A stretch of DNA of 64,000 nt from Chelativorans alearensis (GTDB lineage Bacteria; Pseudomonadota; Alphaproteobacteria; Rhizobiales; Rhizobiaceae). Location of the stretch: assembly GCF_010993735.1 (NCBI RefSeq), contig NZ_WQNI01000004.1, positions 1 to 64,000 on the forward strand, written 5' to 3'. Made by a program: the position numbers and the translations under genes. Below, one piece after another: positions 1 to 64,000 of the stretch. The notes beneath the pieces were generated by a model. It ran no database searches. It was given only the letters and a program-made list of their open reading frames with translations, and was not told where the DNA came from. How positions within the stretch are numbered: position 1 is the stretch's first letter; the number at the start of each line of letters is the position of its first letter.

Positions 1-672
1 TGGGCGCGCGCCCGCGGCCTGCCGCGCACGGCCGGCCACCGCGCCGGTGTCGAAGCGCTGCGCCGCACCGTGCGCGCCGCCGGCGAGATGGGCATCGGCT
101 GGCTCACCGTCTATGCCTTCTCCTCGGAAAACTGGTCGCGCCCGAAGTCGGAGGTCTCGGACCTCATGGGCCTCCTGAAGCTTTTCATCCGCCGCGACCT
201 TGCCGAACTGCACCAGAACGGCGTGCGCGTGCGCATCGTCGGCAGCCGCGAAGGGCTGGAGCCGGATATCGCCGCCCTTTTGGCCGAGGCCGAGAGCCTG
301 ACGGCCGGCAACACCAACATGAACCTCGTCGTCGCCTTCAACTACGGAGCGCGCGCCGAGATCCTGCGCGCCGCCCGTGCGCTGGCCCGAAAGGTGAAGG
401 CCGGGCGGCTCGACCCGGAGGACCTGACGGAAGACGATTTCGAGGCGAGCCTAGAGACCGCGGGCATTCCCGATCCCGACCTGATCGTGCGCACCAGCGG
501 CGAGCAGCGCCTGTCGAATTTCCTCCTGTGGCAGGCGGCCTATGCGGAATTCGTCTTCCTGCCGTGCAAATGGCCGGATTTCGGGCGCGAGGAACTTGCC
601 ACGGCGATCGCCGCCTTCGAGGAAAGGGACCGCCGCTTCGGCAGCGTGGCGCCGCAAGAAGCGGTGTCATGA
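1..672 (+). CDS. uppS: Isoprenyl transferase (undecaprenyl diphosphate synthase), 5' truncated by window
   Basis: Cis-prenyltransferase that extends farnesyl diphosphate to undecaprenyl diphosphate, the lipid carrier for peptidoglycan and O-antigen. The frame is open from base 1; the first visible residues [16 protein letters not shown] are the typical continuation of the family's MDGNGR catalytic segment, which lies outside the window, so roughly 20-30 N-terminal residues are missing. Further family signatures are YAFSSENW and, near the C terminus, [19 protein letters not shown]. The stop overlaps the cdsA start as ATGA, so the two are probably translationally coupled. Confidence 0.95.
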
Positions 673-1520
673 GTGAAGAGGCGCCGCAAGGCGGCGCGGG
701 CAAGCATAGCAATCTTCAAAAGCGCGTCGTCTCGGCGCTGGTTTTGGGCGCCGTGGTGCTCACCGCCGCCATCCTTGGCGGCATCGCCTTCAGGCTGTTC
801 GCCGTCGTGACGGCGGCGCTGATCTTCTATGAGTGGACGGCCATGCGGCGGGCGGCCCGCCGCGCGCACGAGATCGTCTCCTGGGGTCTTCTGGCCGCCG
901 CCCTTCTGGTCCTCTTAGCGGGGGCCTCGGCGCCGCTGGTCTTCGCCGCGCTGGCTGCCGCCTGCCTTTTGACGCTGGCGCATGCCGCCTTTTCCGGCGG
1001 CGGCGTGTGGAGCGCGGCCGGCATCGCCTATGCCGGCGTGCCGGCTGCCGCGCTCGCCTTCCTGCGCGGGGCGGACGAGGCGGGGCTGATCGCCGTGCTC
1101 TTCCTCTTCGCCGTCGTCTGGGCGACCGACATTCTCGCCTATTTCACCGGCCGCGCCTTGGGCGGGCCCAAGCTTGCGCCGGCGATCTCCCCCGGCAAGA
1201 CCTGGAGCGGCGCCGTGGGCGGGGCCCTTGGCGGCGTTGCCGCGGGAGCGGCCGTCGCCTGGCTTGCCGCCACCGGGCTTTCGCCCGTGTGGGCGGGGCT
1301 CCTGGCGCTCGTCCTGTCGGCCGTCTCGCAGGTGGGGGACCTTTTCGAATCAGCCGTGAAACGGCGCCATGGCGTGAAGGATTCCAGCGCGCTCATTCCC
1401 GGGCATGGCGGGGTGATGGACCGCGTCGACGCCCTGGTGGCGGCGGCGGTGATCTTTTATGTGCTGGGCGCCCTATATTCGGGTGCCGACACGCCGGCTG
1501 CCGGTTTCTTCTCAAATTGA
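669..1520 (+). CDS. cdsA: Phosphatidate cytidylyltransferase
   Basis: Integral membrane enzyme that makes CDP-diacylglycerol from phosphatidate and CTP for phospholipid synthesis. The 283-residue product begins MSEEAPQGG at the ATG overlapping the uppS stop. It is a chain of hydrophobic helices and carries the C-terminal family signature around residues 235-265 ([19 protein letters not shown], then [12 protein letters not shown]). The start was chosen for the 4-base overlap with uppS; longer in-frame starts would lie inside uppS. The E. coli cluster has dxr before uppS, but no dxr occurs between cdsA and rseP here. Confidence 0.95.
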
Positions 1521-1607
1521 GAAATGTTACATGCTGTCATGGATTTGCCGGTTTTGAACAGACACTAGGCCGGTTCATCGTTTCATGAAAAAGCGCAAGG
1601 AATTGAC

Positions 1608-2747
1608 GTGACCGACATTGCTGTTCCCTTCCTCGGTCTCGGCGACTTCCTTATCGGAACCATCCTGCCGTTTCTGTTCGTGCTCACCGTCGTCGTCTTC
1701 GTGCACGAGATGGGGCACTACCTGGTCGGCCGCTGGTGCGGCATCGGCGTCAGGGCCTTCTCCATCGGCTTCGGGCCGGAGCTTTTCGGTTTCAACGACC
1801 GCCGGGGCACGCGCTGGCGCCTTTCGGCCATCCCGCTGGGCGGCTATGTGAAGTTCGTCGGCGATGTCGGGGCGGCGAGCCAGCCCGACGCCGAGGGCCT
1901 GGAGACGCTTTCCAGCGAGGAGCGGAGCATCGCCTTCCACACACAGCCGGTGTGGAAGCGGGCGGCGACCGTTTTCGCCGGGCCGCTGTTCAATTTCCTG
2001 CTGACCATCGTCGTCTTCGCCGTCATGTTCGCCATGTTCGGCCGCTACGTGGCCGACCCCATGGTGGCCGAGGTGCGGCCGGACAGCCCGGCGGCGCAGG
2101 CGGGTATAGAGCCGGGAGACCGCTTCGTCTCGGTCGACGGCGTGCCTGTGGAAACGTTCTCCGATGTGCAGCGGCTGGTTTCCGGCCGCGCCGGCGATCC
2201 GCTCACCTTCGTCATGGAGCGCGAGGGCCGCCAGGTCGAGACGGTCGCCACGCCGGAGGCGACGGAGCAGACGGACGCGCTCGGCAACACCGTCAAGATC
2301 GGCATCATCGGCGTCGTCAACAACGAGGCGCTGGGCCAGCCGCGCATAATCGAGTACGGCCCGCTGGAGGCCGTCGTGGCCGGCGTCGAGGAGACCGGCA
2401 GCGTGATCGCCCGCACGGGGCAGTTCCTCAAGCGGCTCGTGGCCGGCCGCGAGGATCGCTGCCAGCTCGGCGGGCCGGTGAAGATCGCCGACATGGCCGG
2501 CAAGGCGGCCGGGCTGGGCTTCGAATGGCTGGTGCAACTGGTGGCGCTCTTGTCGGTGGGCATCGGCATTCTCAACCTTTTGCCCATTCCCCCGCTCGAT
2601 GGCGGGCATCTGGTGTTCTACGCGCTTGAGGCGGTGCTGCGCCGGCCCGTCCCTTCGCAGGTTGTCGAGGTGGTCTACCGGGCGGGAATGTTGATGGTGC
2701 TGGTGTTCATGGCTTTCGTTTTCTGGAACGATCTGTTTGGATGCTGA
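1608..2747 (+). CDS. rseP: RIP metalloprotease RseP (site-2 protease family)
   Basis: Intramembrane zinc protease that cleaves membrane-anchored regulators, typically anti-sigma factors or cell-cycle substrates in alphaproteobacteria (MmpA in Caulobacter). Zinc motif HEMGH at residues 33-37 in the first membrane helix, one PDZ domain (GIEPGDR region, about residues 150-230), and the C-terminal LNLLPIPPLDGGH segment supplying the third zinc ligand. Length 379 residues is normal. The start is GTG, preceded by AAGGA at 1597-1601. A short out-of-frame reading frame (ATG 1585) ends at 1611 across this start. Confidence 0.95.
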   Translation: MTDIAVPFLGLGDFLIGTILPFLFVLTVVVFVHEMGHYLVGRWCGIGVRAFSIGFGPELFGFNDRRGTRWRLSAIPLGGYVKFVGDVGAASQPDAEGLETLSSEERSIAFHTQPVWKRAATVFAGPLFNFLLTIVVFAVMFAMFGRYVADPMVAEVRPDSPAAQAGIEPGDRFVSVDGVPVETFSDVQRLVSGRAGDPLTFVMEREGRQVETVATPEATEQTDALGNTVKIGIIGVVNNEALGQPRIIEYGPLEAVVAGVEETGSVIARTGQFLKRLVAGREDRCQLGGPVKIADMAGKAAGLGFEWLVQLVALLSVGIGILNLLPIPPLDGGHLVFYALEAVLRRPVPSQVVEVVYRAGMLMVLVFMAFVFWNDLFGC

Positions 2748-2987
2748 GCGAAGGGGCGAGTCACCGCAGGGAGGATAGGGGAGAGACATCCACCGGGGGT
2801 TGTTGAGGCGGCGTTTACCACGGCGAACGATTGGCGTGGCGCGAAAGCCACTAATGTCCGCTTCGTAAACGCAAATTAACCAGAAGCCTTGCGTGTAGGG
2901 AAATTCCGGCTATTACGGTAGGCCAAATTGCCTGCGCGTCCGGTTTCTCGCCGTGGGGACAACGAGAATAGAAGGTATTTTAGCTCT

Positions 2988-5345
2988 ATGAAGGCAGCTT
3001 CGAGATTGATGTCCGCCGTTTCGGCGGTAGCGCTGTCGGCCGGTTTTGCGACAGCTGGAGCGGTTGCCGTTCAGCTCGCGACCGTCGCCTCGACCGAGGC
3101 CGCGACAGCGAGCCGGATCGAAGTGCGGGGGAACCGCCGTGTCGATGCCGATACGATCCGCACCCAGGTCGGCATCAGCCCGGGACAGTCCTTCAGCAAT
3201 GCCGATCTCGATGAGGCCGTGAAGCGCCTTTTCGCCACCGGCCTTTTTGCTGACGTGTCGATCACGCAGTCCGGCGGCGCGCTTATCGTCACGGTGGACG
3301 AATATGCGATCGTCAACCAGGTGCTCTTCCAGGGCAACAAGAAGATCAAGGACCAGAACCTGGCGCAGTCCGTGCAGCTGCAGCCGCGCCGCGCCTTCTC
3401 GAACCAGCTCATGGAGGCCGATGCCGAGGCCATCCGCGAGGCCTATCGCCGCATCGGCCGCGACGACGCGACGGTGAGTGCGCGCGTGCAGGAATTGGAC
3501 GACGGCCGCGTCAACGTGATCTACGAGGTCCAGGAAGGCGACCGCACGAAGATCGCCGCCATCAATTTCGAGGGCAACAGCGCCTTCAGCGACCGGCGCC
3601 TGCGGGATGTGATCTCGACCAAGCGGTCGAACATCTTCTCGTTCCTGATGCGCAACGACATCTACGACGAGAACCGGCTGCGCGCCGACGAGGAGGTGCT
3701 GCGCCGCTTCTACTTCAACCGCGGCTATGCCGACTTCCGCGTCATCTCGTCCTCCGCCGACCTTGCCGATAACGATTACACGGTCACCTTCACCATCGAG
3801 GAAGGCGAGCGGTACACGTTCGGCGATGTCACCGTCGAATCGACCATTCCCGGCGTCGACGTCGAGGCCCTGCGCTCGGAAATCAAGACCCGCAGCGGCG
3901 CCGTCTACAGCGCCGAGGACGTCGAAGAAACGATCGTCGGCCTGACGGAGAACGTTGCCGGCCTCGGCTATGCCTTCGCGCAGGTCACGCCGCGCGGCAA
4001 CCGCGACTTCGCGAATCGCACGATCTCCGTCGTCTATGCCATCGACGAGGGACCGCGCGCCTATATCGAGCGCATCGAAATCCGCGGCAACAACCGCACG
4101 CGCGACTACGTCATCCGCCGCGAGTTCGACATCAGCGAGGGCGACGCCTTCAACCAGGTCCTCGTGCAGCGGGCAAAGCGCCGGCTCGACAGGCTGAACT
4201 TCTTCGAGACGGTGAACATCACCACCGTGCCCGGCTCCGAGCCGGACCAGGTGGTGCTGGTGGTCGACGTGGTCGAGAAGTCGACCGGCGAGTTCTCCAT
4301 CGGCGCCGGCTACACCACTGGCGCCTCCAACTCCTCCAGCGGCGGCTTCTCGGTCGAGGGCTCGATCACGGAGCGCAACTTCCTCGGGCGCGGTCAGTTC
4401 GTCCGCCTCGCGGCTGCCGGCGGCGAGGATTCGCGCGATTACTCCTTCTCCTTCACCGAGCCCTATTTCCTCGGCCGGCGGATCTCGGCGGGCTTCGACA
4501 TCTTCCGCAACACGCGTAAGTTCAGCAACTCGGATGACGACGATATCTACGAAAGAGAGACGACCGGCGGTACGGTACGCTTCGGCCTGCCGATCACCGA
4601 AGCGCTGACGGCACAGGTTGCCTACAACTACTCGCAGGAAGAATTCGACCAGGAGGCGGACAGCGCCGACCTGTCGACCGCGGTGCAACAGGCGCTCGAC
4701 CAGGGCACCTGGCGAAAGTCCTCGGTCAGCGGCTCGCTCATCTACAACACGATCGACGACATGCGGAACCCGCGTGAGGGTATCCACGCTACTTTGACGA
4801 CGGAGGTCGCGGGTCTGGGCGGCGACGCGAAATGGGCGAAGTTCACCGGACGCGCCAACATGTACCAGATGCTTTCGGACGAGCTTGATCTTGTTGGCTT
4901 GCTGACCGTGGGCGCCGGGCACATCGTCGGTTTCGATGAGGATCTGCGCATCTTCGACCAGTTCAACAGCAGCGATCGGATCATTCGCGGCTTCAAGTAT
5001 AACGGGATCGGCCCGTTTGAGACGACCCCCGACGGTGACCGGGACTATCTCGGCGGAACCACCTACTTCCATGCTACCGCCGAGGCACAGTTCCCGCTGC
5101 CGGTTATCCCCGAAAGCTTCGGTATTCGTGGTGCGGTGTTCGCGGATGCGGCGACGCTTTATGGCAGCGACTACGACAGCGCGGATGTCGGGGGAACCGA
5201 CATGGAGTGGCGCGCCTCGGTCGGCGCGAGCCTGATCTGGGCTTCGCCCTTCGGGCCGCTCAGGGTGGACTATGCCGAACCGGTCGTGAAGGAATCGACG
5301 GACCGGATCCAGCACTGGAATTTCGGTATCTCGACCCGGTTCTAG
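2988..5345 (+). CDS. bamA: Outer membrane protein assembly factor BamA
   Basis: Omp85 protein that folds and inserts beta-barrel proteins into the outer membrane. The 785-residue product has an N-terminal signal peptide (about residues 1-38, ending near STEAA), POTRA domains (about 40-380) with recurring FxGN and GYAxA/V motifs, and a C-terminal 16-strand barrel ending in aromatic F (WNFGISTRF), the outer-membrane insertion signal. An upstream in-frame start exists at 2928, but the ATG at 2988 begins directly with the signal peptide. It follows rseP after a 240-base gap that could hold its own promoter. Confidence 0.96.
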
Positions 5346-5400
5346 GAACAAGAGCATGCTGTCCGGGCGGCTGCCGGCGGCCCGGACCAGAAGGCATTCA

Positions 5401-6459
5401 ATGAAGGAACCGGAATTTTTCGCTCCCGCACGCCGCTTCCAGGTGAGCGAAATTGCCACGCTGACTGGCGCCCGGCTGGTCGACGCGGCGCATTCCGACA
5501 TCGCGGTCACCCGCCTGGCGTCGGCTTCCGAAGGCGGCGAGAACACGCTTGTCTTCATCGACGGCAAGCGCAATGCGGCAATGCTCGGCGCGCTTCGGGC
5601 GGCGGCTGTGCTGTGCACGGAAGAGGCCGCCAGCCAGGTGCCGGCCGGCATCGCCATTCTGGCGACCTCAAGGCCCCAGCAGGCCTTTGCCGAGGTGGCA
5701 AGGTTGCTTTTCCCCGCGGCAATCCGCCCGCAGCCTGTGACCGGCGAGACCGGCATCTCCGCCCACGCCATCATCGCGCCCGATGCGGTGCTGGAAGAGG
5801 GCGCGGTGGTGGAGGCAGGCGCCGTGATCGGCGCCGGCGCGGCGATCGGACGTGGCGCGGTGATCGCCCCGCATGCGGTGGTCGGCGCGGGTTGCAGCGT
5901 GGGCCGCGATACCTACATCGGTCCCAATGCGACGGTGCAATACGCCGTCATCGGCGATCGCGTCATCGTTCACCCGGGCGCGCAGATCGGCCAGGACGGT
6001 TTCGGTTTCCTGCCGGGGGCGGCGGGCCTTGAGAAGAACCCGCAGATCGGCCGCGTCATCATCCAGGACGATGTCGAGATCGGCTCCAACACCACCGTGG
6101 ACCGCGGCGCCTTGTCCGATACGGTGATCGGCGAGGGCACCAAGATCGACAATCTCGTGCAGGTGGCCCACAACGTGCGCATCGGGCGCAGCTGCGTCAT
6201 CGCCGGCCATTGCGGGTTGTCGGGTTCGGTAACGCTGGGCGATTATGTGATGCTCGGCGGGCGTGTCGGCATTGCCGACCACATCGCCATCGGCGACCGC
6301 GCCCAGCTTGCCGCCTCGAGCGGCGTCATGACCGACATTCCAGCCGGCGAGCGCTGGGCCGGTTCTCCCGCCCAGCCCATGCGCCAGGCCTTTCGGGAGA
6401 TCGCCGCCCTGCGCAGCCTGGCGGAAGGAAAGCGGAGGGGGAGCAAGAGCGATGGATAA
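5401..6459 (+). CDS. lpxD: UDP-3-O-acylglucosamine N-acyltransferase LpxD
   Basis: Third step of lipid A synthesis: transfers a 3-hydroxyacyl chain to the 2-amino group of UDP-3-O-acylglucosamine. The 352 residues comprise an N-terminal uridine-binding domain (1-100) and a left-handed beta helix of hexapeptide repeats; the catalytic histidine lies in [11 protein letters not shown]. The ATG at 5401 has AAGG at 5391-5394 and gives the usual N terminus; a longer frame from 5356 is less likely. It overlaps fabZ by 8 bases. Confidence 0.96.
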
Positions 6460-6922
6460 AACTGTGCCGACGACACTGGAAAGCCTCGACATACAGAACC
6501 TTCTGCGGCTCCTGCCGCACCGCTACCCCTTTCTGCTGGTCGACCGGATCATCGACGTCGACGCGGACAATTCCGCCATCGGCATCAAGAACGTGACGGC
6601 CAACGAACCGCATTTCATGGGGCATTTTCCCGGCCAGCCGGTGATGCCGGGCGTGCTGATCATCGAGGCGATGGCACAGACGGCGGGCGCCATCTGCATC
6701 CACAACGCCGGCGACAGCCAGCCCTCGGTCGTCTATTTCATGACCATCGACAACGCCAAGTTCCGCAAGCCCGTGGTGCCGGGCGATCGGTTGGAGATCC
6801 ACGTCGTAAAGCTGAAGCAGCGCGGCAAGATCTGGAAGTTTTCCTGCGAAGCCATGGTCGACGGCGGCAAGGTGGCCGAGGCGGTGATCTCCGCCTTGAT
6901 GTCGCCAAACGAGCCGGATTGA
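6452..6922 (+). CDS. fabZ: 3-hydroxyacyl-[acyl-carrier-protein] dehydratase FabZ
   Basis: Hot-dog-fold dehydratase of fatty acid elongation; it competes with LpxA/LpxD for 3-hydroxyacyl-ACP. The 156-residue protein has the N-terminal [14 protein letters not shown] motif, the catalytic histidine in [14 protein letters not shown] and the catalytic glutamate in the following IIEAMAQ helix. It sits between lpxD and lpxA with an 8-base overlap upstream, the conserved order that balances fatty acid and lipid A flux. Confidence 0.97.
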
Positions 6923-6930
6923 CGGGCGGC

Positions 6931-7764
6931 ATGACAGCTGAGACCCTCATCCACCCGTCGGCCGTCGTCGAGAAGGGCGCCGAGATCGGCAGCGGTGTCC
7001 GCATCGGGCCCTTCTGCCACGTTTCCGCCGAGGCCGTTCTCGGCGACGGCGTGGAGCTGATCAGCCATGTATCGATCATGAGCGCGACCACGCTCGGAGC
7101 CGGCTGCCAGGTCTTCCCCAACGCCGTGCTGGGCGGCCCGCCGCAGAATTTCAAGCACAAGGGCGGCCGCACGACGCTTAACGTGGGGCGCGGCTGCGTG
7201 ATCCGCGAAGGCGTGACGCTCCACCGCGGGACCGACACCAGCCGCGGCAAGACCACCATCGGCGAGGATTGCCTGTTCATGGCCTATAGCCACGTCGCGC
7301 ACGATTGCGACGTCGGCAACAAGGTGACCATGGCCAACTACGCCGGCCTTGGCGGGCATTCGGAGATCGGCGATCACGTCATCATGTCCGGCTATGCGGC
7401 GGTGCATCAGTTTGTCCGCATCGGCCATCATGCCTTTCTGGGCGGCTTTGCCGCCGTCGTCGGCGACGTCATCCCCTACGGCATGGCGATCGGCGACCGG
7501 GCCAAGCTGCGCGGGCTCAACGTCATCGGCATGAAGCGCGCCGGCATGGAGCGCTCCGAGCTGACGCAGCTTCGGCGGGCCTACAAGCTGCTGTTTTCGC
7601 CGGAGCGGCCGCTTTCGGAGAACCTTGAGCTCGTGCAGCGCGCGTTTCCCGGCTCGCAAGCGGTGGCGGACCTCCTCAGCTTCGTTGCCGGCCGGGAAAA
7701 GCGCCACTTCACCGTGCCGCCGAGCGGGGCCGCGGATGAGGACGATGACGACGGCGCCGAATAA
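6931..7764 (+). CDS. lpxA: Acyl-[ACP]-UDP-N-acetylglucosamine O-acyltransferase LpxA
   Basis: First enzyme of lipid A synthesis, acylating UDP-GlcNAc at the 3-hydroxyl. Left-handed beta helix with IHPSAVVEKGAEIG-type hexapeptides, the FMAYSHVAHDCDVG segment with the catalytic histidine, and a C-terminal helical domain; 277 residues from the ATG at 6931. A TTG four codons upstream (6919) overlaps the fabZ stop as TTGA and could also serve. The end overlaps lpxI by 20 bases. Confidence 0.96.
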   Translation: MTAETLIHPSAVVEKGAEIGSGVRIGPFCHVSAEAVLGDGVELISHVSIMSATTLGAGCQVFPNAVLGGPPQNFKHKGGRTTLNVGRGCVIREGVTLHRGTDTSRGKTTIGEDCLFMAYSHVAHDCDVGNKVTMANYAGLGGHSEIGDHVIMSGYAAVHQFVRIGHHAFLGGFAAVVGDVIPYGMAIGDRAKLRGLNVIGMKRAGMERSELTQLRRAYKLLFSPERPLSENLELVQRAFPGSQAVADLLSFVAGREKRHFTVPPSGAADEDDDDGAE

Positions 7765-8641
7765 GCCGCCGCGCAGTCTGGCAATCGGCACGGGCGACCG
7801 CATAGCCATCATCGCCGGCAGCGGCCGGCTGCCGCAAGATATCGTCGAGGGCCTTTTCGATGCCGGCCATCGCCCACTCGTTGCGGCGATCGAGGGGGAG
7901 GCGGAATTTTCCGAAGCGCCGGAGCGCTACGACCTTCTGCGCGTGCCGGCACAGCGGCTGGGGCTTCTCATGCCCGAGCTCAAGCGGCACGGCGTGACCC
8001 ATCTCGTGCTGGCCGGCGGGGTGGCGGCACGCCCGCCGATCAGGAGCCTGCGTGTCCATCCGCGCTTCCTTCTGCACCTGCCGCGGCTCCTCACCGCCTA
8101 TGCGCGCGGCGACGACGCGCTGCTGCGCATGCTCGTCGGCTACGTCGAGGCGAACGGAATACGCGTCGTCGGCGCCCATGAGCTGGTGCCGGACCTGCTG
8201 GCGCCGGAGGGGCTTTTGAGCAAGGCGAAACCGGCGCGCGGCGACGAGAAGGACATCGCCGCCGCCCTTGCTGCCGCCCGCGCCATCGGCCGGCTGGACA
8301 TCGGCCAGGCGGCAATCGCCATTGGCGGGCGGGCCGTCGCGCTTGAAGGCATCGAGGGGACGGACGGCCTGCTCGCCCGCACCAAGGAGTTGCGCTCGCA
8401 CGGGCGGCTTGCCGGAAAGGGGCGCGGCGTTCTGGTGAAATGCGCCAAGCCCGGCCAGGAGGCGCGCGCCGACCTGCCGACGATCGGCCCGCAGACCGTG
8501 ACGGCGGCCCATGGCGCGGGGCTTGCCGGGATTGCCGTCGAGGCCGAGGTGAGCTTCATCCTCGATTGCGCCGAGACGGTGCGCCTGGCCGACCTTCACG
8601 GCCTTTTCCTCCTCGGCTTTACGCGGGGGCGGGAGCAATGA
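7745..8641 (+). CDS. lpxI: UDP-2,3-diacylglucosamine diphosphatase LpxI (DUF1009)
   Basis: Hydrolyses UDP-2,3-diacylglucosamine to lipid X, the role played by LpxH in gammaproteobacteria. The 298-residue product has an N-terminal domain beginning IAIIAGSGRLPQDIVEGL and the C-terminal DUF1009 part, with LVKCAKPGQEARADLPTIGP and GIAVEAE. Its place between lpxA and lpxB is typical of alphaproteobacteria. The start at 7745 lies inside the lpxA end; nearby in-frame ATGs at 7736 and 7745 are both possible. Confidence 0.93.
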   Translation: MTTAPNKPPRSLAIGTGDRIAIIAGSGRLPQDIVEGLFDAGHRPLVAAIEGEAEFSEAPERYDLLRVPAQRLGLLMPELKRHGVTHLVLAGGVAARPPIRSLRVHPRFLLHLPRLLTAYARGDDALLRMLVGYVEANGIRVVGAHELVPDLLAPEGLLSKAKPARGDEKDIAAALAAARAIGRLDIGQAAIAIGGRAVALEGIEGTDGLLARTKELRSHGRLAGKGRGVLVKCAKPGQEARADLPTIGPQTVTAAHGAGLAGIAVEAEVSFILDCAETVRLADLHGLFLLGFTRGREQ

Positions 8642-9813
8642 GCGGGAAGGGGCCGCTGAAGATCGCGGTGGTTGCCGGCGAAGAGTCGGGCGACCTTCTG
8701 GGCGCCGATCTCGCGGCGGCGATCGAGCGCCGGACGGGGCGGACGGTCGAACTTACCGGCGTCGGCGGGCGCAATCTCGAGGGGTTGGGGCTGAAGTCTC
8801 TCTTCAACGCCGACGATATCGCCCTCATGGGCATTTCGGCGGTCCTGCGCGATCTGCCGCGCCTCATGCGGCGCATCGGCCAGGCGGCGAGCGCGATTGC
8901 CGCTGCCAAGCCCGATTGCCTTGTCACCATCGACAGCCCCGATTTCGGCCTGCGCGTTGCGAAGAAGGTGAGGGCGGCCGACCCTTCGATCCCCGTCGTC
9001 CACTACGTGTGTCCGAGCGTGTGGGCGTGGCGGCCCGGCCGGGCAGCGGCCATGCGGCCGCATGTCGACCACGTCTTGTGTCTTCTGCCTTTCGAGCCGG
9101 ACGAGCTTGGGCGCCTCGGCGGGCCGCCCGGCACGTTCGTCGGCCACCGCCTGAGCAATGATGAGAATATCCAGGCGGCGGCGCGGGCGCAGATCGCGCG
9201 GGGCGGACAGGGAACGCGGAAAAAGCTCCTCCTTCTGCCGGGCTCCCGCAAAGGCGAGGTGCGGCGCCTTCTCGGCCCATTCGGCGAGACGGTGGCGGAA
9301 CTGGCGGCGGCGGGCCATACGTTCGACGTGGCTCTGCCAACGGTGCCGCATGTTGCGGCACTGGTGAAAACGGCGGTGGCGGGCTGGCCGGTGCGGCCAC
9401 AGGTCATCCTCGATCAGGCGGGCAAATGGACTGCCTTCGCCGAGGCCGATGCCGCGCTCGCCTGCTCGGGCACGGTGGCGCTGGAGCTTGCGCTCTCCCG
9501 AGTGCCCTTCATAAGTTGCTACAAGACGGACGCCGTCGCCTCGCGGCTGGCGCCGTTTCTGCTCACCGTCTGGTCGGCCTCGCTGCCCAACCTGATCGCC
9601 GGCTGGCCGGTCGTGCCGGAGCACTTCAACGCGTTCGTCCGTCCCGTTTATCTGGCGCGCCAGCTGGACCAGCTCTGGCGCGACACGCCGACCCGCCGCG
9701 CCCAGCGCGAAGGCTTTGTCGAAGTGGCCGAGGCGCTTGCCACGCCGCGCCCCTCGGGCGATATGGCGGCGGAGATCGTGCTCCGGCACATCGGGCACAA
9801 CAGCACGCGGTGA
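8638..9813 (+). CDS. lpxB: Lipid-A-disaccharide synthase LpxB
   Basis: GT19 glycosyltransferase that joins lipid X and UDP-2,3-diacylglucosamine to form the lipid A disaccharide. The 391 residues include the N-terminal AGEESGDLLGADL loop, the Y-V-C-P-S-V-W-A-W-R motif (about residues 122-131), LLLLPGSRKGEVRRLLGPF, and the sugar-nucleotide segment with CSGTVALELAL. The start overlaps the lpxI stop as ATGA. lpxK is not in this window. Confidence 0.96.
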   Translation: MSGKGPLKIAVVAGEESGDLLGADLAAAIERRTGRTVELTGVGGRNLEGLGLKSLFNADDIALMGISAVLRDLPRLMRRIGQAASAIAAAKPDCLVTIDSPDFGLRVAKKVRAADPSIPVVHYVCPSVWAWRPGRAAAMRPHVDHVLCLLPFEPDELGRLGGPPGTFVGHRLSNDENIQAAARAQIARGGQGTRKKLLLLPGSRKGEVRRLLGPFGETVAELAAAGHTFDVALPTVPHVAALVKTAVAGWPVRPQVILDQAGKWTAFAEADAALACSGTVALELALSRVPFISCYKTDAVASRLAPFLLTVWSASLPNLIAGWPVVPEHFNAFVRPVYLARQLDQLWRDTPTRRAQREGFVEVAEALATPRPSGDMAAEIVLRHIGHNSTR

Positions 9814-9816
9814 TCC

Positions 9817-10674
9817 ATGGATATTTGCACCTTCTGGTACGGGCCCCGTCTTCGCGAGGTGGATCAGCTTTGCCTGGCCTCGATGGTCATGACGGGACAG
9901 CGGGTCAAGCTGTTCAGCTACGAGCCGGTGCTGAACGTCCCCGCGGGGGTGGAGTGTTGCGAGGCGGAGGCGATATTGCCGCGCGAGACCTTCAAGCGGC
10001 TCGATCCCGGCTATCCCAAACTCAAATCGTCCCGGACCATTCCCCATTTCAGCGACCTGTTCCGCGTCACGCTCATGAGGCACAAGCAAGGGGTGTGGCT
10101 CGATACCGACATCTATCTGGTGAAGAGGTTCGAGCCCGATCCCGCCCGGCACTATCTGGCGCGCGAGAACCGCAGCCGCCTCGGCGTCTCCGCGCTCTAC
10201 CTGCCGGAGAACAGCCCGATCATCGCGGAATTCGAGCGGTATATCGCCAGTGACGATATCGCGCCGCGCTGGCTCGGGATAAGGCGGCGCGTGCTGCGGC
10301 CGATGCTCTTAAGGCTGAAGGGAAAGGAGGTCACGCCGGCCGCCCTTGGCATCACCATCTTCGCCAATGACGGCATTTCCCGCATGGCGAAGCGTTACGG
10401 GATATTCCGCGACGCGGCGCCCAAGGAGAGCTTCTATTATTGGAACGGCAAGGAGTCGCTGAAGATCTTCTCGGCCAAGTACGGCCTCGAACCGCTCCAC
10501 CACCCCCACTTCATCGGCTTCCACATTCACCAGAAGGGCCCGACGACGGCCACGCCCGAGGAGGGCAGCTTCTACCACTGGGCGCGAAAGAGGGTGTTCG
10601 ATCACGGATTCCGGTTCGACGAGCCGACAGCGGCCCCGACCGGCGGTCGCCCGCCTATCGCACCCGCTCCATGA
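9817..10674 (+). CDS. DXD-motif glycosyltransferase (GT32-like)
   Basis: The product (285 residues) resembles glycosyltransferases with a DXD sugar motif: the segment SDLFRVTLMRHKQGVWLDTDIYLVKRF (described by its key parts FSDLFR and WLDTD, about residues 80-107) is the nucleotide-sugar/metal site. It has no signal peptide or clear membrane helix, so it probably acts in the cytoplasm. It begins four bases after the lpxB stop, which suggests a role in LPS core or another surface glycan, but acceptor and donor cannot be told. Its 3' end overlaps the convergent DUF72 gene by 20 bases. Confidence 0.8.
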   Translation: MDICTFWYGPRLREVDQLCLASMVMTGQRVKLFSYEPVLNVPAGVECCEAEAILPRETFKRLDPGYPKLKSSRTIPHFSDLFRVTLMRHKQGVWLDTDIYLVKRFEPDPARHYLARENRSRLGVSALYLPENSPIIAEFERYIASDDIAPRWLGIRRRVLRPMLLRLKGKEVTPAALGITIFANDGISRMAKRYGIFRDAAPKESFYYWNGKESLKIFSAKYGLEPLHHPHFIGFHIHQKGPTTATPEEGSFYHWARKRVFDHGFRFDEPTAAPTGGRPPIAPAP

Positions 10675-11455
10675 GCGCCTGGGCGGCCTGGGGGGCGCGG
10701 ATCTTTCCCTCGTGGATGAAGTAGACGAAGACGTCGCGCGGGCGCGGCTCGATCTTCACCGTCTCGTCGGCAAGCGGCAGGTCGCCCGGCATGCCGCCTT
10801 CGGCCCAGGTCCTGGCACGGCTCGCCCACTGGTCGAGATCGCCGGGCGTATAGGCGGTGGGGATGGAATCCTCGCCGCGCTGCAGCCGCGCATAGACGAA
10901 ATCCGCCGTCACATCCGCCATTTCGGGATAGGTGAAGTGGTGGGCGTAGCAGATGGCGGCACCGTATTTGCGGGCAAGGGCGGCGAACTCCGGCACGACG
11001 AAGGACGCATGGCGCACCTCGAGCACGTGGCGAAGGGGGATGCCGTCCTGCTTTTCAGGCAGGAGCTTCAGAAAACCCTCGAAATCCTCCGGGTCGAACT
11101 TCTTGGTCGGCGCGAACTGCCAGACGAGCGGGCCGAGCTTGTCGCCCAGCTCCGCGATGCCCGAGCCGAGAAAGCGGGCGAGCGATTCCGCCGCTTCCGC
11201 GAGCACCTTGCGGTTGGTCACGAAGCGGTTGCCCTTCAGCGAAAAGATGAAGCCGTCCGGCGCCTCGGACGCCCATTTGGCAAAGACGGCGGGCTTCTGC
11301 GAGCCGTAATAGGTGCCGTTCACCTCGATGGTGGGCATCTGCCGGCTGGCATATTCGAGCTGCCGCTTCTTCGGCAGGTCGCCCGGATAGAAGGTGCCTT
11401 CCCAGGGCTCGAAGGTCCAGCCGCCGATGCCGGCGCGGATAGTGCCTGATTGCAT
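10655..11455 (-). CDS. DUF72 domain-containing protein
   Basis: TIM-barrel DUF72 family of unknown biochemical function. The 266-residue product starts MQSGTIRAGIGGWTFEPWEGTFYP, with the family's IGGW start and the EVNGTYYG segment; later motifs are FSLKGNRFVTN, LEVRHASF and DVFVYFIHEGK. The ATG at 11455 has GGAG about 10 bases upstream on the minus strand. The frame continues 61 codons further upstream only by reading into the intergenic repeat, giving an arginine/proline-rich segment that is not DUF72. Confidence 0.87.
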   Translation of the reverse strand: MQSGTIRAGIGGWTFEPWEGTFYPGDLPKKRQLEYASRQMPTIEVNGTYYGSQKPAVFAKWASEAPDGFIFSLKGNRFVTNRKVLAEAAESLARFLGSGIAELGDKLGPLVWQFAPTKKFDPEDFEGFLKLLPEKQDGIPLRHVLEVRHASFVVPEFAALARKYGAAICYAHHFTYPEMADVTADFVYARLQRGEDSIPTAYTPGDLDQWASRARTWAEGGMPGDLPLADETVKIEPRPRDVFVYFIHEGKIRAPQAAQALMERVR

Positions 11456-11556
11456 CTCATCGCTCCTCACGTTCACGCGCCGAAAATGCGTCCGCCTCGT
11501 CGCTTTGTCCACCCGGCACCCGTCGGCTCCTGACATGCTGGTTTCCCTTCGCTCAC

Positions 11557-11702
11557 GGGGGCGCCCGAAAAGTCGGGCGGGCGGCGGTCGCCGCCTTGTT
11601 GGTTCCTTTCGCTCGCGGCCGAGCGCTCCCCCGGACAAGTCCGGGCTCGCTGGCCTCCGCGGGGGCGCCCGAAAAGTCGGGCGGGCGGCGGTCGCCGCCT
11701 TG
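11557..11702. repeat. Pair of identical 42-bp palindromic direct repeats
   Basis: Bases 11557-11598 and 11661-11702 are identical. Each begins GGGGGCGCCCGAAAAG and contains a hairpin CGCCCGA / TCGGGCG with an AAAG loop (11562-11579 in the first copy). The spacer has a second hairpin built on CCCGGA / TCCGGG around 11630-11645. The 342 bases between the two minus-strand genes (11456-11797) contain no convincing gene. Such palindromic intergenic units are common in Rhizobiales; they can also act as transcription terminators. Confidence 0.8.
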
Positions 11703-11797
11703 GCGTTCGGCCGTGCTCCATCCTTACCACGCCCGGGTCTTGCCCCGTCTGGCTTGTTGGAATGCTCGACTTTCTGAACGCGTCCGCACCGCCCATG

Positions 11798-12628
11798 TCA
11801 TGAGGTATCGGGGCTCTCCAGCGCGTAGAGGGCCAGCGAATGGGCGTGCGCCAGGATCTCGTCGACCTCGCGGATGTTGCGGGGGCGGATTTCGGACGGG
11901 TCGAAGCGGGACAGCCGGCCGCCGGGCGGGCGGCCGCCGCGCAGCGGTGCAGTGCGGCGCGTAAGCCCCAGATCGCGGCGCGCCTTCCAGCGGGCAAAGC
12001 GCCTGGCCTGTCCCGGCAGATCGTCAAGCGCGGCGGCGAGTGCCGCGAGGCGCTGGCCAAGACGCGCGGCGCTGACGGGATCGTCGCGCGATGGCGGCTG
12101 CGGGAGGGGAGACGGCTCGATGACGCCAGGAAACAGGATGCGCGGGACAGCGTGCGCGGGCCCATGGCGGCCGCGGCCCCCTTCGGCAAGCTCAGGGCTG
12201 AGCGAAAGCCGCAGCGGGTCGAAGAGCGGCAGGCTCAAGCTTCGCGGACGGGCGGGCGCGGCGGCCCGCCTGGCTTCCGCCCTCGCTCTGCGCGCTGCGG
12301 CGGAGAGGTCCGCGGGCGAGGCCATCACGGCGATGCCGAGGCTGCGCAGGAGCGGCGCCGGGCTTGCGGGCCTCTGTTTGCGCGGGGGCGGCAGACAGAC
12401 GGTGAGACCGCGCGCGGCGGCGATGACCAGCCGCCGCGCGGCGGCCTCAGCCGGGCGCAGCAGGCGGAGGATGGCGCGCCAGAGATGGCGGGGCAGGGTC
12501 TTTCGCGGCTCGCCTTCGGCCCGCGCCTCAGGATGAGGGCCCACGGCCGGGCCGGCCATGGCCACGAGGGAAGCCACGATGCGCTTCAGCGCCTCGCGAT
12601 CCCGCTCGATTGCCGCACGTCCGTCCAT
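11798..12628 (-). CDS. Conserved hypothetical protein of Rhizobiales type
   Basis: A 276-residue, very basic, arginine/alanine-rich protein. The C-terminal part (PPGGRLSRFDPSEIRPRNI... ending LALYALESPDTS) has the look of a conserved rhizobial hypothetical family; no catalytic motif or membrane segment is apparent. The middle holds two stretches that look encoded by intergenic repeat sequence: PHPEARAEGEPRK and SPELAEGGRGRHG, the latter from a CTTCGGCAAGCTCAGG-type palindromic element. The start ATG at 12628 is the longest possible and is preceded by AAGGAGG on the minus strand. Function unknown. Confidence 0.6.
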   Translation of the reverse strand: MDGRAAIERDREALKRIVASLVAMAGPAVGPHPEARAEGEPRKTLPRHLWRAILRLLRPAEAAARRLVIAAARGLTVCLPPPRKQRPASPAPLLRSLGIAVMASPADLSAAARRARAEARRAAAPARPRSLSLPLFDPLRLSLSPELAEGGRGRHGPAHAVPRILFPGVIEPSPLPQPPSRDDPVSAARLGQRLAALAAALDDLPGQARRFARWKARRDLGLTRRTAPLRGGRPPGGRLSRFDPSEIRPRNIREVDEILAHAHSLALYALESPDTS

Positions 12629-12825
12629 GGCTGCCTCCTTCGAACAGGTGATGGGATCATCGCATCGAATGCGAGGAGTGTGAATAGAGATAGGAAAATA
12701 ATCCTGACAAATGCTGACAGCCGGTTGTGCTTCCCGTTGCCCATGCTGGCCTACGCCTATTGGGCGAGTTCCGATTGCAATTCAAACCTGAGAGGCTGCG
12801 TCAGGCGATTTAGGGAGAAGGCGGG

Positions 12826-13626
12826 GTGGGCTACGTCAACCATCCACGAATGCCTCGGCGGCGGCTGCTTTGGCGGTCGCCGGTTGCACTCCTGGCCGTC
12901 GCCACCGTCTTGGCGGGGACCGCGTCGATTCTTTCCTTCGCGATTGAGCCCTTGCCACAGCTGCCTGCGTTCACACGCCGGGTTGCGAGCATGCCGGCTG
13001 AGCCTATTGGACTGCTGATTGTCGCTCTGCTGGTTGGCGCCTTTACTGGCAGGACCGTCGAGCGTTTCTTGTCTGAGAGGCGACGGCAGGAATGGCGGCA
13101 AAAGAACCGCTGGCGCTGGGAGCGGAAGCGCAGCGGGGATAACATTGATAACCGACCGTGGGCGAAGCCCGATCCGGCCGCGCCCAAACAACCCGATGCT
13201 GCTAAGCAGCTGCGGATTGTCATGGGCGCCAATTTCACGATTAAGTCACTCCTCAACAAGAGCGAAGCACGTGTATTCTGGGAGCTCGACCGGATGGTGA
13301 TTGGATGCAATCCCGGGTGGCAGGTGATGGCCCAAGTGTCGTTAGGTGAAATCCTGCGTAGCAAGGACGCGGACGCCTACGGCTGCATCAATTCGAAACG
13401 GGTCGACCTGCTTCTGGTGGACGAGGGCTGCTGGCCTCGGCATGCAATCGAATACCAAGGCGTCGGGCATTATCAGAGTGACGCCGCAGCGCGAGACGCG
13501 GTCAAGAAGGAAGCGCTACGACGGGCAGGCATCGGTTATCACGAGGTCCTGGCCGGCCAGACTACGCCTTCTGAACTCAGGCGACTGGTCGAGAAACTCG
13601 TAGACAAGCCAAAAGCAGCTCAATAG
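12826..13626 (+). CDS. Membrane-anchored DUF2726 (nuclease-fold) protein
   Basis: The 266-residue product has two predicted membrane helices (about residues 17-40 and 58-75), a basic linker, and a C-terminal DUF2726 domain (about 140-255: LLNKSEARVFWELDRMV, SKRVDLLLVDEG, HAIEYQGVGHYQ, KKEALRRAGI). DUF2726 is related to restriction-endonuclease-like (PD-D/E-XK) folds; the D in RVDLLLVD and the E-Y-Q motif fit the catalytic pattern, but activity is unproven. Start GTG with GGGAGAAGG just upstream (12813-12821). Base composition is less GC-rich than the neighbouring housekeeping genes, suggesting acquisition. Confidence 0.75.
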   Translation: MGYVNHPRMPRRRLLWRSPVALLAVATVLAGTASILSFAIEPLPQLPAFTRRVASMPAEPIGLLIVALLVGAFTGRTVERFLSERRRQEWRQKNRWRWERKRSGDNIDNRPWAKPDPAAPKQPDAAKQLRIVMGANFTIKSLLNKSEARVFWELDRMVIGCNPGWQVMAQVSLGEILRSKDADAYGCINSKRVDLLLVDEGCWPRHAIEYQGVGHYQSDAAARDAVKKEALRRAGIGYHEVLAGQTTPSELRRLVEKLVDKPKAAQ

Positions 13627-13925
13627 CGACCGGTTCTTAATCACGCTAGTTGCAGAACTCGCCAAGCCGCCCGCGCGTAAACCGGGCCCGCCAGCCCTGT
13701 GGGCAATTATTGAAGGTCTGTTCACCCTCGTCCACGACACTGATCAACGCGAAATCTCGACCCAGAACGGACGCTTGTTCGATGGGCGAGAATTCACACT
13801 TCGAGCCCTTTGTTGCCAATCCACAACTTGCTAAATTCTCCGAATGAAGATGACCAGCCGGTATGGCGCTCGTGAAGTCTGCCCGCAGCGAACTCACCGT
13901 TTGAGCCCACAGCGCCCTTTCCAGC

Positions 13926-14777
13926 TTAGTGATGCGCTACGATGGAATCGAACACCCTTTCTAGGAAGGGGCGGAGAACCCCTTGCGAGTATTCGCGCGG
14001 AATTCGATGTCCGCATTCGAACACGCTGAGAGTGACTGGAACGCCAGCGTCGGACAGGGCTTCGGAGAATATCTCTGCTTGGGCAACTGGAGCACGGTCG
14101 TCGTGCCTTCCGTGTAAAAGCAAAGTTTCCGACCGGATTTTATGCGCATGATGCAAGGCCGAGCGGGCCAGAAAGGCTTTGCGCGATAGGCCCGCCTCTT
14201 TCTGGATTGCCTGTCGCAAGCCACGAGAACTCTTTTCAAAGGCCGCTTTGAGATCGTAGACGCCGCTGGACAGAATGATTGCTCGTAGATCGGATACCTG
14301 GGCGGCGACCATTGCCGATGCAACAGCCCCACGGCTGTTACCATAAAGAACGATACGCTCAGGATCGATAGACGGCTGCTCCTTCAGAAAGGACAGAGCG
14401 GCCATGATCGTCTGCTGAGTGCCTGGGCCGCAGAAATCGGCAGGGCCGTCTGAAGCGCCGAAACCAGCCTGCGAGACCGCTGCCGCCGTGATATTCAGGC
14501 CAGTCGAGAAGCGAAGCAGCGTCCCATTATCGACGATCTCTTTCGCGCCGATAAGAAGGCCACCCTGATTGCCATGGACAAACAGTATTGCTCCCGTAGG
14601 TGTGGCGTTGGAGGCCTGCGCTTGAAAAAGTTCAACAGCGGCTCCGTCAGTTCGTTCAATTAGATGTCGCGTCACTACTGATATATCCACCACCAGGTCC
14701 AGTTTGCAGGCCAACGATATGGCGCCCCGAGAGCGTGTCAATGTCCGCAATTGCGTCGTATGGGAGAGCCTCGCCAT
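13926..14777 (-). CDS. Alpha/beta hydrolase (serine peptidase S9-like)
   Basis: The protein contains an alpha/beta hydrolase fold: oxyanion-type LFVHGNQGG, nucleophile elbow YGNSRGAVAS (GxSxG), acid residue in LLLHGRHDDRAPVAQAE and catalytic histidine in FECGHRIPREY. The substrate is unknown; prolyl-oligopeptidase-type esterases or peptidases are the nearest type. The reading frame is open upstream to 14909, but that part lies in a palindromic repeat. I place the start at ATG 14777; a GTG near 14670 directly before the hydrolase domain is equally possible. Composition is less GC-rich than the core genes. Confidence 0.68.
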   Translation of the reverse strand: MARLSHTTQLRTLTRSRGAISLACKLDLVVDISVVTRHLIERTDGAAVELFQAQASNATPTGAILFVHGNQGGLLIGAKEIVDNGTLLRFSTGLNITAAAVSQAGFGASDGPADFCGPGTQQTIMAALSFLKEQPSIDPERIVLYGNSRGAVASAMVAAQVSDLRAIILSSGVYDLKAAFEKSSRGLRQAIQKEAGLSRKAFLARSALHHAHKIRSETLLLHGRHDDRAPVAQAEIFSEALSDAGVPVTLSVFECGHRIPREYSQGVLRPFLERVFDSIVAHH

Positions 14778-14850
14778 GCGGCCAACCGTGTCAATCGACA
14801 CTTGCCTGCCAGTAACGCCGAACGTTGGCGAAGACCGCAAAGGCGCCGAT

Positions 14851-15057
14851 CTCCCCCTTGTGGGCAAGGCTATCGCATATGGATTCTGAGTCCTTGTTCG
14901 GACCCCCACCCCTAACCCCTCCCCTCAAGGGGGAAGGGGGACGATGGCGTGCTCGGCCGCACCTCCCTCCCCCTTGAGGGGAGGGATTGAGGGTGGGGGT
15001 CCGGCGAAGCCGAACGAAGACTCAATCCATATGCGATAGCCCTGCCCTTGTGGGGGG
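14851..15057. repeat. Long imperfect palindrome (inverted repeat, about 90-bp arms)
   Basis: The two halves mirror each other in order: GGCTATCGCATATGGATT at 14868-14885 pairs perfectly with 15024-15041; GGACCCCCACCC at 14900-14911 with 14991-15002; an 18-base block starting CCCTCCCCTCAAGG at 14917-14934 with 14968-14985. The arms enclose a loop of about 25-30 bases. CCCCTTGTGGG-like sequence continues at both outer ends. As RNA it would make a very stable hairpin. I see no gene between 14778 and 15518. Confidence 0.85.
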
Positions 15058-15233
15058 ATGTCCGGCCCTTCGACAAAGCTCAGGACCAGAGGGGCGCGAA
15101 GGAACGGGGCGTTCACCCGGATATTCACGCCGGGGATGAAGAGGTAGCGAGGCGATCCAGGGGATCGCCGCCGTACCCGGCCGATGGCGTTCCCGCATGG
15201 ATCCTTAGGGCTCAAGCCCGAGGATGACAAAGC

Positions 15234-15477
15234 CAGGGCTGCGAATTCAGGTTAATGCAGCGCAAATCACCCCCACTCCGTCTTGCTTCGCAATCCACCT
15301 CTCCCCCTGCCCGGGGGAGAGGAAGGGCGCCAAGCGGCGCGATTTGCACTTCCTCTCCCCCGTCGAGCGGGGGAGAGGTGGCCGCCCCCGGGTCTCGCCT
15401 TCGGCGAGCCCGAGGACAGGCTCCACCGGTCGGAGTGGGGGGCGATGCGATGTCGTTAACCTGAGTTCGGAGCCCTG
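15234..15477. repeat. MITE-like element with 22-bp terminal inverted repeats
   Basis: The left end CAGGGCTGCGAATTCAGG... (15234-15255) is matched 20 of 22 bases by the inverted right end (15456-15477). Inside are further inverted blocks: ACCCCCACTCCG near 15276 against CGGAGTGGGGGG near 15431, and CCACCTCTCCCC near 15297 against GGGGGAGAGGTGG near 15369. It has no coding capacity for a transposase. The 244-base size with nested inverted repeats fits a non-autonomous miniature element; no clear target-site duplication was found by eye. Confidence 0.7.
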
Positions 15478-15518
15478 ATGACGAAGCGGGGACGTGCGCG
15501 CCGCTCTATCGCGCCCCC

Positions 15519-18443
15519 TCACTCCGCCGCTTCCCGCTTCCTGCCCGGCCGCCGCTCCAGGAGCTCGCGCAGGAACTGGCCCGTATAGCTCCGCTTCTCC
15601 GCCATAACATCGTCGACGGAGCCCGCGACCACTAGCTCCCCGCCGCCGTCGCCGCCTTCGGGGCCGAGGTCGAGGATCCAGTCGGCGGTCTTGATGACCT
15701 CCAGATTGTGCTCGATGACGACGACCGTGTTGCCTTGGTCGACGAGCTCGTGGAGGACTTCGAGGAGCTTTGCCACGTCGTGGAAGTGGAGGCCGGTGGT
15801 TGGTTCGTCGAGGATGTAGAGGGTCTTGCCGGTGGCGCGTTTGGAGAGTTCCTTGGCGAGCTTGATGCGTTGGGCTTCGCCGCCCGAAAGGGTGGTGGCC
15901 TGTTGGCCGACGTGGATGTAGCCGAGGCCGACGCGGGCGAGGGTCGTCAGCTTGTCGCGCACGGCGGGCACGGCGGAGAAGAACTCGACGCCTTCGTCGA
16001 CCGTCATCTCCAGGACGTCGGCGATGGACTTGCCCTTGAAGGTGACCTCCAGCGTCTCGCGGTTGTAGCGCTTGCCGTGGCAGACGTCGCAGGTCACGTA
16101 CACGTCCGGCAGGAAGTGCATCTCGATCTTGATGACGCCGTCGCCCTGGCAGGCTTCGCAGCGCCCGCCCTTGACGTTGAAGGAGAAGCGGCCGGGCTGG
16201 TAGCCGCGCGCCTTGGCCTCGGGCAGGCCGGCGAACCAGTCGCGGATGGGGGTGAAGGCGCCGGTGTAGGTGGCCGGATTGGAGCGCGGGGTGCGGCCGA
16301 TGGGCGACTGGTCGATGTCGATGACCTTGTCGAGGAACTCCAGCCCCTCGACGCGGTCGTGCTCGGCCGGGTGCTCTCTCGAGCCCATGATGCGGCGCGA
16401 GGCGGCCTTGTAGAGCGTCTCGATCAGGAGCGTCGACTTGCCGCCGCCCGACACGCCGGTGACGCAGGCGAAGGTGCCGAGCGGGATGTCGGCGGTGACG
16501 TTCTTCAAATTGTTGGCGCGGGCGCCGACGACGCGGATGCGCCGCTTCTTCGGGATATTGCGGCGGTTCTCCGGCATGGGGATGGCGAGATCGCCGGTGA
16601 GGTACTTGCCGGTGATCGAGGCGGGGCTGGCCATGATGTCGCCGGGAGTGCCCTCGGCGATGATGCGGCCGCCGTGGATGCCGGCCGCGGGGCCGATGTC
16701 GACCACGTAATCGGCGGTGAGGATCGCATCCTCGTCATGCTCGACGACGATGACCGTGTTGCCGAGGTCGCGCAGGTGGCGGAGCGTGGCGAGCAGGCGG
16801 TCGTTGTCGCGCTGGTGCAGGCCGATGGACGGCTCGTCGAGCACGTAGAGCACGCCGGTGAGGCCGGAGCCGATCTGCGAGGCAAGGCGGATGCGCTGGC
16901 TCTCGCCGCCCGACAGCGAGCCGGAGTTGCGCGACAGGGTCAGATAGTCGAGGCCGACGTCGTTCAAGAAGTTGAGGCGATCGCGGATCTCCTTCAGGAT
17001 GCGCGTGGCGATCTCGTTCTGCTTGACGTTGAGCTTTTCCGGCAGGGTGTTGAACCAGTCGCCTGCCTTGCGGATCGACATCTCCGTGACCTCGCCGATG
17101 TGCAGGCCGGCGATCTTGACGGCCAGCGCCTCGGGCTTCAGGCGGTGGCCGCCGCAGGCGGGGCAGGGGTAGGCCGACATGTAGCGCTCGATCTCCTCGC
17201 GCATCCAGGCAGATTCGGTCTCCTTCCAGCGCCGCTGCAGGTTGGTGACCACGCCCTCGAACGGCTTGGTGGTGCGGTATGAGCGCAGGCCGTCGTCATA
17301 GTCGATGACGATCTTCCTTTCGCCCGTGCCGTTGAGGACGGCCTCTCTCGCCTCGTCCGACAGCTCCTTCCAGCGGTTGCCGACCTTGAAGCCGTATTCC
17401 CTGCCCAGCGCCTCCAGCGTCTGCAGGTAGTAGGGCGATGTCGATTTGGCCCACGGCGCGATGGCGCCCTCGCGCAGGATCGCGTTCTCGTCCGGCACCA
17501 CGAGATCGGGATCGATGGCGCGCTGGCTGCCGAGCCCGTCGCAGGAGGGGCAGGCGCCGGCGGGGTTGTTGAAGGAGAACAGCCGCGGCTCGATCTCCGG
17601 AATGGTGAAGCCGGAGACGGGGCAGGCGAATTTTTCCGAAAAGATGAGGCGCTCGTGCGTCTCGTTCTTCGACTTGTTGGCGCCGCCGCCCTCGGCGGTC
17701 TGCGCGTCGGGCAGGGGGCGGTCGGCGTATTCGGCCACCGCCAGCCCTTCCGACAGTCTGAGGCAGGTCTCCAGCGAATCCGCGAGCCTTGTAGCAAGGT
17801 CCGGGCGCACCACGACGCGGTCCACCACCACGTCGATGTCGTGCTTGTATTTCTTGTCCAGCGCCGGCACGTCGGCGATCTCGTAGAACGCGCCGTCGAC
17901 CTTGACGCGCTGGAAGCCTTTCTTCTGCAGCTCGGCCAGCTCCTTGCGGTATTCGCCTTTCCTGCCGCGCACGATGGGGGCGAGGATGTAGAGCCGGGTT
18001 CCCTCCTCGAGCGCCAGCACCCGGTCGACCATCTGGCTCACCGTCTGGCTTTCGATGGGAAGGCCCGTCGCCGGCGAATAGGGCACGCCGACGCGGGCGA
18101 AGAGCAGGCGCATATAGTCGTAGATCTCGGTGACGGTGCCGACCGTCGAGCGCGGGTTCCTCGAGGTGGTCTTCTGCTCGATGGAGATGGCCGGCGACAG
18201 GCCGTCGATCTGGTCGACGTCCGGCTTCTGCATCATCTCCAGGAACTGCCGGGCATAGGCCGACAGGCTCTCCACATAGCGCCGCTGGCCCTCGGCATAG
18301 ATGGTGTCGAAGGCGAGCGACGACTTGCCGGAGCCCGACAGGCCGGTCATGACGATCAGTTTCTCGCGGGGGAGATCCAGATCGACGTTCTTCAGATTGT
18401 GCTCGCGCGCGCCGCGAATGGAAATCAGCTTGTGGTCGGGCAT
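15519..18443 (-). CDS. uvrA: Excinuclease ABC subunit A
   Basis: Damage-recognition ATPase of nucleotide excision repair. The 974-residue product has two ABC modules: Walker A GLSGSGKS (residues 34-41) and GVSGGGKS (in the second half), two LSGGE signatures ([15 protein letters not shown] and [14 protein letters not shown]), the UvrB-interaction region and zinc modules, including C-x2-C pairs in CEACQGDG and CDVCHGKR. The first zinc module begins CPVSG rather than CPxC, as in other alphaproteobacterial UvrA. Transcribed away from ssb; a LexA box lies 173 bases upstream. Confidence 0.97.
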
Positions 18444-18615
18444 GCCCCGTCGCTGCCTTGTCTAAACTATAAGGGACGGCCGGCAGGCGCCGGCCGGGCT
18501 TCATTTAGGGATGCGAAGCTCGCCACAAAAGGCGCAGGCCGCAACCCTGCCGCCAGGCTAATCATGGATAACCCCGGCATCTTTTCCAGCTTTTCCCTTC
18601 AAGGGCAAGTAGAAA

Positions 18616-18630
18616 GAACAAAGAACGAAC
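18616..18630. promoter_or_regulatory. LexA (SOS) box of uvrA
   Basis: GAACAAAGAACGAAC matches the alphaproteobacterial LexA box GAAC-N7-GAAC (GTTC-N7-GTTC on the other strand) exactly. It lies 173 bases before the uvrA start. SOS control of uvrA through this direct-repeat motif is established in rhizobia. Confidence 0.8.
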
Positions 18631-18689
18631 GGTATCCTGACATCTTCCTGTCGACGGTGGAGCCGCTTTCGGCCGATCACAATTCGCGC

Positions 18690-18900
18690 CGTGGGGGCGG
18701 CAGGCCTTGACGGGTGGCCCCATGTGGGCGCAAAGTCGCCTCGTCCGCTGGCCAAGACGGGCGCCGGGGCAACCTGGCGCTGACGTGTGGACGGTGAGAT
18801 CAGGAGCAACGAACCAGGAGGGAGGCATGACTCCACCCGACTGTCCGACAGGCTCCACCTTGAGCGTGGAGCCACAGCCGACCCTGGGCTGAGAGGCTTG
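18690..18900 (+). ncRNA. Candidate structured RNA in the uvrA-ssb gap
   Basis: On the plus strand, 18761-18780 folds as an 8-bp stem (GCGCCGGG / CCUGGCGC with one G-U pair) closed by a GCAA tetraloop, a typical RNA tetraloop that would not form on the opposite strand. Bases 18851-18873 make a perfect 8-bp stem (GGCTCCAC / GTGGAGCC) with a 7-base loop, extended by CTGT / ACAG at 18841-18844 and 18874-18877. GGAG / CTCC at 18821-18834 gives another small hairpin. I do not recognise an RNA family; the limits are approximate. Confidence 0.3.
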
Positions 18901-19223
18901 CCACGCGCGGCTCCGGAGGCAAGGCGCTTTTCCGGAACGGCGTTGATCGGAAGCCGTAGCCTGTGCCGCGACGGCAGAGGCGTCAGATCTCCAGACGGCT
19001 GCTTACAATACATCGATAACTTGTATGCTGGACGAACGCGAGTGATGTCGCGCGTCCTGACCAACGCCGGTAAAATACTCCCGGCACGAAAAAATGAAAG
19101 TGGCCCCTGCGCGCCCGAGATGAAGCGGCGGCGGGGCCTTTCCCTGTCCGCATATCCCTTTTGCGGCGGCCGATCGCCGGGCAAGCATCGAAGCATCTTG
19201 CAGCGGCGTGAAAATCGCGCTAT

Positions 19224-19238
19224 GAACAAAAAGAGAAC
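19224..19238. promoter_or_regulatory. LexA (SOS) box of ssb
   Basis: GAACAAAAAGAGAAC fits GAAC-N7-GAAC exactly and has the A-rich spacer seen in strong alphaproteobacterial LexA sites. It lies 161 bases before the ssb start. Confidence 0.85.
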
Positions 19239-19398
19239 AAAATTGTGTTGTGGACGGACGGACGCTTCGCCCGTTGGAGCGAGCATGTGTGCGGTGGATC
19301 GGATAAGGTCGCGATGGCTCCGACGGGAGTTGCCGGCTTTACCTGCAGTGCAGGCCGGCCTTTAGGGACGCGTAATTTCGGACGAGTGGAGTGATGCC

Positions 19399-19887
19399 AT
19401 GGCGGGCAGCGTGAACAAGGTCATTTTGGTGGGCAACCTGGGAGCCGATCCGGAGATCCGGCGGCTCAATTCCGGCGATCCGGTTGTCAATATGCGGATT
19501 GCCACCTCCGAGACGTGGCGCGACCGCAACACGAGCGAGCGGCGCGAGCGCACCGAGTGGCACAATGTCGTGATCTTCAACGACAACCTCGCCAAGGTGG
19601 CCGAGCAGTATCTGAAGAAGGGCATGAAGGTTTATATCGAGGGCCAGCTTCAGACGCGCAAATGGACCGACCAGTCCGGCCAGGACCGCTATACGACCGA
19701 GGTCGTGCTGCAGAAATACCGCGGCGAACTGCAGATGCTGGATTCGCGCGGCCAGGGCGGCGAAGGGCAGGTGGGCTATGGCGGCGGCGCGCGCGGCTCC
19801 GACTTCGGCCAGTCGGGCCCGGCCGAGAACGCCGCCGGCGGCGGCGGCGGTTATTCGCGCGACCTGGATGACGAGATTCCGTTCTAG
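19399..19887 (+). CDS. ssb: Single-stranded DNA-binding protein
   Basis: Tetrameric OB-fold protein that coats single-stranded DNA in replication and repair. The 162 residues start [21 protein letters not shown], contain the OB fold (1-115) with [24 protein letters not shown] (key part), a glycine-rich linker (about 120-150) and the acidic DDEIPF tail that binds partner proteins. A LexA box upstream predicts SOS induction. Confidence 0.97.
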
Positions 19888-19924
19888 TTTGCCGCCGCGC
19901 CCCTTCGCGGAAGGAGGCCGGGGA

Positions 19925-20323
19925 TTGACGGTTGGCGCGCTGCATGGTCGGGCCTTGGCGCAGGCGGCAGCTTGTGCCGGCATCCTGTTTCTTTCCGCCG
20001 CAACCTCCATGGCCGGTGAGGCCGATGTCGAGGCCGTGGATATCCGGCCGGAGGCGGGCGGCACCTATCGTTTCGACGTCACCGTTGCCCATGGGGACGA
20101 GGGCTGGGACCATTATGCCGACCGGTGGGAGGTGTTGGACGAGGATGGAACCGTTCTTGCCACCCGCGTCCTTGCGCATCCGCATGTGGACGAGCAGCCC
20201 TTTACCCGCAGCCTTAGCGGCGTCGCGGTGCCCGAGGGCGTGACGCATGTCGTCGTCCGCGTCCGCGATTCCGTCCACGGCCATGGCGGGGGCGAGGTGA
20301 GGCTGGCGCTGCCGGACCGGTGA
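19925..20323 (+). CDS. Small secreted protein of unknown function
   Basis: The 132-residue product begins at TTG 19925, chosen because a perfect AAGGAGG (19911-19917) lies 7 bases upstream; no nearer ATG fits. It has a signal peptide (about residues 1-32, AGILFLSAATSMAG) and a mature part with alternating beta strands (GTYRFDVTVAHGDEGWDHYAD, then VPEGVTHVVVRVRDSVHGHGGG, in which H and D residues are frequent). It follows ssb by 37 bases and may be cotranscribed. Function not recognised. Confidence 0.72.
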   Translation: MTVGALHGRALAQAAACAGILFLSAATSMAGEADVEAVDIRPEAGGTYRFDVTVAHGDEGWDHYADRWEVLDEDGTVLATRVLAHPHVDEQPFTRSLSGVAVPEGVTHVVVRVRDSVHGHGGGEVRLALPDR

Positions 20324-20369
20324 CGGCGAAGCGCACCGCGTTGCACCGGACCGGCGGGAGGAGGGCGCT

Positions 20370-20690
20370 TTGAGGCACTCCGGTGGAGACGCGTGCGGCG
20401 CGGAACTGTTCGGAAGGGTCTCGGAAGGCAGCTTCGAGGCGGCCGCCGCCGGGCATCTGAAGGTGGTCGCCGCCGACATGGAGCGTCGGCGCGCCCTTCT
20501 TGCGGCCAGGCGCAGCGATGCCGGTGGCCTTGTCGGCATCTCCTGGAACGACATCCCGGGCGGCTTCGGCTACCTGGTGGACGCCATTGGCATCTTAAGG
20601 CTTTTTTGCATCCGGTCGGGATTGGCCGGTGCGGCCTCCTACGGCGCGGTGTGTCCTTTAGACCAGTTCATCGTCTCATGGAATCGATGA
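20370..20690 (+). CDS. Possible small protein ending in an intergenic repeat
   Basis: A 106-residue frame starts at TTG 20370 behind GGGAGGAGGG (20356-20365). Its first 75 residues have normal-looking codon use (EGSFEAAAAGHLKVVAADMERR, SWNDIPGGFGY in parts), while the last part runs into the RIME-like repeat at 20658, so it may be a gene whose 3' end was replaced. No family recognised; it could also be non-coding. Confidence 0.25.
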   Translation: MRHSGGDACGAELFGRVSEGSFEAAAAGHLKVVAADMERRRALLAARRSDAGGLVGISWNDIPGGFGYLVDAIGILRLFCIRSGLAGAASYGAVCPLDQFIVSWNR

Positions 20691-20860
20691 ACTGGTCTAA
20701 CTCCTTGTTTTGTCACAATTCCGAACGGAAAACCGGTTTCCACTTTTCCTGGAATTGCTCCAGGACGTACAAAGGACACTGTCGTTATTGGATCTGCGCA
20801 TCGCGCTTTCCGAAAACCGATTCCGATTTTCGGGCGATGTGCTGGCCGGCGATCATGTCT
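20655..20860. repeat. RIME-like intergenic mosaic repeat
   Basis: TTAGACCAGTTCATCG at 20658-20673 is a perfect 16-base inverted repeat of 20685-20700 with an 11-base loop. It is followed by AACTCCTTGTTTTGTC and by AACCGGTTTCCACTTTT (about 20740), then by a second imperfect palindrome at about 20799-20845 around CCGAAAACCGATTCCG. The same modules recur at 57779 and 58556. They resemble the rhizobial intergenic mosaic elements. Apart from the doubtful frame at 20370, 20324-21070 holds no gene. Confidence 0.8.
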
Positions 20861-21070
20861 GTAATCGGGCATGGCAACCCCGCCTGCGGTCAGGATTTCT
20901 TTCCCGGGTTAAGCGGAAATGATGCGCTGTGCGGGCGGGCGGCGTTTCTTCCGCCACATCGGTGCTCCATGTAAGCCATGCCGCCCGCTGGCGAACCCGT
21001 CGGGGCGGCGTTGCGGTTTGGGATGCGCCCAGCCCGCCGGACGAAGACGTTTAAAAGGATCAAGGAATAG

Positions 21071-21466
21071 ATGATCGCAAACGGTTCGAAAAAACTGCTC
21101 ATGGCGGCGTGCCTGTCGGCCGGTCTCGCCTTCGCACTCCACGCGTTGGCCCAGGATGCCAACCAGCCCTCCGAACCGGCCATGGAGGCGCCGGCAGTCA
21201 CCGACGAGAAGCTGCAGTCCTTCGCCGTCGCCTTTCTCGAGGTCGAGAACCTGAAGCAGCAATACACGCAGCAACTGCAGGAAGCCGGCGACGATGCCGA
21301 GCGCCAGCAGCAGCTCCAGAACGAGGCCGGCGAGAAGATCCTGCAGGCCGTGGAGGAGACCGACGGCATCTCGGTCGACGAGTACAACCAGATCATCCAG
21401 TCGGCACAGGCCGACCCCGATCTGGCGCAGCGGCTGACGGACGCGATCGGCCAGGCAAGCCAGTAA
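21071..21466 (+). CDS. DUF4168 periplasmic protein
   Basis: A 131-residue exported protein: signal peptide (about 1-28, ending ALHALAQ), then a short helical domain typical of DUF4168 (KLQSFAVAFLEVENLKQQY, then EAGEKILQAVEETDGISVDEYNQI in parts, ending near QRLTDAIG). Glutamine- and glutamate-rich helices suggest a small coiled-coil periplasmic protein. AAGGA lies 8-15 bases before the ATG. Family function is unknown. Confidence 0.85.
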   Translation: MIANGSKKLLMAACLSAGLAFALHALAQDANQPSEPAMEAPAVTDEKLQSFAVAFLEVENLKQQYTQQLQEAGDDAERQQQLQNEAGEKILQAVEETDGISVDEYNQIIQSAQADPDLAQRLTDAIGQASQ

Positions 21467-21605
21467 GCTGCGGTGGCGGCGGGCCGGCGCCGACGCCAGC
21501 CCGCCGCACATCGCGGTGGAAACCTTCGTCGGGTCGTGCCTCAGTTTGGGTTTCGGCAGTGGGTGTGGAAGACCGTCCTTCGTCTTCCACATCGGAACGA
21601 GAAGG

Positions 21606-21660
21606 TTGCGGACTAAGCGGTCGTCGCGAAGCCGATTGCCGAATGACGTGTTCGGAGGCC
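21606..21660. repeat. Direct repeat, left copy (pairs with 23495-23548)
   Basis: A 55-base segment starting TTGCGGACTAAGCGGTC and ending GTGTTCGGAGGCC. It is repeated in the same orientation at 23495-23548 with about five substitutions and two or three single-base indels. The two copies bracket the minus-strand DHFR-like and LysE-like genes. Confidence 0.75.
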
Positions 21661-21752
21661 GTTACGAGACTGTCTGCTTACGAGCGCCGACCTGCACAAG
21701 CGGACATGGCCACGAAACCGTTTATCATGACACCTGTATCTCCCGCGTCGAG

Positions 21753-22355
21753 TCACCGCTGCACCGGGAAGACCATGTGAATTACGCGGTCGCCCTGAAC
21801 GCATACCGTTGGGTTGCCGAGTAGGACGTCGTTTGAAGAGAGTTGACCGAAGAAGGGGCGGTTGCCCTCACCCATCACCACCGGAACCAGGTTGACGGCT
21901 ACCTCGTCCAGCAATCCGAGGTCCAGGCACTGCTTAGCGATGGTCCCTCCGGTGACGGAGACGACGCGGTCGCCGGCAATCTCCTGGGCACGTACGATCG
22001 CGGCTTCCACGCCGTCCGTCACGAAGGAGAACGGCGCGTCGGGGTGAGCGTCGACCCAGTCCGTAGGGACGTGATGCGTGACCACGACGACGGGGACATC
22101 CAGCGTGTGTCGGCCGTGCCAGCCCTTGGTCACGTCGAACAAGGTGCGACCGCAGACCAGCACCCCGAGAGAGGAGACCCACTGCCGCCAGAACTCCGCG
22201 CTGGGCGGGCTGAGGTGGACCTCGAAGTCTCCGGCCGGGGTCGGCAAGGCGACCTCGCCGTTCTGAAGCCAGTCGAACAACCGGCCGATCGTGTTGTCCT
22301 GTTTGGCGACGTAACCGTCCAGAGACATGATCGCTTGCGCTTGCACTATACCCAT
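21753..22355 (-). CDS. Dihydrofolate reductase family protein (RibD C-terminal type)
   Basis: A 200-residue protein of the RibD-C/DHFR-like reductase family: MGIVQAQAIMSLDGYVAK at the N terminus, LVCGRTLFDVTKGW, and a nucleotide-binding stretch VVSVTGGTIAKQCLDLGLLDEVAVN (key GG, LDE). It probably binds NADPH; the substrate is unknown, and family members are neither proven DHFR nor riboflavin enzymes. The ATG at 22355 has GAGGAGG 8 bases upstream; a GTG at 22376 is also in frame. It sits between the direct repeats. Confidence 0.82.
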   Translation of the reverse strand: MGIVQAQAIMSLDGYVAKQDNTIGRLFDWLQNGEVALPTPAGDFEVHLSPPSAEFWRQWVSSLGVLVCGRTLFDVTKGWHGRHTLDVPVVVVTHHVPTDWVDAHPDAPFSFVTDGVEAAIVRAQEIAGDRVVSVTGGTIAKQCLDLGLLDEVAVNLVPVVMGEGNRPFFGQLSSNDVLLGNPTVCVQGDRVIHMVFPVQR

Positions 22356-22709
22356 CGAATCAGCCTCCTCAGCCACGTTGCGATCGGTAGATCTGCACTA
22401 TGTCCCAAGGACGAAAGGCCGTGGCGTCTCACGACAATCCGGGGAAACTCTTTTTCTGCGCCGTGCCGCACCTTAATTTCGGCGCGGATATCCGAGCGAA
22501 CCAATTAGCAAGCGATGTGTTTATCAACTGGCCACGCAGACCACTTCTCAGACGTCGCATTTGGGGCGTACAGCGGTCGTTCCTGAGGTGTGGCGGGAAC
22601 GACTGGACCGGGCTCAATATTGTAGTTGGCATGCGACAGCCCTTTGACCGGTTTGCGGACGAAGCCGCCATTCGCCAGGTCGGCTGAACTTTTGCCTTGC
22701 GGATCTGGC
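22356..22709. other. Intergenic, no gene seen
   Basis: 354 bases between two minus-strand genes, less GC-rich than the flanking core. A 95-codon plus-strand frame (22400-22687) has no recognisable feature and no good ribosome site. The stretch TTTGCGGACGAAGCCGCCATTCG (key part GCGGACGAAGCCG, near 22653) resembles worn copies of the direct-repeat family at 21606 and 23495. Confidence 0.4.
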
Positions 22710-23342
22710 TCAGCGTTCGGAGAAAAGCAGATTTGCGCCGAGCGCTATCAGAACCGATCCGGAAGCGCGTCGCATCCAACGACCGGCCGATCGCGATTTC
22801 TTCAGAAAAGACGAGACTTTGTCCGCGAAGATCACACACGAGATTTCGGCGAGGGTAAAAATCATGTTCGCGATAATGCCCAACAGGATAATCTGGAGCC
22901 AGATCGGATAGGATGCATTCCGGTCCGAAAACTGTGGCAGAAAAGCAATGAAGAACACAGCGGACTTCGGGTTGGTCAACTCGACGATCAAGCTCTCCTT
23001 GAGAGCGCGGATATGCGAGTGTGGTTGCGACTTCAGGCTTTGCCCCGTGTCCTGTTCCTCGGTCATCAAAAACTTGATACCGAGCCAGAAAAGATAGGTT
23101 GCGCCGACGATTTTCAGAGCGAGATAGGCGGTTGGCACCGCGACAAGGAACAAACTCAGTCCGAACGCCGCGGCGACGATATGAACATAGCTGGCGAAGT
23201 GCGTTCCAACCGCTGAAAACCAGCCGGCCTTCTGGCCCCGTCCCATCGATTGAGCGGCGATATAAAGCAGCCCCGGCCCCGGCGTGATGGAAAGGAGCAG
23301 GGCGGTCAGCAGAAACGGCAGCAGATATTCCAACCCGGGCAC
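22710..23342 (-). CDS. LysE/RhtB family amino acid exporter
   Basis: A 210-residue inner-membrane exporter with about six hydrophobic helices. Family features: the N-terminal LLSITPGPGLLYI segment (proline/glycine motif of the first helix), SAVGTHFASYVHI, and KESLIVELTNPKSAVFFIAFLPQF (N-P-K motif). The GTG at 23342 has a strong GGAGGTG 4-5 bases upstream on the minus strand and was preferred to the more distant ATG at 23417. The substrate is not predictable. It lies between the direct repeats with the DHFR-like gene. Confidence 0.88.
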   Translation of the reverse strand: MPGLEYLLPFLLTALLLSITPGPGLLYIAAQSMGRGQKAGWFSAVGTHFASYVHIVAAAFGLSLFLVAVPTAYLALKIVGATYLFWLGIKFLMTEEQDTGQSLKSQPHSHIRALKESLIVELTNPKSAVFFIAFLPQFSDRNASYPIWLQIILLGIIANMIFTLAEISCVIFADKVSSFLKKSRSAGRWMRRASGSVLIALGANLLFSER

Positions 23343-23747
23343 AAGGCACCTCCACCCGATCCGACGCGATATCGGCGCCGATCCGGTATCATCGAAAAAC
23401 CGCCGATGATGGATCAATCAATGTGATTTTCGCCGTGCAGGCAAGCGGAAACGGACAGAGCGGCAAGAGGGCGGGCGACAGCCCAGCGACCGGCTTGCGG
23501 ACCTAGCGGTCATCGCCAAGCCGATCGCCGAATGGCGTGTTCGGGGCCGGGAGCTGATCATCCGCTTTCGGCTCTGGAAGGCGGATAGCGGACATTCTAT
23601 CAGGTGGATCCGAAGTCACTGGCCACCTGTGGCGATTTCCAAGCCTTGTGAGATATTACCCGGTTTGAGCTGAATCCCAGACATCGCTGTGCAACGATAC
23701 GCGTGATAGGTTGCCAAAGCACGCATGCCCGGAAGGTCTCTTGGACA
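23343..23747. other. Intergenic region with right direct repeat
   Basis: 405 bases between the divergent LysE-like and NYN genes. It contains the right-hand direct repeat (23495-23548), and fragments such as GGCGGATAGCGGACATTCT (23580 region) that resemble degenerate intergenic repeats. No gene is supported. Confidence 0.5.
23495..23548. repeat. Direct repeat, right copy (pairs with 21606-21660)
   Basis: Starts TTGCGGACCTAGCGGTC and ends GTGTTCGGGGCC, same orientation as the copy at 21606. The pair bounds about 1.9 kb carrying two minus-strand genes. Confidence 0.75.
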
Positions 23748-24503
23748 ATGGCTATAGAAACGCGCTCCCCACGCCTCGCTGTGCTAATCGACGCCGACAA
23801 CGCTTCGGCCAAGATCGTCGACGGACTTTTCGATGAAATCGCGAAGATAGGTGAGGCAAGCGTTCGGCGCATCTATGGCGACTTTGCCAGCTCAAGATCG
23901 AAAGCGTGGATTGATGTCTTGGCACGGCATGCAATCATTCCGCAGCAGCAGTTCGCTTACACGACCGGCAAAAATGCCTCCGATATTACCCTCGTCATAG
24001 ATGCGATGGACCTTTTGCATAGCGGCCGTTTCGACGGCTTCTGTTTGGTCTCGTCCGACAGCGACTTCACGCGGCTCGCCGCTCGTATTCGTGAACAGGG
24101 CGTCGATGTCTTTGGGTTCGGGGAGCAGAAGACGCCAGAGAGCTTCCGGCAGGCTTGTCGACGCTTCACCTACACCGAGAATTTGCTCCCGGATGCGCCT
24201 GCCAATGTCGAGGCTGCAGGCAGCAGAGCCAAGCCCCTTCAGCCGCCGAGCGCGGCCACACCCATCATCCGGCGCGTTCTCGATCAGATGGAGACAGAAG
24301 ACGGCTGGGCACCGCTTGGGGCTGTAGGAACGCAGCTGGCTAACCTGTCGTCGGATTTCGATCCGCGCAATTTCGGCTTCCGCAAGCTGAGCGATCTTGT
24401 CCGCAAGACTAACGCCTTCGAGATCGAGCATCCAGAAGGGCGAGCCGTCCGTATCCGCGAAAAGCCAGCACCGAAGAGAGCCTCAACGAGTCGGAAATCG
24501 TAA
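23748..24503 (+). CDS. NYN domain protein with OST-HTH/LOTUS domain (LabA/DUF88 type)
   Basis: A 251-residue predicted RNA-acting protein. The N-terminal NYN (PIN-like) nuclease domain has AVLIDADNAS (D15, D17, N18), IYGDF and LVSSDSDFTRLA (D104, D106), the acidic metal-binding residues. The C-terminal 75 residues (TPIIRRVLDQM ... GFRKLSDLVRKTNAFEI) form an OST-HTH/LOTUS domain, which binds RNA in other proteins. The ATG at 23748 gives the usual N terminus; 23703 is a longer alternative. Probably a monocistronic accessory gene; target RNA unknown. Confidence 0.85.
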   Translation: MAIETRSPRLAVLIDADNASAKIVDGLFDEIAKIGEASVRRIYGDFASSRSKAWIDVLARHAIIPQQQFAYTTGKNASDITLVIDAMDLLHSGRFDGFCLVSSDSDFTRLAARIREQGVDVFGFGEQKTPESFRQACRRFTYTENLLPDAPANVEAAGSRAKPLQPPSAATPIIRRVLDQMETEDGWAPLGAVGTQLANLSSDFDPRNFGFRKLSDLVRKTNAFEIEHPEGRAVRIREKPAPKRASTSRKS

Positions 24504-25029
24504 TTGGCCTCGTGGGCAACAGAGTCAAACGCTGACAGTTGATCGAATTACCTTTGTACGGCAGAACTGGGGCCGTAAACGGTCTGACCGCTTACGGCGT
24601 CCTGCGAATTCGACCTTGTGAGAACGAACTTCCGCAGAGGGTCGAGAGCCGAAATTCAACTGAGACACTACCCTTCGTCGCGTGGGCGGGATGGTGCTGC
24701 GGATGTGGCGCCTCGGTGGATTGGCCGGAGGCCGATTTTGCCGATGGCGCTGCCTGGCCGTGGATCCTCGGGCAAGGAGTGAAAACTGGCCTGAGGGCAG
24801 GGCGGTCTATCGCGGGTCGGCAATCCAACGCCGGCCCAACCGGTGCGCGATGCCGCTTCTCTATGCGTCCGCCGGTGCAGCCGGCCTCGCCAAATGTGGC
24901 CGTTCCGCGGCGGTTCATGCCGCACGTGCGAACAAAAGCGCTATCTTCTTGAAATTTCGCGCCATTTCCACCGTGAATAACGCCGGTTCCCGTTGGAGAA
25001 TCGGTGCTGCTTCCTATATAAGGAAGGGA
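24504..25029. other. Intergenic region upstream of gyrA, no gene seen
   Basis: About 525 bases before the gyrA leader. A plus-strand frame (24682-25062) codes for a tryptophan/arginine-rich product with no domain and is probably chance. The last 100 bases turn AT-richer, as expected for the gyrA promoter; no confident -35/-10 pair was assigned. Confidence 0.4.
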
Positions 25030-25058
25030 ATGATTCTCATAGCTGAATGTGACCTGAT

Positions 25059-25062
<4 letters not shown>
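25030..25062 (+). CDS. Possible 10-residue leader peptide coupled to gyrA
   Basis: AAGGAAGGG at 25020-25028 is followed by ATG 25030 and the frame [10 protein letters not shown], whose TGA (25060-25062) overlaps the gyrA TTG start as TTGA. The only good ribosome site in front of gyrA therefore serves this short frame, suggesting translational coupling. Confidence 0.4.
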
Positions 25063-27836
<2,774 letters not shown>

Positions 27837-27882
27837 GGCGCGTGTCTGGCCATGGCGTGCGGCGCGGTCTAGGCTGCGCCCC

Positions 27883-28269
27883 ATGCAGGTCCATACGCTT
27901 GATCACCTCGTGCTCACTGTCACGGATGTGGCGGCGACATGCCGGTTCTACGAACGCGTGCTGGGGATGGAGCCGCGCGAGGAGCGGCCAGGCAAATGGT
28001 CGCTGCACTTCGGCGCCCACAAGATCAGCCTGCAGGATGCGCGCGCCGCGCCGGGCATCGCGCGCAACACGGTCCCCGGAAGCGGCAATTTCTGTCTGCT
28101 GACGGACATGCCGATGGCGGCGGTCGTTGCGCGTCTGGCTCGTGAAAGGGTGGAGATCGTGGCAGGCCCCGGCGAACGCCAAGGCGCCACCGGTCCCCTC
28201 ATGTCGGTTTACTTCAGGGATACGGACGGCAATCTGGTGGAGGTCAGCAATCGGCTTTCAGCCGGCTGA
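27883..28269 (+). CDS. VOC family protein (glyoxalase/dioxygenase superfamily)
   Basis: A 128-residue protein with two beta-alpha-beta-beta-beta modules of the vicinal-oxygen-chelate fold: TLDHLVLTVTDVAATCRFYERVLGM at the N terminus (key H8 and FYERVLG), KISLQDA in the middle and YFRDTDGNLVEVSN at the end with the glutamate metal ligand E. It resembles small glyoxalase/fosfomycin-resistance-like proteins; the substrate is not predictable. It begins 46 bases after gyrA and may be read through from it. Confidence 0.87.
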   Translation: MQVHTLDHLVLTVTDVAATCRFYERVLGMEPREERPGKWSLHFGAHKISLQDARAAPGIARNTVPGSGNFCLLTDMPMAAVVARLARERVEIVAGPGERQGATGPLMSVYFRDTDGNLVEVSNRLSAG

Positions 28270-28296
28270 AGCAGCGCTATATCCGTCTTTCCGATG

Positions 28297-28431
28297 TCAC
28301 CAGCGATAATCGGTTCGATCGGACCTGATCCGGTTCTCCAGCCTTACGCGCTGCGCTTCCTGGTGAAGGCCGAACGCGGTGGCGATCAGCATGGCAAGGG
28401 TCATTGCGGCTGCGAGCGTGAAGATCAGCAT
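28297..28431 (-). CDS. Small single-helix membrane protein, 44 residues
   Basis: A gene too short for ordinary ORF lists: ATG at 28431 with a perfect AAGGAGG (28439-28445) 7 bases upstream. The product MLIFTLAAAMTLAMLIATAF continues with a charged tail (LHQEAQRVRLENRIRSD in part, ending TDYRW). One membrane helix (1-22) and a basic cytoplasmic tail. The ribosome site and sharp hydrophobic/charged division argue for a real gene; function unknown. Confidence 0.6.
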   Translation of the reverse strand: MLIFTLAAAMTLAMLIATAFGLHQEAQRVRLENRIRSDRTDYRW

Positions 28432-28655
28432 CGGTCTGCCTCCTTGGCATCATAACGGGCGACGGCTCGTTTCTGTTCCGCCATGACCGCCCCAACTGAC
28501 GCCACCTTCGCAGAGGCGGCGGGAACGGGCCCTGAACGTTCCGTTTAGGTTCTGTTCATCCAAGGGTGGCCCGACGGACCTTGGCCCCGGACACTGCACC
28601 TTGCCTTTGCCGTCCGTCTGTGGCTTCGTTCACACATTGCCACGAGGACTGCTCC

Positions 28656-29267
28656 ATGCCGGACCATGCCGCTCTCATCTCCTATATCGTCGCCTGCTTC
28701 ATCATCGTCATCGTGCCGGGGCCGTCGGTGACGGTCATCATCGCCAATTCGCTGCGCCATGGCGCGCGCGCCGGGCTGCTCAACGTGCTCGGCACGCAGG
28801 TCGGTCTCGTGCTCATGATTGGCGTTCTGGCCTTCGGCCTGGCGGCGATCGTCGGCGCCATGGGCAGCATCTTCGAGGTCCTGCGCCTGATCGGCGCGGC
28901 TTATCTCATCTGGCTCGGTATCCGCATGTGGCGCTCGGACGGCTCGCTCGGCGGCGCGGACACGGTGCCGGTGGGCCGCTCCTTCGTGCTGCAGGGCTTC
29001 ATCGTCATCTGGTCGAACCCCAAGGCATTGCTCTTCTTCGGCGCCTTCATTCCCCAGTTCGTCAATCCGGCGGGCAATCCGGTGTGGCAGACCATGCTCC
29101 TCGGCGCGATCTTCATGGCGGTCGCCACGGTGAGCGATTCGCTATACGCGTTCGCCGCCAGCGGGGCCGGCGCGCGGCTGACAAGGGCGCGGGTGAAGCT
29201 TGTCGAGCGCATCTCCGGCACCTGCCTCATCGGCGGCGGCCTGTGGCTGGCGCTGTCGCGCCGGTGA
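28656..29267 (+). CDS. LysE family translocator
   Basis: A 203-residue inner-membrane exporter of the LysE/RhtB type with about six helices: IIVIVPGPSVTVIIANSLRHG (key PGP), LNVLGTQVGLVLM, LIGAAYLIWLGIRMW, and VIWSNPKALLFFGAFIPQFV with the N-P-K motif. ATG at 28656 follows ACGAGGA; longer in-frame starts lack a ribosome site. Likely exports an amino acid or derivative. It is not closely similar to the second LysE-type gene at 22710. Confidence 0.9.
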   Translation: MPDHAALISYIVACFIIVIVPGPSVTVIIANSLRHGARAGLLNVLGTQVGLVLMIGVLAFGLAAIVGAMGSIFEVLRLIGAAYLIWLGIRMWRSDGSLGGADTVPVGRSFVLQGFIVIWSNPKALLFFGAFIPQFVNPAGNPVWQTMLLGAIFMAVATVSDSLYAFAASGAGARLTRARVKLVERISGTCLIGGGLWLALSRR

Positions 29268-29330
29268 GGGGCGATTTGAGGGCATCGGGGCGAATTGCCT
29301 TCGCCTGCAAGGCGCGATAGAAGCTCGGCC

Positions 29331-29831
29331 ATGACGACGCGCACCGCCTTCTATGCCGGCTCCTTCGACCCGCTGACCAACGGCCATCTGGACGTGCTTA
29401 AGGGCGCGCTCACGGTGGCCGATACGGTCGTCCTCGGCATCGGCCTGCATCCGGGCAAGACGCCGCTTTTTTCCTATGAGGAGCGGGCCACGCTCATCAA
29501 GCGTGCCGCGGAGGACGAACTGGACGAGGACGGGGCGCGCATCGAGGTCGTCGCCTTCGACAATCTCGTGGTGGACGCGGCGCGCGCCCATGGCGCCTCC
29601 ATCATGATCCGCGGCCTGCGCGACGGCACCGATCTCGACTATGAGATGCAGATGGCCGGCATGAACGAGACCATGGCGCCGGACCTGCAGACCGTGTTCC
29701 TGCCGGCAAGCCCGTCCGTGCGCACCATTACCGCCACACTCGTGCGCCAGATCGCATCGATGGGCGGCGATATCACGCCCTTCGTTCCGGCCGTCGTGGC
29801 GCGCGCGCTGAAAGCCAAGTTCGCCGCCTGA
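29331..29831 (+). CDS. coaD: Phosphopantetheine adenylyltransferase
   Basis: Penultimate step of coenzyme A synthesis: 4'-phosphopantetheine plus ATP to dephospho-CoA. The 166-residue nucleotidyltransferase has [18 protein letters not shown] (T/HxGH-type site) at the N terminus, [21 protein letters not shown] (key [12 protein letters not shown]) and [21 protein letters not shown] at the adenylate site. Normal length. It is followed by two cyclophilin genes with short gaps, probably one operon. Confidence 0.96.
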
Positions 29832-29857
29832 GCCGAAAAATCCAGGAGACTATCCTC

Positions 29858-30439
29858 ATGCGCCTTCTTTCCTTCGCAGCACCTTTTTGCCTCGCCGCAA
29901 GCCTTGCGCTCGCCGGCCCCGCCCAGGCGGCGGAACCGGAGGATACGCTCGTCATCGAGCTCAGCGGCGGCACGGTGGAGATAGCGCTGCGCACGGACCT
30001 TGCCCCTCAGCACGTCGAACGCCTCAAGACGCTGGCGCGCGAAGGCGCCTACGACAATGTCGCCTTCCACCGGGTGATCGACGGCTTCATGGCGCAGACC
30101 GGCGATGTGGAGTTCGGCGACATGGAGGAGGGTTTTGATCCGCAGCGTGCCGGTACCGGCGGCTCGGCGCTGCCCGATTTGCCGGCGGAATTCTCCGACG
30201 CGCCCTTCGAGCGCGGAACGGTGGGGATGGCGCGGTCGCAGGACCCCAACTCGGCCAACTCCCAGTTCTTCATCATGTTCGCGCCGGCACCGCACCTTAA
30301 CGGCGGCTACACCGTTGTGGGTGAGGTGGAATCCGGCATGGAACATATCGACCAGATCAAGAAGGGCGATCAGGCCGCGAATGGCGCGGTCGCCGACCCC
30401 GACCGCATGGTGCGCGTCACCGTCGCCGCCGACGAATAG
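29858..30439 (+). CDS. Peptidyl-prolyl cis-trans isomerase, periplasmic (cyclophilin)
   Basis: Cyclophilin-type proline isomerase, 193 residues, with a signal peptide (1-24, ending GPAQA), so a periplasmic foldase. Catalytic/cyclosporin-site motifs: NVAFHRVIDGFMAQTGD, GTVGMARSQDPNSANSQFFI (key R, Q, F) and GYTVVGEVESGMEHID. AGGAG lies 10 bases before the ATG. It lies directly before a second, cytoplasmic cyclophilin with the same architecture, an old tandem duplication. Confidence 0.94.
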   Translation: MRLLSFAAPFCLAASLALAGPAQAAEPEDTLVIELSGGTVEIALRTDLAPQHVERLKTLAREGAYDNVAFHRVIDGFMAQTGDVEFGDMEEGFDPQRAGTGGSALPDLPAEFSDAPFERGTVGMARSQDPNSANSQFFIMFAPAPHLNGGYTVVGEVESGMEHIDQIKKGDQAANGAVADPDRMVRVTVAADE

Positions 30440-30455
30440 GAAAGGACTATCCCAG

Positions 30456-30935
30456 ATGGCCGAAATCAAAGACCCGGAAAACACCATTCTCATGGAAACC
30501 ACCAAGGGCAGGGTGGTGATCGAACTCATGCCCGGCCTCGCGCCGGCCCATGTGGAGCGCATCAAGGAGCTGACGCGCGACGGCTTTTACGACGGCGTCG
30601 TCTTCCACCGCGTCATCGAAGGTTTCATGGCGCAGACGGGCGACCCGACAGGCACCGGCATGGGCGGTTCGAAAAAGCCGGATCTTGCGGCCGAGTTCTC
30701 CAACACGGCGCACGAGCGCGGCACCTGCTCCATGGCGCGGTCGCAGAACCCCAACTCGGCCAACTCGCAGTTCTTCATCTGCTTCGACCGGGCACCGTGG
30801 CTCGATCGGCAATATTCGGTCTGGGGCCAGGTGATCGAGGGCATGGAAAGCATCGACGGCCTGAAGCGGGGCGAGCCGGTGCGCGAGCCCGATTCGATCG
30901 TTTCGATGAAGGTCGCGGCGGATGTGACGGAGTGA
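30456..30935 (+). CDS. Peptidyl-prolyl cis-trans isomerase, cytoplasmic (cyclophilin)
   Basis: 159-residue cyclophilin without a signal peptide, so cytoplasmic. Motifs GVVFHRVIEGFMAQTGDP, SMARSQNPNSANSQFFICF and YSVWGQVIEGMESID are intact. It begins 16 bases after the periplasmic paralogue, with GGAAAGGA upstream. The stop codon lies at the very start of an AGTAGTGAG-rich repeat. Confidence 0.94.
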   Translation: MAEIKDPENTILMETTKGRVVIELMPGLAPAHVERIKELTRDGFYDGVVFHRVIEGFMAQTGDPTGTGMGGSKKPDLAAEFSNTAHERGTCSMARSQNPNSANSQFFICFDRAPWLDRQYSVWGQVIEGMESIDGLKRGEPVREPDSIVSMKVAADVTE

Positions 30936-31018
30936 GTAGGGAGTAGTGAGGTAGTGAGTAGTGAAGTCTTCGCTACTCGCTGCTCACTACTCACTATTCA
31001 CTACTCGCTACTCACTCA
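30931..31018. repeat. AGTAGTGAG-type purine/pyrimidine palindrome
   Basis: Left half: repeated GAGTAGTGAG-like units (30935-30966). Right half: repeated CTCACTACTC-like units (about 30972-31018). The halves form an imperfect hairpin with a loop near TCTTCGC. It fills the gap between the cyclophilin stop and the queA start. Confidence 0.8.
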
Positions 31019-31021
31019 CCC

Positions 31022-32092
31022 ATGCGTGTCGACCTCTTCGACTTCGAGCTGCCGGAAGACCGGATCGCGCTGCGGCCGGCGAGCCCGCGCGATTCCGCGC
31101 GGCTGCTTGTGGTCGGGGACGGGCTCGAAGACCGTATCGTGCGCGACCTGCCGCAGCTCTTGCGGGCGGGCGATGCGCTGGTGTTCAACGACACCAAGGT
31201 GATTCCCGCGCGGCTCTCGGGCCTGCGCAGGCGCGGCGAGGCCGTGGCGCATATCGAGGCGACGCTGCACATGCGCACCGGCCCCGACCGCTGGAAGGCG
31301 TTCCTGAAGCCGGCGAAGCGGGTGGCGGTGGGCGAGCGCATCCAGTTCGGCCATGACGGCGAAAGCTGCTTTCTGGGAACGCTGGAAGCGACTGTGGCCG
31401 AGAAAGGCGAGGGCGGCGAGGCATTGCTGGTCTTCGACCTTTCCGGCCCCGTGCTCGACGAGGCGATTGCCGCTGCCGGGCATATGCCGCTGCCGCCCTA
31501 TATCGCCTCGAAGCGGCCGGACGACGAGCGCGACCAGGCGGACTACCAGACCATCTATGCCCGCGAGGAGGGGGCTGTCGCGGCCCCTACCGCCGGCCTC
31601 CACTTCACGCCGGGACTGTTCGCCGCGCTCGATGCTGCCGGCATCGAGCGCCATTTCGTGACGCTGCATGTGGGCGCCGGCACCTTCCTGCCCGTCAAGG
31701 CGGACGACACCGCGGCGCACAGGATGCACGCCGAATGGGGCGAGGTGGGTGCCGGGACGGCCGAAGCCCTCAACGCCGTGCGTGCGCGGGGCGGGCGCAT
31801 CGTCTCGGTCGGCACGACGTCGCTCAGGCTCCTCGAAAGCGCGGCAGGGGCAAGCGGCGAGATTGCCGCCTGGTCCGGCGCGACCGATATCTTCATCGTG
31901 CCCGGCTACCGGTTCCGCGCCGTCGACGCGCTGATGACCAATTTCCACCTGCCGCGCTCGACGCTCTTCATGCTGGTCTCGGCCTTCAGCGGGCTCGAGA
32001 CGATGAAAGAGGCCTACCGCCACGCCATCGAACATGGTTATCGCTTTTATTCCTATGGCGATGCTACCCTGCTTTTCAGGAAAGACAGTTGA
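31022..32092 (+). CDS. queA: S-adenosylmethionine:tRNA ribosyltransferase-isomerase
   Basis: Converts preQ1 in tRNA to epoxyqueuosine using the ribosyl part of SAM. The 356 residues begin with the conserved [19 protein letters not shown] and contain [15 protein letters not shown], the [14 protein letters not shown] signature and [12 protein letters not shown]. The start is fixed by the conserved N terminus although the upstream bases are a CACTCAC repeat without a Shine-Dalgarno sequence. Its stop overlaps the tgt start. Confidence 0.96.
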
Positions 32093-33219
32093 GCGACACC
32101 TTCACATTCCGCGTGCTTGCGAGCGACGGCCAGGCTAGGCGCGGCGAGATTTCCATGCCGCGCGGCACGGTGCGCACGCCCGCCTTCATGCCGGTCGGCA
32201 CGGCGGGCACGGTCAAGGCCATGTATATGGACCAGGTGCAGGCGGTGGGCACCGATATCGTCCTCGGCAACACCTACCATCTGATGCTGCGGCCGGGGGC
32301 CGAGCGGGTGGCGCGGCTCGGCGGCCTGCATGAATTTGCCCGCTGGCCGCATCCGATCCTCACCGATTCGGGCGGCTTCCAGGTCATGTCGCTGGCCGCG
32401 CTCAGGAAGATCCGGGAGGAGGGCGTGACCTTCCGCTCCCATGTGGACGGGCAGGTCTACGAGATGTCGCCGGAGCGCTCCATCGAAATCCAGGGCCTGC
32501 TCGACGCCGACATCCAGATGCAGCTCGACGAGTGCGTGCGCCTGCCGGCGCCCCGAAAGGATGTCGAGCGGGCGATGGAGCTGTCGCTGCGCTGGGCCGA
32601 GCGCTGCAAGGACGCCTTCGGCGACCAGCCGGGCAAGGCCATGTTCGGCATCGTCCAGGGCGGTATCGATCCCGATCTTCGCGCGCGCTCGGCGGCCGTG
32701 CTCTCGGCCATGGACCTGAAGGGCTATGCCGTCGGCGGCCTTGCCGTCGGCGAGCCGCAGGAGGTGATGCTCGAGGTGCTGGAGGCGACATGCCCGGCGC
32801 TATCGGCGGAAAAGCCGCGCTACCTGATGGGGGTGGGTACGCCGGACGATATCCTGAAGTCCGTCGCCCGCGGCATCGACATGTTCGACTGCGTGATGCC
32901 GACAAGGGCCGGCCGCCACGGCCTTGCCTATACGAGGCGCGGCAAGATCAACCTGAAGAACGCCCGCCACGCCGAGGACCCCCGGCCGCTGGACGAGGAG
33001 AGCGACTGCCCCGCCGCCCGCGACTACTCCCGCGCCTACCTGCATCATCTGGTGAAGTCGGGCGAGGCGCTGGGCGCCATGCTGCTCACCTGGAACAACC
33101 TTGCCTACTACCAGCGGCTCATGGCCGACATCCGTGCGGCGATCGAGGAAGGGCTGCTTGAAGAGCGGGCCGCCGGGATGCGGGAAGAATGGGCGCGGGG
33201 GGATTTGGCGGCGCTGTAG
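32089..33219 (+). CDS. tgt: tRNA-guanine transglycosylase
   Basis: Exchanges guanine-34 for preQ1 in Tyr, His, Asn and Asp tRNAs. 376 residues from TTG 32089, overlapping the queA stop as TTGA with AGGAAAGAC upstream. Catalytic residues are present: D93 ([12 protein letters not shown]) and D267 ([13 protein letters not shown]). The zinc site is not: the family's C-x-C-x2-C plus His ligands correspond here to S305, C307, A310 and N336, so three of four ligands are gone while the surrounding sequence ([16 protein letters not shown]) is intact. Confidence 0.95.
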
Positions 33220-33404
33220 GTGCTTGGCTTTAGATGGGATGCCGGCGCCCCCGCACTCTGCCTATTTCGCAGGCAGAACCGTGCGATCGCGTGTAGAAAT
33301 CGCGGGCAGAATGGTCGCCGAACGGGCATTCGCATGTAACTTATAGAAATAGCTTGCGTTTCGGATGCAGGCTGGCTGAAATGCTTTTCAGGAAGGAGCA
33401 TTTC

Positions 33405-34814
33405 TTGGCCATGTTCGATGAGATGCGCCTGGGAGATCGGGCAAGACAACCATACGAGGCTTACGAGAACTGGTTCCACGGCCAGGACCCGGCACGGCTG
33501 AACGAGAAGTCGCAGGATGCCGAAAAGGTCTTCCGCCGCACCGGCATCACCTTCGCCGTCTATGGGGAGGCGGAGGCGGCCGAGCGGCTTATCCCGTTCG
33601 ATATCGTCCCGCGCATCCTCTCCGGCAAGGAATGGCGGCGCCTGGTCCAGGGGATCGAGCAGCGCGTGCAGGCGCTGAATGCCTTCCTCTACGATATCTA
33701 CCATCGGCAGGAGATCCTGCGGGCCGGCCGCATCCCGAAGGAGATCATCGCCTGCAACGAGGCTTTCCTGCCGGAGATGATCGGCGTGCGCCCGCCCGGC
33801 GGCGTCTACACGCACATCATCGGCGTCGACATCGTGCGCACCGCCGAGGACGAGTTCTACGTGCTGGAGGACAATGCCCGCACGCCGTCGGGCGTCTCCT
33901 ACATGCTGGAGAACCGTGAGACGATGATGCAGCTCTTCCCGGAGCTGTTCCAGAAGGTGAAGGTGCTGCCGGTGGAAAACTACCCGCAGCTCCTGCGCGA
34001 TTCGCTCGCCGCCGTCCGGCCGGCCAACTGCGATGGCTCGCCCACCATTGCCGTCTTGACGCCGGGCAGCTTCAACTCGGCCTATTTCGAGCACGCCTTC
34101 CTGGCCGACCAGATGGGCGTGGAGCTGGTCGAGGGGCCGGATTTGCGCGTGGTCGACGGCCGCGTGGCCATGCGCACCACCCAGGGCTACAAGAGCATCG
34201 ACGTGCTCTACCGCCGCGTCGACGACGACTTCCTCGACCCGCTGACCTTCAATCCCGATTCCGTGCTCGGCGTTCCCGGCATCATGGACGTCTACCGCGC
34301 CGGCAACATCGCCATCGCCAACGCGCCGGGCACGGGGATCGCCGATGACAAGGCGATCTACTCCTACATGCCCGAGATCGTGGAGTTCTACACCGGCCGC
34401 AAGGCGATCCTGCGCAACGTGCCGACCTGGCGCTGCTCAGAGCCGGCGAGCCTCTCTCACGTCCTCGACAATCTGCACGAACTGGTGGTGAAGGAGGTGC
34501 ACGGCTCCGGTGGCTACGGCATGCTGGTCGGCCCGGCGGCTTCCGCCAAGGAGCGGGAGGCTTTCGCGGCCAAGCTCAAGGCCAGGCCCGCCAACTACAT
34601 CGCCCAGCCGACGCTTTCCCTGTCGACCTGCCCGGTGCTCACCGAAAGCGGGCTGGCGCCGCGCCATGTGGACCTGCGCCCGTTCGTATTGGTGTCGGAC
34701 CGCATCCGCACGGTGCCGGGCGGGCTGACGCGGGTGGCGCTTAAAGAGGGTTCGCTGGTCGTAAACTCCTCACAGGGCGGGGGAACGAAAGACACATGGG
34801 TGCTGGATGATTGA
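33405..34814 (+). CDS. Circularly permuted type 2 ATP-grasp protein (Anbu operon)
   Basis: 469-residue member of the circularly permuted ATP-grasp family, predicted to form amide bonds using ATP. Recognisable segments are NWF near residue 20, RRTGITFAVYG, RLIPFDIVPRIL, GVDIVRTAEDEFYVLEDNARTPSG (key EDN), and the C-terminal QPTLSLSTCPVL and HVDLRPFVLVSD. TTG 33405 has AAGGAG (33393-33398) 6 bases upstream; ATG 33411 is an alternative. First gene of a four-gene operon with alpha-E, transglutaminase-like and Anbu proteins. Substrate unknown. Confidence 0.9.
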   Translation: MAMFDEMRLGDRARQPYEAYENWFHGQDPARLNEKSQDAEKVFRRTGITFAVYGEAEAAERLIPFDIVPRILSGKEWRRLVQGIEQRVQALNAFLYDIYHRQEILRAGRIPKEIIACNEAFLPEMIGVRPPGGVYTHIIGVDIVRTAEDEFYVLEDNARTPSGVSYMLENRETMMQLFPELFQKVKVLPVENYPQLLRDSLAAVRPANCDGSPTIAVLTPGSFNSAYFEHAFLADQMGVELVEGPDLRVVDGRVAMRTTQGYKSIDVLYRRVDDDFLDPLTFNPDSVLGVPGIMDVYRAGNIAIANAPGTGIADDKAIYSYMPEIVEFYTGRKAILRNVPTWRCSEPASLSHVLDNLHELVVKEVHGSGGYGMLVGPAASAKEREAFAAKLKARPANYIAQPTLSLSTCPVLTESGLAPRHVDLRPFVLVSDRIRTVPGGLTRVALKEGSLVVNSSQGGGTKDTWVLDD

Positions 34815-34832
34815 ACAGGCGCGGAGCTGACA

Positions 34833-35771
34833 ATGCTTCTGGGGCGCGCGGCCAATGGCCTTTACTGGATGCACCGGTATATCGAGCGGGCGGAGAATAT
34901 GGCCCGTCTCGTCGATACCGGCCATCGCCTTGCCTTGACGCAGACGGGCACGGCGTCGGACGAATGGATATCGGTGCTCACCAGCGCCGGCGCGCGCGAG
35001 GCTTTCGAACAGGAGGAGCGGCCCCACGATACGGCGAGCGTGACGGATTTCCTTCTGCGCGACCTCTCGAACCCGTCCAGCGTGATGGCCTCCATGGAGA
35101 CCGCCCGCATGAACGCGCGCATGGTGCGCACGGCGCTGACGCGCGAGACCTGGGAGAGCATCAACGAGGCCTGGATGGCGCTCCGCCGCATGCTCATGCG
35201 GCCCGTCGACGAGCGGGACCTGCCGGCCGTGCTCGACGCCATCAAGCGGGAGACCGCGCTCATCCGCGGTGCCTTCCACGGCACCATGCTGCGCAACGAG
35301 ATATTCGATTTCGCCCAACTCGGGACGCTGATCGAACGCGCCGACAACACCGCGCGCATCCTCGACGTCAAATATTACGTGCTCCTGCCTTCGGTCGCAT
35401 GGGTCGGCTCGCCGCTCGACAATCACCAGTGGCAGACCATCCTGCGTTCGGTCTCCGCCCAGCGCTCCTACCGCTGGATCTACGAAGGCTACGAGCCCAC
35501 CAGCATCGCCGATTATCTCATCCTCAACCGCCGCATGCCGCGCTCGCTTGCCTTCTGCTACCGCGGCATCTGCGACGCGCTGGAATTCCTGGCCGAGGAA
35601 TACGGCACCCGGCATCAAAGCCACGACATGGCCGCCGCGAAGCGGGAAAAGCTGCGCTCCGCTTCCGTTTCCGACATCTTCGAGGAGGGCCTGCACGAGT
35701 TCCTGAAGGATTTCATTCGTGACAATGGCGCGCTGGGCGATCAGATTGCCACGGACTATCGTTTCTACTGA
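34833..35771 (+). CDS. Alpha-E domain-containing protein (DUF403)
   Basis: 312-residue all-helical alpha-E protein, the standard partner of permuted ATP-grasp enzymes. It begins MLLGRAANGLYWMHRYIERAENMARLVD, the family's strongly conserved N-terminal motif (YWMxRYxERAEN), and repeats LIERADNTARILDVKYYVLL (key ERADNTAR) in the second half. It lies 18 bases after the ATP-grasp gene. The biochemical role is unknown; it is thought to act with the ligase. Confidence 0.92.
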   Translation: MLLGRAANGLYWMHRYIERAENMARLVDTGHRLALTQTGTASDEWISVLTSAGAREAFEQEERPHDTASVTDFLLRDLSNPSSVMASMETARMNARMVRTALTRETWESINEAWMALRRMLMRPVDERDLPAVLDAIKRETALIRGAFHGTMLRNEIFDFAQLGTLIERADNTARILDVKYYVLLPSVAWVGSPLDNHQWQTILRSVSAQRSYRWIYEGYEPTSIADYLILNRRMPRSLAFCYRGICDALEFLAEEYGTRHQSHDMAAAKREKLRSASVSDIFEEGLHEFLKDFIRDNGALGDQIATDYRFY

Positions 35772-35794
35772 CCAGGAACCCTTGGCCGACCCAC

Positions 35795-36589
35795 ATGCGC
35801 CTGAAAATCTCGCACCGCACCGAATATCAGTATGACGCGCCGCTGTCCTACGCCCTGCAGCGGCTACGGCTGTTCCCGAAAAGCGGCCCCACTCAGAATG
35901 TCGTGGAGTGGGCGCTTTCCATCGAGGGGGCGCGCGAGGAAGTGCGCTACGACGACAGCTTCGGCAACGACACGCGCCTTCTGAGCATCGAGGGGACGCC
36001 GCATACCATCGCCATTGCCGCCTCCGGCGTGGTCGAGACGAAGGATACGAACGGCGTTTCCGGCCGGCATTCGGGCCTTGCGCCGCTTTGGCTGTTCTGC
36101 CAGGAAACCCCGCTGACAGCGCCGGGCCCGGGCGTAGCGAGGCTCATCGAGGCGGTTGGCGGCGATGAGGGCATCGACCGTCTGCACGCCCTGATGGGGC
36201 TGGTGCGCGAGGGGGTGTCCTACGTGACGGGCACCACCAGTGCGGTGACGACGGCGGAAGAGGCGCTGACGCAAGGGCAGGGGGTGTGCCAGGACCATGC
36301 GCACATCTTCCTGTCGGCCGCGCGCCGCATGGGGTTTCCCGCCCGCTATGTGAGCGGCTATCTGCGCCTCGACGGCGCCGACGAGCAGACGGCGAGCCAC
36401 GCCTGGGCCGAGGCGCATGTGGAAGGGCTCGGCTGGGTCGGCTTCGACTGCTCCAACGGCATTTCGCCCGACGAGCGCTATGTGCGCGTGGCGACGGGCC
36501 GCGACTATCGCGATGCCATGCCGGTCATGGGGATTCGTCTGGGCCAGGCTGAAGAACAGCTTGCGGTCCAGATCAGTGTCGAGCAGTAA
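35795..36589 (+). CDS. Transglutaminase-like cysteine protease family protein
   Basis: 264 residues: N-terminal beta domain of bacterial transglutaminase-like proteins (MRLKISHRTEYQYDAPL, LFPKSG) and the papain-like core with the catalytic triad C165 (QGVCQDHAH), H202 (ASHAWAEA) and D218 (GFDCSNG). Probably a cytoplasmic peptidase or amide-forming enzyme; no signal peptide. Third gene of the Anbu operon, 23 bases after the alpha-E gene. Its natural substrate may be the product of the ATP-grasp enzyme. Confidence 0.92.
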   Translation: MRLKISHRTEYQYDAPLSYALQRLRLFPKSGPTQNVVEWALSIEGAREEVRYDDSFGNDTRLLSIEGTPHTIAIAASGVVETKDTNGVSGRHSGLAPLWLFCQETPLTAPGPGVARLIEAVGGDEGIDRLHALMGLVREGVSYVTGTTSAVTTAEEALTQGQGVCQDHAHIFLSAARRMGFPARYVSGYLRLDGADEQTASHAWAEAHVEGLGWVGFDCSNGISPDERYVRVATGRDYRDAMPVMGIRLGQAEEQLAVQISVEQ

Positions 36590-36625
36590 TCTGACACGGA
36601 GAATCGCAACGGGACGTTCGGGCGC

Positions 36626-37354
36626 ATGACCTACTGTGTCGGGCTCAAGATCGATAGCGGACTGGTGTTCATGTCCGACACGCGAACCAATGCCGGCGTC
36701 GATAACGTGTCGACCTTCAGCAAGATGCATTGCTGGTCGAAACCGGACGAACGCGTGCTCGTGCTCCTGTCGGCGGGCAACCTTGCCACCACCCAGGCCG
36801 TCATCAGCCTTCTCGACGAGCGCACCAAGGCGCCGAAGGAGCGGGCGCCCTCGCTATTGAAGACGTCGTCCATGTACCAGACGGCCAAGCTCGTCGGCGA
36901 CGCGCTGAAGGAGGTTATCCGCGAGGCCGCGCCCGCCGGCCAGAACGCCGATGCCTTCGGTGCCTCTTTCATCCTCGGCGGGCAGATCCGCGGCACCGAA
37001 CCGCGGCTCTTCCTCGTCTATCCGGAAGGCAATTTCATCGAGGCCGGCCCCGACACGCATTTCTTCCAGATCGGCGAGACCAAATACGGCAAGCCGATCC
37101 TGGTGCGCGCGCACGACCCGAAGATGAGCTTCGAGGAGACGGTGAAGCTCTTGCTCGTCTCCTTCGATTCGACGCTGAGGTCCAACCTCTCGGTCGGTCT
37201 GCCGCTCGACCTGCTCTACTACCCGCGCGATAGCTTTCGCGTCGGCTTCGAGAAGCGGATCGGACAGGACGACCGCTATTTCCGGACGGTCGCCGAGGGC
37301 TGGTCGAGCGCGCTGAAGGCCGCGTTCAAGAGCCTGCCCGATTTCAAGCCCTGA
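36626..37354 (+). CDS. Anbu, proteasome-type peptidase (ancestral beta subunit)
   Basis: 242-residue Ntn-hydrolase of the proteasome superfamily. It starts MTYCVGLKIDSGLVFMSDTRTNAG: removal of Met would expose Thr2 as the catalytic N-terminal nucleophile, and D18/R20 match the conserved SDTRTNAGVD motif; a lysine (K34) and SAGNLATTQ follow as in Anbu. No HslU-type unfoldase gene is near, in line with Anbu assembling without one. Last gene of the ATP-grasp/alpha-E/transglutaminase operon. Substrate unknown. Confidence 0.93.
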   Translation: MTYCVGLKIDSGLVFMSDTRTNAGVDNVSTFSKMHCWSKPDERVLVLLSAGNLATTQAVISLLDERTKAPKERAPSLLKTSSMYQTAKLVGDALKEVIREAAPAGQNADAFGASFILGGQIRGTEPRLFLVYPEGNFIEAGPDTHFFQIGETKYGKPILVRAHDPKMSFEETVKLLLVSFDSTLRSNLSVGLPLDLLYYPRDSFRVGFEKRIGQDDRYFRTVAEGWSSALKAAFKSLPDFKP

Positions 37355-37395
37355 TTTCTCGCGCGGGCGCGTGCGCGCGGTTGCACCTTTCTTAT

Positions 37396-37432
37396 ATTTT
37401 CGTTTCTGCTATAACGCAGGCAAAACGAAAAT
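37396..37432. promoter_or_regulatory. Putative GlpR operator upstream of the DeoR gene
   Basis: ATTTTCGTTT (37396-37405) and AAACGAAAAT (37423-37432) form a perfect 10-base inverted repeat, 12 bases before the regulator start. A related GTTTTCGTTT occurs at 38246-38255 before glpD. DeoR-family sugar-phosphate regulators bind such sites; autoregulation is inferred. Confidence 0.6.
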
Positions 37433-37443
37433 GGGGATAGGCA

Positions 37444-38208
37444 GTGTTTCTCGCGCCGCGCCATGAGGAAATCCTCCAGATCGCCAAGGAAGAGGGCCGT
37501 GTCACGGTCGACGGGCTGGCCGCCCGCTTTCGCGTGACGCCGCAGACGATCCGCAAGGATCTCAACGACTTGTGCGACCAGCGGCTGTTGACGCGCATCC
37601 ATGGCGGGGCGCTCCTGCCGTCAGGCATCGAGAACATGGAATACGAGGCGCGCCGCGAGCTCAGGGCGGAAGAAAAGAGCGCCATCGGCCGCGCGGCGGC
37701 GGAGCTCATTCCCGACAAGGCCTCGCTTTTCATCAATATCGGCACGACGACCGAAGCTGTGAGCGATGCGCTGCTCGACCATCGCGAGCTCATGGTCATC
37801 ACAAATAACATCAATGTTGCCAATAGGATGCGGGTTTATCCGGCGTTCGAGGTCATCATCGCCAGCGGGGTGGTGCGCGGCTCCGACGGGGGCATCGTCG
37901 GCGAGGCGGCGGTCGATTTCATCCGCCAGTTCAAGGTGGACTACGCGGTTATCGGCGTCTCGGCGATCGACGAGGAGGGCGCGCTTTTCGATTTCGATTT
38001 TCGCGAGGTGAAGGTCGCCCAGGCGATCATCGCCAATGCGCGCCACGTCATTCTGGTCTCCGATTCCTCGAAATTTGACCGCAGCGCCCCCGTGCGTATC
38101 GGCCATGTCTCGCAGATGGACACCTTCATCACCGATCGCTGCCCGAGCGCCGCCTTCCGCGCCGTGTGCGGGGAAGCGGGCGTGCGACTTGTGGAAGCCT
38201 GCCGGTAA
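37444..38208 (+). CDS. glpR: DeoR/GlpR family transcriptional regulator
   Basis: 254-residue repressor: N-terminal winged HTH (RHEEILQIAKEEGRVTVDGLAARF in part, VTPQTIRKDLNDL) and C-terminal DeoR sensor domain (INIGTTTEAVSDAL, VITNNINVANRM, DFDFREVKVAQAII, SDSSKFDRSAPVRIG) that binds a phosphorylated sugar, here probably glycerol-3-phosphate. The start is GTG with GGGGATAGG upstream. It lies directly before glpD in the same direction and is likely the regulator of the glycerol operon. Confidence 0.9.
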   Translation: MFLAPRHEEILQIAKEEGRVTVDGLAARFRVTPQTIRKDLNDLCDQRLLTRIHGGALLPSGIENMEYEARRELRAEEKSAIGRAAAELIPDKASLFINIGTTTEAVSDALLDHRELMVITNNINVANRMRVYPAFEVIIASGVVRGSDGGIVGEAAVDFIRQFKVDYAVIGVSAIDEEGALFDFDFREVKVAQAIIANARHVILVSDSSKFDRSAPVRIGHVSQMDTFITDRCPSAAFRAVCGEAGVRLVEACR

Positions 38209-38245
38209 TTCTCACCGGTGCCTGTCTTCATTTGACATTCACAAT

Positions 38246-38267
38246 GTTTTCGTTTAGTTTCATTTTC
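38246..38267. promoter_or_regulatory. Possible GlpR half-sites upstream of glpD
   Basis: GTTTTCGTTT (38246-38255) matches the glpR operator half in 9 of 10 bases, followed by TTTCATTTTC. No clear second arm in inverted orientation was seen, so this is tentative. Confidence 0.35.
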
Positions 38268-38305
38268 AGGGAGAGGTGCTTTCCATATTGCCACGGGAGG
38301 AGCGG

Positions 38306-39868
38306 TTGGGCGACGGTCCCATTCACGATCTGTTCGTTATCGGCGGCGGCATCAACGGATGCGGCATCGCGCGCGACGCGGCCGGCCGCGGCTATTCGGT
38401 CATGCTTGCCGAGATGAACGATCTGGGCAGCGGCACCTCGTCCGCCTCCACCAAGCTCATCCACGGCGGCCTGCGCTACCTCGAATATTACGAATTCCGC
38501 CTCGTGCGCGAGGCGCTGATGGAGCGCGAGGTGCTGTGGAAGAGCGCGCCGCACATCATCTGGCCGATGCGCTTCGTCCTGCCGCTCCACAAGGGCCTGC
38601 GGCCCGGCTGGCTCATCCGTCTCGGCCTTTTTCTCTACGACCATATCGGCGGGCGCAAGCTCCTGCCGCCCACGCGCACGCTCGACATGCGCAGCGACCC
38701 GGCGGGAAAGCCGCTCAAGGCCGCCTACCGGCGCGCCTTCGAATATTCCGACTGCTGGGTCAACGACGCGCGGCTGGTGGTGCTGAACGCGTTGAGCGCC
38801 ACCGAGAAGGGCGCCGACATCCGCACCCGCACCAAGGTGGTGGGCGCGCGCGTGGAGGATGGCGTATGGCGGCTTTCCCTGCGCGATCTTGAAACCGGCA
38901 CCATCGAGGAGGTGCGCGCGCGGCTGGTGGTCAACGCGGCCGGCCCGTGGGTGGACGAGGTGATCGCCGGCGCGCTCGGCCGCAACGCCACCCATAACGT
39001 GCGCCTCGTCAAGGGCAGCCACATCGTCATCGCCAGGAAGTTCGACGACCCGCGCGCCTATTTCTTCCAGAACGCCGACGGGCGCATTATCTTCGCCATT
39101 CCCTATGAGGAGGACTTCACCCTCATCGGCACCACCGATCAGGATTTCGATGGCGATCCGGCAGCCGTGGAAATCAGTGGGGAGGAGGTCGCCTATCTGT
39201 GTGCCGCGGCCAGCGAATATTTCGCCGAGCCGGTGCGCCCCGAGGACGTGGTCTGGAGCTTCTCCGGTGTGCGGCCGCTCTTCGACGACGGCGCCAGCAA
39301 GGCCCAGGAGGCAACGCGCGACTACGTGCTGAAGGCGGAGGACACCGCCGGCGCCTCGGTCATCCATGTCTTCGGCGGCAAGATCACCACTTTCCGCCGG
39401 CTGGCCGAGGCCGTGCTGGGGGAGATCGGCAAGCGGCTCGGCGAACGGGGAAGCCCGTGGACGGCGGATGCCCCGCTGCCGGGCGGCGGGTTCGGCCCGC
39501 ACGCGTTCGACGCCACGGTGGAGGCGCTGAGGCGTGACTATCCCTTTCTCGAAGGCGCCCATGCGCGGCGCCTCACCCGCCTTTACGGGATTGAGGCGCG
39601 GGCGCTTTTGGGCGAGGCGACGAGCGCGCAGGACCTCGGCCATCGCTTTGGCGCCGATCTCTTTGAGGCCGAGCTGCGCTATCTTGCGGCGAACGAATGG
39701 GCGCGCAGCGGCGACGATGTCTTATGGCGGCGTACAAAGCGTGGCCTACGGCTGACGCAGGAGGAGGCACGGGCCGTGGACGTGTTCATGCGTGAATTAA
39801 GGCTGCGCGAGGTGGCGCGCGCGGAAGGACCAACGGAAGGAGGACGTGGCCGTGCTGGAGCTGCGTGA
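38306..39868 (+). CDS. glpD: Glycerol-3-phosphate dehydrogenase
   Basis: FAD-dependent oxidase of glycerol-3-phosphate to dihydroxyacetone phosphate, peripheral on the inner membrane and feeding electrons to quinone. The FAD-binding motif FVIGGGINGCGIARDAAGRG is at the N terminus; STKLIHGGLRYLEYYEF and the C-terminal HRFGADLFEAELRYLAANEWA part are typical. TTG 38306 is chosen because GGGAGG sits 5 bases upstream and the resulting N terminus matches family length (520 residues); GTG 38276 and TTG 38288 are alternatives. The 3' end overlaps glpS by 23 bases. Confidence 0.94.
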   Translation: MGDGPIHDLFVIGGGINGCGIARDAAGRGYSVMLAEMNDLGSGTSSASTKLIHGGLRYLEYYEFRLVREALMEREVLWKSAPHIIWPMRFVLPLHKGLRPGWLIRLGLFLYDHIGGRKLLPPTRTLDMRSDPAGKPLKAAYRRAFEYSDCWVNDARLVVLNALSATEKGADIRTRTKVVGARVEDGVWRLSLRDLETGTIEEVRARLVVNAAGPWVDEVIAGALGRNATHNVRLVKGSHIVIARKFDDPRAYFFQNADGRIIFAIPYEEDFTLIGTTDQDFDGDPAAVEISGEEVAYLCAAASEYFAEPVRPEDVVWSFSGVRPLFDDGASKAQEATRDYVLKAEDTAGASVIHVFGGKITTFRRLAEAVLGEIGKRLGERGSPWTADAPLPGGGFGPHAFDATVEALRRDYPFLEGAHARRLTRLYGIEARALLGEATSAQDLGHRFGADLFEAELRYLAANEWARSGDDVLWRRTKRGLRLTQEEARAVDVFMRELRLREVARAEGPTEGGRGRAGAA

Positions 39869-40934
39869 CGTCTCCAAGCTCGTCTCGGGCGAGATGCATA
39901 TCGGCAACGTCTCGCTCCGGCTCGAGGCGGGTTCGCTCAATGTACTGTTGGGGCCGACGCTGGCCGGCAAGACGTCGCTCATGCGGCTGATGGCCGGGCT
40001 CGACCAGCCGACCTCGGGCACCGTCCATATGGACGATGCGGATGTCACCGGCGTGCCGGTGCAAAAGCGCTCCGTCGCCATGGTCTACCAGCAGTTCATC
40101 AACTATCCGGCGATGAGCGTCTATGAGAACATCGCCTCGCCGCTGCGCGTGGCCGGGGTCGACAAGGCGACTTTGGACCGCAAGGTGCGCCAGGCGGCGG
40201 ACCTTTTACGGCTGGCGCCGTATCTGGAGCGCCTGCCGCTGGAGCTCTCCGGCGGCCAGCAGCAGCGCACCGCCCTTGCCCGCGCCATGGTGAAGGATGC
40301 GCGCCTTGTGCTGCTTGACGAGCCGCTCGCCAATCTCGACTACAAGCTGCGCGAGGAACTGCGCGCGGAGCTGCCGCGCATCTTTGCCGAATCGGGCGCC
40401 ATCTTCGTCTACGCCACCACCGAACCCAGCGAGGCGCTGCTCCTCGGCGGCAAGACGGCGACGCTCAGCGAAGGCCGCGTCACCCAGTTCGGGCCCACCA
40501 TCGAGATCTTCCGCAACCCGGCCGATCTTCTGACGGCGCAGACCTTCTCGGACCCGCCGCTCAACACGATCGAGGTGCGCAAGGATAAAAACCGCTTCAT
40601 GCTGGATGGTTCGGACGGCCTGCCCGTGCCGGCGCGGCTCGCGGGCCTTTCCGACGGCGTCTATACGCTCGGCTTCCAGCCGCATCACCTCTCGTTCAAG
40701 GGCCGCGAAGCGGATGCCGTATCCGTCGATGCCCGCGTGACGGTGACGGAGATCACCGGCTCGGAGAGCTTCGTGCATCTCGACTATGCGGGCAATCAAT
40801 GGGTGATGCTGGAGGAGGGCGTGCACCGGCTCGACGTCGACGAGACGCTGCGCGTCTTCATCGACATGCGCCATCTGCTCGTCTTCGACGAGGCGGGGCG
40901 CAGCGTGGTCACCGACCGCGCGGAAGCGGCGTAG
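39846..40934 (+). CDS. glpS: Glycerol ABC transporter ATP-binding protein GlpS
   Basis: 362-residue MalK-type ATPase of the rhizobial glycerol importer. Walker A GPTLAGKTS, Q-loop VYQQFINYP, canonical signature LSGGQQQR, Walker B LVLLDEPLANLD, then a C-terminal regulatory OB-fold domain. The switch (H-loop) histidine is replaced: VYATTEPSEA has T192 where MalK has VYVTHD. With GlpT it should form an asymmetric dimer. The start is GTG close behind GGAAGGAGG. Confidence 0.93.
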   Translation: MAVLELRDVSKLVSGEMHIGNVSLRLEAGSLNVLLGPTLAGKTSLMRLMAGLDQPTSGTVHMDDADVTGVPVQKRSVAMVYQQFINYPAMSVYENIASPLRVAGVDKATLDRKVRQAADLLRLAPYLERLPLELSGGQQQRTALARAMVKDARLVLLDEPLANLDYKLREELRAELPRIFAESGAIFVYATTEPSEALLLGGKTATLSEGRVTQFGPTIEIFRNPADLLTAQTFSDPPLNTIEVRKDKNRFMLDGSDGLPVPARLAGLSDGVYTLGFQPHHLSFKGREADAVSVDARVTVTEITGSESFVHLDYAGNQWVMLEEGVHRLDVDETLRVFIDMRHLLVFDEAGRSVVTDRAEAA

Positions 40935-40945
40935 GGGAGGAAGCG

Positions 40946-42022
40946 ATGGCACGCATCAACCTGAAAGACATCCGCCACGCCTATGTGGACAGCCCCGTCT
41001 CGGACGACGATTACGCGCTGAAGCGGGTGGATCACGTATTCGAGGACGGCGGCGCCTATGCGCTTCTGGGGCCGTCGGGCTGCGGCAAGACCACGCTTTT
41101 GAACATCATCTCCGGCCTCCTGCACCCCAGCGAGGGTGAAATCCACTTTGGTGCGGCGAACGTCACGGACCTGCCGACCGAGGCGCGCAACATCGCCCAG
41201 GTCTTCCAGTTCCCGGTCGTCTACGACACCATGACGGTCTATGACAATCTGGCCTTTCCGCTGCGCAACCGCGGCGTGCCGGAGGACGTGGTGGACCGGC
41301 GCGTGCGCGAGATCATCGCCATGATCGGGCTTCAGGACCGGGCAGGGCGCAAGGCGCAGGGCCTGACGGCGGACGAGAAGCAGAAGATCTCGCTCGGGCG
41401 CGGCCTGGCGCGCGCCGACGTCAACGCTATCCTGTTCGACGAGCCGCTGACGGTCATCGACCCGCACATGAAATGGGCGCTGCGCACCCAGCTCAAGGAA
41501 TTGCACCGCCGCTTCGGCCACACCATGGTCTATGTCACGCACGATCAGACGGAGGCGCTCACCTTCGCCGATACGGTTGTGGTGATGTATGAGGGCGAGA
41601 TCGTGCAGATCGGCACGCCGGAGGAGCTTTTCGAGCGCCCGCGCCACACCTTCGTGGGCTATTTCATCGGCTCGCCGGGCATGAACCTGCTTTCCGCCGC
41701 CATGGACGGTGGCATGGTGCGCGTCGGCGGCCAATCCTTCGCCCTGCCGGGCGTGCCGCAGCGACTTTCGGCAGAGCGCATCGAACTCGGCATTCGGCCG
41801 GAGTTTGTCCGGCTCGGACGCGAGGGCATGCCGATTTCCATCGCCAAGGTCGAGGATATCGGCCGCAAGAAGATCGTGCACGCCGATCTCGAGGGCGAGG
41901 CGATCGCCGTGGTGATCGACGAGGACGCGGAGGTGCCGGCGGAGCCGTGCGTTGCCTTCGATCCGGCGCACCTCAATCTTTACGCCGATTCCTGGCGCGT
42001 CGAGACGGAGGGCCGGTCATGA
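40946..42022 (+). CDS. glpT: Glycerol ABC transporter ATP-binding protein GlpT
   Basis: 358-residue ATPase partner of GlpS (not the glycerol-3-phosphate antiporter of the same name in E. coli). Walker A GPSGCGKTT, Q-loop VFQFPVVYD, Walker B AILFDEPLTVID and H-loop YVTHDQTEA (H199) are intact, but the signature is LTADEKQK (residues 140-147) instead of LSGGQ. ATG behind GGGGAGGAA. The stop overlaps the permease start as ATGA. Confidence 0.93.
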   Translation: MARINLKDIRHAYVDSPVSDDDYALKRVDHVFEDGGAYALLGPSGCGKTTLLNIISGLLHPSEGEIHFGAANVTDLPTEARNIAQVFQFPVVYDTMTVYDNLAFPLRNRGVPEDVVDRRVREIIAMIGLQDRAGRKAQGLTADEKQKISLGRGLARADVNAILFDEPLTVIDPHMKWALRTQLKELHRRFGHTMVYVTHDQTEALTFADTVVVMYEGEIVQIGTPEELFERPRHTFVGYFIGSPGMNLLSAAMDGGMVRVGGQSFALPGVPQRLSAERIELGIRPEFVRLGREGMPISIAKVEDIGRKKIVHADLEGEAIAVVIDEDAEVPAEPCVAFDPAHLNLYADSWRVETEGRS

Positions 42023-42888
42023 ACAAGACCTGGAACAACAAGGCCTGGTTCATGGTGCTGCCGGTTTTGGCACTGGTGGCCTTCTCCGCCGTCATCCCGC
42101 TGATGACGGTGGTCAACTATTCGGTGCAGGACACCTTCGGCAACAACGTCTTCTTCTGGGCCGGCACGGAGTGGTTCCAGGAGATCCTCGACTCCGACCG
42201 CTTCTGGGCCGCGATGGGCCGCAACCTTGCCTTCTCGGCCATTATCTTGTGCATCGAGGTGTCGCTCGGCATCTTCATCGCGCTCAACATGCCGCGCAAG
42301 GGCTGGGGCGTGCCGGTGTGCCTCGTGCTGATGGCCCTGCCGCTGCTCATCCCATTCAATGTGGTGGGCACGATCTGGCAGGTCTTCGGGCGTATCGATA
42401 TCGGCCTGCTCGGCCGCACGCTGGCTGAGCTCGGGATCGCCTACAACTACGTCAACAACCCGGTGCATGCGTGGGTGACAATCATCCTCATGGATGTATG
42501 GCACTGGACGAGCCTGGTCGTGCTTTTGTGCTATGCCGGCCTGGTCTCCATCCCCGACGCCTATTACCAGGCAGCAAAGATCGACGGCGCGTCGCGCTGG
42601 GCAGTGTTCCGCTACATCCAGCTTCCGAAGATGCACCGGGTGCTTTTGATCGCCATCCTCCTGCGCTTCATGGACTCCTTCATGATCTATACGGAGCCCT
42701 TCGTGCTCACGGGCGGCGGTCCGGGCAACACGACCACCTTCATGTCCATCGATCTGGTGAAGCTCGCCATCGGCGAATTCAACCTCGGTGAGGCGGCGGC
42801 CATGTCGATCGTCTACTTCCTGATCATTCTTCTCATGTCGTGGGTGTTCTACACGGTCATGACCAACTACGGGACGGAGAAGCGGTGA
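42019..42888 (+). CDS. glpP: Glycerol ABC transporter permease GlpP
   Basis: 289-residue inner-membrane permease of the binding-protein-dependent sugar transporter type, with about six helices and the cytoplasmic EAA loop (YYQAAKIDGASRWAVFRYIQLP) that docks the ATPase. It overlaps glpT and glpQ by a few bases on either side. In rhizobia the equivalent genes import glycerol. Confidence 0.92.
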   Translation: MNKTWNNKAWFMVLPVLALVAFSAVIPLMTVVNYSVQDTFGNNVFFWAGTEWFQEILDSDRFWAAMGRNLAFSAIILCIEVSLGIFIALNMPRKGWGVPVCLVLMALPLLIPFNVVGTIWQVFGRIDIGLLGRTLAELGIAYNYVNNPVHAWVTIILMDVWHWTSLVVLLCYAGLVSIPDAYYQAAKIDGASRWAVFRYIQLPKMHRVLLIAILLRFMDSFMIYTEPFVLTGGGPGNTTTFMSIDLVKLAIGEFNLGEAAAMSIVYFLIILLMSWVFYTVMTNYGTEKR

Positions 42889-43817
42889 TGGCGGCGGGCA
42901 AGAGCAGCACCGCGGCGAGGGCCGACGGGATCACGATGCAGCGGACGGAAGCGGCGGCGGATGCGGCCGGCAAGGCGGAGGCCGCACTCGGGCAGACGAT
43001 GCGCAGGCGCGGCACGCAGTCGCGTTTCTGGTGGCTGGTGCCGACGCTTTACATCCTCTTCTTGATGCTGCCGATCTATTGGCTCATCAACATGAGCTTC
43101 AAGACCAACACGGAAATCCTCAGCACCTTCTCGCTGTGGCCGCAGAACCCGACGTTGCGCAACTACGGGGTGATCTTCACCGATCCGTCGTGGTATTCGG
43201 GCTACATCAACTCCATCATCTATGTGGTTATGAACACGGTGATTTCGGTCTCCGTGGCCCTTCCCGCGGCCTATGCTTTCTCGCGCTACCGCTTCCTCGG
43301 CGACAAGCACCTGTTCTTCTGGCTCCTGACCAACCGCATGGCGCCGCCGGCGGTCTTCGCGCTGCCCTTCTTCCAGCTTTACTCGGCCTTCGGGCTGATC
43401 GACACGCACATCGCCGTGGCGCTGGCGCACTGCCTGTTCAACGTGCCGCTGGCGGTGTGGATCCTCGAAGGCTTCATGTCCGGCGTGCCGAAGGAGATCG
43501 ACGAGACGGCCTATATCGACGGCTACTCCTTCCCGCGTTTCTTCGTGAAGATCTTCATGCCGCTGATCGCCAGCGGCGTCGGGGTCGCCGCCTTCTTCTG
43601 CTTCATGTTCTCGTGGGTCGAACTTCTGCTTGCCCGCACGCTGACGACGACGGCGGCCAAACCGATCGCCGCCACCATGACGCGCACCGTGTCGGCCTCC
43701 GGCCTCGACTGGGGCGTGCTGGCGGCGGCGGGCGTGCTCACCATCATTCCGGGCGCGCTCGTGATCTGGTTCGTGCGCAACTACATCGCCAAGGGCTTCG
43801 CCCTCGGGCGCGTGTAA
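42888..43817 (+). CDS. glpQ: Glycerol ABC transporter permease GlpQ
   Basis: 309-residue second permease, six helices after a 45-residue cytoplasmic extension rich in Ala/Arg. The EAA loop reads VPKEIDETAYIDGYSFPRFF. The start ATG overlaps the glpP stop (TGATG); an internal ATG at MQRTEAAAD would give a shorter extension. Forms the membrane pore with GlpP. Confidence 0.91.
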   Translation: MAAGKSSTAARADGITMQRTEAAADAAGKAEAALGQTMRRRGTQSRFWWLVPTLYILFLMLPIYWLINMSFKTNTEILSTFSLWPQNPTLRNYGVIFTDPSWYSGYINSIIYVVMNTVISVSVALPAAYAFSRYRFLGDKHLFFWLLTNRMAPPAVFALPFFQLYSAFGLIDTHIAVALAHCLFNVPLAVWILEGFMSGVPKEIDETAYIDGYSFPRFFVKIFMPLIASGVGVAAFFCFMFSWVELLLARTLTTTAAKPIAATMTRTVSASGLDWGVLAAAGVLTIIPGALVIWFVRNYIAKGFALGRV

Positions 43818-43826
43818 GGGGAGGGT

Positions 43827-44114
43827 ATGACGATGAACCTGTCCTGGATGGCCTGGACCTGGCCGACGGCAACTTTCTTCATCACCATCGCGCTTCTGCT
43901 CGCGGGGATGGGCGTATGGGAGTATTTTTCGCCCGGCGGCCATCCGCGCGTCGGCCTGTTGCGATTCGAGACCACGCGCGGCGACCGGCTGTTCGTCTCG
44001 CTGCTCGGCAGCGCTTTCATCAATCTCGCATGGCTGGGGCTCGTCGGCCCCAACCTGTGGTGGGCTCTCGCTCTGTCCATCGCCTACGCCGTTGGCGTGT
44101 TTCGATGGGTCTAG
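43827..44114 (+). CDS. DUF2160 small integral membrane protein of the glycerol operon
   Basis: 95-residue protein with two or three membrane helices (ATFFITIALLLAGMGVW, LLGSAFINLAWLGL, WALALSIAYAVGVFRW). DUF2160 proteins lie in the same position in rhizobial glp operons, where the gene has been called glpU. Role unknown; it may stabilise the permease complex. Between glpQ (9-base gap) and glpV. Confidence 0.88.
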   Translation: MTMNLSWMAWTWPTATFFITIALLLAGMGVWEYFSPGGHPRVGLLRFETTRGDRLFVSLLGSAFINLAWLGLVGPNLWWALALSIAYAVGVFRWV

Positions 44115-44188
44115 CGGAGAAAGGGATGGAGCGGCCGCATTTGCGCGGTCTCTCCGAACACTGAAGCAACATTGCAAGGGAGGAAACT

Positions 44189-45916
<1,728 letters not shown>

Positions 45917-45940
45917 GCTGGTTAGCCGGATGTGAGATTG

Positions 45941-45974
45941 GGGGAGGCGGCTCCGGCCGCCTCTCCCGGCTTTT
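45941..45974 (+). terminator. Intrinsic terminator/attenuator between glpV and glpK
   Basis: A GC-rich 11-bp stem around GAGGCGGC / GCCGCCTC (45944-45951 with 45956-45963, extended outward) with TCCG loop, followed by TTTT at 45971-45974. Partial termination here would give more binding protein than kinase. Confidence 0.7.
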
Positions 45975-45995
45975 GTCAATCACGCGGGAGGCAAC

Positions 45996-47487
<1,492 letters not shown>

Positions 47488-47498
<11 letters not shown>

Positions 47499-48219
47499 TG
47501 AGGCCGCGCTGGATCGCCTTGGCAACGGCCTGGGAAAGGGTTCGGCACTCAAGCTTCTGCCGCGCCGTGCGCAGATAGCTGCGCACGGTGAATTCCGAAA
47601 GGTCGAGAATGACGGCGATGGCCTTGGCCTCCTTGCCGCGCGCCGTCCACAACAGGCACTCCACCTGACGCGGCGCCAGGGTCGGCTCGGCGGGCCCGTC
47701 GGGAGACAACTCGCGCATCGCCTTGTCGTGGATGAGGCGGGCGACCTTCTCGAGCCCGGCTACATTCCTAGCAAGGAAAGAGGCCCAAATATCGGCTGCC
47801 ATGCCGGTATTGAGCGACAGAAGCGAGCGGCGGAAGGCGCGGTCGACCACGGGAATGCAGTAGCCCTTGTCGCCCAGTCCGTGGGCCAGTGCGTCGGCCA
47901 TGAATTCCCGTTGGCGCTCGTCCCATTCCAGGTCGTGCCAGGCAAACGGCCCGGTGGAGCCGAACCCCGCCCGAACCACCGGATCGACGTGCAGATATCC
48001 ACGCAGCACATAGCGCGCGATCCACTGCGATGGATAGGTGGAGCGGATAAAGGGACTGTCGACCGGGCGGGCATATGCTGCGGTCATAAAGGTGACGTGG
48101 TCGAGGCCGAGCCGGTCTCGCACCAGAAGGACGGCGTCCTCTACGCTCGCCACTCCCACCACCGCATCGATGGCTTCTGACAGTCCCAGCCGAATCGCTT
48201 CTCCTCGGGTACCATGCAT
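47488..48219 (-). CDS. LuxR family autoinducer-binding transcriptional regulator
   Basis: 243 residues: N-terminal autoinducer-binding domain (about 20-160) and C-terminal LuxR HTH ([22 protein letters not shown] in part, [17 protein letters not shown]). Residues that hold acyl-homoserine lactone in TraR/LasR appear conserved: W and Y in [13 protein letters not shown] in HVDPVVR and W in FAWHDLEW. No luxI synthase is in the window, so it is a candidate orphan (solo) receptor. ATG 48219 follows a G-rich AAGGGGGA; a longer frame from 48273 is less likely. Confidence 0.87.
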
Positions 48220-48312
48220 AAGTCCCCCTTTCTGTCCCAAATCGAGAATGCGCGGCAATGGGGGGGATTGCAAGAGCCTCGAGTTGTTGCACCGGCCGAC
48301 CCTTCCAAAAAG

Positions 48313-48340
48313 AAAGACCCCGGCTTCTGCCGGGGTCTTT
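48313..48340 (-). terminator. Intrinsic terminator of the GPR-like gene
   Basis: Perfect 12-bp stem AAAGACCCCGGC / GCCGGGGTCTTT with TTCT loop (48325-48328). Read on the minus strand it is followed by a U-rich run (TCTTTTTGG). It lies 31 bases beyond the end of the large minus-strand gene. Confidence 0.85.
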
Positions 48341-48371
48341 CAGGATCGGACAAGCGCTCCGGAAGCGGCGT

Positions 48372-51300
48372 TCAGCGCAACCGGCCACTGGCATGGGCCA
48401 GCATGGTGTAGACCTTGCCGGTGTCGGAGGTCAGGTACGTCTGGCTCATCATGTTGTCGCGGTCGGAGCGCGAGACGTCGGCCAGAAGCTTCTCGAAATC
48501 GCGGCAGTACTGGTCGACCGCCTTGCGGAACTCCGCGTCGGCCCGGTACTTGCGCTGGATCTCGTCGAAGGTCTGCTGGCCCTTCAGCGTGTAGAGCCGG
48601 CGCGTGAAGACGTTGCGCTCTCCGCGGCGATACCGCTCCCAAAGGTCGATGGAGGCTTCGTGATCGATGGCCCGGGCGATGTCGACGGACAGGGAGTTGA
48701 GCGATTCGACCACATGCAGGGCCGTCCGCCCGCCATTGTTGGCGGCCTGTCCCGCGCGCTCCTGGCCTTCCTCGTCGCGCGAGGCGCTGCGCAGGAGGTC
48801 GCGGATCCAGCCGCCGCCGGCGTTCGGTGCCGCCTGGGCCGTCTCGGGCGCCGGGCGGGCAGGGGCGGCAGGACGAGCCGCCGGCTCGGCACGCGGCTTC
48901 TCCAGAACACGCGAGCCGCCTGAGGCCGGCGCGCCGTTGGGCGCGGGCGGCACCGGGGCCGGACGAGGCGGCTGAGGCGTGGCCTCGACGCTCGTGCCGA
49001 TATCGTGCAGACGGCCGGATTTCGCAACGATGTCCGACAGTTCCTTCAGCGCGTTAACCTGTTCTGTGATGGCCACGCGCATGGCCGAGGTCGACTGCCT
49101 GGCTTCCTCCGGCAGTTCGACAATGCCGCGCTTCATGTCGGCACGCGTCTCTTCCAGCTCGGCGCGGATTTCGGCCGCCGTGCGGCGGATATCTTCCGTC
49201 GCTCCCGTAAAGCGCTGGGCGGCACCTTCCAGGACCTGGTTGATCGCTTCGCGGATCGCCTCGGCGGACTGGCGCGTGCGCCCTTCCGCCGTGTCGAACA
49301 TGCCGTCGAGAAGTCCCTCGAAGGACTTCATGGCATTCTCGATCTGCTGCGACTTGTCGACAAGGCCGTTCGCCAGCGCCTCAAGCGCGCTCTGGCGATC
49401 CTCCAGGGACGAGCTGAGGCCGGACTGCGCCTTCTCCAGGAGGTTCGAGGCGCTTTCCAGCATGCGGCTGTGGTCCTCGAAGCGGCTGGCGATGGTCGAG
49501 ATCTCGCGGAGCGTCCGCTCCGAGAAGTCCGTGAGCCGGCCGGAATTGGCGTTGATGAGGCTTGCCGAATTGGCGAACGTCTCCGCCGCCTTGCCGGTGT
49601 TCGCGGCAAACTCGCGCGTCGTGCTGGTGAGCTTCTCGTCCACCTGCGAAAGGTTCTGCGCGGCGGCATCGACGAGTTGGCCCAGCCTCTCGCCGGAAGC
49701 GTTCAGCTGCTGCAGGAGCTCATCGACATTGCCGGCGAGGCCGTTGCGGGCGCGCTCGACGGCGTCGAGCGCCTCTGCGGTGCGGCTGGCCAATGCGTTC
49801 ACGAGGGCGGCATTCTCCTGCTGCAGCCGCTCGGTGGTGCGGTTGGTAATGGCCTCGATGCCCTGCTGCAGCTCGCCGCCGCTGGCCTCGAAGCGCTCCA
49901 CGAGCGGGCGCGCCGTCTCGTCGAGGATGCGGCCAATCTCGGCGCTGCGCCCGGCCAGCATGGCGTTGAACTCGCGCGTGCGCTCTTCCAGCGTACGCGC
50001 CGCCTCACCGGTGCGTCTGGAGATGTGCTCGTTGACCTGGGCGAAGGTCTGGCCGATCGTGTCGGCGGTCGACACCAGGTCGGCCTGGGTGCGCGCCAGT
50101 TGCTGGCTCACGTGGCTGGCTGCCTGCTCCGCGCCCTGCTTCAGGCGCTCCTCGGCGTCGCCGAGGCCTTCCTGAAGCACGGCCCGCGTGCGGCCGACGC
50201 TGTCGCCGAGCCGCTTTTCGACCTCCAGCATGCCGCTGGCCACAGCGGAGGCCGCCGAGCCGGCGGTCGACTTCAGCCGGTTCTCGATCTCGCCCAGGCG
50301 CTCGGTGATTGCCGTGGCGCGCGCATCGAGCTCGGCGGACGTCTGGTGCGTGCGGGCGATGATGCGGTGGTCGGCCTCCTCGAAGGTCTGCACCAGCTCG
50401 TTCGCGCGGCTTGCCAGTGTCTCGGCCGTTTCCTGTGTGCGGGCGATGATGCGGTGGTCGGCCTCCTCGAAGGTCTGCACCAGCGCGTTCGCGCGGCTTG
50501 CCAGTGTCTCGGCCGTTTCCTGTGTGCGGGCGATGATGCGGTGGTCGGCCTCCTCGAAGGTCTGCACCAGCGCATTCGCGCGGCTTGCCAGTGTCTCGGC
50601 CGTCTCCTGCGTGCGGGCAATGATGCGGTGGTCGGCCTCCTCGAACGTCTGCACCAGTGCCTCGGCGCGGTTTGTCAGCGTCTCGGCCGTTTCCTGCGTA
50701 CGGGCGGCGATGCGGCTGTCGATACCGGCGATGCGGTGGTCGACGTCGTCCAGCACCTTGGCGGACTCGCTGCCGAGCGTCGAGGTGGCTTCCATCACCT
50801 TCTCGCGCAGGGCGCCGGCCAGCACAACGGCGCTGTTCTCCAGCGTCTGGCGGACATTGTCGACACCGACGGCCAAGGCCCTCTGCATGGTGCTGGTGCG
50901 TTCGTCGATGACGCCCACCTGCGAGGTGAAGGCGGCGTTGACGTTATCGATATCGGCACGGATGGCGGCCGTCAGCTCCTCGCGGCGCTCGCCGATCTTG
51001 GCGATGTCGGCCTCGAGCGCGGCGGCAAAGCTGCCGTGGGTTTCCTCGAGCTTCCTGAGGTCGGCCTCGAGCAGCGCCTTCAGCCGGTTTTCGCTCTGGG
51101 CGAAGGCTTCGATCTGGCGATCGACGGTCTCGTCGATGCGCGTCTTCACGGCATCGAACCGGCCAAAGCTGTCATCGAGCCGGGCGTTGAGCCGCGCTTG
51201 GCCTTCCTCCACCAGCCGGGCGAACTCCTCACCCTTGTTATCCAGCATGATGGAGGTGGAGGCGACGAGACCGGACAGGTCGTTGTCTATGGCGGACTTG

Positions 51301-53132
51301 CCCGCCTCGATGGCCGAGGAGACGTCTTCGCGCCCGTGGGCGAAGGTATCGGCGATCTCGCGCGTGCGCTCGACGAGCTGTTCGTTGATGGCGCGAGCGC
51401 GTGCCTCCAGCGCCGCGTCGAGCCTCTGCATGCCCGTGTCGAGCGCCTCGGCGCGTGTGGAGAAATCGCTGATAAGCGCGCGGCCACGCTCCGACAGGGT
51501 ACCGTCGAGCTGGCTCAGCCGCGTATCGAACTCCGCGTTGACCTTCTCGGAGGCCTCTCCAAGCGCCGCGACCAGGCCGGACAGGCGGTCATTGAACATC
51601 GTGTCCAGCGCGCCGCTGCGCGTGTCGAGCAGGTTGGCAAGGTTGTCGCCCGCGGCGGTGATGCGGTGCGACAGCTCTTCCGAACGCTGGTCGAGCGCAT
51701 GGCTGACCGTCGTGCTCGAAGCGTCCATGCGCTGGATGAAGCCCTCGGCGGACGTGCTGAGCGCCTCGATCCGCGTGTCGAGCAGGCCGGAAAGATTTTC
51801 GCCGGCGGCGGCGATGCGTTGCGCCAGGTCTTCGGAGCGCTGGTCGAGCGTGTGGCTGATCGCTCCGCTCGAAGCGTCCATGCGCTGGATGAAGCCATCC
51901 GCAGACGTGCTGAGCGCCTCGATCCGCTTGTCGAGCAGGCTGGCAAGATTGTCGCCCGAGGTGCTGATGTGCCGCGACAGCGTGTCGGCGCGCTCGTCCA
52001 TCGCCAGGTAGATGGATTCGCCCGTCGAGTTGATGCGCTCGACCAGGCCGTCGCCCGCCTGACCAAGCGAATCCGTCAGCCGCTGCGAGGCGCCATCGAC
52101 GCTGAGGCGAATCTGCTTGCCGGCCGCATCCAGCTCCTCCTTGAGGATTTCGTGGGCGCCGGTGATCGAAGCGCGCACGCGCTCGGCGTGGCTGACAATG
52201 CCCTCGCGCTCGCTGCCCAGGCTGTCGACAAGCAGGCGAATGCGCGTCTCGTTCTCCGAATAGGCGCGCTCCAGTTCGTTCACTTCCGTGTGGACCAGGG
52301 TTTCCAGCTCGACGGCGCGGGCAAGGGTGCGTTCGATGCCGTCGCCCATGGCCTGCACCTCCCGGCGCACGGCCTGACCCACCATCATGACGCGGTCCTG
52401 GGCAAGGTTCTCCGGCTCGAGCAGGCGCGCGGCGGCATCCGCCATATGCTGGGCGGCAATCCGCATCTCCTGGGCGCGGCGGACCATCACCGCGAAACCC
52501 CAGAACAGGAGCACCGGCACAAGCGCACCGATGGCGAGGCCGATCGCCTGCGGCGAGGTGAAGAGGCCCTCAAGCGAACGGATCTGCCAAAGCGACGAGC
52601 CGTAGAGGACGTTGCCGAGAACGGCGGCGCCGGCGATCCAGGCGACCGACAGGGCGGCGACAAGCCAGTAGACCGTACTCGAGGCCGGCAGGTCGGGCCT
52701 GTGCGCGATCCCGGCAGGCTCGCGCTGCTGGTCGTCGTTGGCCGGCACGAACGTCACCGGGCCCGAAGAAGGGGCGGGCTCTGCCGGGCGCAGCCGCTCG
52801 GCGGGGTGAGCATTTTCCATCTGGGCGGCGGCAGCCTCTTCGGCCTCTTCGGCGGCCATGGCAGGCTCGCTCTCCAAGGGGAGGGAATCGGCAGCGTTCT
52901 CCGCTTCGACATCATTGTCGACATCGTCCTCGCGTCCTTCGCGGGCGAGCTCTTCCGCCGCCAGAGAGATCTGCGCCTCCAGGTCCTCCATGGAGGCCGC
53001 AATGTCCAAGTCGCCAAGGTCGAAATCACCGGCAGCGGCTTCGAACTGATCCGTCTCCAGCTCAAGGGCTTCCTCAAGCTCCCTTGCGAAACTATCCTGC
53101 TCCGCTTTCTTCTTTGTCGTATTCCGCGCCAT
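48372..53132 (-). CDS. Giant coiled-coil membrane protein, Growth Pole Ring (GPR/RgsE)-like
   Basis: 1586 residues. Order: acidic cytoplasmic N terminus (1-150), two membrane helices (about 155-177 and 197-217), then over 1,100 residues of coiled coil rich in Ala/Glu/Arg/Thr resembling apolipoprotein-type repeats, a Pro/Ala linker (about 1380-1450), and a compact C-terminal domain (SVDIARAIDHEASIDLWERYRRG in part, ending TGKVYTMLAHASGRLR). The two-helix plus coiled-coil layout fits the GPR/RgsE/TipN polarity proteins that mark the growing pole in polar-growing Rhizobiales. Residues 810-925 are four near-identical 29-residue repeats. Assignment is by architecture. Confidence 0.75.
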   Translation of the reverse strand: MARNTTKKKAEQDSFARELEEALELETDQFEAAAGDFDLGDLDIAASMEDLEAQISLAAEELAREGREDDVDNDVEAENAADSLPLESEPAMAAEEAEEAAAAQMENAHPAERLRPAEPAPSSGPVTFVPANDDQQREPAGIAHRPDLPASSTVYWLVAALSVAWIAGAAVLGNVLYGSSLWQIRSLEGLFTSPQAIGLAIGALVPVLLFWGFAVMVRRAQEMRIAAQHMADAAARLLEPENLAQDRVMMVGQAVRREVQAMGDGIERTLARAVELETLVHTEVNELERAYSENETRIRLLVDSLGSEREGIVSHAERVRASITGAHEILKEELDAAGKQIRLSVDGASQRLTDSLGQAGDGLVERINSTGESIYLAMDERADTLSRHISTSGDNLASLLDKRIEALSTSADGFIQRMDASSGAISHTLDQRSEDLAQRIAAAGENLSGLLDTRIEALSTSAEGFIQRMDASSTTVSHALDQRSEELSHRITAAGDNLANLLDTRSGALDTMFNDRLSGLVAALGEASEKVNAEFDTRLSQLDGTLSERGRALISDFSTRAEALDTGMQRLDAALEARARAINEQLVERTREIADTFAHGREDVSSAIEAGKSAIDNDLSGLVASTSIMLDNKGEEFARLVEEGQARLNARLDDSFGRFDAVKTRIDETVDRQIEAFAQSENRLKALLEADLRKLEETHGSFAAALEADIAKIGERREELTAAIRADIDNVNAAFTSQVGVIDERTSTMQRALAVGVDNVRQTLENSAVVLAGALREKVMEATSTLGSESAKVLDDVDHRIAGIDSRIAARTQETAETLTNRAEALVQTFEEADHRIIARTQETAETLASRANALVQTFEEADHRIIARTQETAETLASRANALVQTFEEADHRIIARTQETAETLASRANELVQTFEEADHRIIARTHQTSAELDARATAITERLGEIENRLKSTAGSAASAVASGMLEVEKRLGDSVGRTRAVLQEGLGDAEERLKQGAEQAASHVSQQLARTQADLVSTADTIGQTFAQVNEHISRRTGEAARTLEERTREFNAMLAGRSAEIGRILDETARPLVERFEASGGELQQGIEAITNRTTERLQQENAALVNALASRTAEALDAVERARNGLAGNVDELLQQLNASGERLGQLVDAAAQNLSQVDEKLTSTTREFAANTGKAAETFANSASLINANSGRLTDFSERTLREISTIASRFEDHSRMLESASNLLEKAQSGLSSSLEDRQSALEALANGLVDKSQQIENAMKSFEGLLDGMFDTAEGRTRQSAEAIREAINQVLEGAAQRFTGATEDIRRTAAEIRAELEETRADMKRGIVELPEEARQSTSAMRVAITEQVNALKELSDIVAKSGRLHDIGTSVEATPQPPRPAPVPPAPNGAPASGGSRVLEKPRAEPAARPAAPARPAPETAQAAPNAGGGWIRDLLRSASRDEEGQERAGQAANNGGRTALHVVESLNSLSVDIARAIDHEASIDLWERYRRGERNVFTRRLYTLKGQQTFDEIQRKYRADAEFRKAVDQYCRDFEKLLADVSRSDRDNMMSQTYLTSDTGKVYTMLAHASGRLR
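50358..50705. repeat. Four tandem 87-bp near-identical repeats inside the GPR-like gene
   Basis: Units begin at 50358, 50445, 50532 and 50619, each with ATGATGCGGTGGTCGGCC near its start. In the protein each codes 29 residues containing DHRIIARTQETAETLASRAN. Nucleotide identity is very high, including third positions, so the copies are recent or kept alike by recombination. The unit stays in frame, adding about 8 helical turns each. Confidence 0.92.
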
Positions 53133-53420
53133 ACGCCGTCACCCTGTACTCTTTTGGGTCGTTCCGAACCCGGATCCTCGTAACCCGCATGCGCCCCACA
53201 TCGCGCCAACCGTACCGTAGTGGCACGGAATTGTGATGGAAACACGTTTTCGGGCAGATGACTACAAGTTTAAATATAAGGTTAACGCTGGGCTGGTAGG
53301 ATTGTAAGCATTCTGCCACTGTCATTAACATCTTGTGCACGCGTGGCCATCCAGCTTCACGCCGACGTTCGATAGTGGGAGCGGGCTGCCCGCCGGGCAG
53401 TCCGAGAGGGGGAAACGGGC

Positions 53421-53753
53421 ATGCTTGACCGACAGGGGCACCCACAGGACCGGCCGATCGACCGGGCGCATCTGGCCCGCCAGACCCTGGGCGATGCCGC
53501 GCTGCAGCGCGAGGTGCTCCAACTGTTCCTCGCCCAGGCTGCCTCTGTGCGTGGGGAACTGGCGAATGCCGATGCCGAGGCACGCCACCGGCTGGCGCAC
53601 TGCCTCGTCGGTTCGGCACGCGCCGTCGGCGCTTTCGCGTTGGCCGACTGCGCGGCGGCACTTGAGGCTGCACCGCACTCGGCGGCGCTTGCAGATCGCC
53701 TTGCGTCCCGGATCGAGGAAATGCAGGCCTTCGCCGCCGAATTGCTGGCCTAG
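53421..53753 (+). CDS. Hpt domain phosphotransfer protein
   Basis: 110-residue stand-alone histidine phosphotransfer protein. The four-helix Hpt domain has LAHCLVGSARAVGA (key H60) matching the family's H-x-L-K-G-S motif, with V in place of the usual K. No kinase domain. It diverges from the GPR-like gene; the AT-rich gap from 53133 to 53420 probably holds both promoters. Partner kinase and response regulator are not in the window. Confidence 0.8.
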   Translation: MLDRQGHPQDRPIDRAHLARQTLGDAALQREVLQLFLAQAASVRGELANADAEARHRLAHCLVGSARAVGAFALADCAAALEAAPHSAALADRLASRIEEMQAFAAELLA

Positions 53754-53886
53754 TGGTCTGATCGCCCCACTAATATGCGCCCCTGCGCCGTTTCGCTCGG
53801 TTGACACACAGCGCGCAGCGATTATCTCGGCGTGAGCAACCGTTCCCCGTGCCGTTCATGCAGCACAATCCCTTCAGGACCGCCGA

Positions 53887-54207
53887 ATGACCAAGCTGAC
53901 ATTCATCGCCTTCGACGGCGCCACCTTCGAGGTGGAGGCCGAGAACGGCTCCACGGTGATGGAAAATGCCATCCGCAACGGCGTTCCCGGCATCGAAGCC
54001 GAATGCGGCGGCGCCTGCGCCTGCGCCACCTGTCACGTTTACGTCGACGAGGAATGGACGGACGTCGTCGGCCAGCCGGAGGCGATGGAAGAGGATATGC
54101 TCGACTTCGCATACGAGGTGCAGCCCAACTCGCGCCTCTCCTGCCAGATCAGGGTGCGCGAGGAACTGGACGGGCTGGTGGTGCGGGTGCCGGAGCGCCA
54201 GGCCTAG
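53887..54207 (+). CDS. 2Fe-2S ferredoxin (adrenodoxin type)
   Basis: 106-residue electron carrier. Cluster ligands C40, C46, C49 and C86 ([11 protein letters not shown] and LSCQI) follow C-x5-C-x2-C...C; C44 is an extra cysteine. Similar to bacterial adrenodoxin/FdxB-like ferredoxins serving P450s or cluster assembly. It precedes a ferredoxin-NADP reductase-like gene by 54 bases, a likely donor pair. Confidence 0.94.
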
Positions 54208-54228
54208 CCGTTCTTATATCTTATATGA

Positions 54229-55290
<1,062 letters not shown>

Positions 55291-55299
55291 CGCCGCGCT

Positions 55300-55914
55300 C
55301 TATTGCGCCAGCCGGCCGGCCTCGATCTGCTCCAGCCGATAGCGCAGAAGGCGCAGGAGCCGGCTTTCAAAATTGATGCTTTCGATATAGTCGAAACGCT
55401 GCTGGGCGGCATCGTGCTTGGCCAGGATGCCTGCCGTCGCCTCTTCCACCTTTTTGGCAAGCACGTCGCAACTCCTCTGCCACGACAGGCCCTCCAGCGT
55501 GTCCTCCAGAAGGCGCGCATGATTCTTGGCGATGCTGAGATGGCTTTCCTCATGGCGCTTGATGTCGCGGGCAAGCGTATCCCAGATCAGCCGCACCTCG
55601 TTTTCCGCGCGGCGGCGCTGGCGCCACCTCGGCAGGATGACGCTGGCTTTCACCGACACGCGCGCGTCGGCGACGCGGCAGTTTCTGCCGGTATCGGCAT
55701 AGTCGACTTGCGTGGTGAACTTCATATTCGTGGCGCCGGGATGCCTTTGCCCGGTGCTGTCCAACATCGGCCCCTGTGTCTGCAGCTGCCGCTCGACCTC
55801 CGGCAATGTCAGGCCGCCGATGGGAAAATAGCTGTAGGTTTTGGAAAGCGTTGCGGCGCCGAGCGGCAGCACGGTAGCAGTCAGCAGGAACACGGCGAGG
55901 AGTACGCGTTGCAT
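55300..55914 (-). CDS. DUF922 secreted zinc-protease-like protein
   Basis: 204 residues with a signal peptide (1-20, LLTATVLPLGAA), so periplasmic or outer-surface. The HEESH motif (RHEESHLSIA) matches HExxH zinc metallopeptidases and is the DUF922 signature; SYFPIGGLTLPEVERQL and DYADTGRNCRVADARV are further family features. Two cysteines could form a disulfide. Convergent with the reductase gene. Substrate unknown. Confidence 0.82.
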   Translation of the reverse strand: MQRVLLAVFLLTATVLPLGAATLSKTYSYFPIGGLTLPEVERQLQTQGPMLDSTGQRHPGATNMKFTTQVDYADTGRNCRVADARVSVKASVILPRWRQRRRAENEVRLIWDTLARDIKRHEESHLSIAKNHARLLEDTLEGLSWQRSCDVLAKKVEEATAGILAKHDAAQQRFDYIESINFESRLLRLLRYRLEQIEAGRLAQ

Positions 55915-56073
55915 GAAGACCTCCGGGCGACACATTGCGGCAATGGCGGAGCCAGTGCAACGAAAAGCTAGAGGCCCCGCCTCCGGTTGCAATCGGGCTG
56001 TGCGAATGCCGATTGATTTTGTCCCGCAGGCATCCCACAAGACGGTGCGGGAAGCCGGACAGGGCCTGAAGGG

Positions 56074-56910
56074 ATGATTGAGACGCGGCACTGGAAAATC
56101 GCTCATGGGCGCACCCTCGAATTGGGGGCGCAGGCGTGCATCATGGGCGTGCTCAACGTCACGCCCGACAGTTTCTCCGACGGCGGCCGCTATACGGCCG
56201 TCGAAAGCGCGGTCGCGCGCGCCGAAGCCATGCTGGCCGAGGGGGCGGCGATCATCGATATCGGCGGGGAATCGACCCGGCCCGGCGCTGCGCCCGTCGG
56301 CGCCGCCGAGGAGCAGGACCGCGTGCTGCCGGTCATCGAGGCGCTGGCCAAGGGGAGGGACACCGTCCTGTCCATCGACACCTACCGTGCCGAGACGGCG
56401 GCGCTCGCCATCGATGCGGGTGCGCACATCGTCAACGACGTGTGGGGCCTCTACAAGGAGAGCGCCATTGCCGAGGTCGCGGCCAAGACCGGGGCGGGGC
56501 TGATGCTGATGCACACGGGACGGGAGCGGGAGAAGCTGCCCGACGTGATCGCCGATCAGTTCGCTTTCCTGAGCCGCTCCGTCGAGATCGCCCGCAAGGC
56601 CGGTGTGGCGGACGGGCAGATCGTCCTCGATCCCGGCTTCGGCTTCGCCAAGGACCCGCAGGAGAATGCCGAGATCATGGCGCGCTTCGGCGAACTGGCG
56701 GGCCTGGGCTTTCCTTTCGCCGTCGGTACGTCGCGCAAGCGCTTCATCGGCCATTTCACTGGCCGCGATGTCGAGGAGCGGGCTGTCGGTACGGCGGCGA
56801 CCAGCGCGCTTCTGCGCCTCAAGGGCGCGGCCATCTTCCGCGTGCACGACGTCGCCGAGAACAGGGATGCGCTTCGCATGGCCGATGCTATGCTGGCCGC
56901 CGGAAAATAG
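56074..56910 (+). CDS. folP: Dihydropteroate synthase
   Basis: Condenses p-aminobenzoate with the pterin pyrophosphate in folate synthesis; target of sulfonamides. 278-residue TIM barrel: IMGVLNVTPDSFSDGGRY at the N terminus (loop 1), IDIGGESTRPGA (loop 2), IVLDPGFGFAKDPQEN and GTSRKRFIG. First of the folP-folB-folK run. Confidence 0.96.
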   Translation: MIETRHWKIAHGRTLELGAQACIMGVLNVTPDSFSDGGRYTAVESAVARAEAMLAEGAAIIDIGGESTRPGAAPVGAAEEQDRVLPVIEALAKGRDTVLSIDTYRAETAALAIDAGAHIVNDVWGLYKESAIAEVAAKTGAGLMLMHTGREREKLPDVIADQFAFLSRSVEIARKAGVADGQIVLDPGFGFAKDPQENAEIMARFGELAGLGFPFAVGTSRKRFIGHFTGRDVEERAVGTAATSALLRLKGAAIFRVHDVAENRDALRMADAMLAAGK

Positions 56911-56923
56911 CGGGATCGCGCCC

Positions 56924-57283
56924 ATGTACATCATCCGGATGAAGAACTGCGCCTTCTTCGCGCGCCACGGGGTGCATGAGGAGGAGGAGAGGCTTGGCCA
57001 GCGCTTCTACGTCGATGCCGAGCTTGCCGTGGAGCCCGGCCGGGCGCTGGAAGAGGATTCCATCGAGGAAACGGTCGATTACGGCGTCGCCTTCACCGTT
57101 ATCGAGAAGATCGTTACCGGCAAGCGGCGCTTCCTGATCGAGGCGCTGGCGCTGGAGGTCGGCAAGGCGCTTTGCAAGCGCTTTCCGCAGATCAAGCGCG
57201 CCTCCATCACCATTAGAAAGCCGAACGCGCCGGTGCCCGGCGTGCTCGATCATGTCGAGGTGACGATTGACTGGCCGCAATGA
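56924..57283 (+). CDS. folB: Dihydroneopterin aldolase
   Basis: 119-residue tunnelling-fold enzyme releasing 6-hydroxymethyl-dihydropterin. Begins YIIRMKNCAFFARHGVHEEEERLGQ (key GVHEEE catalytic Glu), with SIEETVDYGVAF and RKPNAPVPGVLDHVEV at the C terminus. 13 bases after folP; overlaps folK by 17 bases. Confidence 0.95.
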   Translation: MYIIRMKNCAFFARHGVHEEEERLGQRFYVDAELAVEPGRALEEDSIEETVDYGVAFTVIEKIVTGKRRFLIEALALEVGKALCKRFPQIKRASITIRKPNAPVPGVLDHVEVTIDWPQ

Positions 57284-57782
57284 AACCCGCGTCTTCCTCG
57301 GTCTCGGCGGCAACATCGGCGAGCCCGCAAAGGCGATGGCGGCAGCGCTTCGCGCGCTGAATGCCGATGCCGACGTGCATGTTGAAAAGGTCTCCGCGCT
57401 CTACCGCACGCCCCCCTGGGGCATAGAGGACCAGCCGGACTTCCTGAACGCCGTTGCCGAGATCCGTACCGGCCTGCCGCCCCGCCGGCTGCTCGACCTG
57501 TGCCTCGATACCGAGCGCGCCCTGAAACGCGAGCGCCGCGAGCGCTGGGGGCCACGGCTGATCGACATCGACATCCTGGTGTATGGGCAGCAGCAGGTGT
57601 CGGAGGGCGGGCTGGTGATCCCGCACCCGCGCATGCTGGAGCGCGCCTTCGTGCTCTTGCCGTTGGCGGAGATTGCGCCCGACCTGGCGGTGGAGGGGCG
57701 GCGGGTCGCCGAACACCTCGACCGGTTGGATATCTCCGGTATCGAGCAGGTCAGCGCCGACGGTAGCTGGTGGAAGACTTAG
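57267..57782 (+). CDS. folK: 2-amino-4-hydroxy-6-hydroxymethyldihydropteridine pyrophosphokinase
   Basis: HPPK, adds pyrophosphate to the pterin. 171 residues: VFLGLGGNIGEP, SALYRTPPWGIEDQPDFLNAVAEI and the signature RWGPRLIDIDILVYG (key D-I-D metal ligands) then IPHPRMLERAFVLLPLAEI. Start TTG within the end of folB behind GAGGTG; no in-frame ATG exists. The stop TAG is formed by the first bases of a RIME-like repeat. Confidence 0.95.
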   Translation: MTGRNETRVFLGLGGNIGEPAKAMAAALRALNADADVHVEKVSALYRTPPWGIEDQPDFLNAVAEIRTGLPPRRLLDLCLDTERALKRERRERWGPRLIDIDILVYGQQQVSEGGLVIPHPRMLERAFVLLPLAEIAPDLAVEGRRVAEHLDRLDISGIEQVSADGSWWKT

Positions 57783-57861
57783 ACCAGTTCATCGTTTTGT
57801 CGAATGAACTAATCCAACTCGTTGTTTTGTCGTAGTTCCGGGCTTTTTCCCGGAATTGCTC
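57779..57861. repeat. RIME-like repeat after folK
   Basis: TTAGACCAGTTCATCG at 57779-57794 is identical to the arm at 20658, followed by TTTTGTCGAATGAACTAATC, CTCGTTGTTTTGTC and a TTCCGGGCTTTTTCCCGGAA hairpin (about 57836-57855) that can also end transcription from both sides. Confidence 0.8.
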
Positions 57862-58402
57862 AGTCGGCCACCGCCCCAACGGTCCGCGCGTCGAGGCGCT
57901 TGAGCGTTATGCCGATGACAGGCACCAGCTCCTCTTCGACATGGACGGAGATGGTGACGTTCATCGTATCCTTGTCGGATATCTGGGCGCGCATGGCGCC
58001 GGTCAACTCGTTGCGGTGAATGGCGAAGACGGCGTGGCCGTCCTTCACCGTGCCGCTCACCACGTCGAGCCCCTTGCCGGCCGCCCCGTCGAGGAAGGTG
58101 CCGCGGTAGCCGGAGGCCAAGCGCTCCACCTTGGCCGACATTTCCTGGTTGAAGACACCGACCCGGCAGCCCCCGTCGAGCGCCATGCCGATCTTTCCAC
58201 CCGGCGTCGTGCCGGCGAAGTTGCAGATGAACTTGGTGCCCTTGTACTTGCCGGCGACGATCTCGCCCGGGCCGGACCAGTTGCCTTCCACCTGCTCGAA
58301 AAACTGCTTGTCGCGCTCCGAGGCATCGGCGGAAAAGGCAACGCCGGTGGCAAGTGCCGCGGCAAGAGGCAGAAGGGCGAAATTGCGCAGGGTCGAAGAC
58401 AT
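57860..58402 (-). CDS. Conserved secreted protein of unknown function
   Basis: 180 residues with a signal peptide (1-28, FALLPLAAALATGVAFSADA). The mature part has GNWSGPGEIVAGKYKGTKFICNFAG and GYRGTFLDG, a beta-rich lipocalin-like pattern starting with the G-x-W motif; two cysteines (FIC, GGC) could be disulfide-bonded. The ATG at 58402 has AGG 5 bases upstream on the minus strand. Looks like a conserved rhizobial periplasmic protein; function not recognised. Confidence 0.72.
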   Translation of the reverse strand: MSSTLRNFALLPLAAALATGVAFSADASERDKQFFEQVEGNWSGPGEIVAGKYKGTKFICNFAGTTPGGKIGMALDGGCRVGVFNQEMSAKVERLASGYRGTFLDGAAGKGLDVVSGTVKDGHAVFAIHRNELTGAMRAQISDKDTMNVTISVHVEEELVPVIGITLKRLDARTVGAVAD

Positions 58403-58555
58403 GGGCACCTGGATGGACAGCTGGCGAGAACAGGCAGGACAAGCATGAAGAATTTTGGTTAACGCTTTGTCACCGCCGGCCGCTCTTCTTGCCGGCCGAT
58501 GACAGTTTGCCGAGAGTGGAGGAGGCGGCCAGGTTAGACAAGCCCTATTACGCGG

Positions 58556-58650
58556 TCATTTTGAGCATGATCTCCAAAAGTGGACACCGGTTTCCGGGTA
58601 AGAGCATGCTAAAACAAAAAGATGGATCGTGGTGCCGATTCCACGAAAAG
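58556..58650. repeat. Rhizobial intergenic palindromic repeat
   Basis: GAGCATGATCTCCAAAAGTG (58562-58581) and CCGGTTTCCGGGTAAGAGCATGCT nearby form an imperfect palindrome ending in GCATG on each side, then AAAACAAAAAGATGGATCG. Shares the ACCGGTTTCC module with the element at 20740. A second small palindrome CGTGGTGCCGATTCCACG follows near 58628-58645. Confidence 0.7.
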
Positions 58651-58653
58651 GCA

Positions 58654-59727
58654 TCACGATCTTGGCTTTTCCGCAGGTGTTTCCTGCGCCTTCGAGGCGA
58701 ATTGCGTCACGGCCTTCAGGAAATCGCCCATACCGGGGCGCTGCACCGCGTGGAAGGCGAGGGGGCGGATGGCCGACATCGCCGCGATGCCTACCCGCGC
58801 CGTCAGCATGCCGTTGACAACACCTTCGCCGAGCTTCGCCGACAGCCGCGCGGCGATGCCATGGCCGACGATCTGCTGCACGAACGTCTCGCCCACGGCC
58901 ATCGAGCCGGTAACGGCGAGATGGGCGACGACGCTGCGCGACAGCCGCAGGAAGCCCAGGAAACCCGGCCGGCCGCAGTAGAGCTCCGACAGGCGGCGGA
59001 GAAGACGCGCGGCCTCGAAGAGCACGTAGCCGACATCGAGCAGAGCCCGCGGGCTGACGGCCGTCACCACGGAGACACGCTTGGCGGCGTCCAGCACCAG
59101 CTTTTGCGCGCGGGCATCGAGGGGAGCGAGCAGCTCCTTCTCGGCGATGTGCAGGAGATCACGCCCATCGATGATGTCGCCTTCCAGGCCTTTGAGCGCC
59201 TGCCGTCCCGCCGCCGTCTCCGGGTGGCCGGCCAGAAGCGCGGTGAGGTCGGACACCACCGCGCGGGCAGCGCGTGCGTCGTCACCTTCATACGCTTTCT
59301 CGGCACGGCGGCGCATCCGGTCCACGGAGGAGAGGCGGGCAAGGGCGATGAACTCGCGGGCAAGGATGGCGACAAGGGCGAGCGCGGCGGTGGCGGCGAG
59401 CACTACCGCCAGCCAGCCGAGCCAATCGGCGCGCGAAAAGAGGTCGCGGATGAGCCGGTCCGTCCAAAGGCCTACCGCCAGCGAGACGAGGAGGCCGAAG
59501 GCGGCGAAGAAGATCTTGCCAAGCCGCGAGCCCCGCCTTGTGCCCGTGGCCGGCGCGGGCGGGGCGGCGGCCGGTTCCAGCGCCTCGAAGATGTCGATCT
59601 CCGCCGGGGTGACGGTGACCGCTTCGTCCACCTTCATCGCGCGTGGCCCACGCCCGCTCTCCCGAGGCTCGGGCTTTTTCGGCGTCTTTGACGGTTCGAT
59701 GCGGAAGGCGGCAGGGCGGCGGCTCAT
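58654..59727 (-). CDS. YcjF-like DUF697 membrane protein (TIGR01620 type)
   Basis: 357-residue inner-membrane protein: basic/proline-rich N terminus (1-70), two membrane helices (IFFAAFGLLVSLAVGLW and WLAVVLAATAALALVAI), then a helical domain with DUF697 (VGYVLFEAARLLRRLSELYCGRPG, VAVTGSMAVGETFVQQ-like, RVGIAAMSAIRPLAF). Translationally coupled to the upstream YcjX-like GTPase (ATGA overlap). In enterobacteria this pair is part of the envelope-stress (Psp) regulon; role here inferred. Confidence 0.85.
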   Translation of the reverse strand: MSRRPAAFRIEPSKTPKKPEPRESGRGPRAMKVDEAVTVTPAEIDIFEALEPAAAPPAPATGTRRGSRLGKIFFAAFGLLVSLAVGLWTDRLIRDLFSRADWLGWLAVVLAATAALALVAILAREFIALARLSSVDRMRRRAEKAYEGDDARAARAVVSDLTALLAGHPETAAGRQALKGLEGDIIDGRDLLHIAEKELLAPLDARAQKLVLDAAKRVSVVTAVSPRALLDVGYVLFEAARLLRRLSELYCGRPGFLGFLRLSRSVVAHLAVTGSMAVGETFVQQIVGHGIAARLSAKLGEGVVNGMLTARVGIAAMSAIRPLAFHAVQRPGMGDFLKAVTQFASKAQETPAEKPRS

Positions 59728-61196
59728 GCGAGCTGGTCTCCCAGAAGGAACTGAAGGGCGCGGTCGAGGCGGATGTGCGGAAGGGAAAGCGTCACCCCTT
59801 CGGCGGTGCGCTCCAGCTTCGGCGGGCGGAAGCGCACGAAACGGATCGCCGGATCGCCGGAGGTGGGCGCGACGTCCTTGCGGAAGAAGGCGGCGGGGCT
59901 TTCCGGCAGGTCGCCGGGGAAGATCGCCGTCTCCGTCTCGCCGTCGAAGGTGTCCTCGCCGATGGTCTCGCCGGCAAGCGGACTGCCGATGATGACGGGA
60001 AGCCTCTCGCGTCCGCGTGTCGCCGCGCCCTCGCGGGTGGCGCGCACGGCGGCCATCGCCACCACCTCGACGGCGGCACCGGAAAAGTCGGCCCGGGCGA
60101 TGGCGCGGTCGGCGAGCCGCCGCACGATGGCCTGCAGCCGGTCGTGGCTTTCGTGGTGGATGTGGTCGGCCTTCGTGGCGGCGATCAGGATGCGGTCGAT
60201 GCGGCGGGAGACGAGGCCGGTCAGGAGACTGCCGCGGCCGGGGCGGAAGCAGGCGAGGATCTCCGTCAGCGCGCGCTCCAGATCGGCCACCGCCGGCCCG
60301 CCGGCATTGATGGCCTGCATGGCGTCCACCAGCACGATCTGCCGGTCGAGCCGGGCGATATGCTCGCGGAAGAAGGGCTTTATGACGTGGGTCTTGTAGG
60401 CCTCGTAGCGCCGCTCCATCATCGCCCGCATGGAGCCGGGGCGCGCCCGGCCTTCGCGCAGATTGGCGAGCGGCGCGAAGGTGAGCGCGGGCGAGCCCTC
60501 GAGATCGCCCGGCATCAGGAAGCGGCCGGGCGGCAGGGTGGACAGGGCGCGGGCATCCTCCTTGCAGGCGGCGAGATAGGCCGAGAAACTGTCGAACAGG
60601 CGCCGCGCCAGCATCTCGTCGGCGGCAGCATCGGGGTCGACGCTGGCGGCAAGCTGGCGCCAGGGCCTGGAAACCTCCTCGCGCACCGGAAGCTCGGCCA
60701 GTTCCATGGCCTCGCGGCTGAAGGTCTCGAAGCTCTTGCCTATGAGCGGCAGGTCGAGCAGCCATTCGCCGGGGTAGTCGACGATGTCGAGCGACAGCCG
60801 CCCGCGCGAGAACATGCGCCCAAAGGCCGATGCCGATTCGTATTCGACGGTGAGCCTGAGCTCCGAAATGGCGCGGGTGGACGCCGGCCATATGCGCTTG
60901 TCCACAAGATCGGCGATATGGTCCTCGTACTGGAAGCGCGGCACGGCATCGTCGGGCTGGTGCTCGAGATAGGCCTTGGCGATCCGCCCCGAGGCTTGCG
61001 CCTCGAACAGCGGCAGGCGGCCGCCATGGACGAGATTGTGGACGAGCGCGGAGATGAAGACGGTTTTGCCGGCACGCGAAAGGCCGGTAACGCCGAGCCT
61101 GACCGACGGCGACCAGAGGCCGGTGGCGCGGTCCGCGACGGTATCGAGGGCAATGCGGGCCTCGTCGGCCAGACTGGTCAGCGATGGCAAGGGCAT
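59724..61196 (-). CDS. YcjX family GTPase (DUF463)
   Basis: 490-residue predicted P-loop NTPase: Walker A GLSRAGKT (about residues 38-45, with VRLGVTGLSRAGKTVFISAL), Walker B-type LDIVDYPGEWLLDL, and IAATKADHI as the G4-like base-specificity motif. Probably GTP-binding and membrane-associated with its YcjF-like partner. First of a two-gene operon on the minus strand. Possible role in envelope stress, inferred from the enterobacterial pair. Confidence 0.88.
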   Translation of the reverse strand: MPLPSLTSLADEARIALDTVADRATGLWSPSVRLGVTGLSRAGKTVFISALVHNLVHGGRLPLFEAQASGRIAKAYLEHQPDDAVPRFQYEDHIADLVDKRIWPASTRAISELRLTVEYESASAFGRMFSRGRLSLDIVDYPGEWLLDLPLIGKSFETFSREAMELAELPVREEVSRPWRQLAASVDPDAAADEMLARRLFDSFSAYLAACKEDARALSTLPPGRFLMPGDLEGSPALTFAPLANLREGRARPGSMRAMMERRYEAYKTHVIKPFFREHIARLDRQIVLVDAMQAINAGGPAVADLERALTEILACFRPGRGSLLTGLVSRRIDRILIAATKADHIHHESHDRLQAIVRRLADRAIARADFSGAAVEVVAMAAVRATREGAATRGRERLPVIIGSPLAGETIGEDTFDGETETAIFPGDLPESPAAFFRKDVAPTSGDPAIRFVRFRPPKLERTAEGVTLSLPHIRLDRALQFLLGDQLA

Positions 61197-61421
61197 CCCC
61201 CGATTCGTTCAAGGCCTTCCGGATATAGGCGATGGGGCGCGGCGATGAAATGGCTGGCGTACCGGCTGCCCACGGAACGAAACCGCCCGCCGCAGAGCAT
61301 TTCCGCTTTCACCTGAAAATGTCGGCGGTTTTGACAATTGTGTTATTGCAGCGCGGTTTACGCTTGTCGCCGCCGTCGCGCCCGAATATATAGGCGCCGC
61401 TGGTAAGCAGTGGGGTGAGCG

Positions 61422-61838
61422 ATGAGCGATACCGTCGATGCCAAATATGTCCCCTCCGAGGACGAACCCTTCATGAACGAGCGCCAGCGCGCCTATTTCC
61501 GCGGTAAGCTGATCAACTGGAAGAGCGATATCCTGCGGGAAGCGCGCGAGACGCTGGACGCGCTCCAACAGGAGAATGCCAACCATCCCGACCTTGCCGA
61601 CCGTGCCTCCTCGGAGACCGACCGGGCCATCGAATTGAGGGCGCGCGACCGCCAACGCAAGCTGATCGCCAAGATCGATGCCGCGTTGCAGCGCCTCGAC
61701 GAGGGCACCTACGGCTATTGCGAGGAGACGGGCGAGCCGATCTCGCTGAAGCGCCTCGACGCCCGCCCCATCGCCACGCTCTCCATCGAGGCGCAGGAGC
61801 GCCATGAGCGTCGTGAGAAGGTATACCGCGACGACTAA
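61422..61838 (+). CDS. dksA: DksA-family RNA polymerase-binding protein lacking the zinc finger
   Basis: 138-residue DksA-type regulator that enters the RNA polymerase secondary channel and acts with ppGpp. The coiled-coil (about 20-95, FRGKLINWKSDILREARETL and KLIAKIDAALQRLDEG) is followed by YGYCEETGEPISLKRLDARP. The four zinc cysteines of E. coli DksA correspond to C100, T103, S121 and A124, so no C4 finger can form, as in Pseudomonas DksA2 and other rhizobial DksA. Confidence 0.92.
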   Translation: MSDTVDAKYVPSEDEPFMNERQRAYFRGKLINWKSDILREARETLDALQQENANHPDLADRASSETDRAIELRARDRQRKLIAKIDAALQRLDEGTYGYCEETGEPISLKRLDARPIATLSIEAQERHERREKVYRDD

Positions 61839-62116
61839 GCGGGCCGCGCAGACCTCTCGCGCGGAGACGGTTCCACCCGGCCGCCCCGCATCGCGTCTCT
61901 CCTCAAAGCCGGACCAGCCCTAAATCTGCACCAGCCTCAATCTACTTCAGCCTCAATCCTCTCCAGATTGACATCTCCCGGCAAGTCGCCAAGAGTTGGC
62001 CGCTGCACGGCTGTTGGCGGTTTTCGGGGGCTGCGCCGGTGCGGTAGCCGCGGATCGTGGCCGACAACCGGTCCGCCCAAAAAGAACATCAGGCAACATC
62101 GACTAGGGAGATACCC

Positions 62117-63070
62117 ATGCGAAAATTTCTTCTTGTCGCCGCGGCGAGCCTTGCCCTGGCAACGGCAGCTTCAGCCCAGACCGTCAAAGTGTCGGTGACG
62201 GCCATCGTCGAGCACCCGGCGCTCGACGCCGTGCGTGACGGCGTCCGCGACGGGCTGGAGGAGGCCGGCTATCGCCAAGGCGAGAACCTCGAATTCGCTT
62301 ACGAGTCTGCGCAGGGAAATCCCGCCACGGCCGCCCAGATCGCACGCGAATTCGTGGGCGACGCGCCGGACGTGATCGTGCCGATCTCCACCCCCTCCGC
62401 CCAGGCAGTCGCCGCGGCTACCCGCGATATCCCGGTGGTCTTCTCCGCGGTCACCGACCCGCTGGCAGCCGGCCTGGTCGAATCTATCGAGGCGCCGGGC
62501 GGAAACGTCACCGGCGTTTCCGACCTGACGCCGATCGCCGAGCACGTTGCACTCATCAGGGAACTGGTGCCCTCGGTGGAAAGCATCGGCTTCGTCTACA
62601 ATCCCGGCGAGGCGAACTCGGTGGCCTTGCTCGAGCACTTCCGCAACGCGGCCGAGGAAGAGGGGCTTTCGGTGGTCGAGGCGGCGGCCAACAAGTCGGC
62701 TGACGTGCAGGCGGCGGCGCGCAGCCTGGTCGGCAAGGCGGACGCCATGTACGTGCCCACCGACAATACCGTGGTCTCCGCGCTCGAGGCCTTGGTCGCG
62801 GTGGCGGAAGAGAACGACCTGCCGCTGATCTCCGGCGACACGGACTCGGTGGAACGCGGCACGCTGGCCTCCATCGGCTTCGACTACTACGCGCTCGGCA
62901 AGCAGACCGCCGAAGTGGTGGTGCGCGTGCTCAAGGGCGAGGAGCCGGGCGCCATTCCAGTGACCTTCGCCGCCGGCACCGACCTGGTGGTCAACCGCAA
63001 TGCGGCGGAGGCCATGGGCGTAACGCTTCCCGATGAGATGGTGCAGCGGGCCTCGAAGGTTATCGAGTAG
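62117..63070 (+). CDS. ABC transporter substrate-binding protein, TrpX type
   Basis: 317-residue periplasmic protein of the ABC_sub_bind (PF04392-like) family: signal peptide (1-21, ASLALATAASA), lobe motifs AIVEHPALDAVRDGVRDGL, VPISTPSAQAVAAAT, VFSAVTDPLAAGLV and FVYNPGEANSV. These proteins bind aromatic amino acids or related ligands. AGGGAG 6 bases before ATG 62117. Paired with the LivH-like permease that follows at 63226. Confidence 0.9.
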   Translation: MRKFLLVAAASLALATAASAQTVKVSVTAIVEHPALDAVRDGVRDGLEEAGYRQGENLEFAYESAQGNPATAAQIAREFVGDAPDVIVPISTPSAQAVAAATRDIPVVFSAVTDPLAAGLVESIEAPGGNVTGVSDLTPIAEHVALIRELVPSVESIGFVYNPGEANSVALLEHFRNAAEEEGLSVVEAAANKSADVQAAARSLVGKADAMYVPTDNTVVSALEALVAVAEENDLPLISGDTDSVERGTLASIGFDYYALGKQTAEVVVRVLKGEEPGAIPVTFAAGTDLVVNRNAAEAMGVTLPDEMVQRASKVIE

Positions 63071-63225
63071 GGCCGGAGACGCAGAAGTCGGCGCGCGAAT
63101 CTGAAGTGGGCGCGCGCCGACCGGTCCCTAAAGCCGCACCCCCCATTTTTCCCTTGCACTGACCGCCCGTTCGGGCCACCGGAAGGCGCAAGTTTGGGAT
63201 ATTCGCTGCGGAGCACTTCGATCCA

Positions 63226-64000
63226 ATGTCTGCAATCGCTTTTTGGGGCGCCGTCGAGCTTGGCCTGATCTACGGCTTCGTCGCCCTCGGGGTCTACCTG
63301 GCCTTCCGCGTGCTCGACTTTCCGGACCTCACCGTCGACGGCTCCTTTCCGCTGGGAGCGGCGGTGGCTGCCGTGGCGATCACCGCCGGCTGGGACCCCT
63401 GGCTTGCTTGTGTGCTCGCCGCTATCGGCGGCGCCCTGTGCGGGCTGGTGACGGCTTTCCTCAATGTCCGCTTCGGCATACTGAACCTGCTCGCCTCGAT
63501 CCTTACCATGATCGCGCTCTTCTCGGTCAACCTGCGCATCATGGGCCGGCCCAACATGGCCGTGCTCAACCGGGAGACCGTGATCACGCCGTTTTACGAC
63601 CTTGGCCTTGCCGACCACCTGGTGCGGCCGGCGGTGCTGGCCGTCCTGGTGCTTGCGACCGTGCTGCTTCTGGCACGCTTTCTCGGCAGCGATTTCGGCC
63701 TTGCGACGCGCGCGGCCGGCGCCAATCCGCGCATGGCGCGGGCCAACGGCGTCGATGTCGGCCGCCAGATCTATTTCGGCATGGGTCTGTCGAATGCGCT
63801 GACGGGGCTGGGCGGCGCGCTGTTCGCGCAGATCGCCGGCTTTGCCGACGTCACCTCGGGCGTCGGCACCATCGTTGTGGGGCTTGCCGCGGTCATCGTC
63901 GGCGAGACGCTGTTCCGCAGCCGCGCCATGCTGGTGGCGCTTCTGTCCGTCGTCGTCGGCTCGGTCGTCTACCGCGTCGCCGTGCAGTTGGCGCTTTCGG
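63226..64000 (+). CDS. ABC transporter permease, TrpY/LivH type (3' truncated by window)
   Basis: Frame open from ATG 63226 to the window end (258 codons). Begins MSAIAFWGAVELGLIYGFVA with hydrophobic helices and carries the family stretches LDFPDLTVDGSFPLGAAVAA, ATRAAGANPRMARANGVDVG (the EAA-like loop) and LSNALTGLGGALFAQ. It is the membrane partner of the preceding binding protein; the ATPase gene should follow outside the window. Confidence 0.9.
   Translation, partial: MSAIAFWGAVELGLIYGFVALGVYLAFRVLDFPDLTVDGSFPLGAAVAAVAITAGWDPWLACVLAAIGGALCGLVTAFLNVRFGILNLLASILTMIALFSVNLRIMGRPNMAVLNRETVITPFYDLGLADHLVRPAVLAVLVLATVLLLARFLGSDFGLATRAAGANPRMARANGVDVGRQIYFGMGLSNALTGLGGALFAQIAGFADVTSGVGTIVVGLAAVIVGETLFRSRAMLVALLSVVVGSVVYRVAVQLALS

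Follow-up and report, generated by a model that had tools for sequence, protein, structure and literature searches.

The Anbu operon: a core trio with an optional proteasome-like partner, linked in relatives to nitrogen and urea use

Introduction

What might be joined, and what cut, by a gene set that places a ligase-type ATP-grasp protein beside a proteasome-like peptidase? The question is raised by four genes on the + strand at positions 33405-37354 of the window, the whole stretch of 64,000 nucleotides of Chelativorans alearensis DNA under analysis. Such a set is known as the Anbu operon, of which earlier descriptions are reportedly those of Valas and Bourne (2008) and Iyer (2009). It appears in the later literature in Fuchs 2017 (PMC5666114) and in a study of Yersinia bercovieri (PMC6376114). 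Anbu relatives assemble as open-ring dodecamers and are placed near the root of proteasome evolution (PMC5666114); as of 2021, according to an excerpt of PMC8665760, no function was yet known for Anbu. The first-pass annotation of this DNA held that the substrate had not been established, and this agrees with the accessible portions of the literature on Anbu, alpha-E/DUF403 and DUF2126, in which we found no assigned substrate.

Results

The window carries an ordinary Anbu operon

The genes for ATP-grasp, alpha-E, a transglutaminase-like protein and Anbu follow one another on one strand, in the order that characterizes the published Anbu operon, with gaps of 18, 23 and 36 nt (Table 1). Since 64 of the 80 named relative loci repeat this set of four genes with identical order and strand, the arrangement is not a matter of chance. 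The first-pass annotation had named the four genes, their shared strand and gaps of 18-36 nt, which the open reading frames and Pfam matches over the cut-off bear out; it had pointed to C165/H202/D218 and to Thr2 of Anbu, which are read in the sequence as claimed, and it had treated the gene association as known, rightly, as the set is the Anbu operon already described. The window shares families, order and strand with the published operon, its Anbu matches crystallised Anbu-type chains over its own full length, and no difference was noticed that would set this copy apart from an ordinary member. Among the 80 named loci its nearest relatives are those of Mesorhizobium and Aquamicrobium, in a tree drawn without L088, L112, L116 and L118.

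Table 1. Features of the operon and positions in the window
Feature	Positions	Strand	Basis
Shine-Dalgarno-like AGGAAGGAG	33390..33398	+	read from sequence, 6 nt 5' of ATP-grasp TTG
Circularly permuted type 2 ATP-grasp, 469 aa, TTG start	33405..34814	+	PF14403, PDB 3n6x
Alpha-E, 312 aa, two homologous helical halves	34833..35771	+	PF04168, internal repeat, AlphaFold2 model
First ER motif of alpha-E, Glu18-Arg19	34884..34889	+	both residues in 81/81 aligned proteins, window included
Second ER motif of alpha-E, Glu168-Arg169	35334..35339	+	both residues in 81/81 aligned proteins
Transglutaminase-like cysteine protein, 264 aa	35795..36589	+	PF01841 and PF08379 matches above cut-off
Codon of Cys165, predicted nucleophile	36287..36289	+	Cys in 78/79 aligned proteins, Ser in L096
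Codon of His202	36398..36400	+	His in 79/79 aligned proteins
Codon of Asp218	36446..36448	+	Asp in 78/79; remaining row L133 gapped there
Anbu, proteasome-like Ntn peptidase homologue, 242 aa	36626..37354	+	PDB 5loy E 3.8e-95, four others
Codon of Thr2, predicted N-terminal nucleophile after Met removal	36629..36631	+	Thr in 68/68 aligned proteins
Weak terminator-like stem-loop 3' of Anbu	37371..37386	+	pattern match only

An alternative ATG start of the ATP-grasp gene lies at 33411; the TTG at 33405 is backed by the Shine-Dalgarno-like motif six bases upstream and by relatives that start with MAAFDEML or MKPFDEM. A pattern search for terminator-like sites gave none in the three intergenic gaps and 4 in the region, against 2.2 expected; from the first start to the last stop the + strand has a single site, at 36946-36962 in the Anbu gene, and two sites on the − strand fall within the ATP-grasp gene. 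By Pfam, the three neighbours scanned are tgt, a DeoR-type regulator and a FAD-dependent glycerol-3-phosphate dehydrogenase-like gene.

The four proteins keep their conserved residues

The ATP-grasp protein matched PF14403 with 552 bits (cut-off 32) over the full domain, positions 1-374 of the 374 of the profile. It matched PDB 3n6x with an E-value of 4e-196, and this structure, labelled by its depositors as a putative glutathionylspermidine synthase, was the only solved one that its profile found at a meaningful E-value. Alpha-E, which matched PF04168 with 300 bits (cut-off 20.8), carries the conserved ER motif of its family and is an internal duplication: hhalign aligns the two ER motifs as counterparts in the duplicated halves. 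The AlphaFold2 model of the protein has a pLDDT of 90.5. The first-pass annotation had called for a structure search of alpha-E against amidoligase partners; our structure search turned up no clear structural relative.

The transglutaminase-like protein scored 78 bits with PF01841 and 72 bits with PF08379, both above cut-off, and has the Cys-His-Asp triad of the transglutaminase-like superfamily. It had been proposed that the reading of the set would fail if the transglutaminase Cys proved dispensable, and nature comes close to such a case in Burkholderia, where Ser replaces the Cys in 4/4 loci; however, in the two Burkholderia loci whose alignments were read, a second, Cys-bearing transglutaminase lies just downstream. 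Two Aureimonas operons have no transglutaminase gene (the two genomes hold five transglutaminase-N matches, and two of these loci were examined). Given the Burkholderia loci without the Cys and these Aureimonas operons, the hydrolase step is not universal.

Anbu matched PF00227 with 32.2 bits (cut-off 22.4), and the five Anbu-type sequences 5loy, 5nyj, 5nyf, 5nyw and 5lox of the PDB matched it with E-values from 4e-95 to 2e-64, spanning residue 1 or 2 to residues 238-241 of the 242. One of them, 5loy, is labelled a designed Anbu protein; 5nyj gave an E-value of 6.5e-80. The protein begins Met-Thr, and Thr2, Asp18 and Lys33 occur in all 68 aligned Anbu proteins, window included, so that Thr directly after Met, Asp17 and Lys32 (mature numbering) are in place.

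Three of the genes form a core to which Anbu is added

When the genomes of the order were compared, alpha-E, the circularly permuted ATP-grasp and Bact_transglu_N were found in an identical set of 87 of the 121 genomes. ATP-grasp, alpha-E and the transglutaminase are thus the core of the system. Anbu occurs in 76/87 of these trio genomes and in 0/34 of the genomes without the trio, which makes it an optional add-on (for this count a second fragment of the alpha-E of G078, C209, was dropped, and G078 was assigned to the separate type by hand). The first-pass annotation had counted Anbu as part of the set; this stands insofar as Anbu is tied to the trio, but Anbu does not belong to the core, being absent from 11/87 trio genomes (in at least one of which, G024, the locus runs up to a contig edge) and, in the phylum sample, from 56 of 156 genomes with alpha-E. 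Conversely, 100 of the 101 Anbu genomes of that sample carry alpha-E, the exception being G217. The two samples overlap, with 13 carriers common to both. Thirteen named loci, among them L133, which a contig end truncates, have no Anbu; ten of these were traced to their genomes.

In 50 further loci ATP-grasp and alpha-E are fused, although in G103 and G074 not as one intact frame in the assembly, and this fusion argues that the two act together. The sister cluster, of which we looked at two examples, has the ATP-grasp, alpha-E and transglutaminase families of the window operon; unlike that operon, it makes ATP-grasp and alpha-E as one protein and adds a putative DUF2126 amidoligase (transglutaminase-DUF2126). 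No Anbu gene out of 77 shared a contig with any of the 50 fused loci at a distance of 10 kb or less. Among 72,556 records of a plasmid collection, in which megaplasmid- and chromosome-sized records are listed unsorted, Anbu was found in 25 and alpha-E in 103, 63 of the latter from Sinorhizobium. No relative was found among 46 pattern matches on viral contigs.

Relatives of the operon are tied to nitrogen and urea use

Three relative loci place the operon beside urea genes. In L177, ureD starts 2 nt after Anbu and is followed by ureA, ureB and ureC, with ureE and ureF further on; in L179, urtABCDE lie 318 bp ahead of the operon on the same strand, with a urease gene divergent beyond; and in L113, urtABCDE homologues lie about 0.5 kb after the operon. 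We speak of three loci and not of lineages, because two of them may belong to one order. Such linkage is rare, urt genes standing beside the operon in 1/80 named loci and ureC in 0/80, and the 10 ORFs around the trio on pSymB of S. meliloti include no urea or ammonium gene.

Urease genes were found in 68/87 trio genomes versus 9/34 genomes without the trio in the order sample, and in 81/156 alpha-E-bearing genomes versus 20/143 others in the phylum sample, the latter counted on strong matches only (101 genomes, with 16 weak-match-only genomes left out); in neither count were kinship, genome size and assembly completeness corrected for, and we therefore take the association as support only. It is not special to the Anbu version, since within the trio genomes urease occurs both with and without Anbu (62/76 and 6/11) and both with and without the fused system (41/50 and 27/37).

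Published data point the same way. The P. putida genes PP_2686-2688 rose 11-15-fold in the wild type under nitrogen limitation, alongside urtABCD, and the Anbu gene only 1.12-fold; because the rise of the trio persists in an rpoN mutant, at 14-20-fold, it is not sigma-54-dependent in the data of PMC7801951 available to us. PP2685 was raised 11.1-fold under nitrogen limitation (PMC3325844), the ATP-grasp, alpha-E and transglutaminase genes of B. cenocepacia stood at log2 −8.2, −9.4 and −9.4 in an ntrC mutant (PMC5491218), and an association with urea domains is reported for marine metagenomes (PMC3597751). The relatives of the operon are thus tied to nitrogen and urea use, and a nitrogen role in C. 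alearensis itself may be supposed by extension.

We scanned 300 bp upstream of 77 relatives for matches to a sigma-54 consensus. A score of at least 17 was reached in 12/77 regions (15.6%) versus 5.6% of random windows; in the last 120 bp, 8/77 reached 17.5, versus 1.2 expected from shuffles and 0/77 on the reverse strand, three of these eight being one Rhizobiaceae site. As the GG of that site is not conserved in close relatives, only the sites of Hyphomicrobium, Bauldia, Methylorubrum and Burkholderia are plausible. For the window operon, the best match starts 196 bp ahead of the start codon, partly within the end of tgt, and we do not find it convincing. When fixed stretches upstream of the operon were aligned for nine close relatives, L082, L085, L086 and L087 shared a GCGCTTGATTTTCTCC stretch that is not kept in the window; as the stretch taken from at least one relative, L089, proved to be coding, this alignment says little.

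Discussion

The reading that we put forward, tentatively and at a little below an even chance, is that ATP-grasp and alpha-E would form an ATP-dependent amide ligase that, together with one or two hydrolases of amides, serves to scavenge or recycle nitrogen. ATP-grasp would activate a carboxylate as acyl phosphate and join it to an amine with alpha-E, whose two repeated ER motifs might help to build the acceptor site, as obligate partner. The transglutaminase-like Cys protein would hydrolyse or exchange the amide so made, and Anbu, an Ntn hydrolase optional in many lineages, would make a further cut on the same family of products rather than serve general protein turnover, the whole acting alongside urea uptake and urease.

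Glutathionylspermidine synthetase/amidase (GspSA) likewise sets an ATP-grasp ligase and a Cys amidase on the same bond, and the module would work alike. GspSA is not known to have counterparts of alpha-E or Anbu. In the search of solved structures the window ATP-grasp profile showed no sequence relation to it beyond the one meaningful match, 3n6x, with its depositors' label of putative glutathionylspermidine synthase. The first-pass annotation had suggested that an amide-linked peptide tag or store is made, then cut or transferred. Making followed by cutting or transfer agrees with the conserved ligase- and hydrolase-type parts and with a hypothesis of Iyer et al. 2009, as relayed in PMC5666114 and PMC6376114; the tag or store is speculation, as nothing that we found favours either specifically. 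According to excerpts of PMC6376114, YbATP-grasp, the Y. bercovieri relative, released Pi from ATP, a release that neither Glu, Gln nor Anbu stimulated, and the operon proteins were not detected to interact specifically; the accessible literature on the Anbu operon yielded no report of ligation by its ATP-grasp. A new type of nitrogen scavenging, in which the ligase would couple an amino acid to a nitrogen compound obtained by scavenging, possibly a polyamine or one related to urea, and the Cys and Ntn hydrolases would release the product, with Anbu as a small-molecule or short-peptide amidase and not a protease, seems to us decidedly improbable.

ATP-grasp/alpha-E and the transglutaminase-like protein might instead mark proteins, Anbu degrading the marked or unfolded ones so that amino acids are recycled in nitrogen starvation. 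Fuchs et al. prefer protein degradation to peptide synthesis for Anbu, and the proteasome inhibitors epoxomicin and MG132 bind it, epoxomicin at Thr1 (PMC5666114); the induction of relatives by nitrogen limitation (PMC7801951, PMC3325844) and the tie of Anbu to the trio (76/87 versus 0/34) would also fit. Against this, the excerpts of PMC6376114 report that no peptidase activity of Anbu was seen, and because the trio is kept without Anbu (11/87), and alpha-E likewise (56/156), protein breakdown by Anbu is probably not what the system chiefly does. On balance we regard the marking and degradation of proteins as unlikely. The Pup-proteasome does combine an amidoligase and a proteasome-like peptidase, with a role in nitrogen starvation. 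Here, by contrast, Pfam shows no AAA+ unfoldase among the four genes and three neighbours, and Anbu is optional.

Gamma-glutamylation in putrescine breakdown is the model for another possibility, in which an amino acid such as glutamate would be put on a scavenged amine, other enzymes would process the adduct, and the transglutaminase-like protein and/or Anbu would free the carrier. This would explain why an ATP-consuming ligase is co-induced, in nitrogen starvation, with uptake genes for urea, nitrate and polyamines (PMC5491218, PMC7801951) and why three relative loci have urea genes next to the operon; yet no oxidase, transaminase or amine transporter was shown linked with the operon, urea itself requires no such route, and the surroundings of the trio on pSymB lack urea and ammonium genes, so that we hold the carrier route to be rather improbable. 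A small peptide polymer serving as nitrogen store or secondary product, on which the transglutaminase-like protein and Anbu would later draw, is highly doubtful: a make-and-mobilise cycle would suit a ligase accompanied by two amide hydrolases, and the sister cluster has a second putative amidoligase, DUF2126, but induction of the ligase genes by nitrogen limitation or NtrC (PMC5491218, PMC7801951) would come at the wrong time to build a store, and no such polymer was found in the accessible literature on the Anbu operon.

Beyond the first-pass annotation, the analysis adds the core trio with its optional Anbu, the duplication within alpha-E, the urea and nitrogen link in relatives and the Ser of Burkholderia. 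Anbu is an optional partner of a trio core that, in relatives, accompanies urea uptake, urease and nitrogen-limitation genes. This would narrow the search for the substrate from any protein to nitrogen compounds and supply a growth condition in which to look, and the nitrogen and urea link in relatives thus makes the substrate of the operon easier to hunt for.

Results

The four open reading frames of the operon were read from the sequence where the first-pass annotation had placed them, on the plus strand with intergenic gaps of 18, 23 and 36 nt. Support for the TTG start at 33405 comes from a Shine-Dalgarno-like AGGAAGGAG and from the N-termini of relatives (MAAFDEML or MKPFDEM). All four proteins exceeded the Pfam cut-offs; the ATP-grasp matched the solved structure 3n6x (E 4e-196), Anbu had five matches to crystallised Anbu-type sequences (E 4e-95 to 2e-64), and sequence searches found no relative with known structure for alpha-E. 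The scanned neighbours gave no functional hint. As that annotation had also said, the operon was already known, the same four genes being described in the accessible parts of PMC5666114 and PMC6376114. It is the published Anbu operon, a correct but not new observation, and is confirmed as one of a known, functionally open kind. The same parts of these papers (PMC5666114 / PMC6376114) credit the peptide-synthesis idea to Iyer et al. 2009 and report release of phosphate from ATP by the Y. bercovieri ATP-grasp, no detected specific interaction between the operon proteins, no peptidase activity of Anbu, and binding of Anbu by epoxomicin and MG132, with Thr1 demonstrated as the epoxomicin site.

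Coordinates of the operon, its neighbours and features at relative loci
Feature	Sequence	Position	Remark
ATP-grasp	window	33405-34814	+ strand
alpha-E	window	34833-35771	+ strand
transglutaminase-like	window	35795-36589	+ strand
Anbu	window	36626-37354	+ strand
tgt	window		upstream neighbour; Pfam scan
DeoR-type regulator	window		downstream neighbour; Pfam scan
FAD-dependent glycerol-3-phosphate dehydrogenase-like gene	window		downstream neighbour; Pfam scan
Anbu of G217	L167	6038-6784
Second Anbu of G116	L073	8513-9238
Combined cluster	L067	3107-13366	separate ATP-grasp and alpha-E; ~1125-aa protein with transglutaminase match; ATP-grasp/alpha-E fusion; transglutaminase
Combined cluster	L068	5335-15591	as L067
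Trio without Anbu	L069	5992-9150	1.3 Mb genome
Trio without Anbu	L070	5001-8159	1.3 Mb genome
Aureimonas operon	L107	7995-9783	Anbu directly after alpha-E, no transglutaminase between
Aureimonas operon	L108	7995-9816	as L107
Ser-bearing transglutaminase site	L096	~9450-9810	Burkholderia
Ser-bearing transglutaminase site	L182	~8420-8835	Burkholderia
Ser-bearing transglutaminase site	L183	~4425-4800	Burkholderia
Ser-bearing transglutaminase site	L184	~4420-4815	Burkholderia

Among 121 genomes of the window's order, alpha-E, CP-ATP-grasp and Bact_transglu_N occurred in an identical set of 87, and Anbu in 76, every one of which carried this trio (76/87, compared with 0/34 without it). Separate ATP-grasp and alpha-E genes were found at 86 loci and the fused type, where the two are one protein, at 50 (including G103 and G074, whose reading frame is not intact as assembled); both kinds occurred together in 49 genomes. 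Sixty-three of 77 Anbu genes lay directly 3' of a separate trio on the same strand, nine at most 12 kb away in another arrangement and five elsewhere or on other contigs; none had a fused locus less than 10 kb away on its contig. In the phylum sample (299 genomes), alpha-E was present in 100 of 101 Anbu genomes, and Anbu was absent from 56 of 156 alpha-E genomes. The single exception was G217, where alpha-E was not found even at E 10.

At the 80 named loci, all four genes stood in order in 64; 13 lacked Anbu (among them L133, at a contig end), two (Aureimonas) lacked the transglutaminase and one begins at a contig end. When ten Anbu-less genomes were followed, nine had no Anbu elsewhere and one Caballeronia did. 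On the alpha-E tree (77 rows) the Anbu label required four changes, one of them L133, against a shuffled mean of 12.2, so Anbu was probably lost from the operon on a few occasions, one Rhizobiaceae clade being a notable case. Taken together, gene co-occurrence and locus counts show that ATP-grasp/alpha-E is the fixed centre, that the transglutaminase is nearly fixed and that Anbu is optional. The persistence of the trio without Anbu speaks against the main rival explanation of the operon, protein tagging for degradation.

Some arrangements stood apart. The combined clusters of two genomes lacked Anbu, no trio member was found in the 17 kb surrounding the second Anbu of G116, and retention of the trio in two genomes of only 1.3 Mb suggests that even a reduced genome benefits from it. 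In the Rhizobiaceae clade, the Anbu-less trios had a conserved element 5' of ATP-grasp, roughly TTCTTGCATTG then TTGTACTCAAATG (L097, L101, L103, L104, L106, L109, L119, L146 and L098).

Anbu Thr2, Asp18 and Lys33 were present in 68 of 68 aligned proteins. Among 79 aligned transglutaminases, His202 was invariant, and Asp218 and Cys165 were each present in 78. The single Cys165 exception pointed to a natural experiment: the four Burkholderia loci examined all carried Ser at this position and, from sequence contexts, retained His and Asp. Alignments of the L096 and L182 proteins showed an insertion before the His, and directly downstream of both lay a second, Cys-bearing transglutaminase, fused to DUF2126 in L096. 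Caballeronia L095 retained the Cys. In the two Aureimonas genomes, two of five further transglutaminase matches were examined and scored 124 and 128 bits, versus >250 for operon copies.

Alpha-E is a tandem duplication whose halves align over 91 columns (probability 98, E 2e-13; the highest probability among 20 column-shuffled controls was 1). The Glu-Arg motif that each half carries (Glu18-Arg19 and Glu168-Arg169) was invariant across all 81 aligned proteins. The AlphaFold2 model was all-helical (mean pLDDT 90.5; C-terminal half alone, 89.5), and the structure search envisaged at first pass returned nothing above generic helical-bundle level. So many of its charged residues are invariant that a part in an active site seems more likely than a purely scaffolding one.

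The operon was linked to urea-use genes at three relative loci. In L177, ureD begins 2 nt after Anbu and is followed by ureA, ureB and ureC, while ureE and ureF lie farther along; in L179, urtABCDE, all five over curated cut-offs, lie 318 bp upstream on the same strand, with a divergent urease gene beyond; in L113 (Pseudooceanicola), urtABCDE homologues start ~0.5 kb downstream. L179 and L113 may come from one order. Such linkage is rare (urt genes at 1/80 named loci, ureC at 0/80). Uncorrected for kinship or genome size, urease was commoner with the trio, both in the order (68/87 versus 9/34) and in the phylum sample (81/156 versus 20/143); it is not a particular trait of the Anbu-bearing version (62/76 with Anbu versus 6/11 without). 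In the window's own genome, urease is on another contig.

Published expression data, from the accessible parts of each source, agree in part with a nitrogen link. In nitrogen-limited wild-type P. putida, PP_2686-2688 rose 11-15-fold and urtABCD rose too (PMC7801951), PP_2687 and PP_2688 being, judging from operon order, alpha-E and ATP-grasp; another nitrogen-limitation study gave 11.1-fold for PP2685 and ~7-fold for PP2686-2687 (PMC3325844). In B. cenocepacia without NtrC, log2 changes were -8.2 for ATP-grasp, -9.4 for alpha-E and -9.4 for the transglutaminase (PMC5491218), and a marine metagenome study associated the operon domains with urea domains (PMC3597751). As counter-evidence, PP_2685 rose only 1.12-fold in the wild type, and in an rpoN mutant the trio genes were still up 14-20-fold (PMC7801951). 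We found no convincing sigma-54 site upstream of the window operon.

Discussion

The best-supported mechanism is that ATP-grasp and alpha-E would form an ATP-dependent amide ligase, whose product would be acted on by a Cys hydrolase (the transglutaminase-like protein) and an optional Ntn hydrolase (Anbu), the module serving to scavenge or recycle nitrogen. GspSA is an example of a synthetase/amidase pair, and the proposed module would function alike; the likeness is one of mode, a profile search of solved structures, with 3n6x its single match at a meaningful E-value, having detected no sequence kinship. A nitrogen store, in line with the store that the first-pass annotation had also envisaged, is less probable, since nitrogen shortage induces the ligase genes. 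The evidence shifts the question from which protein Anbu cuts to which nitrogen compound ATP-grasp/alpha-E joins.
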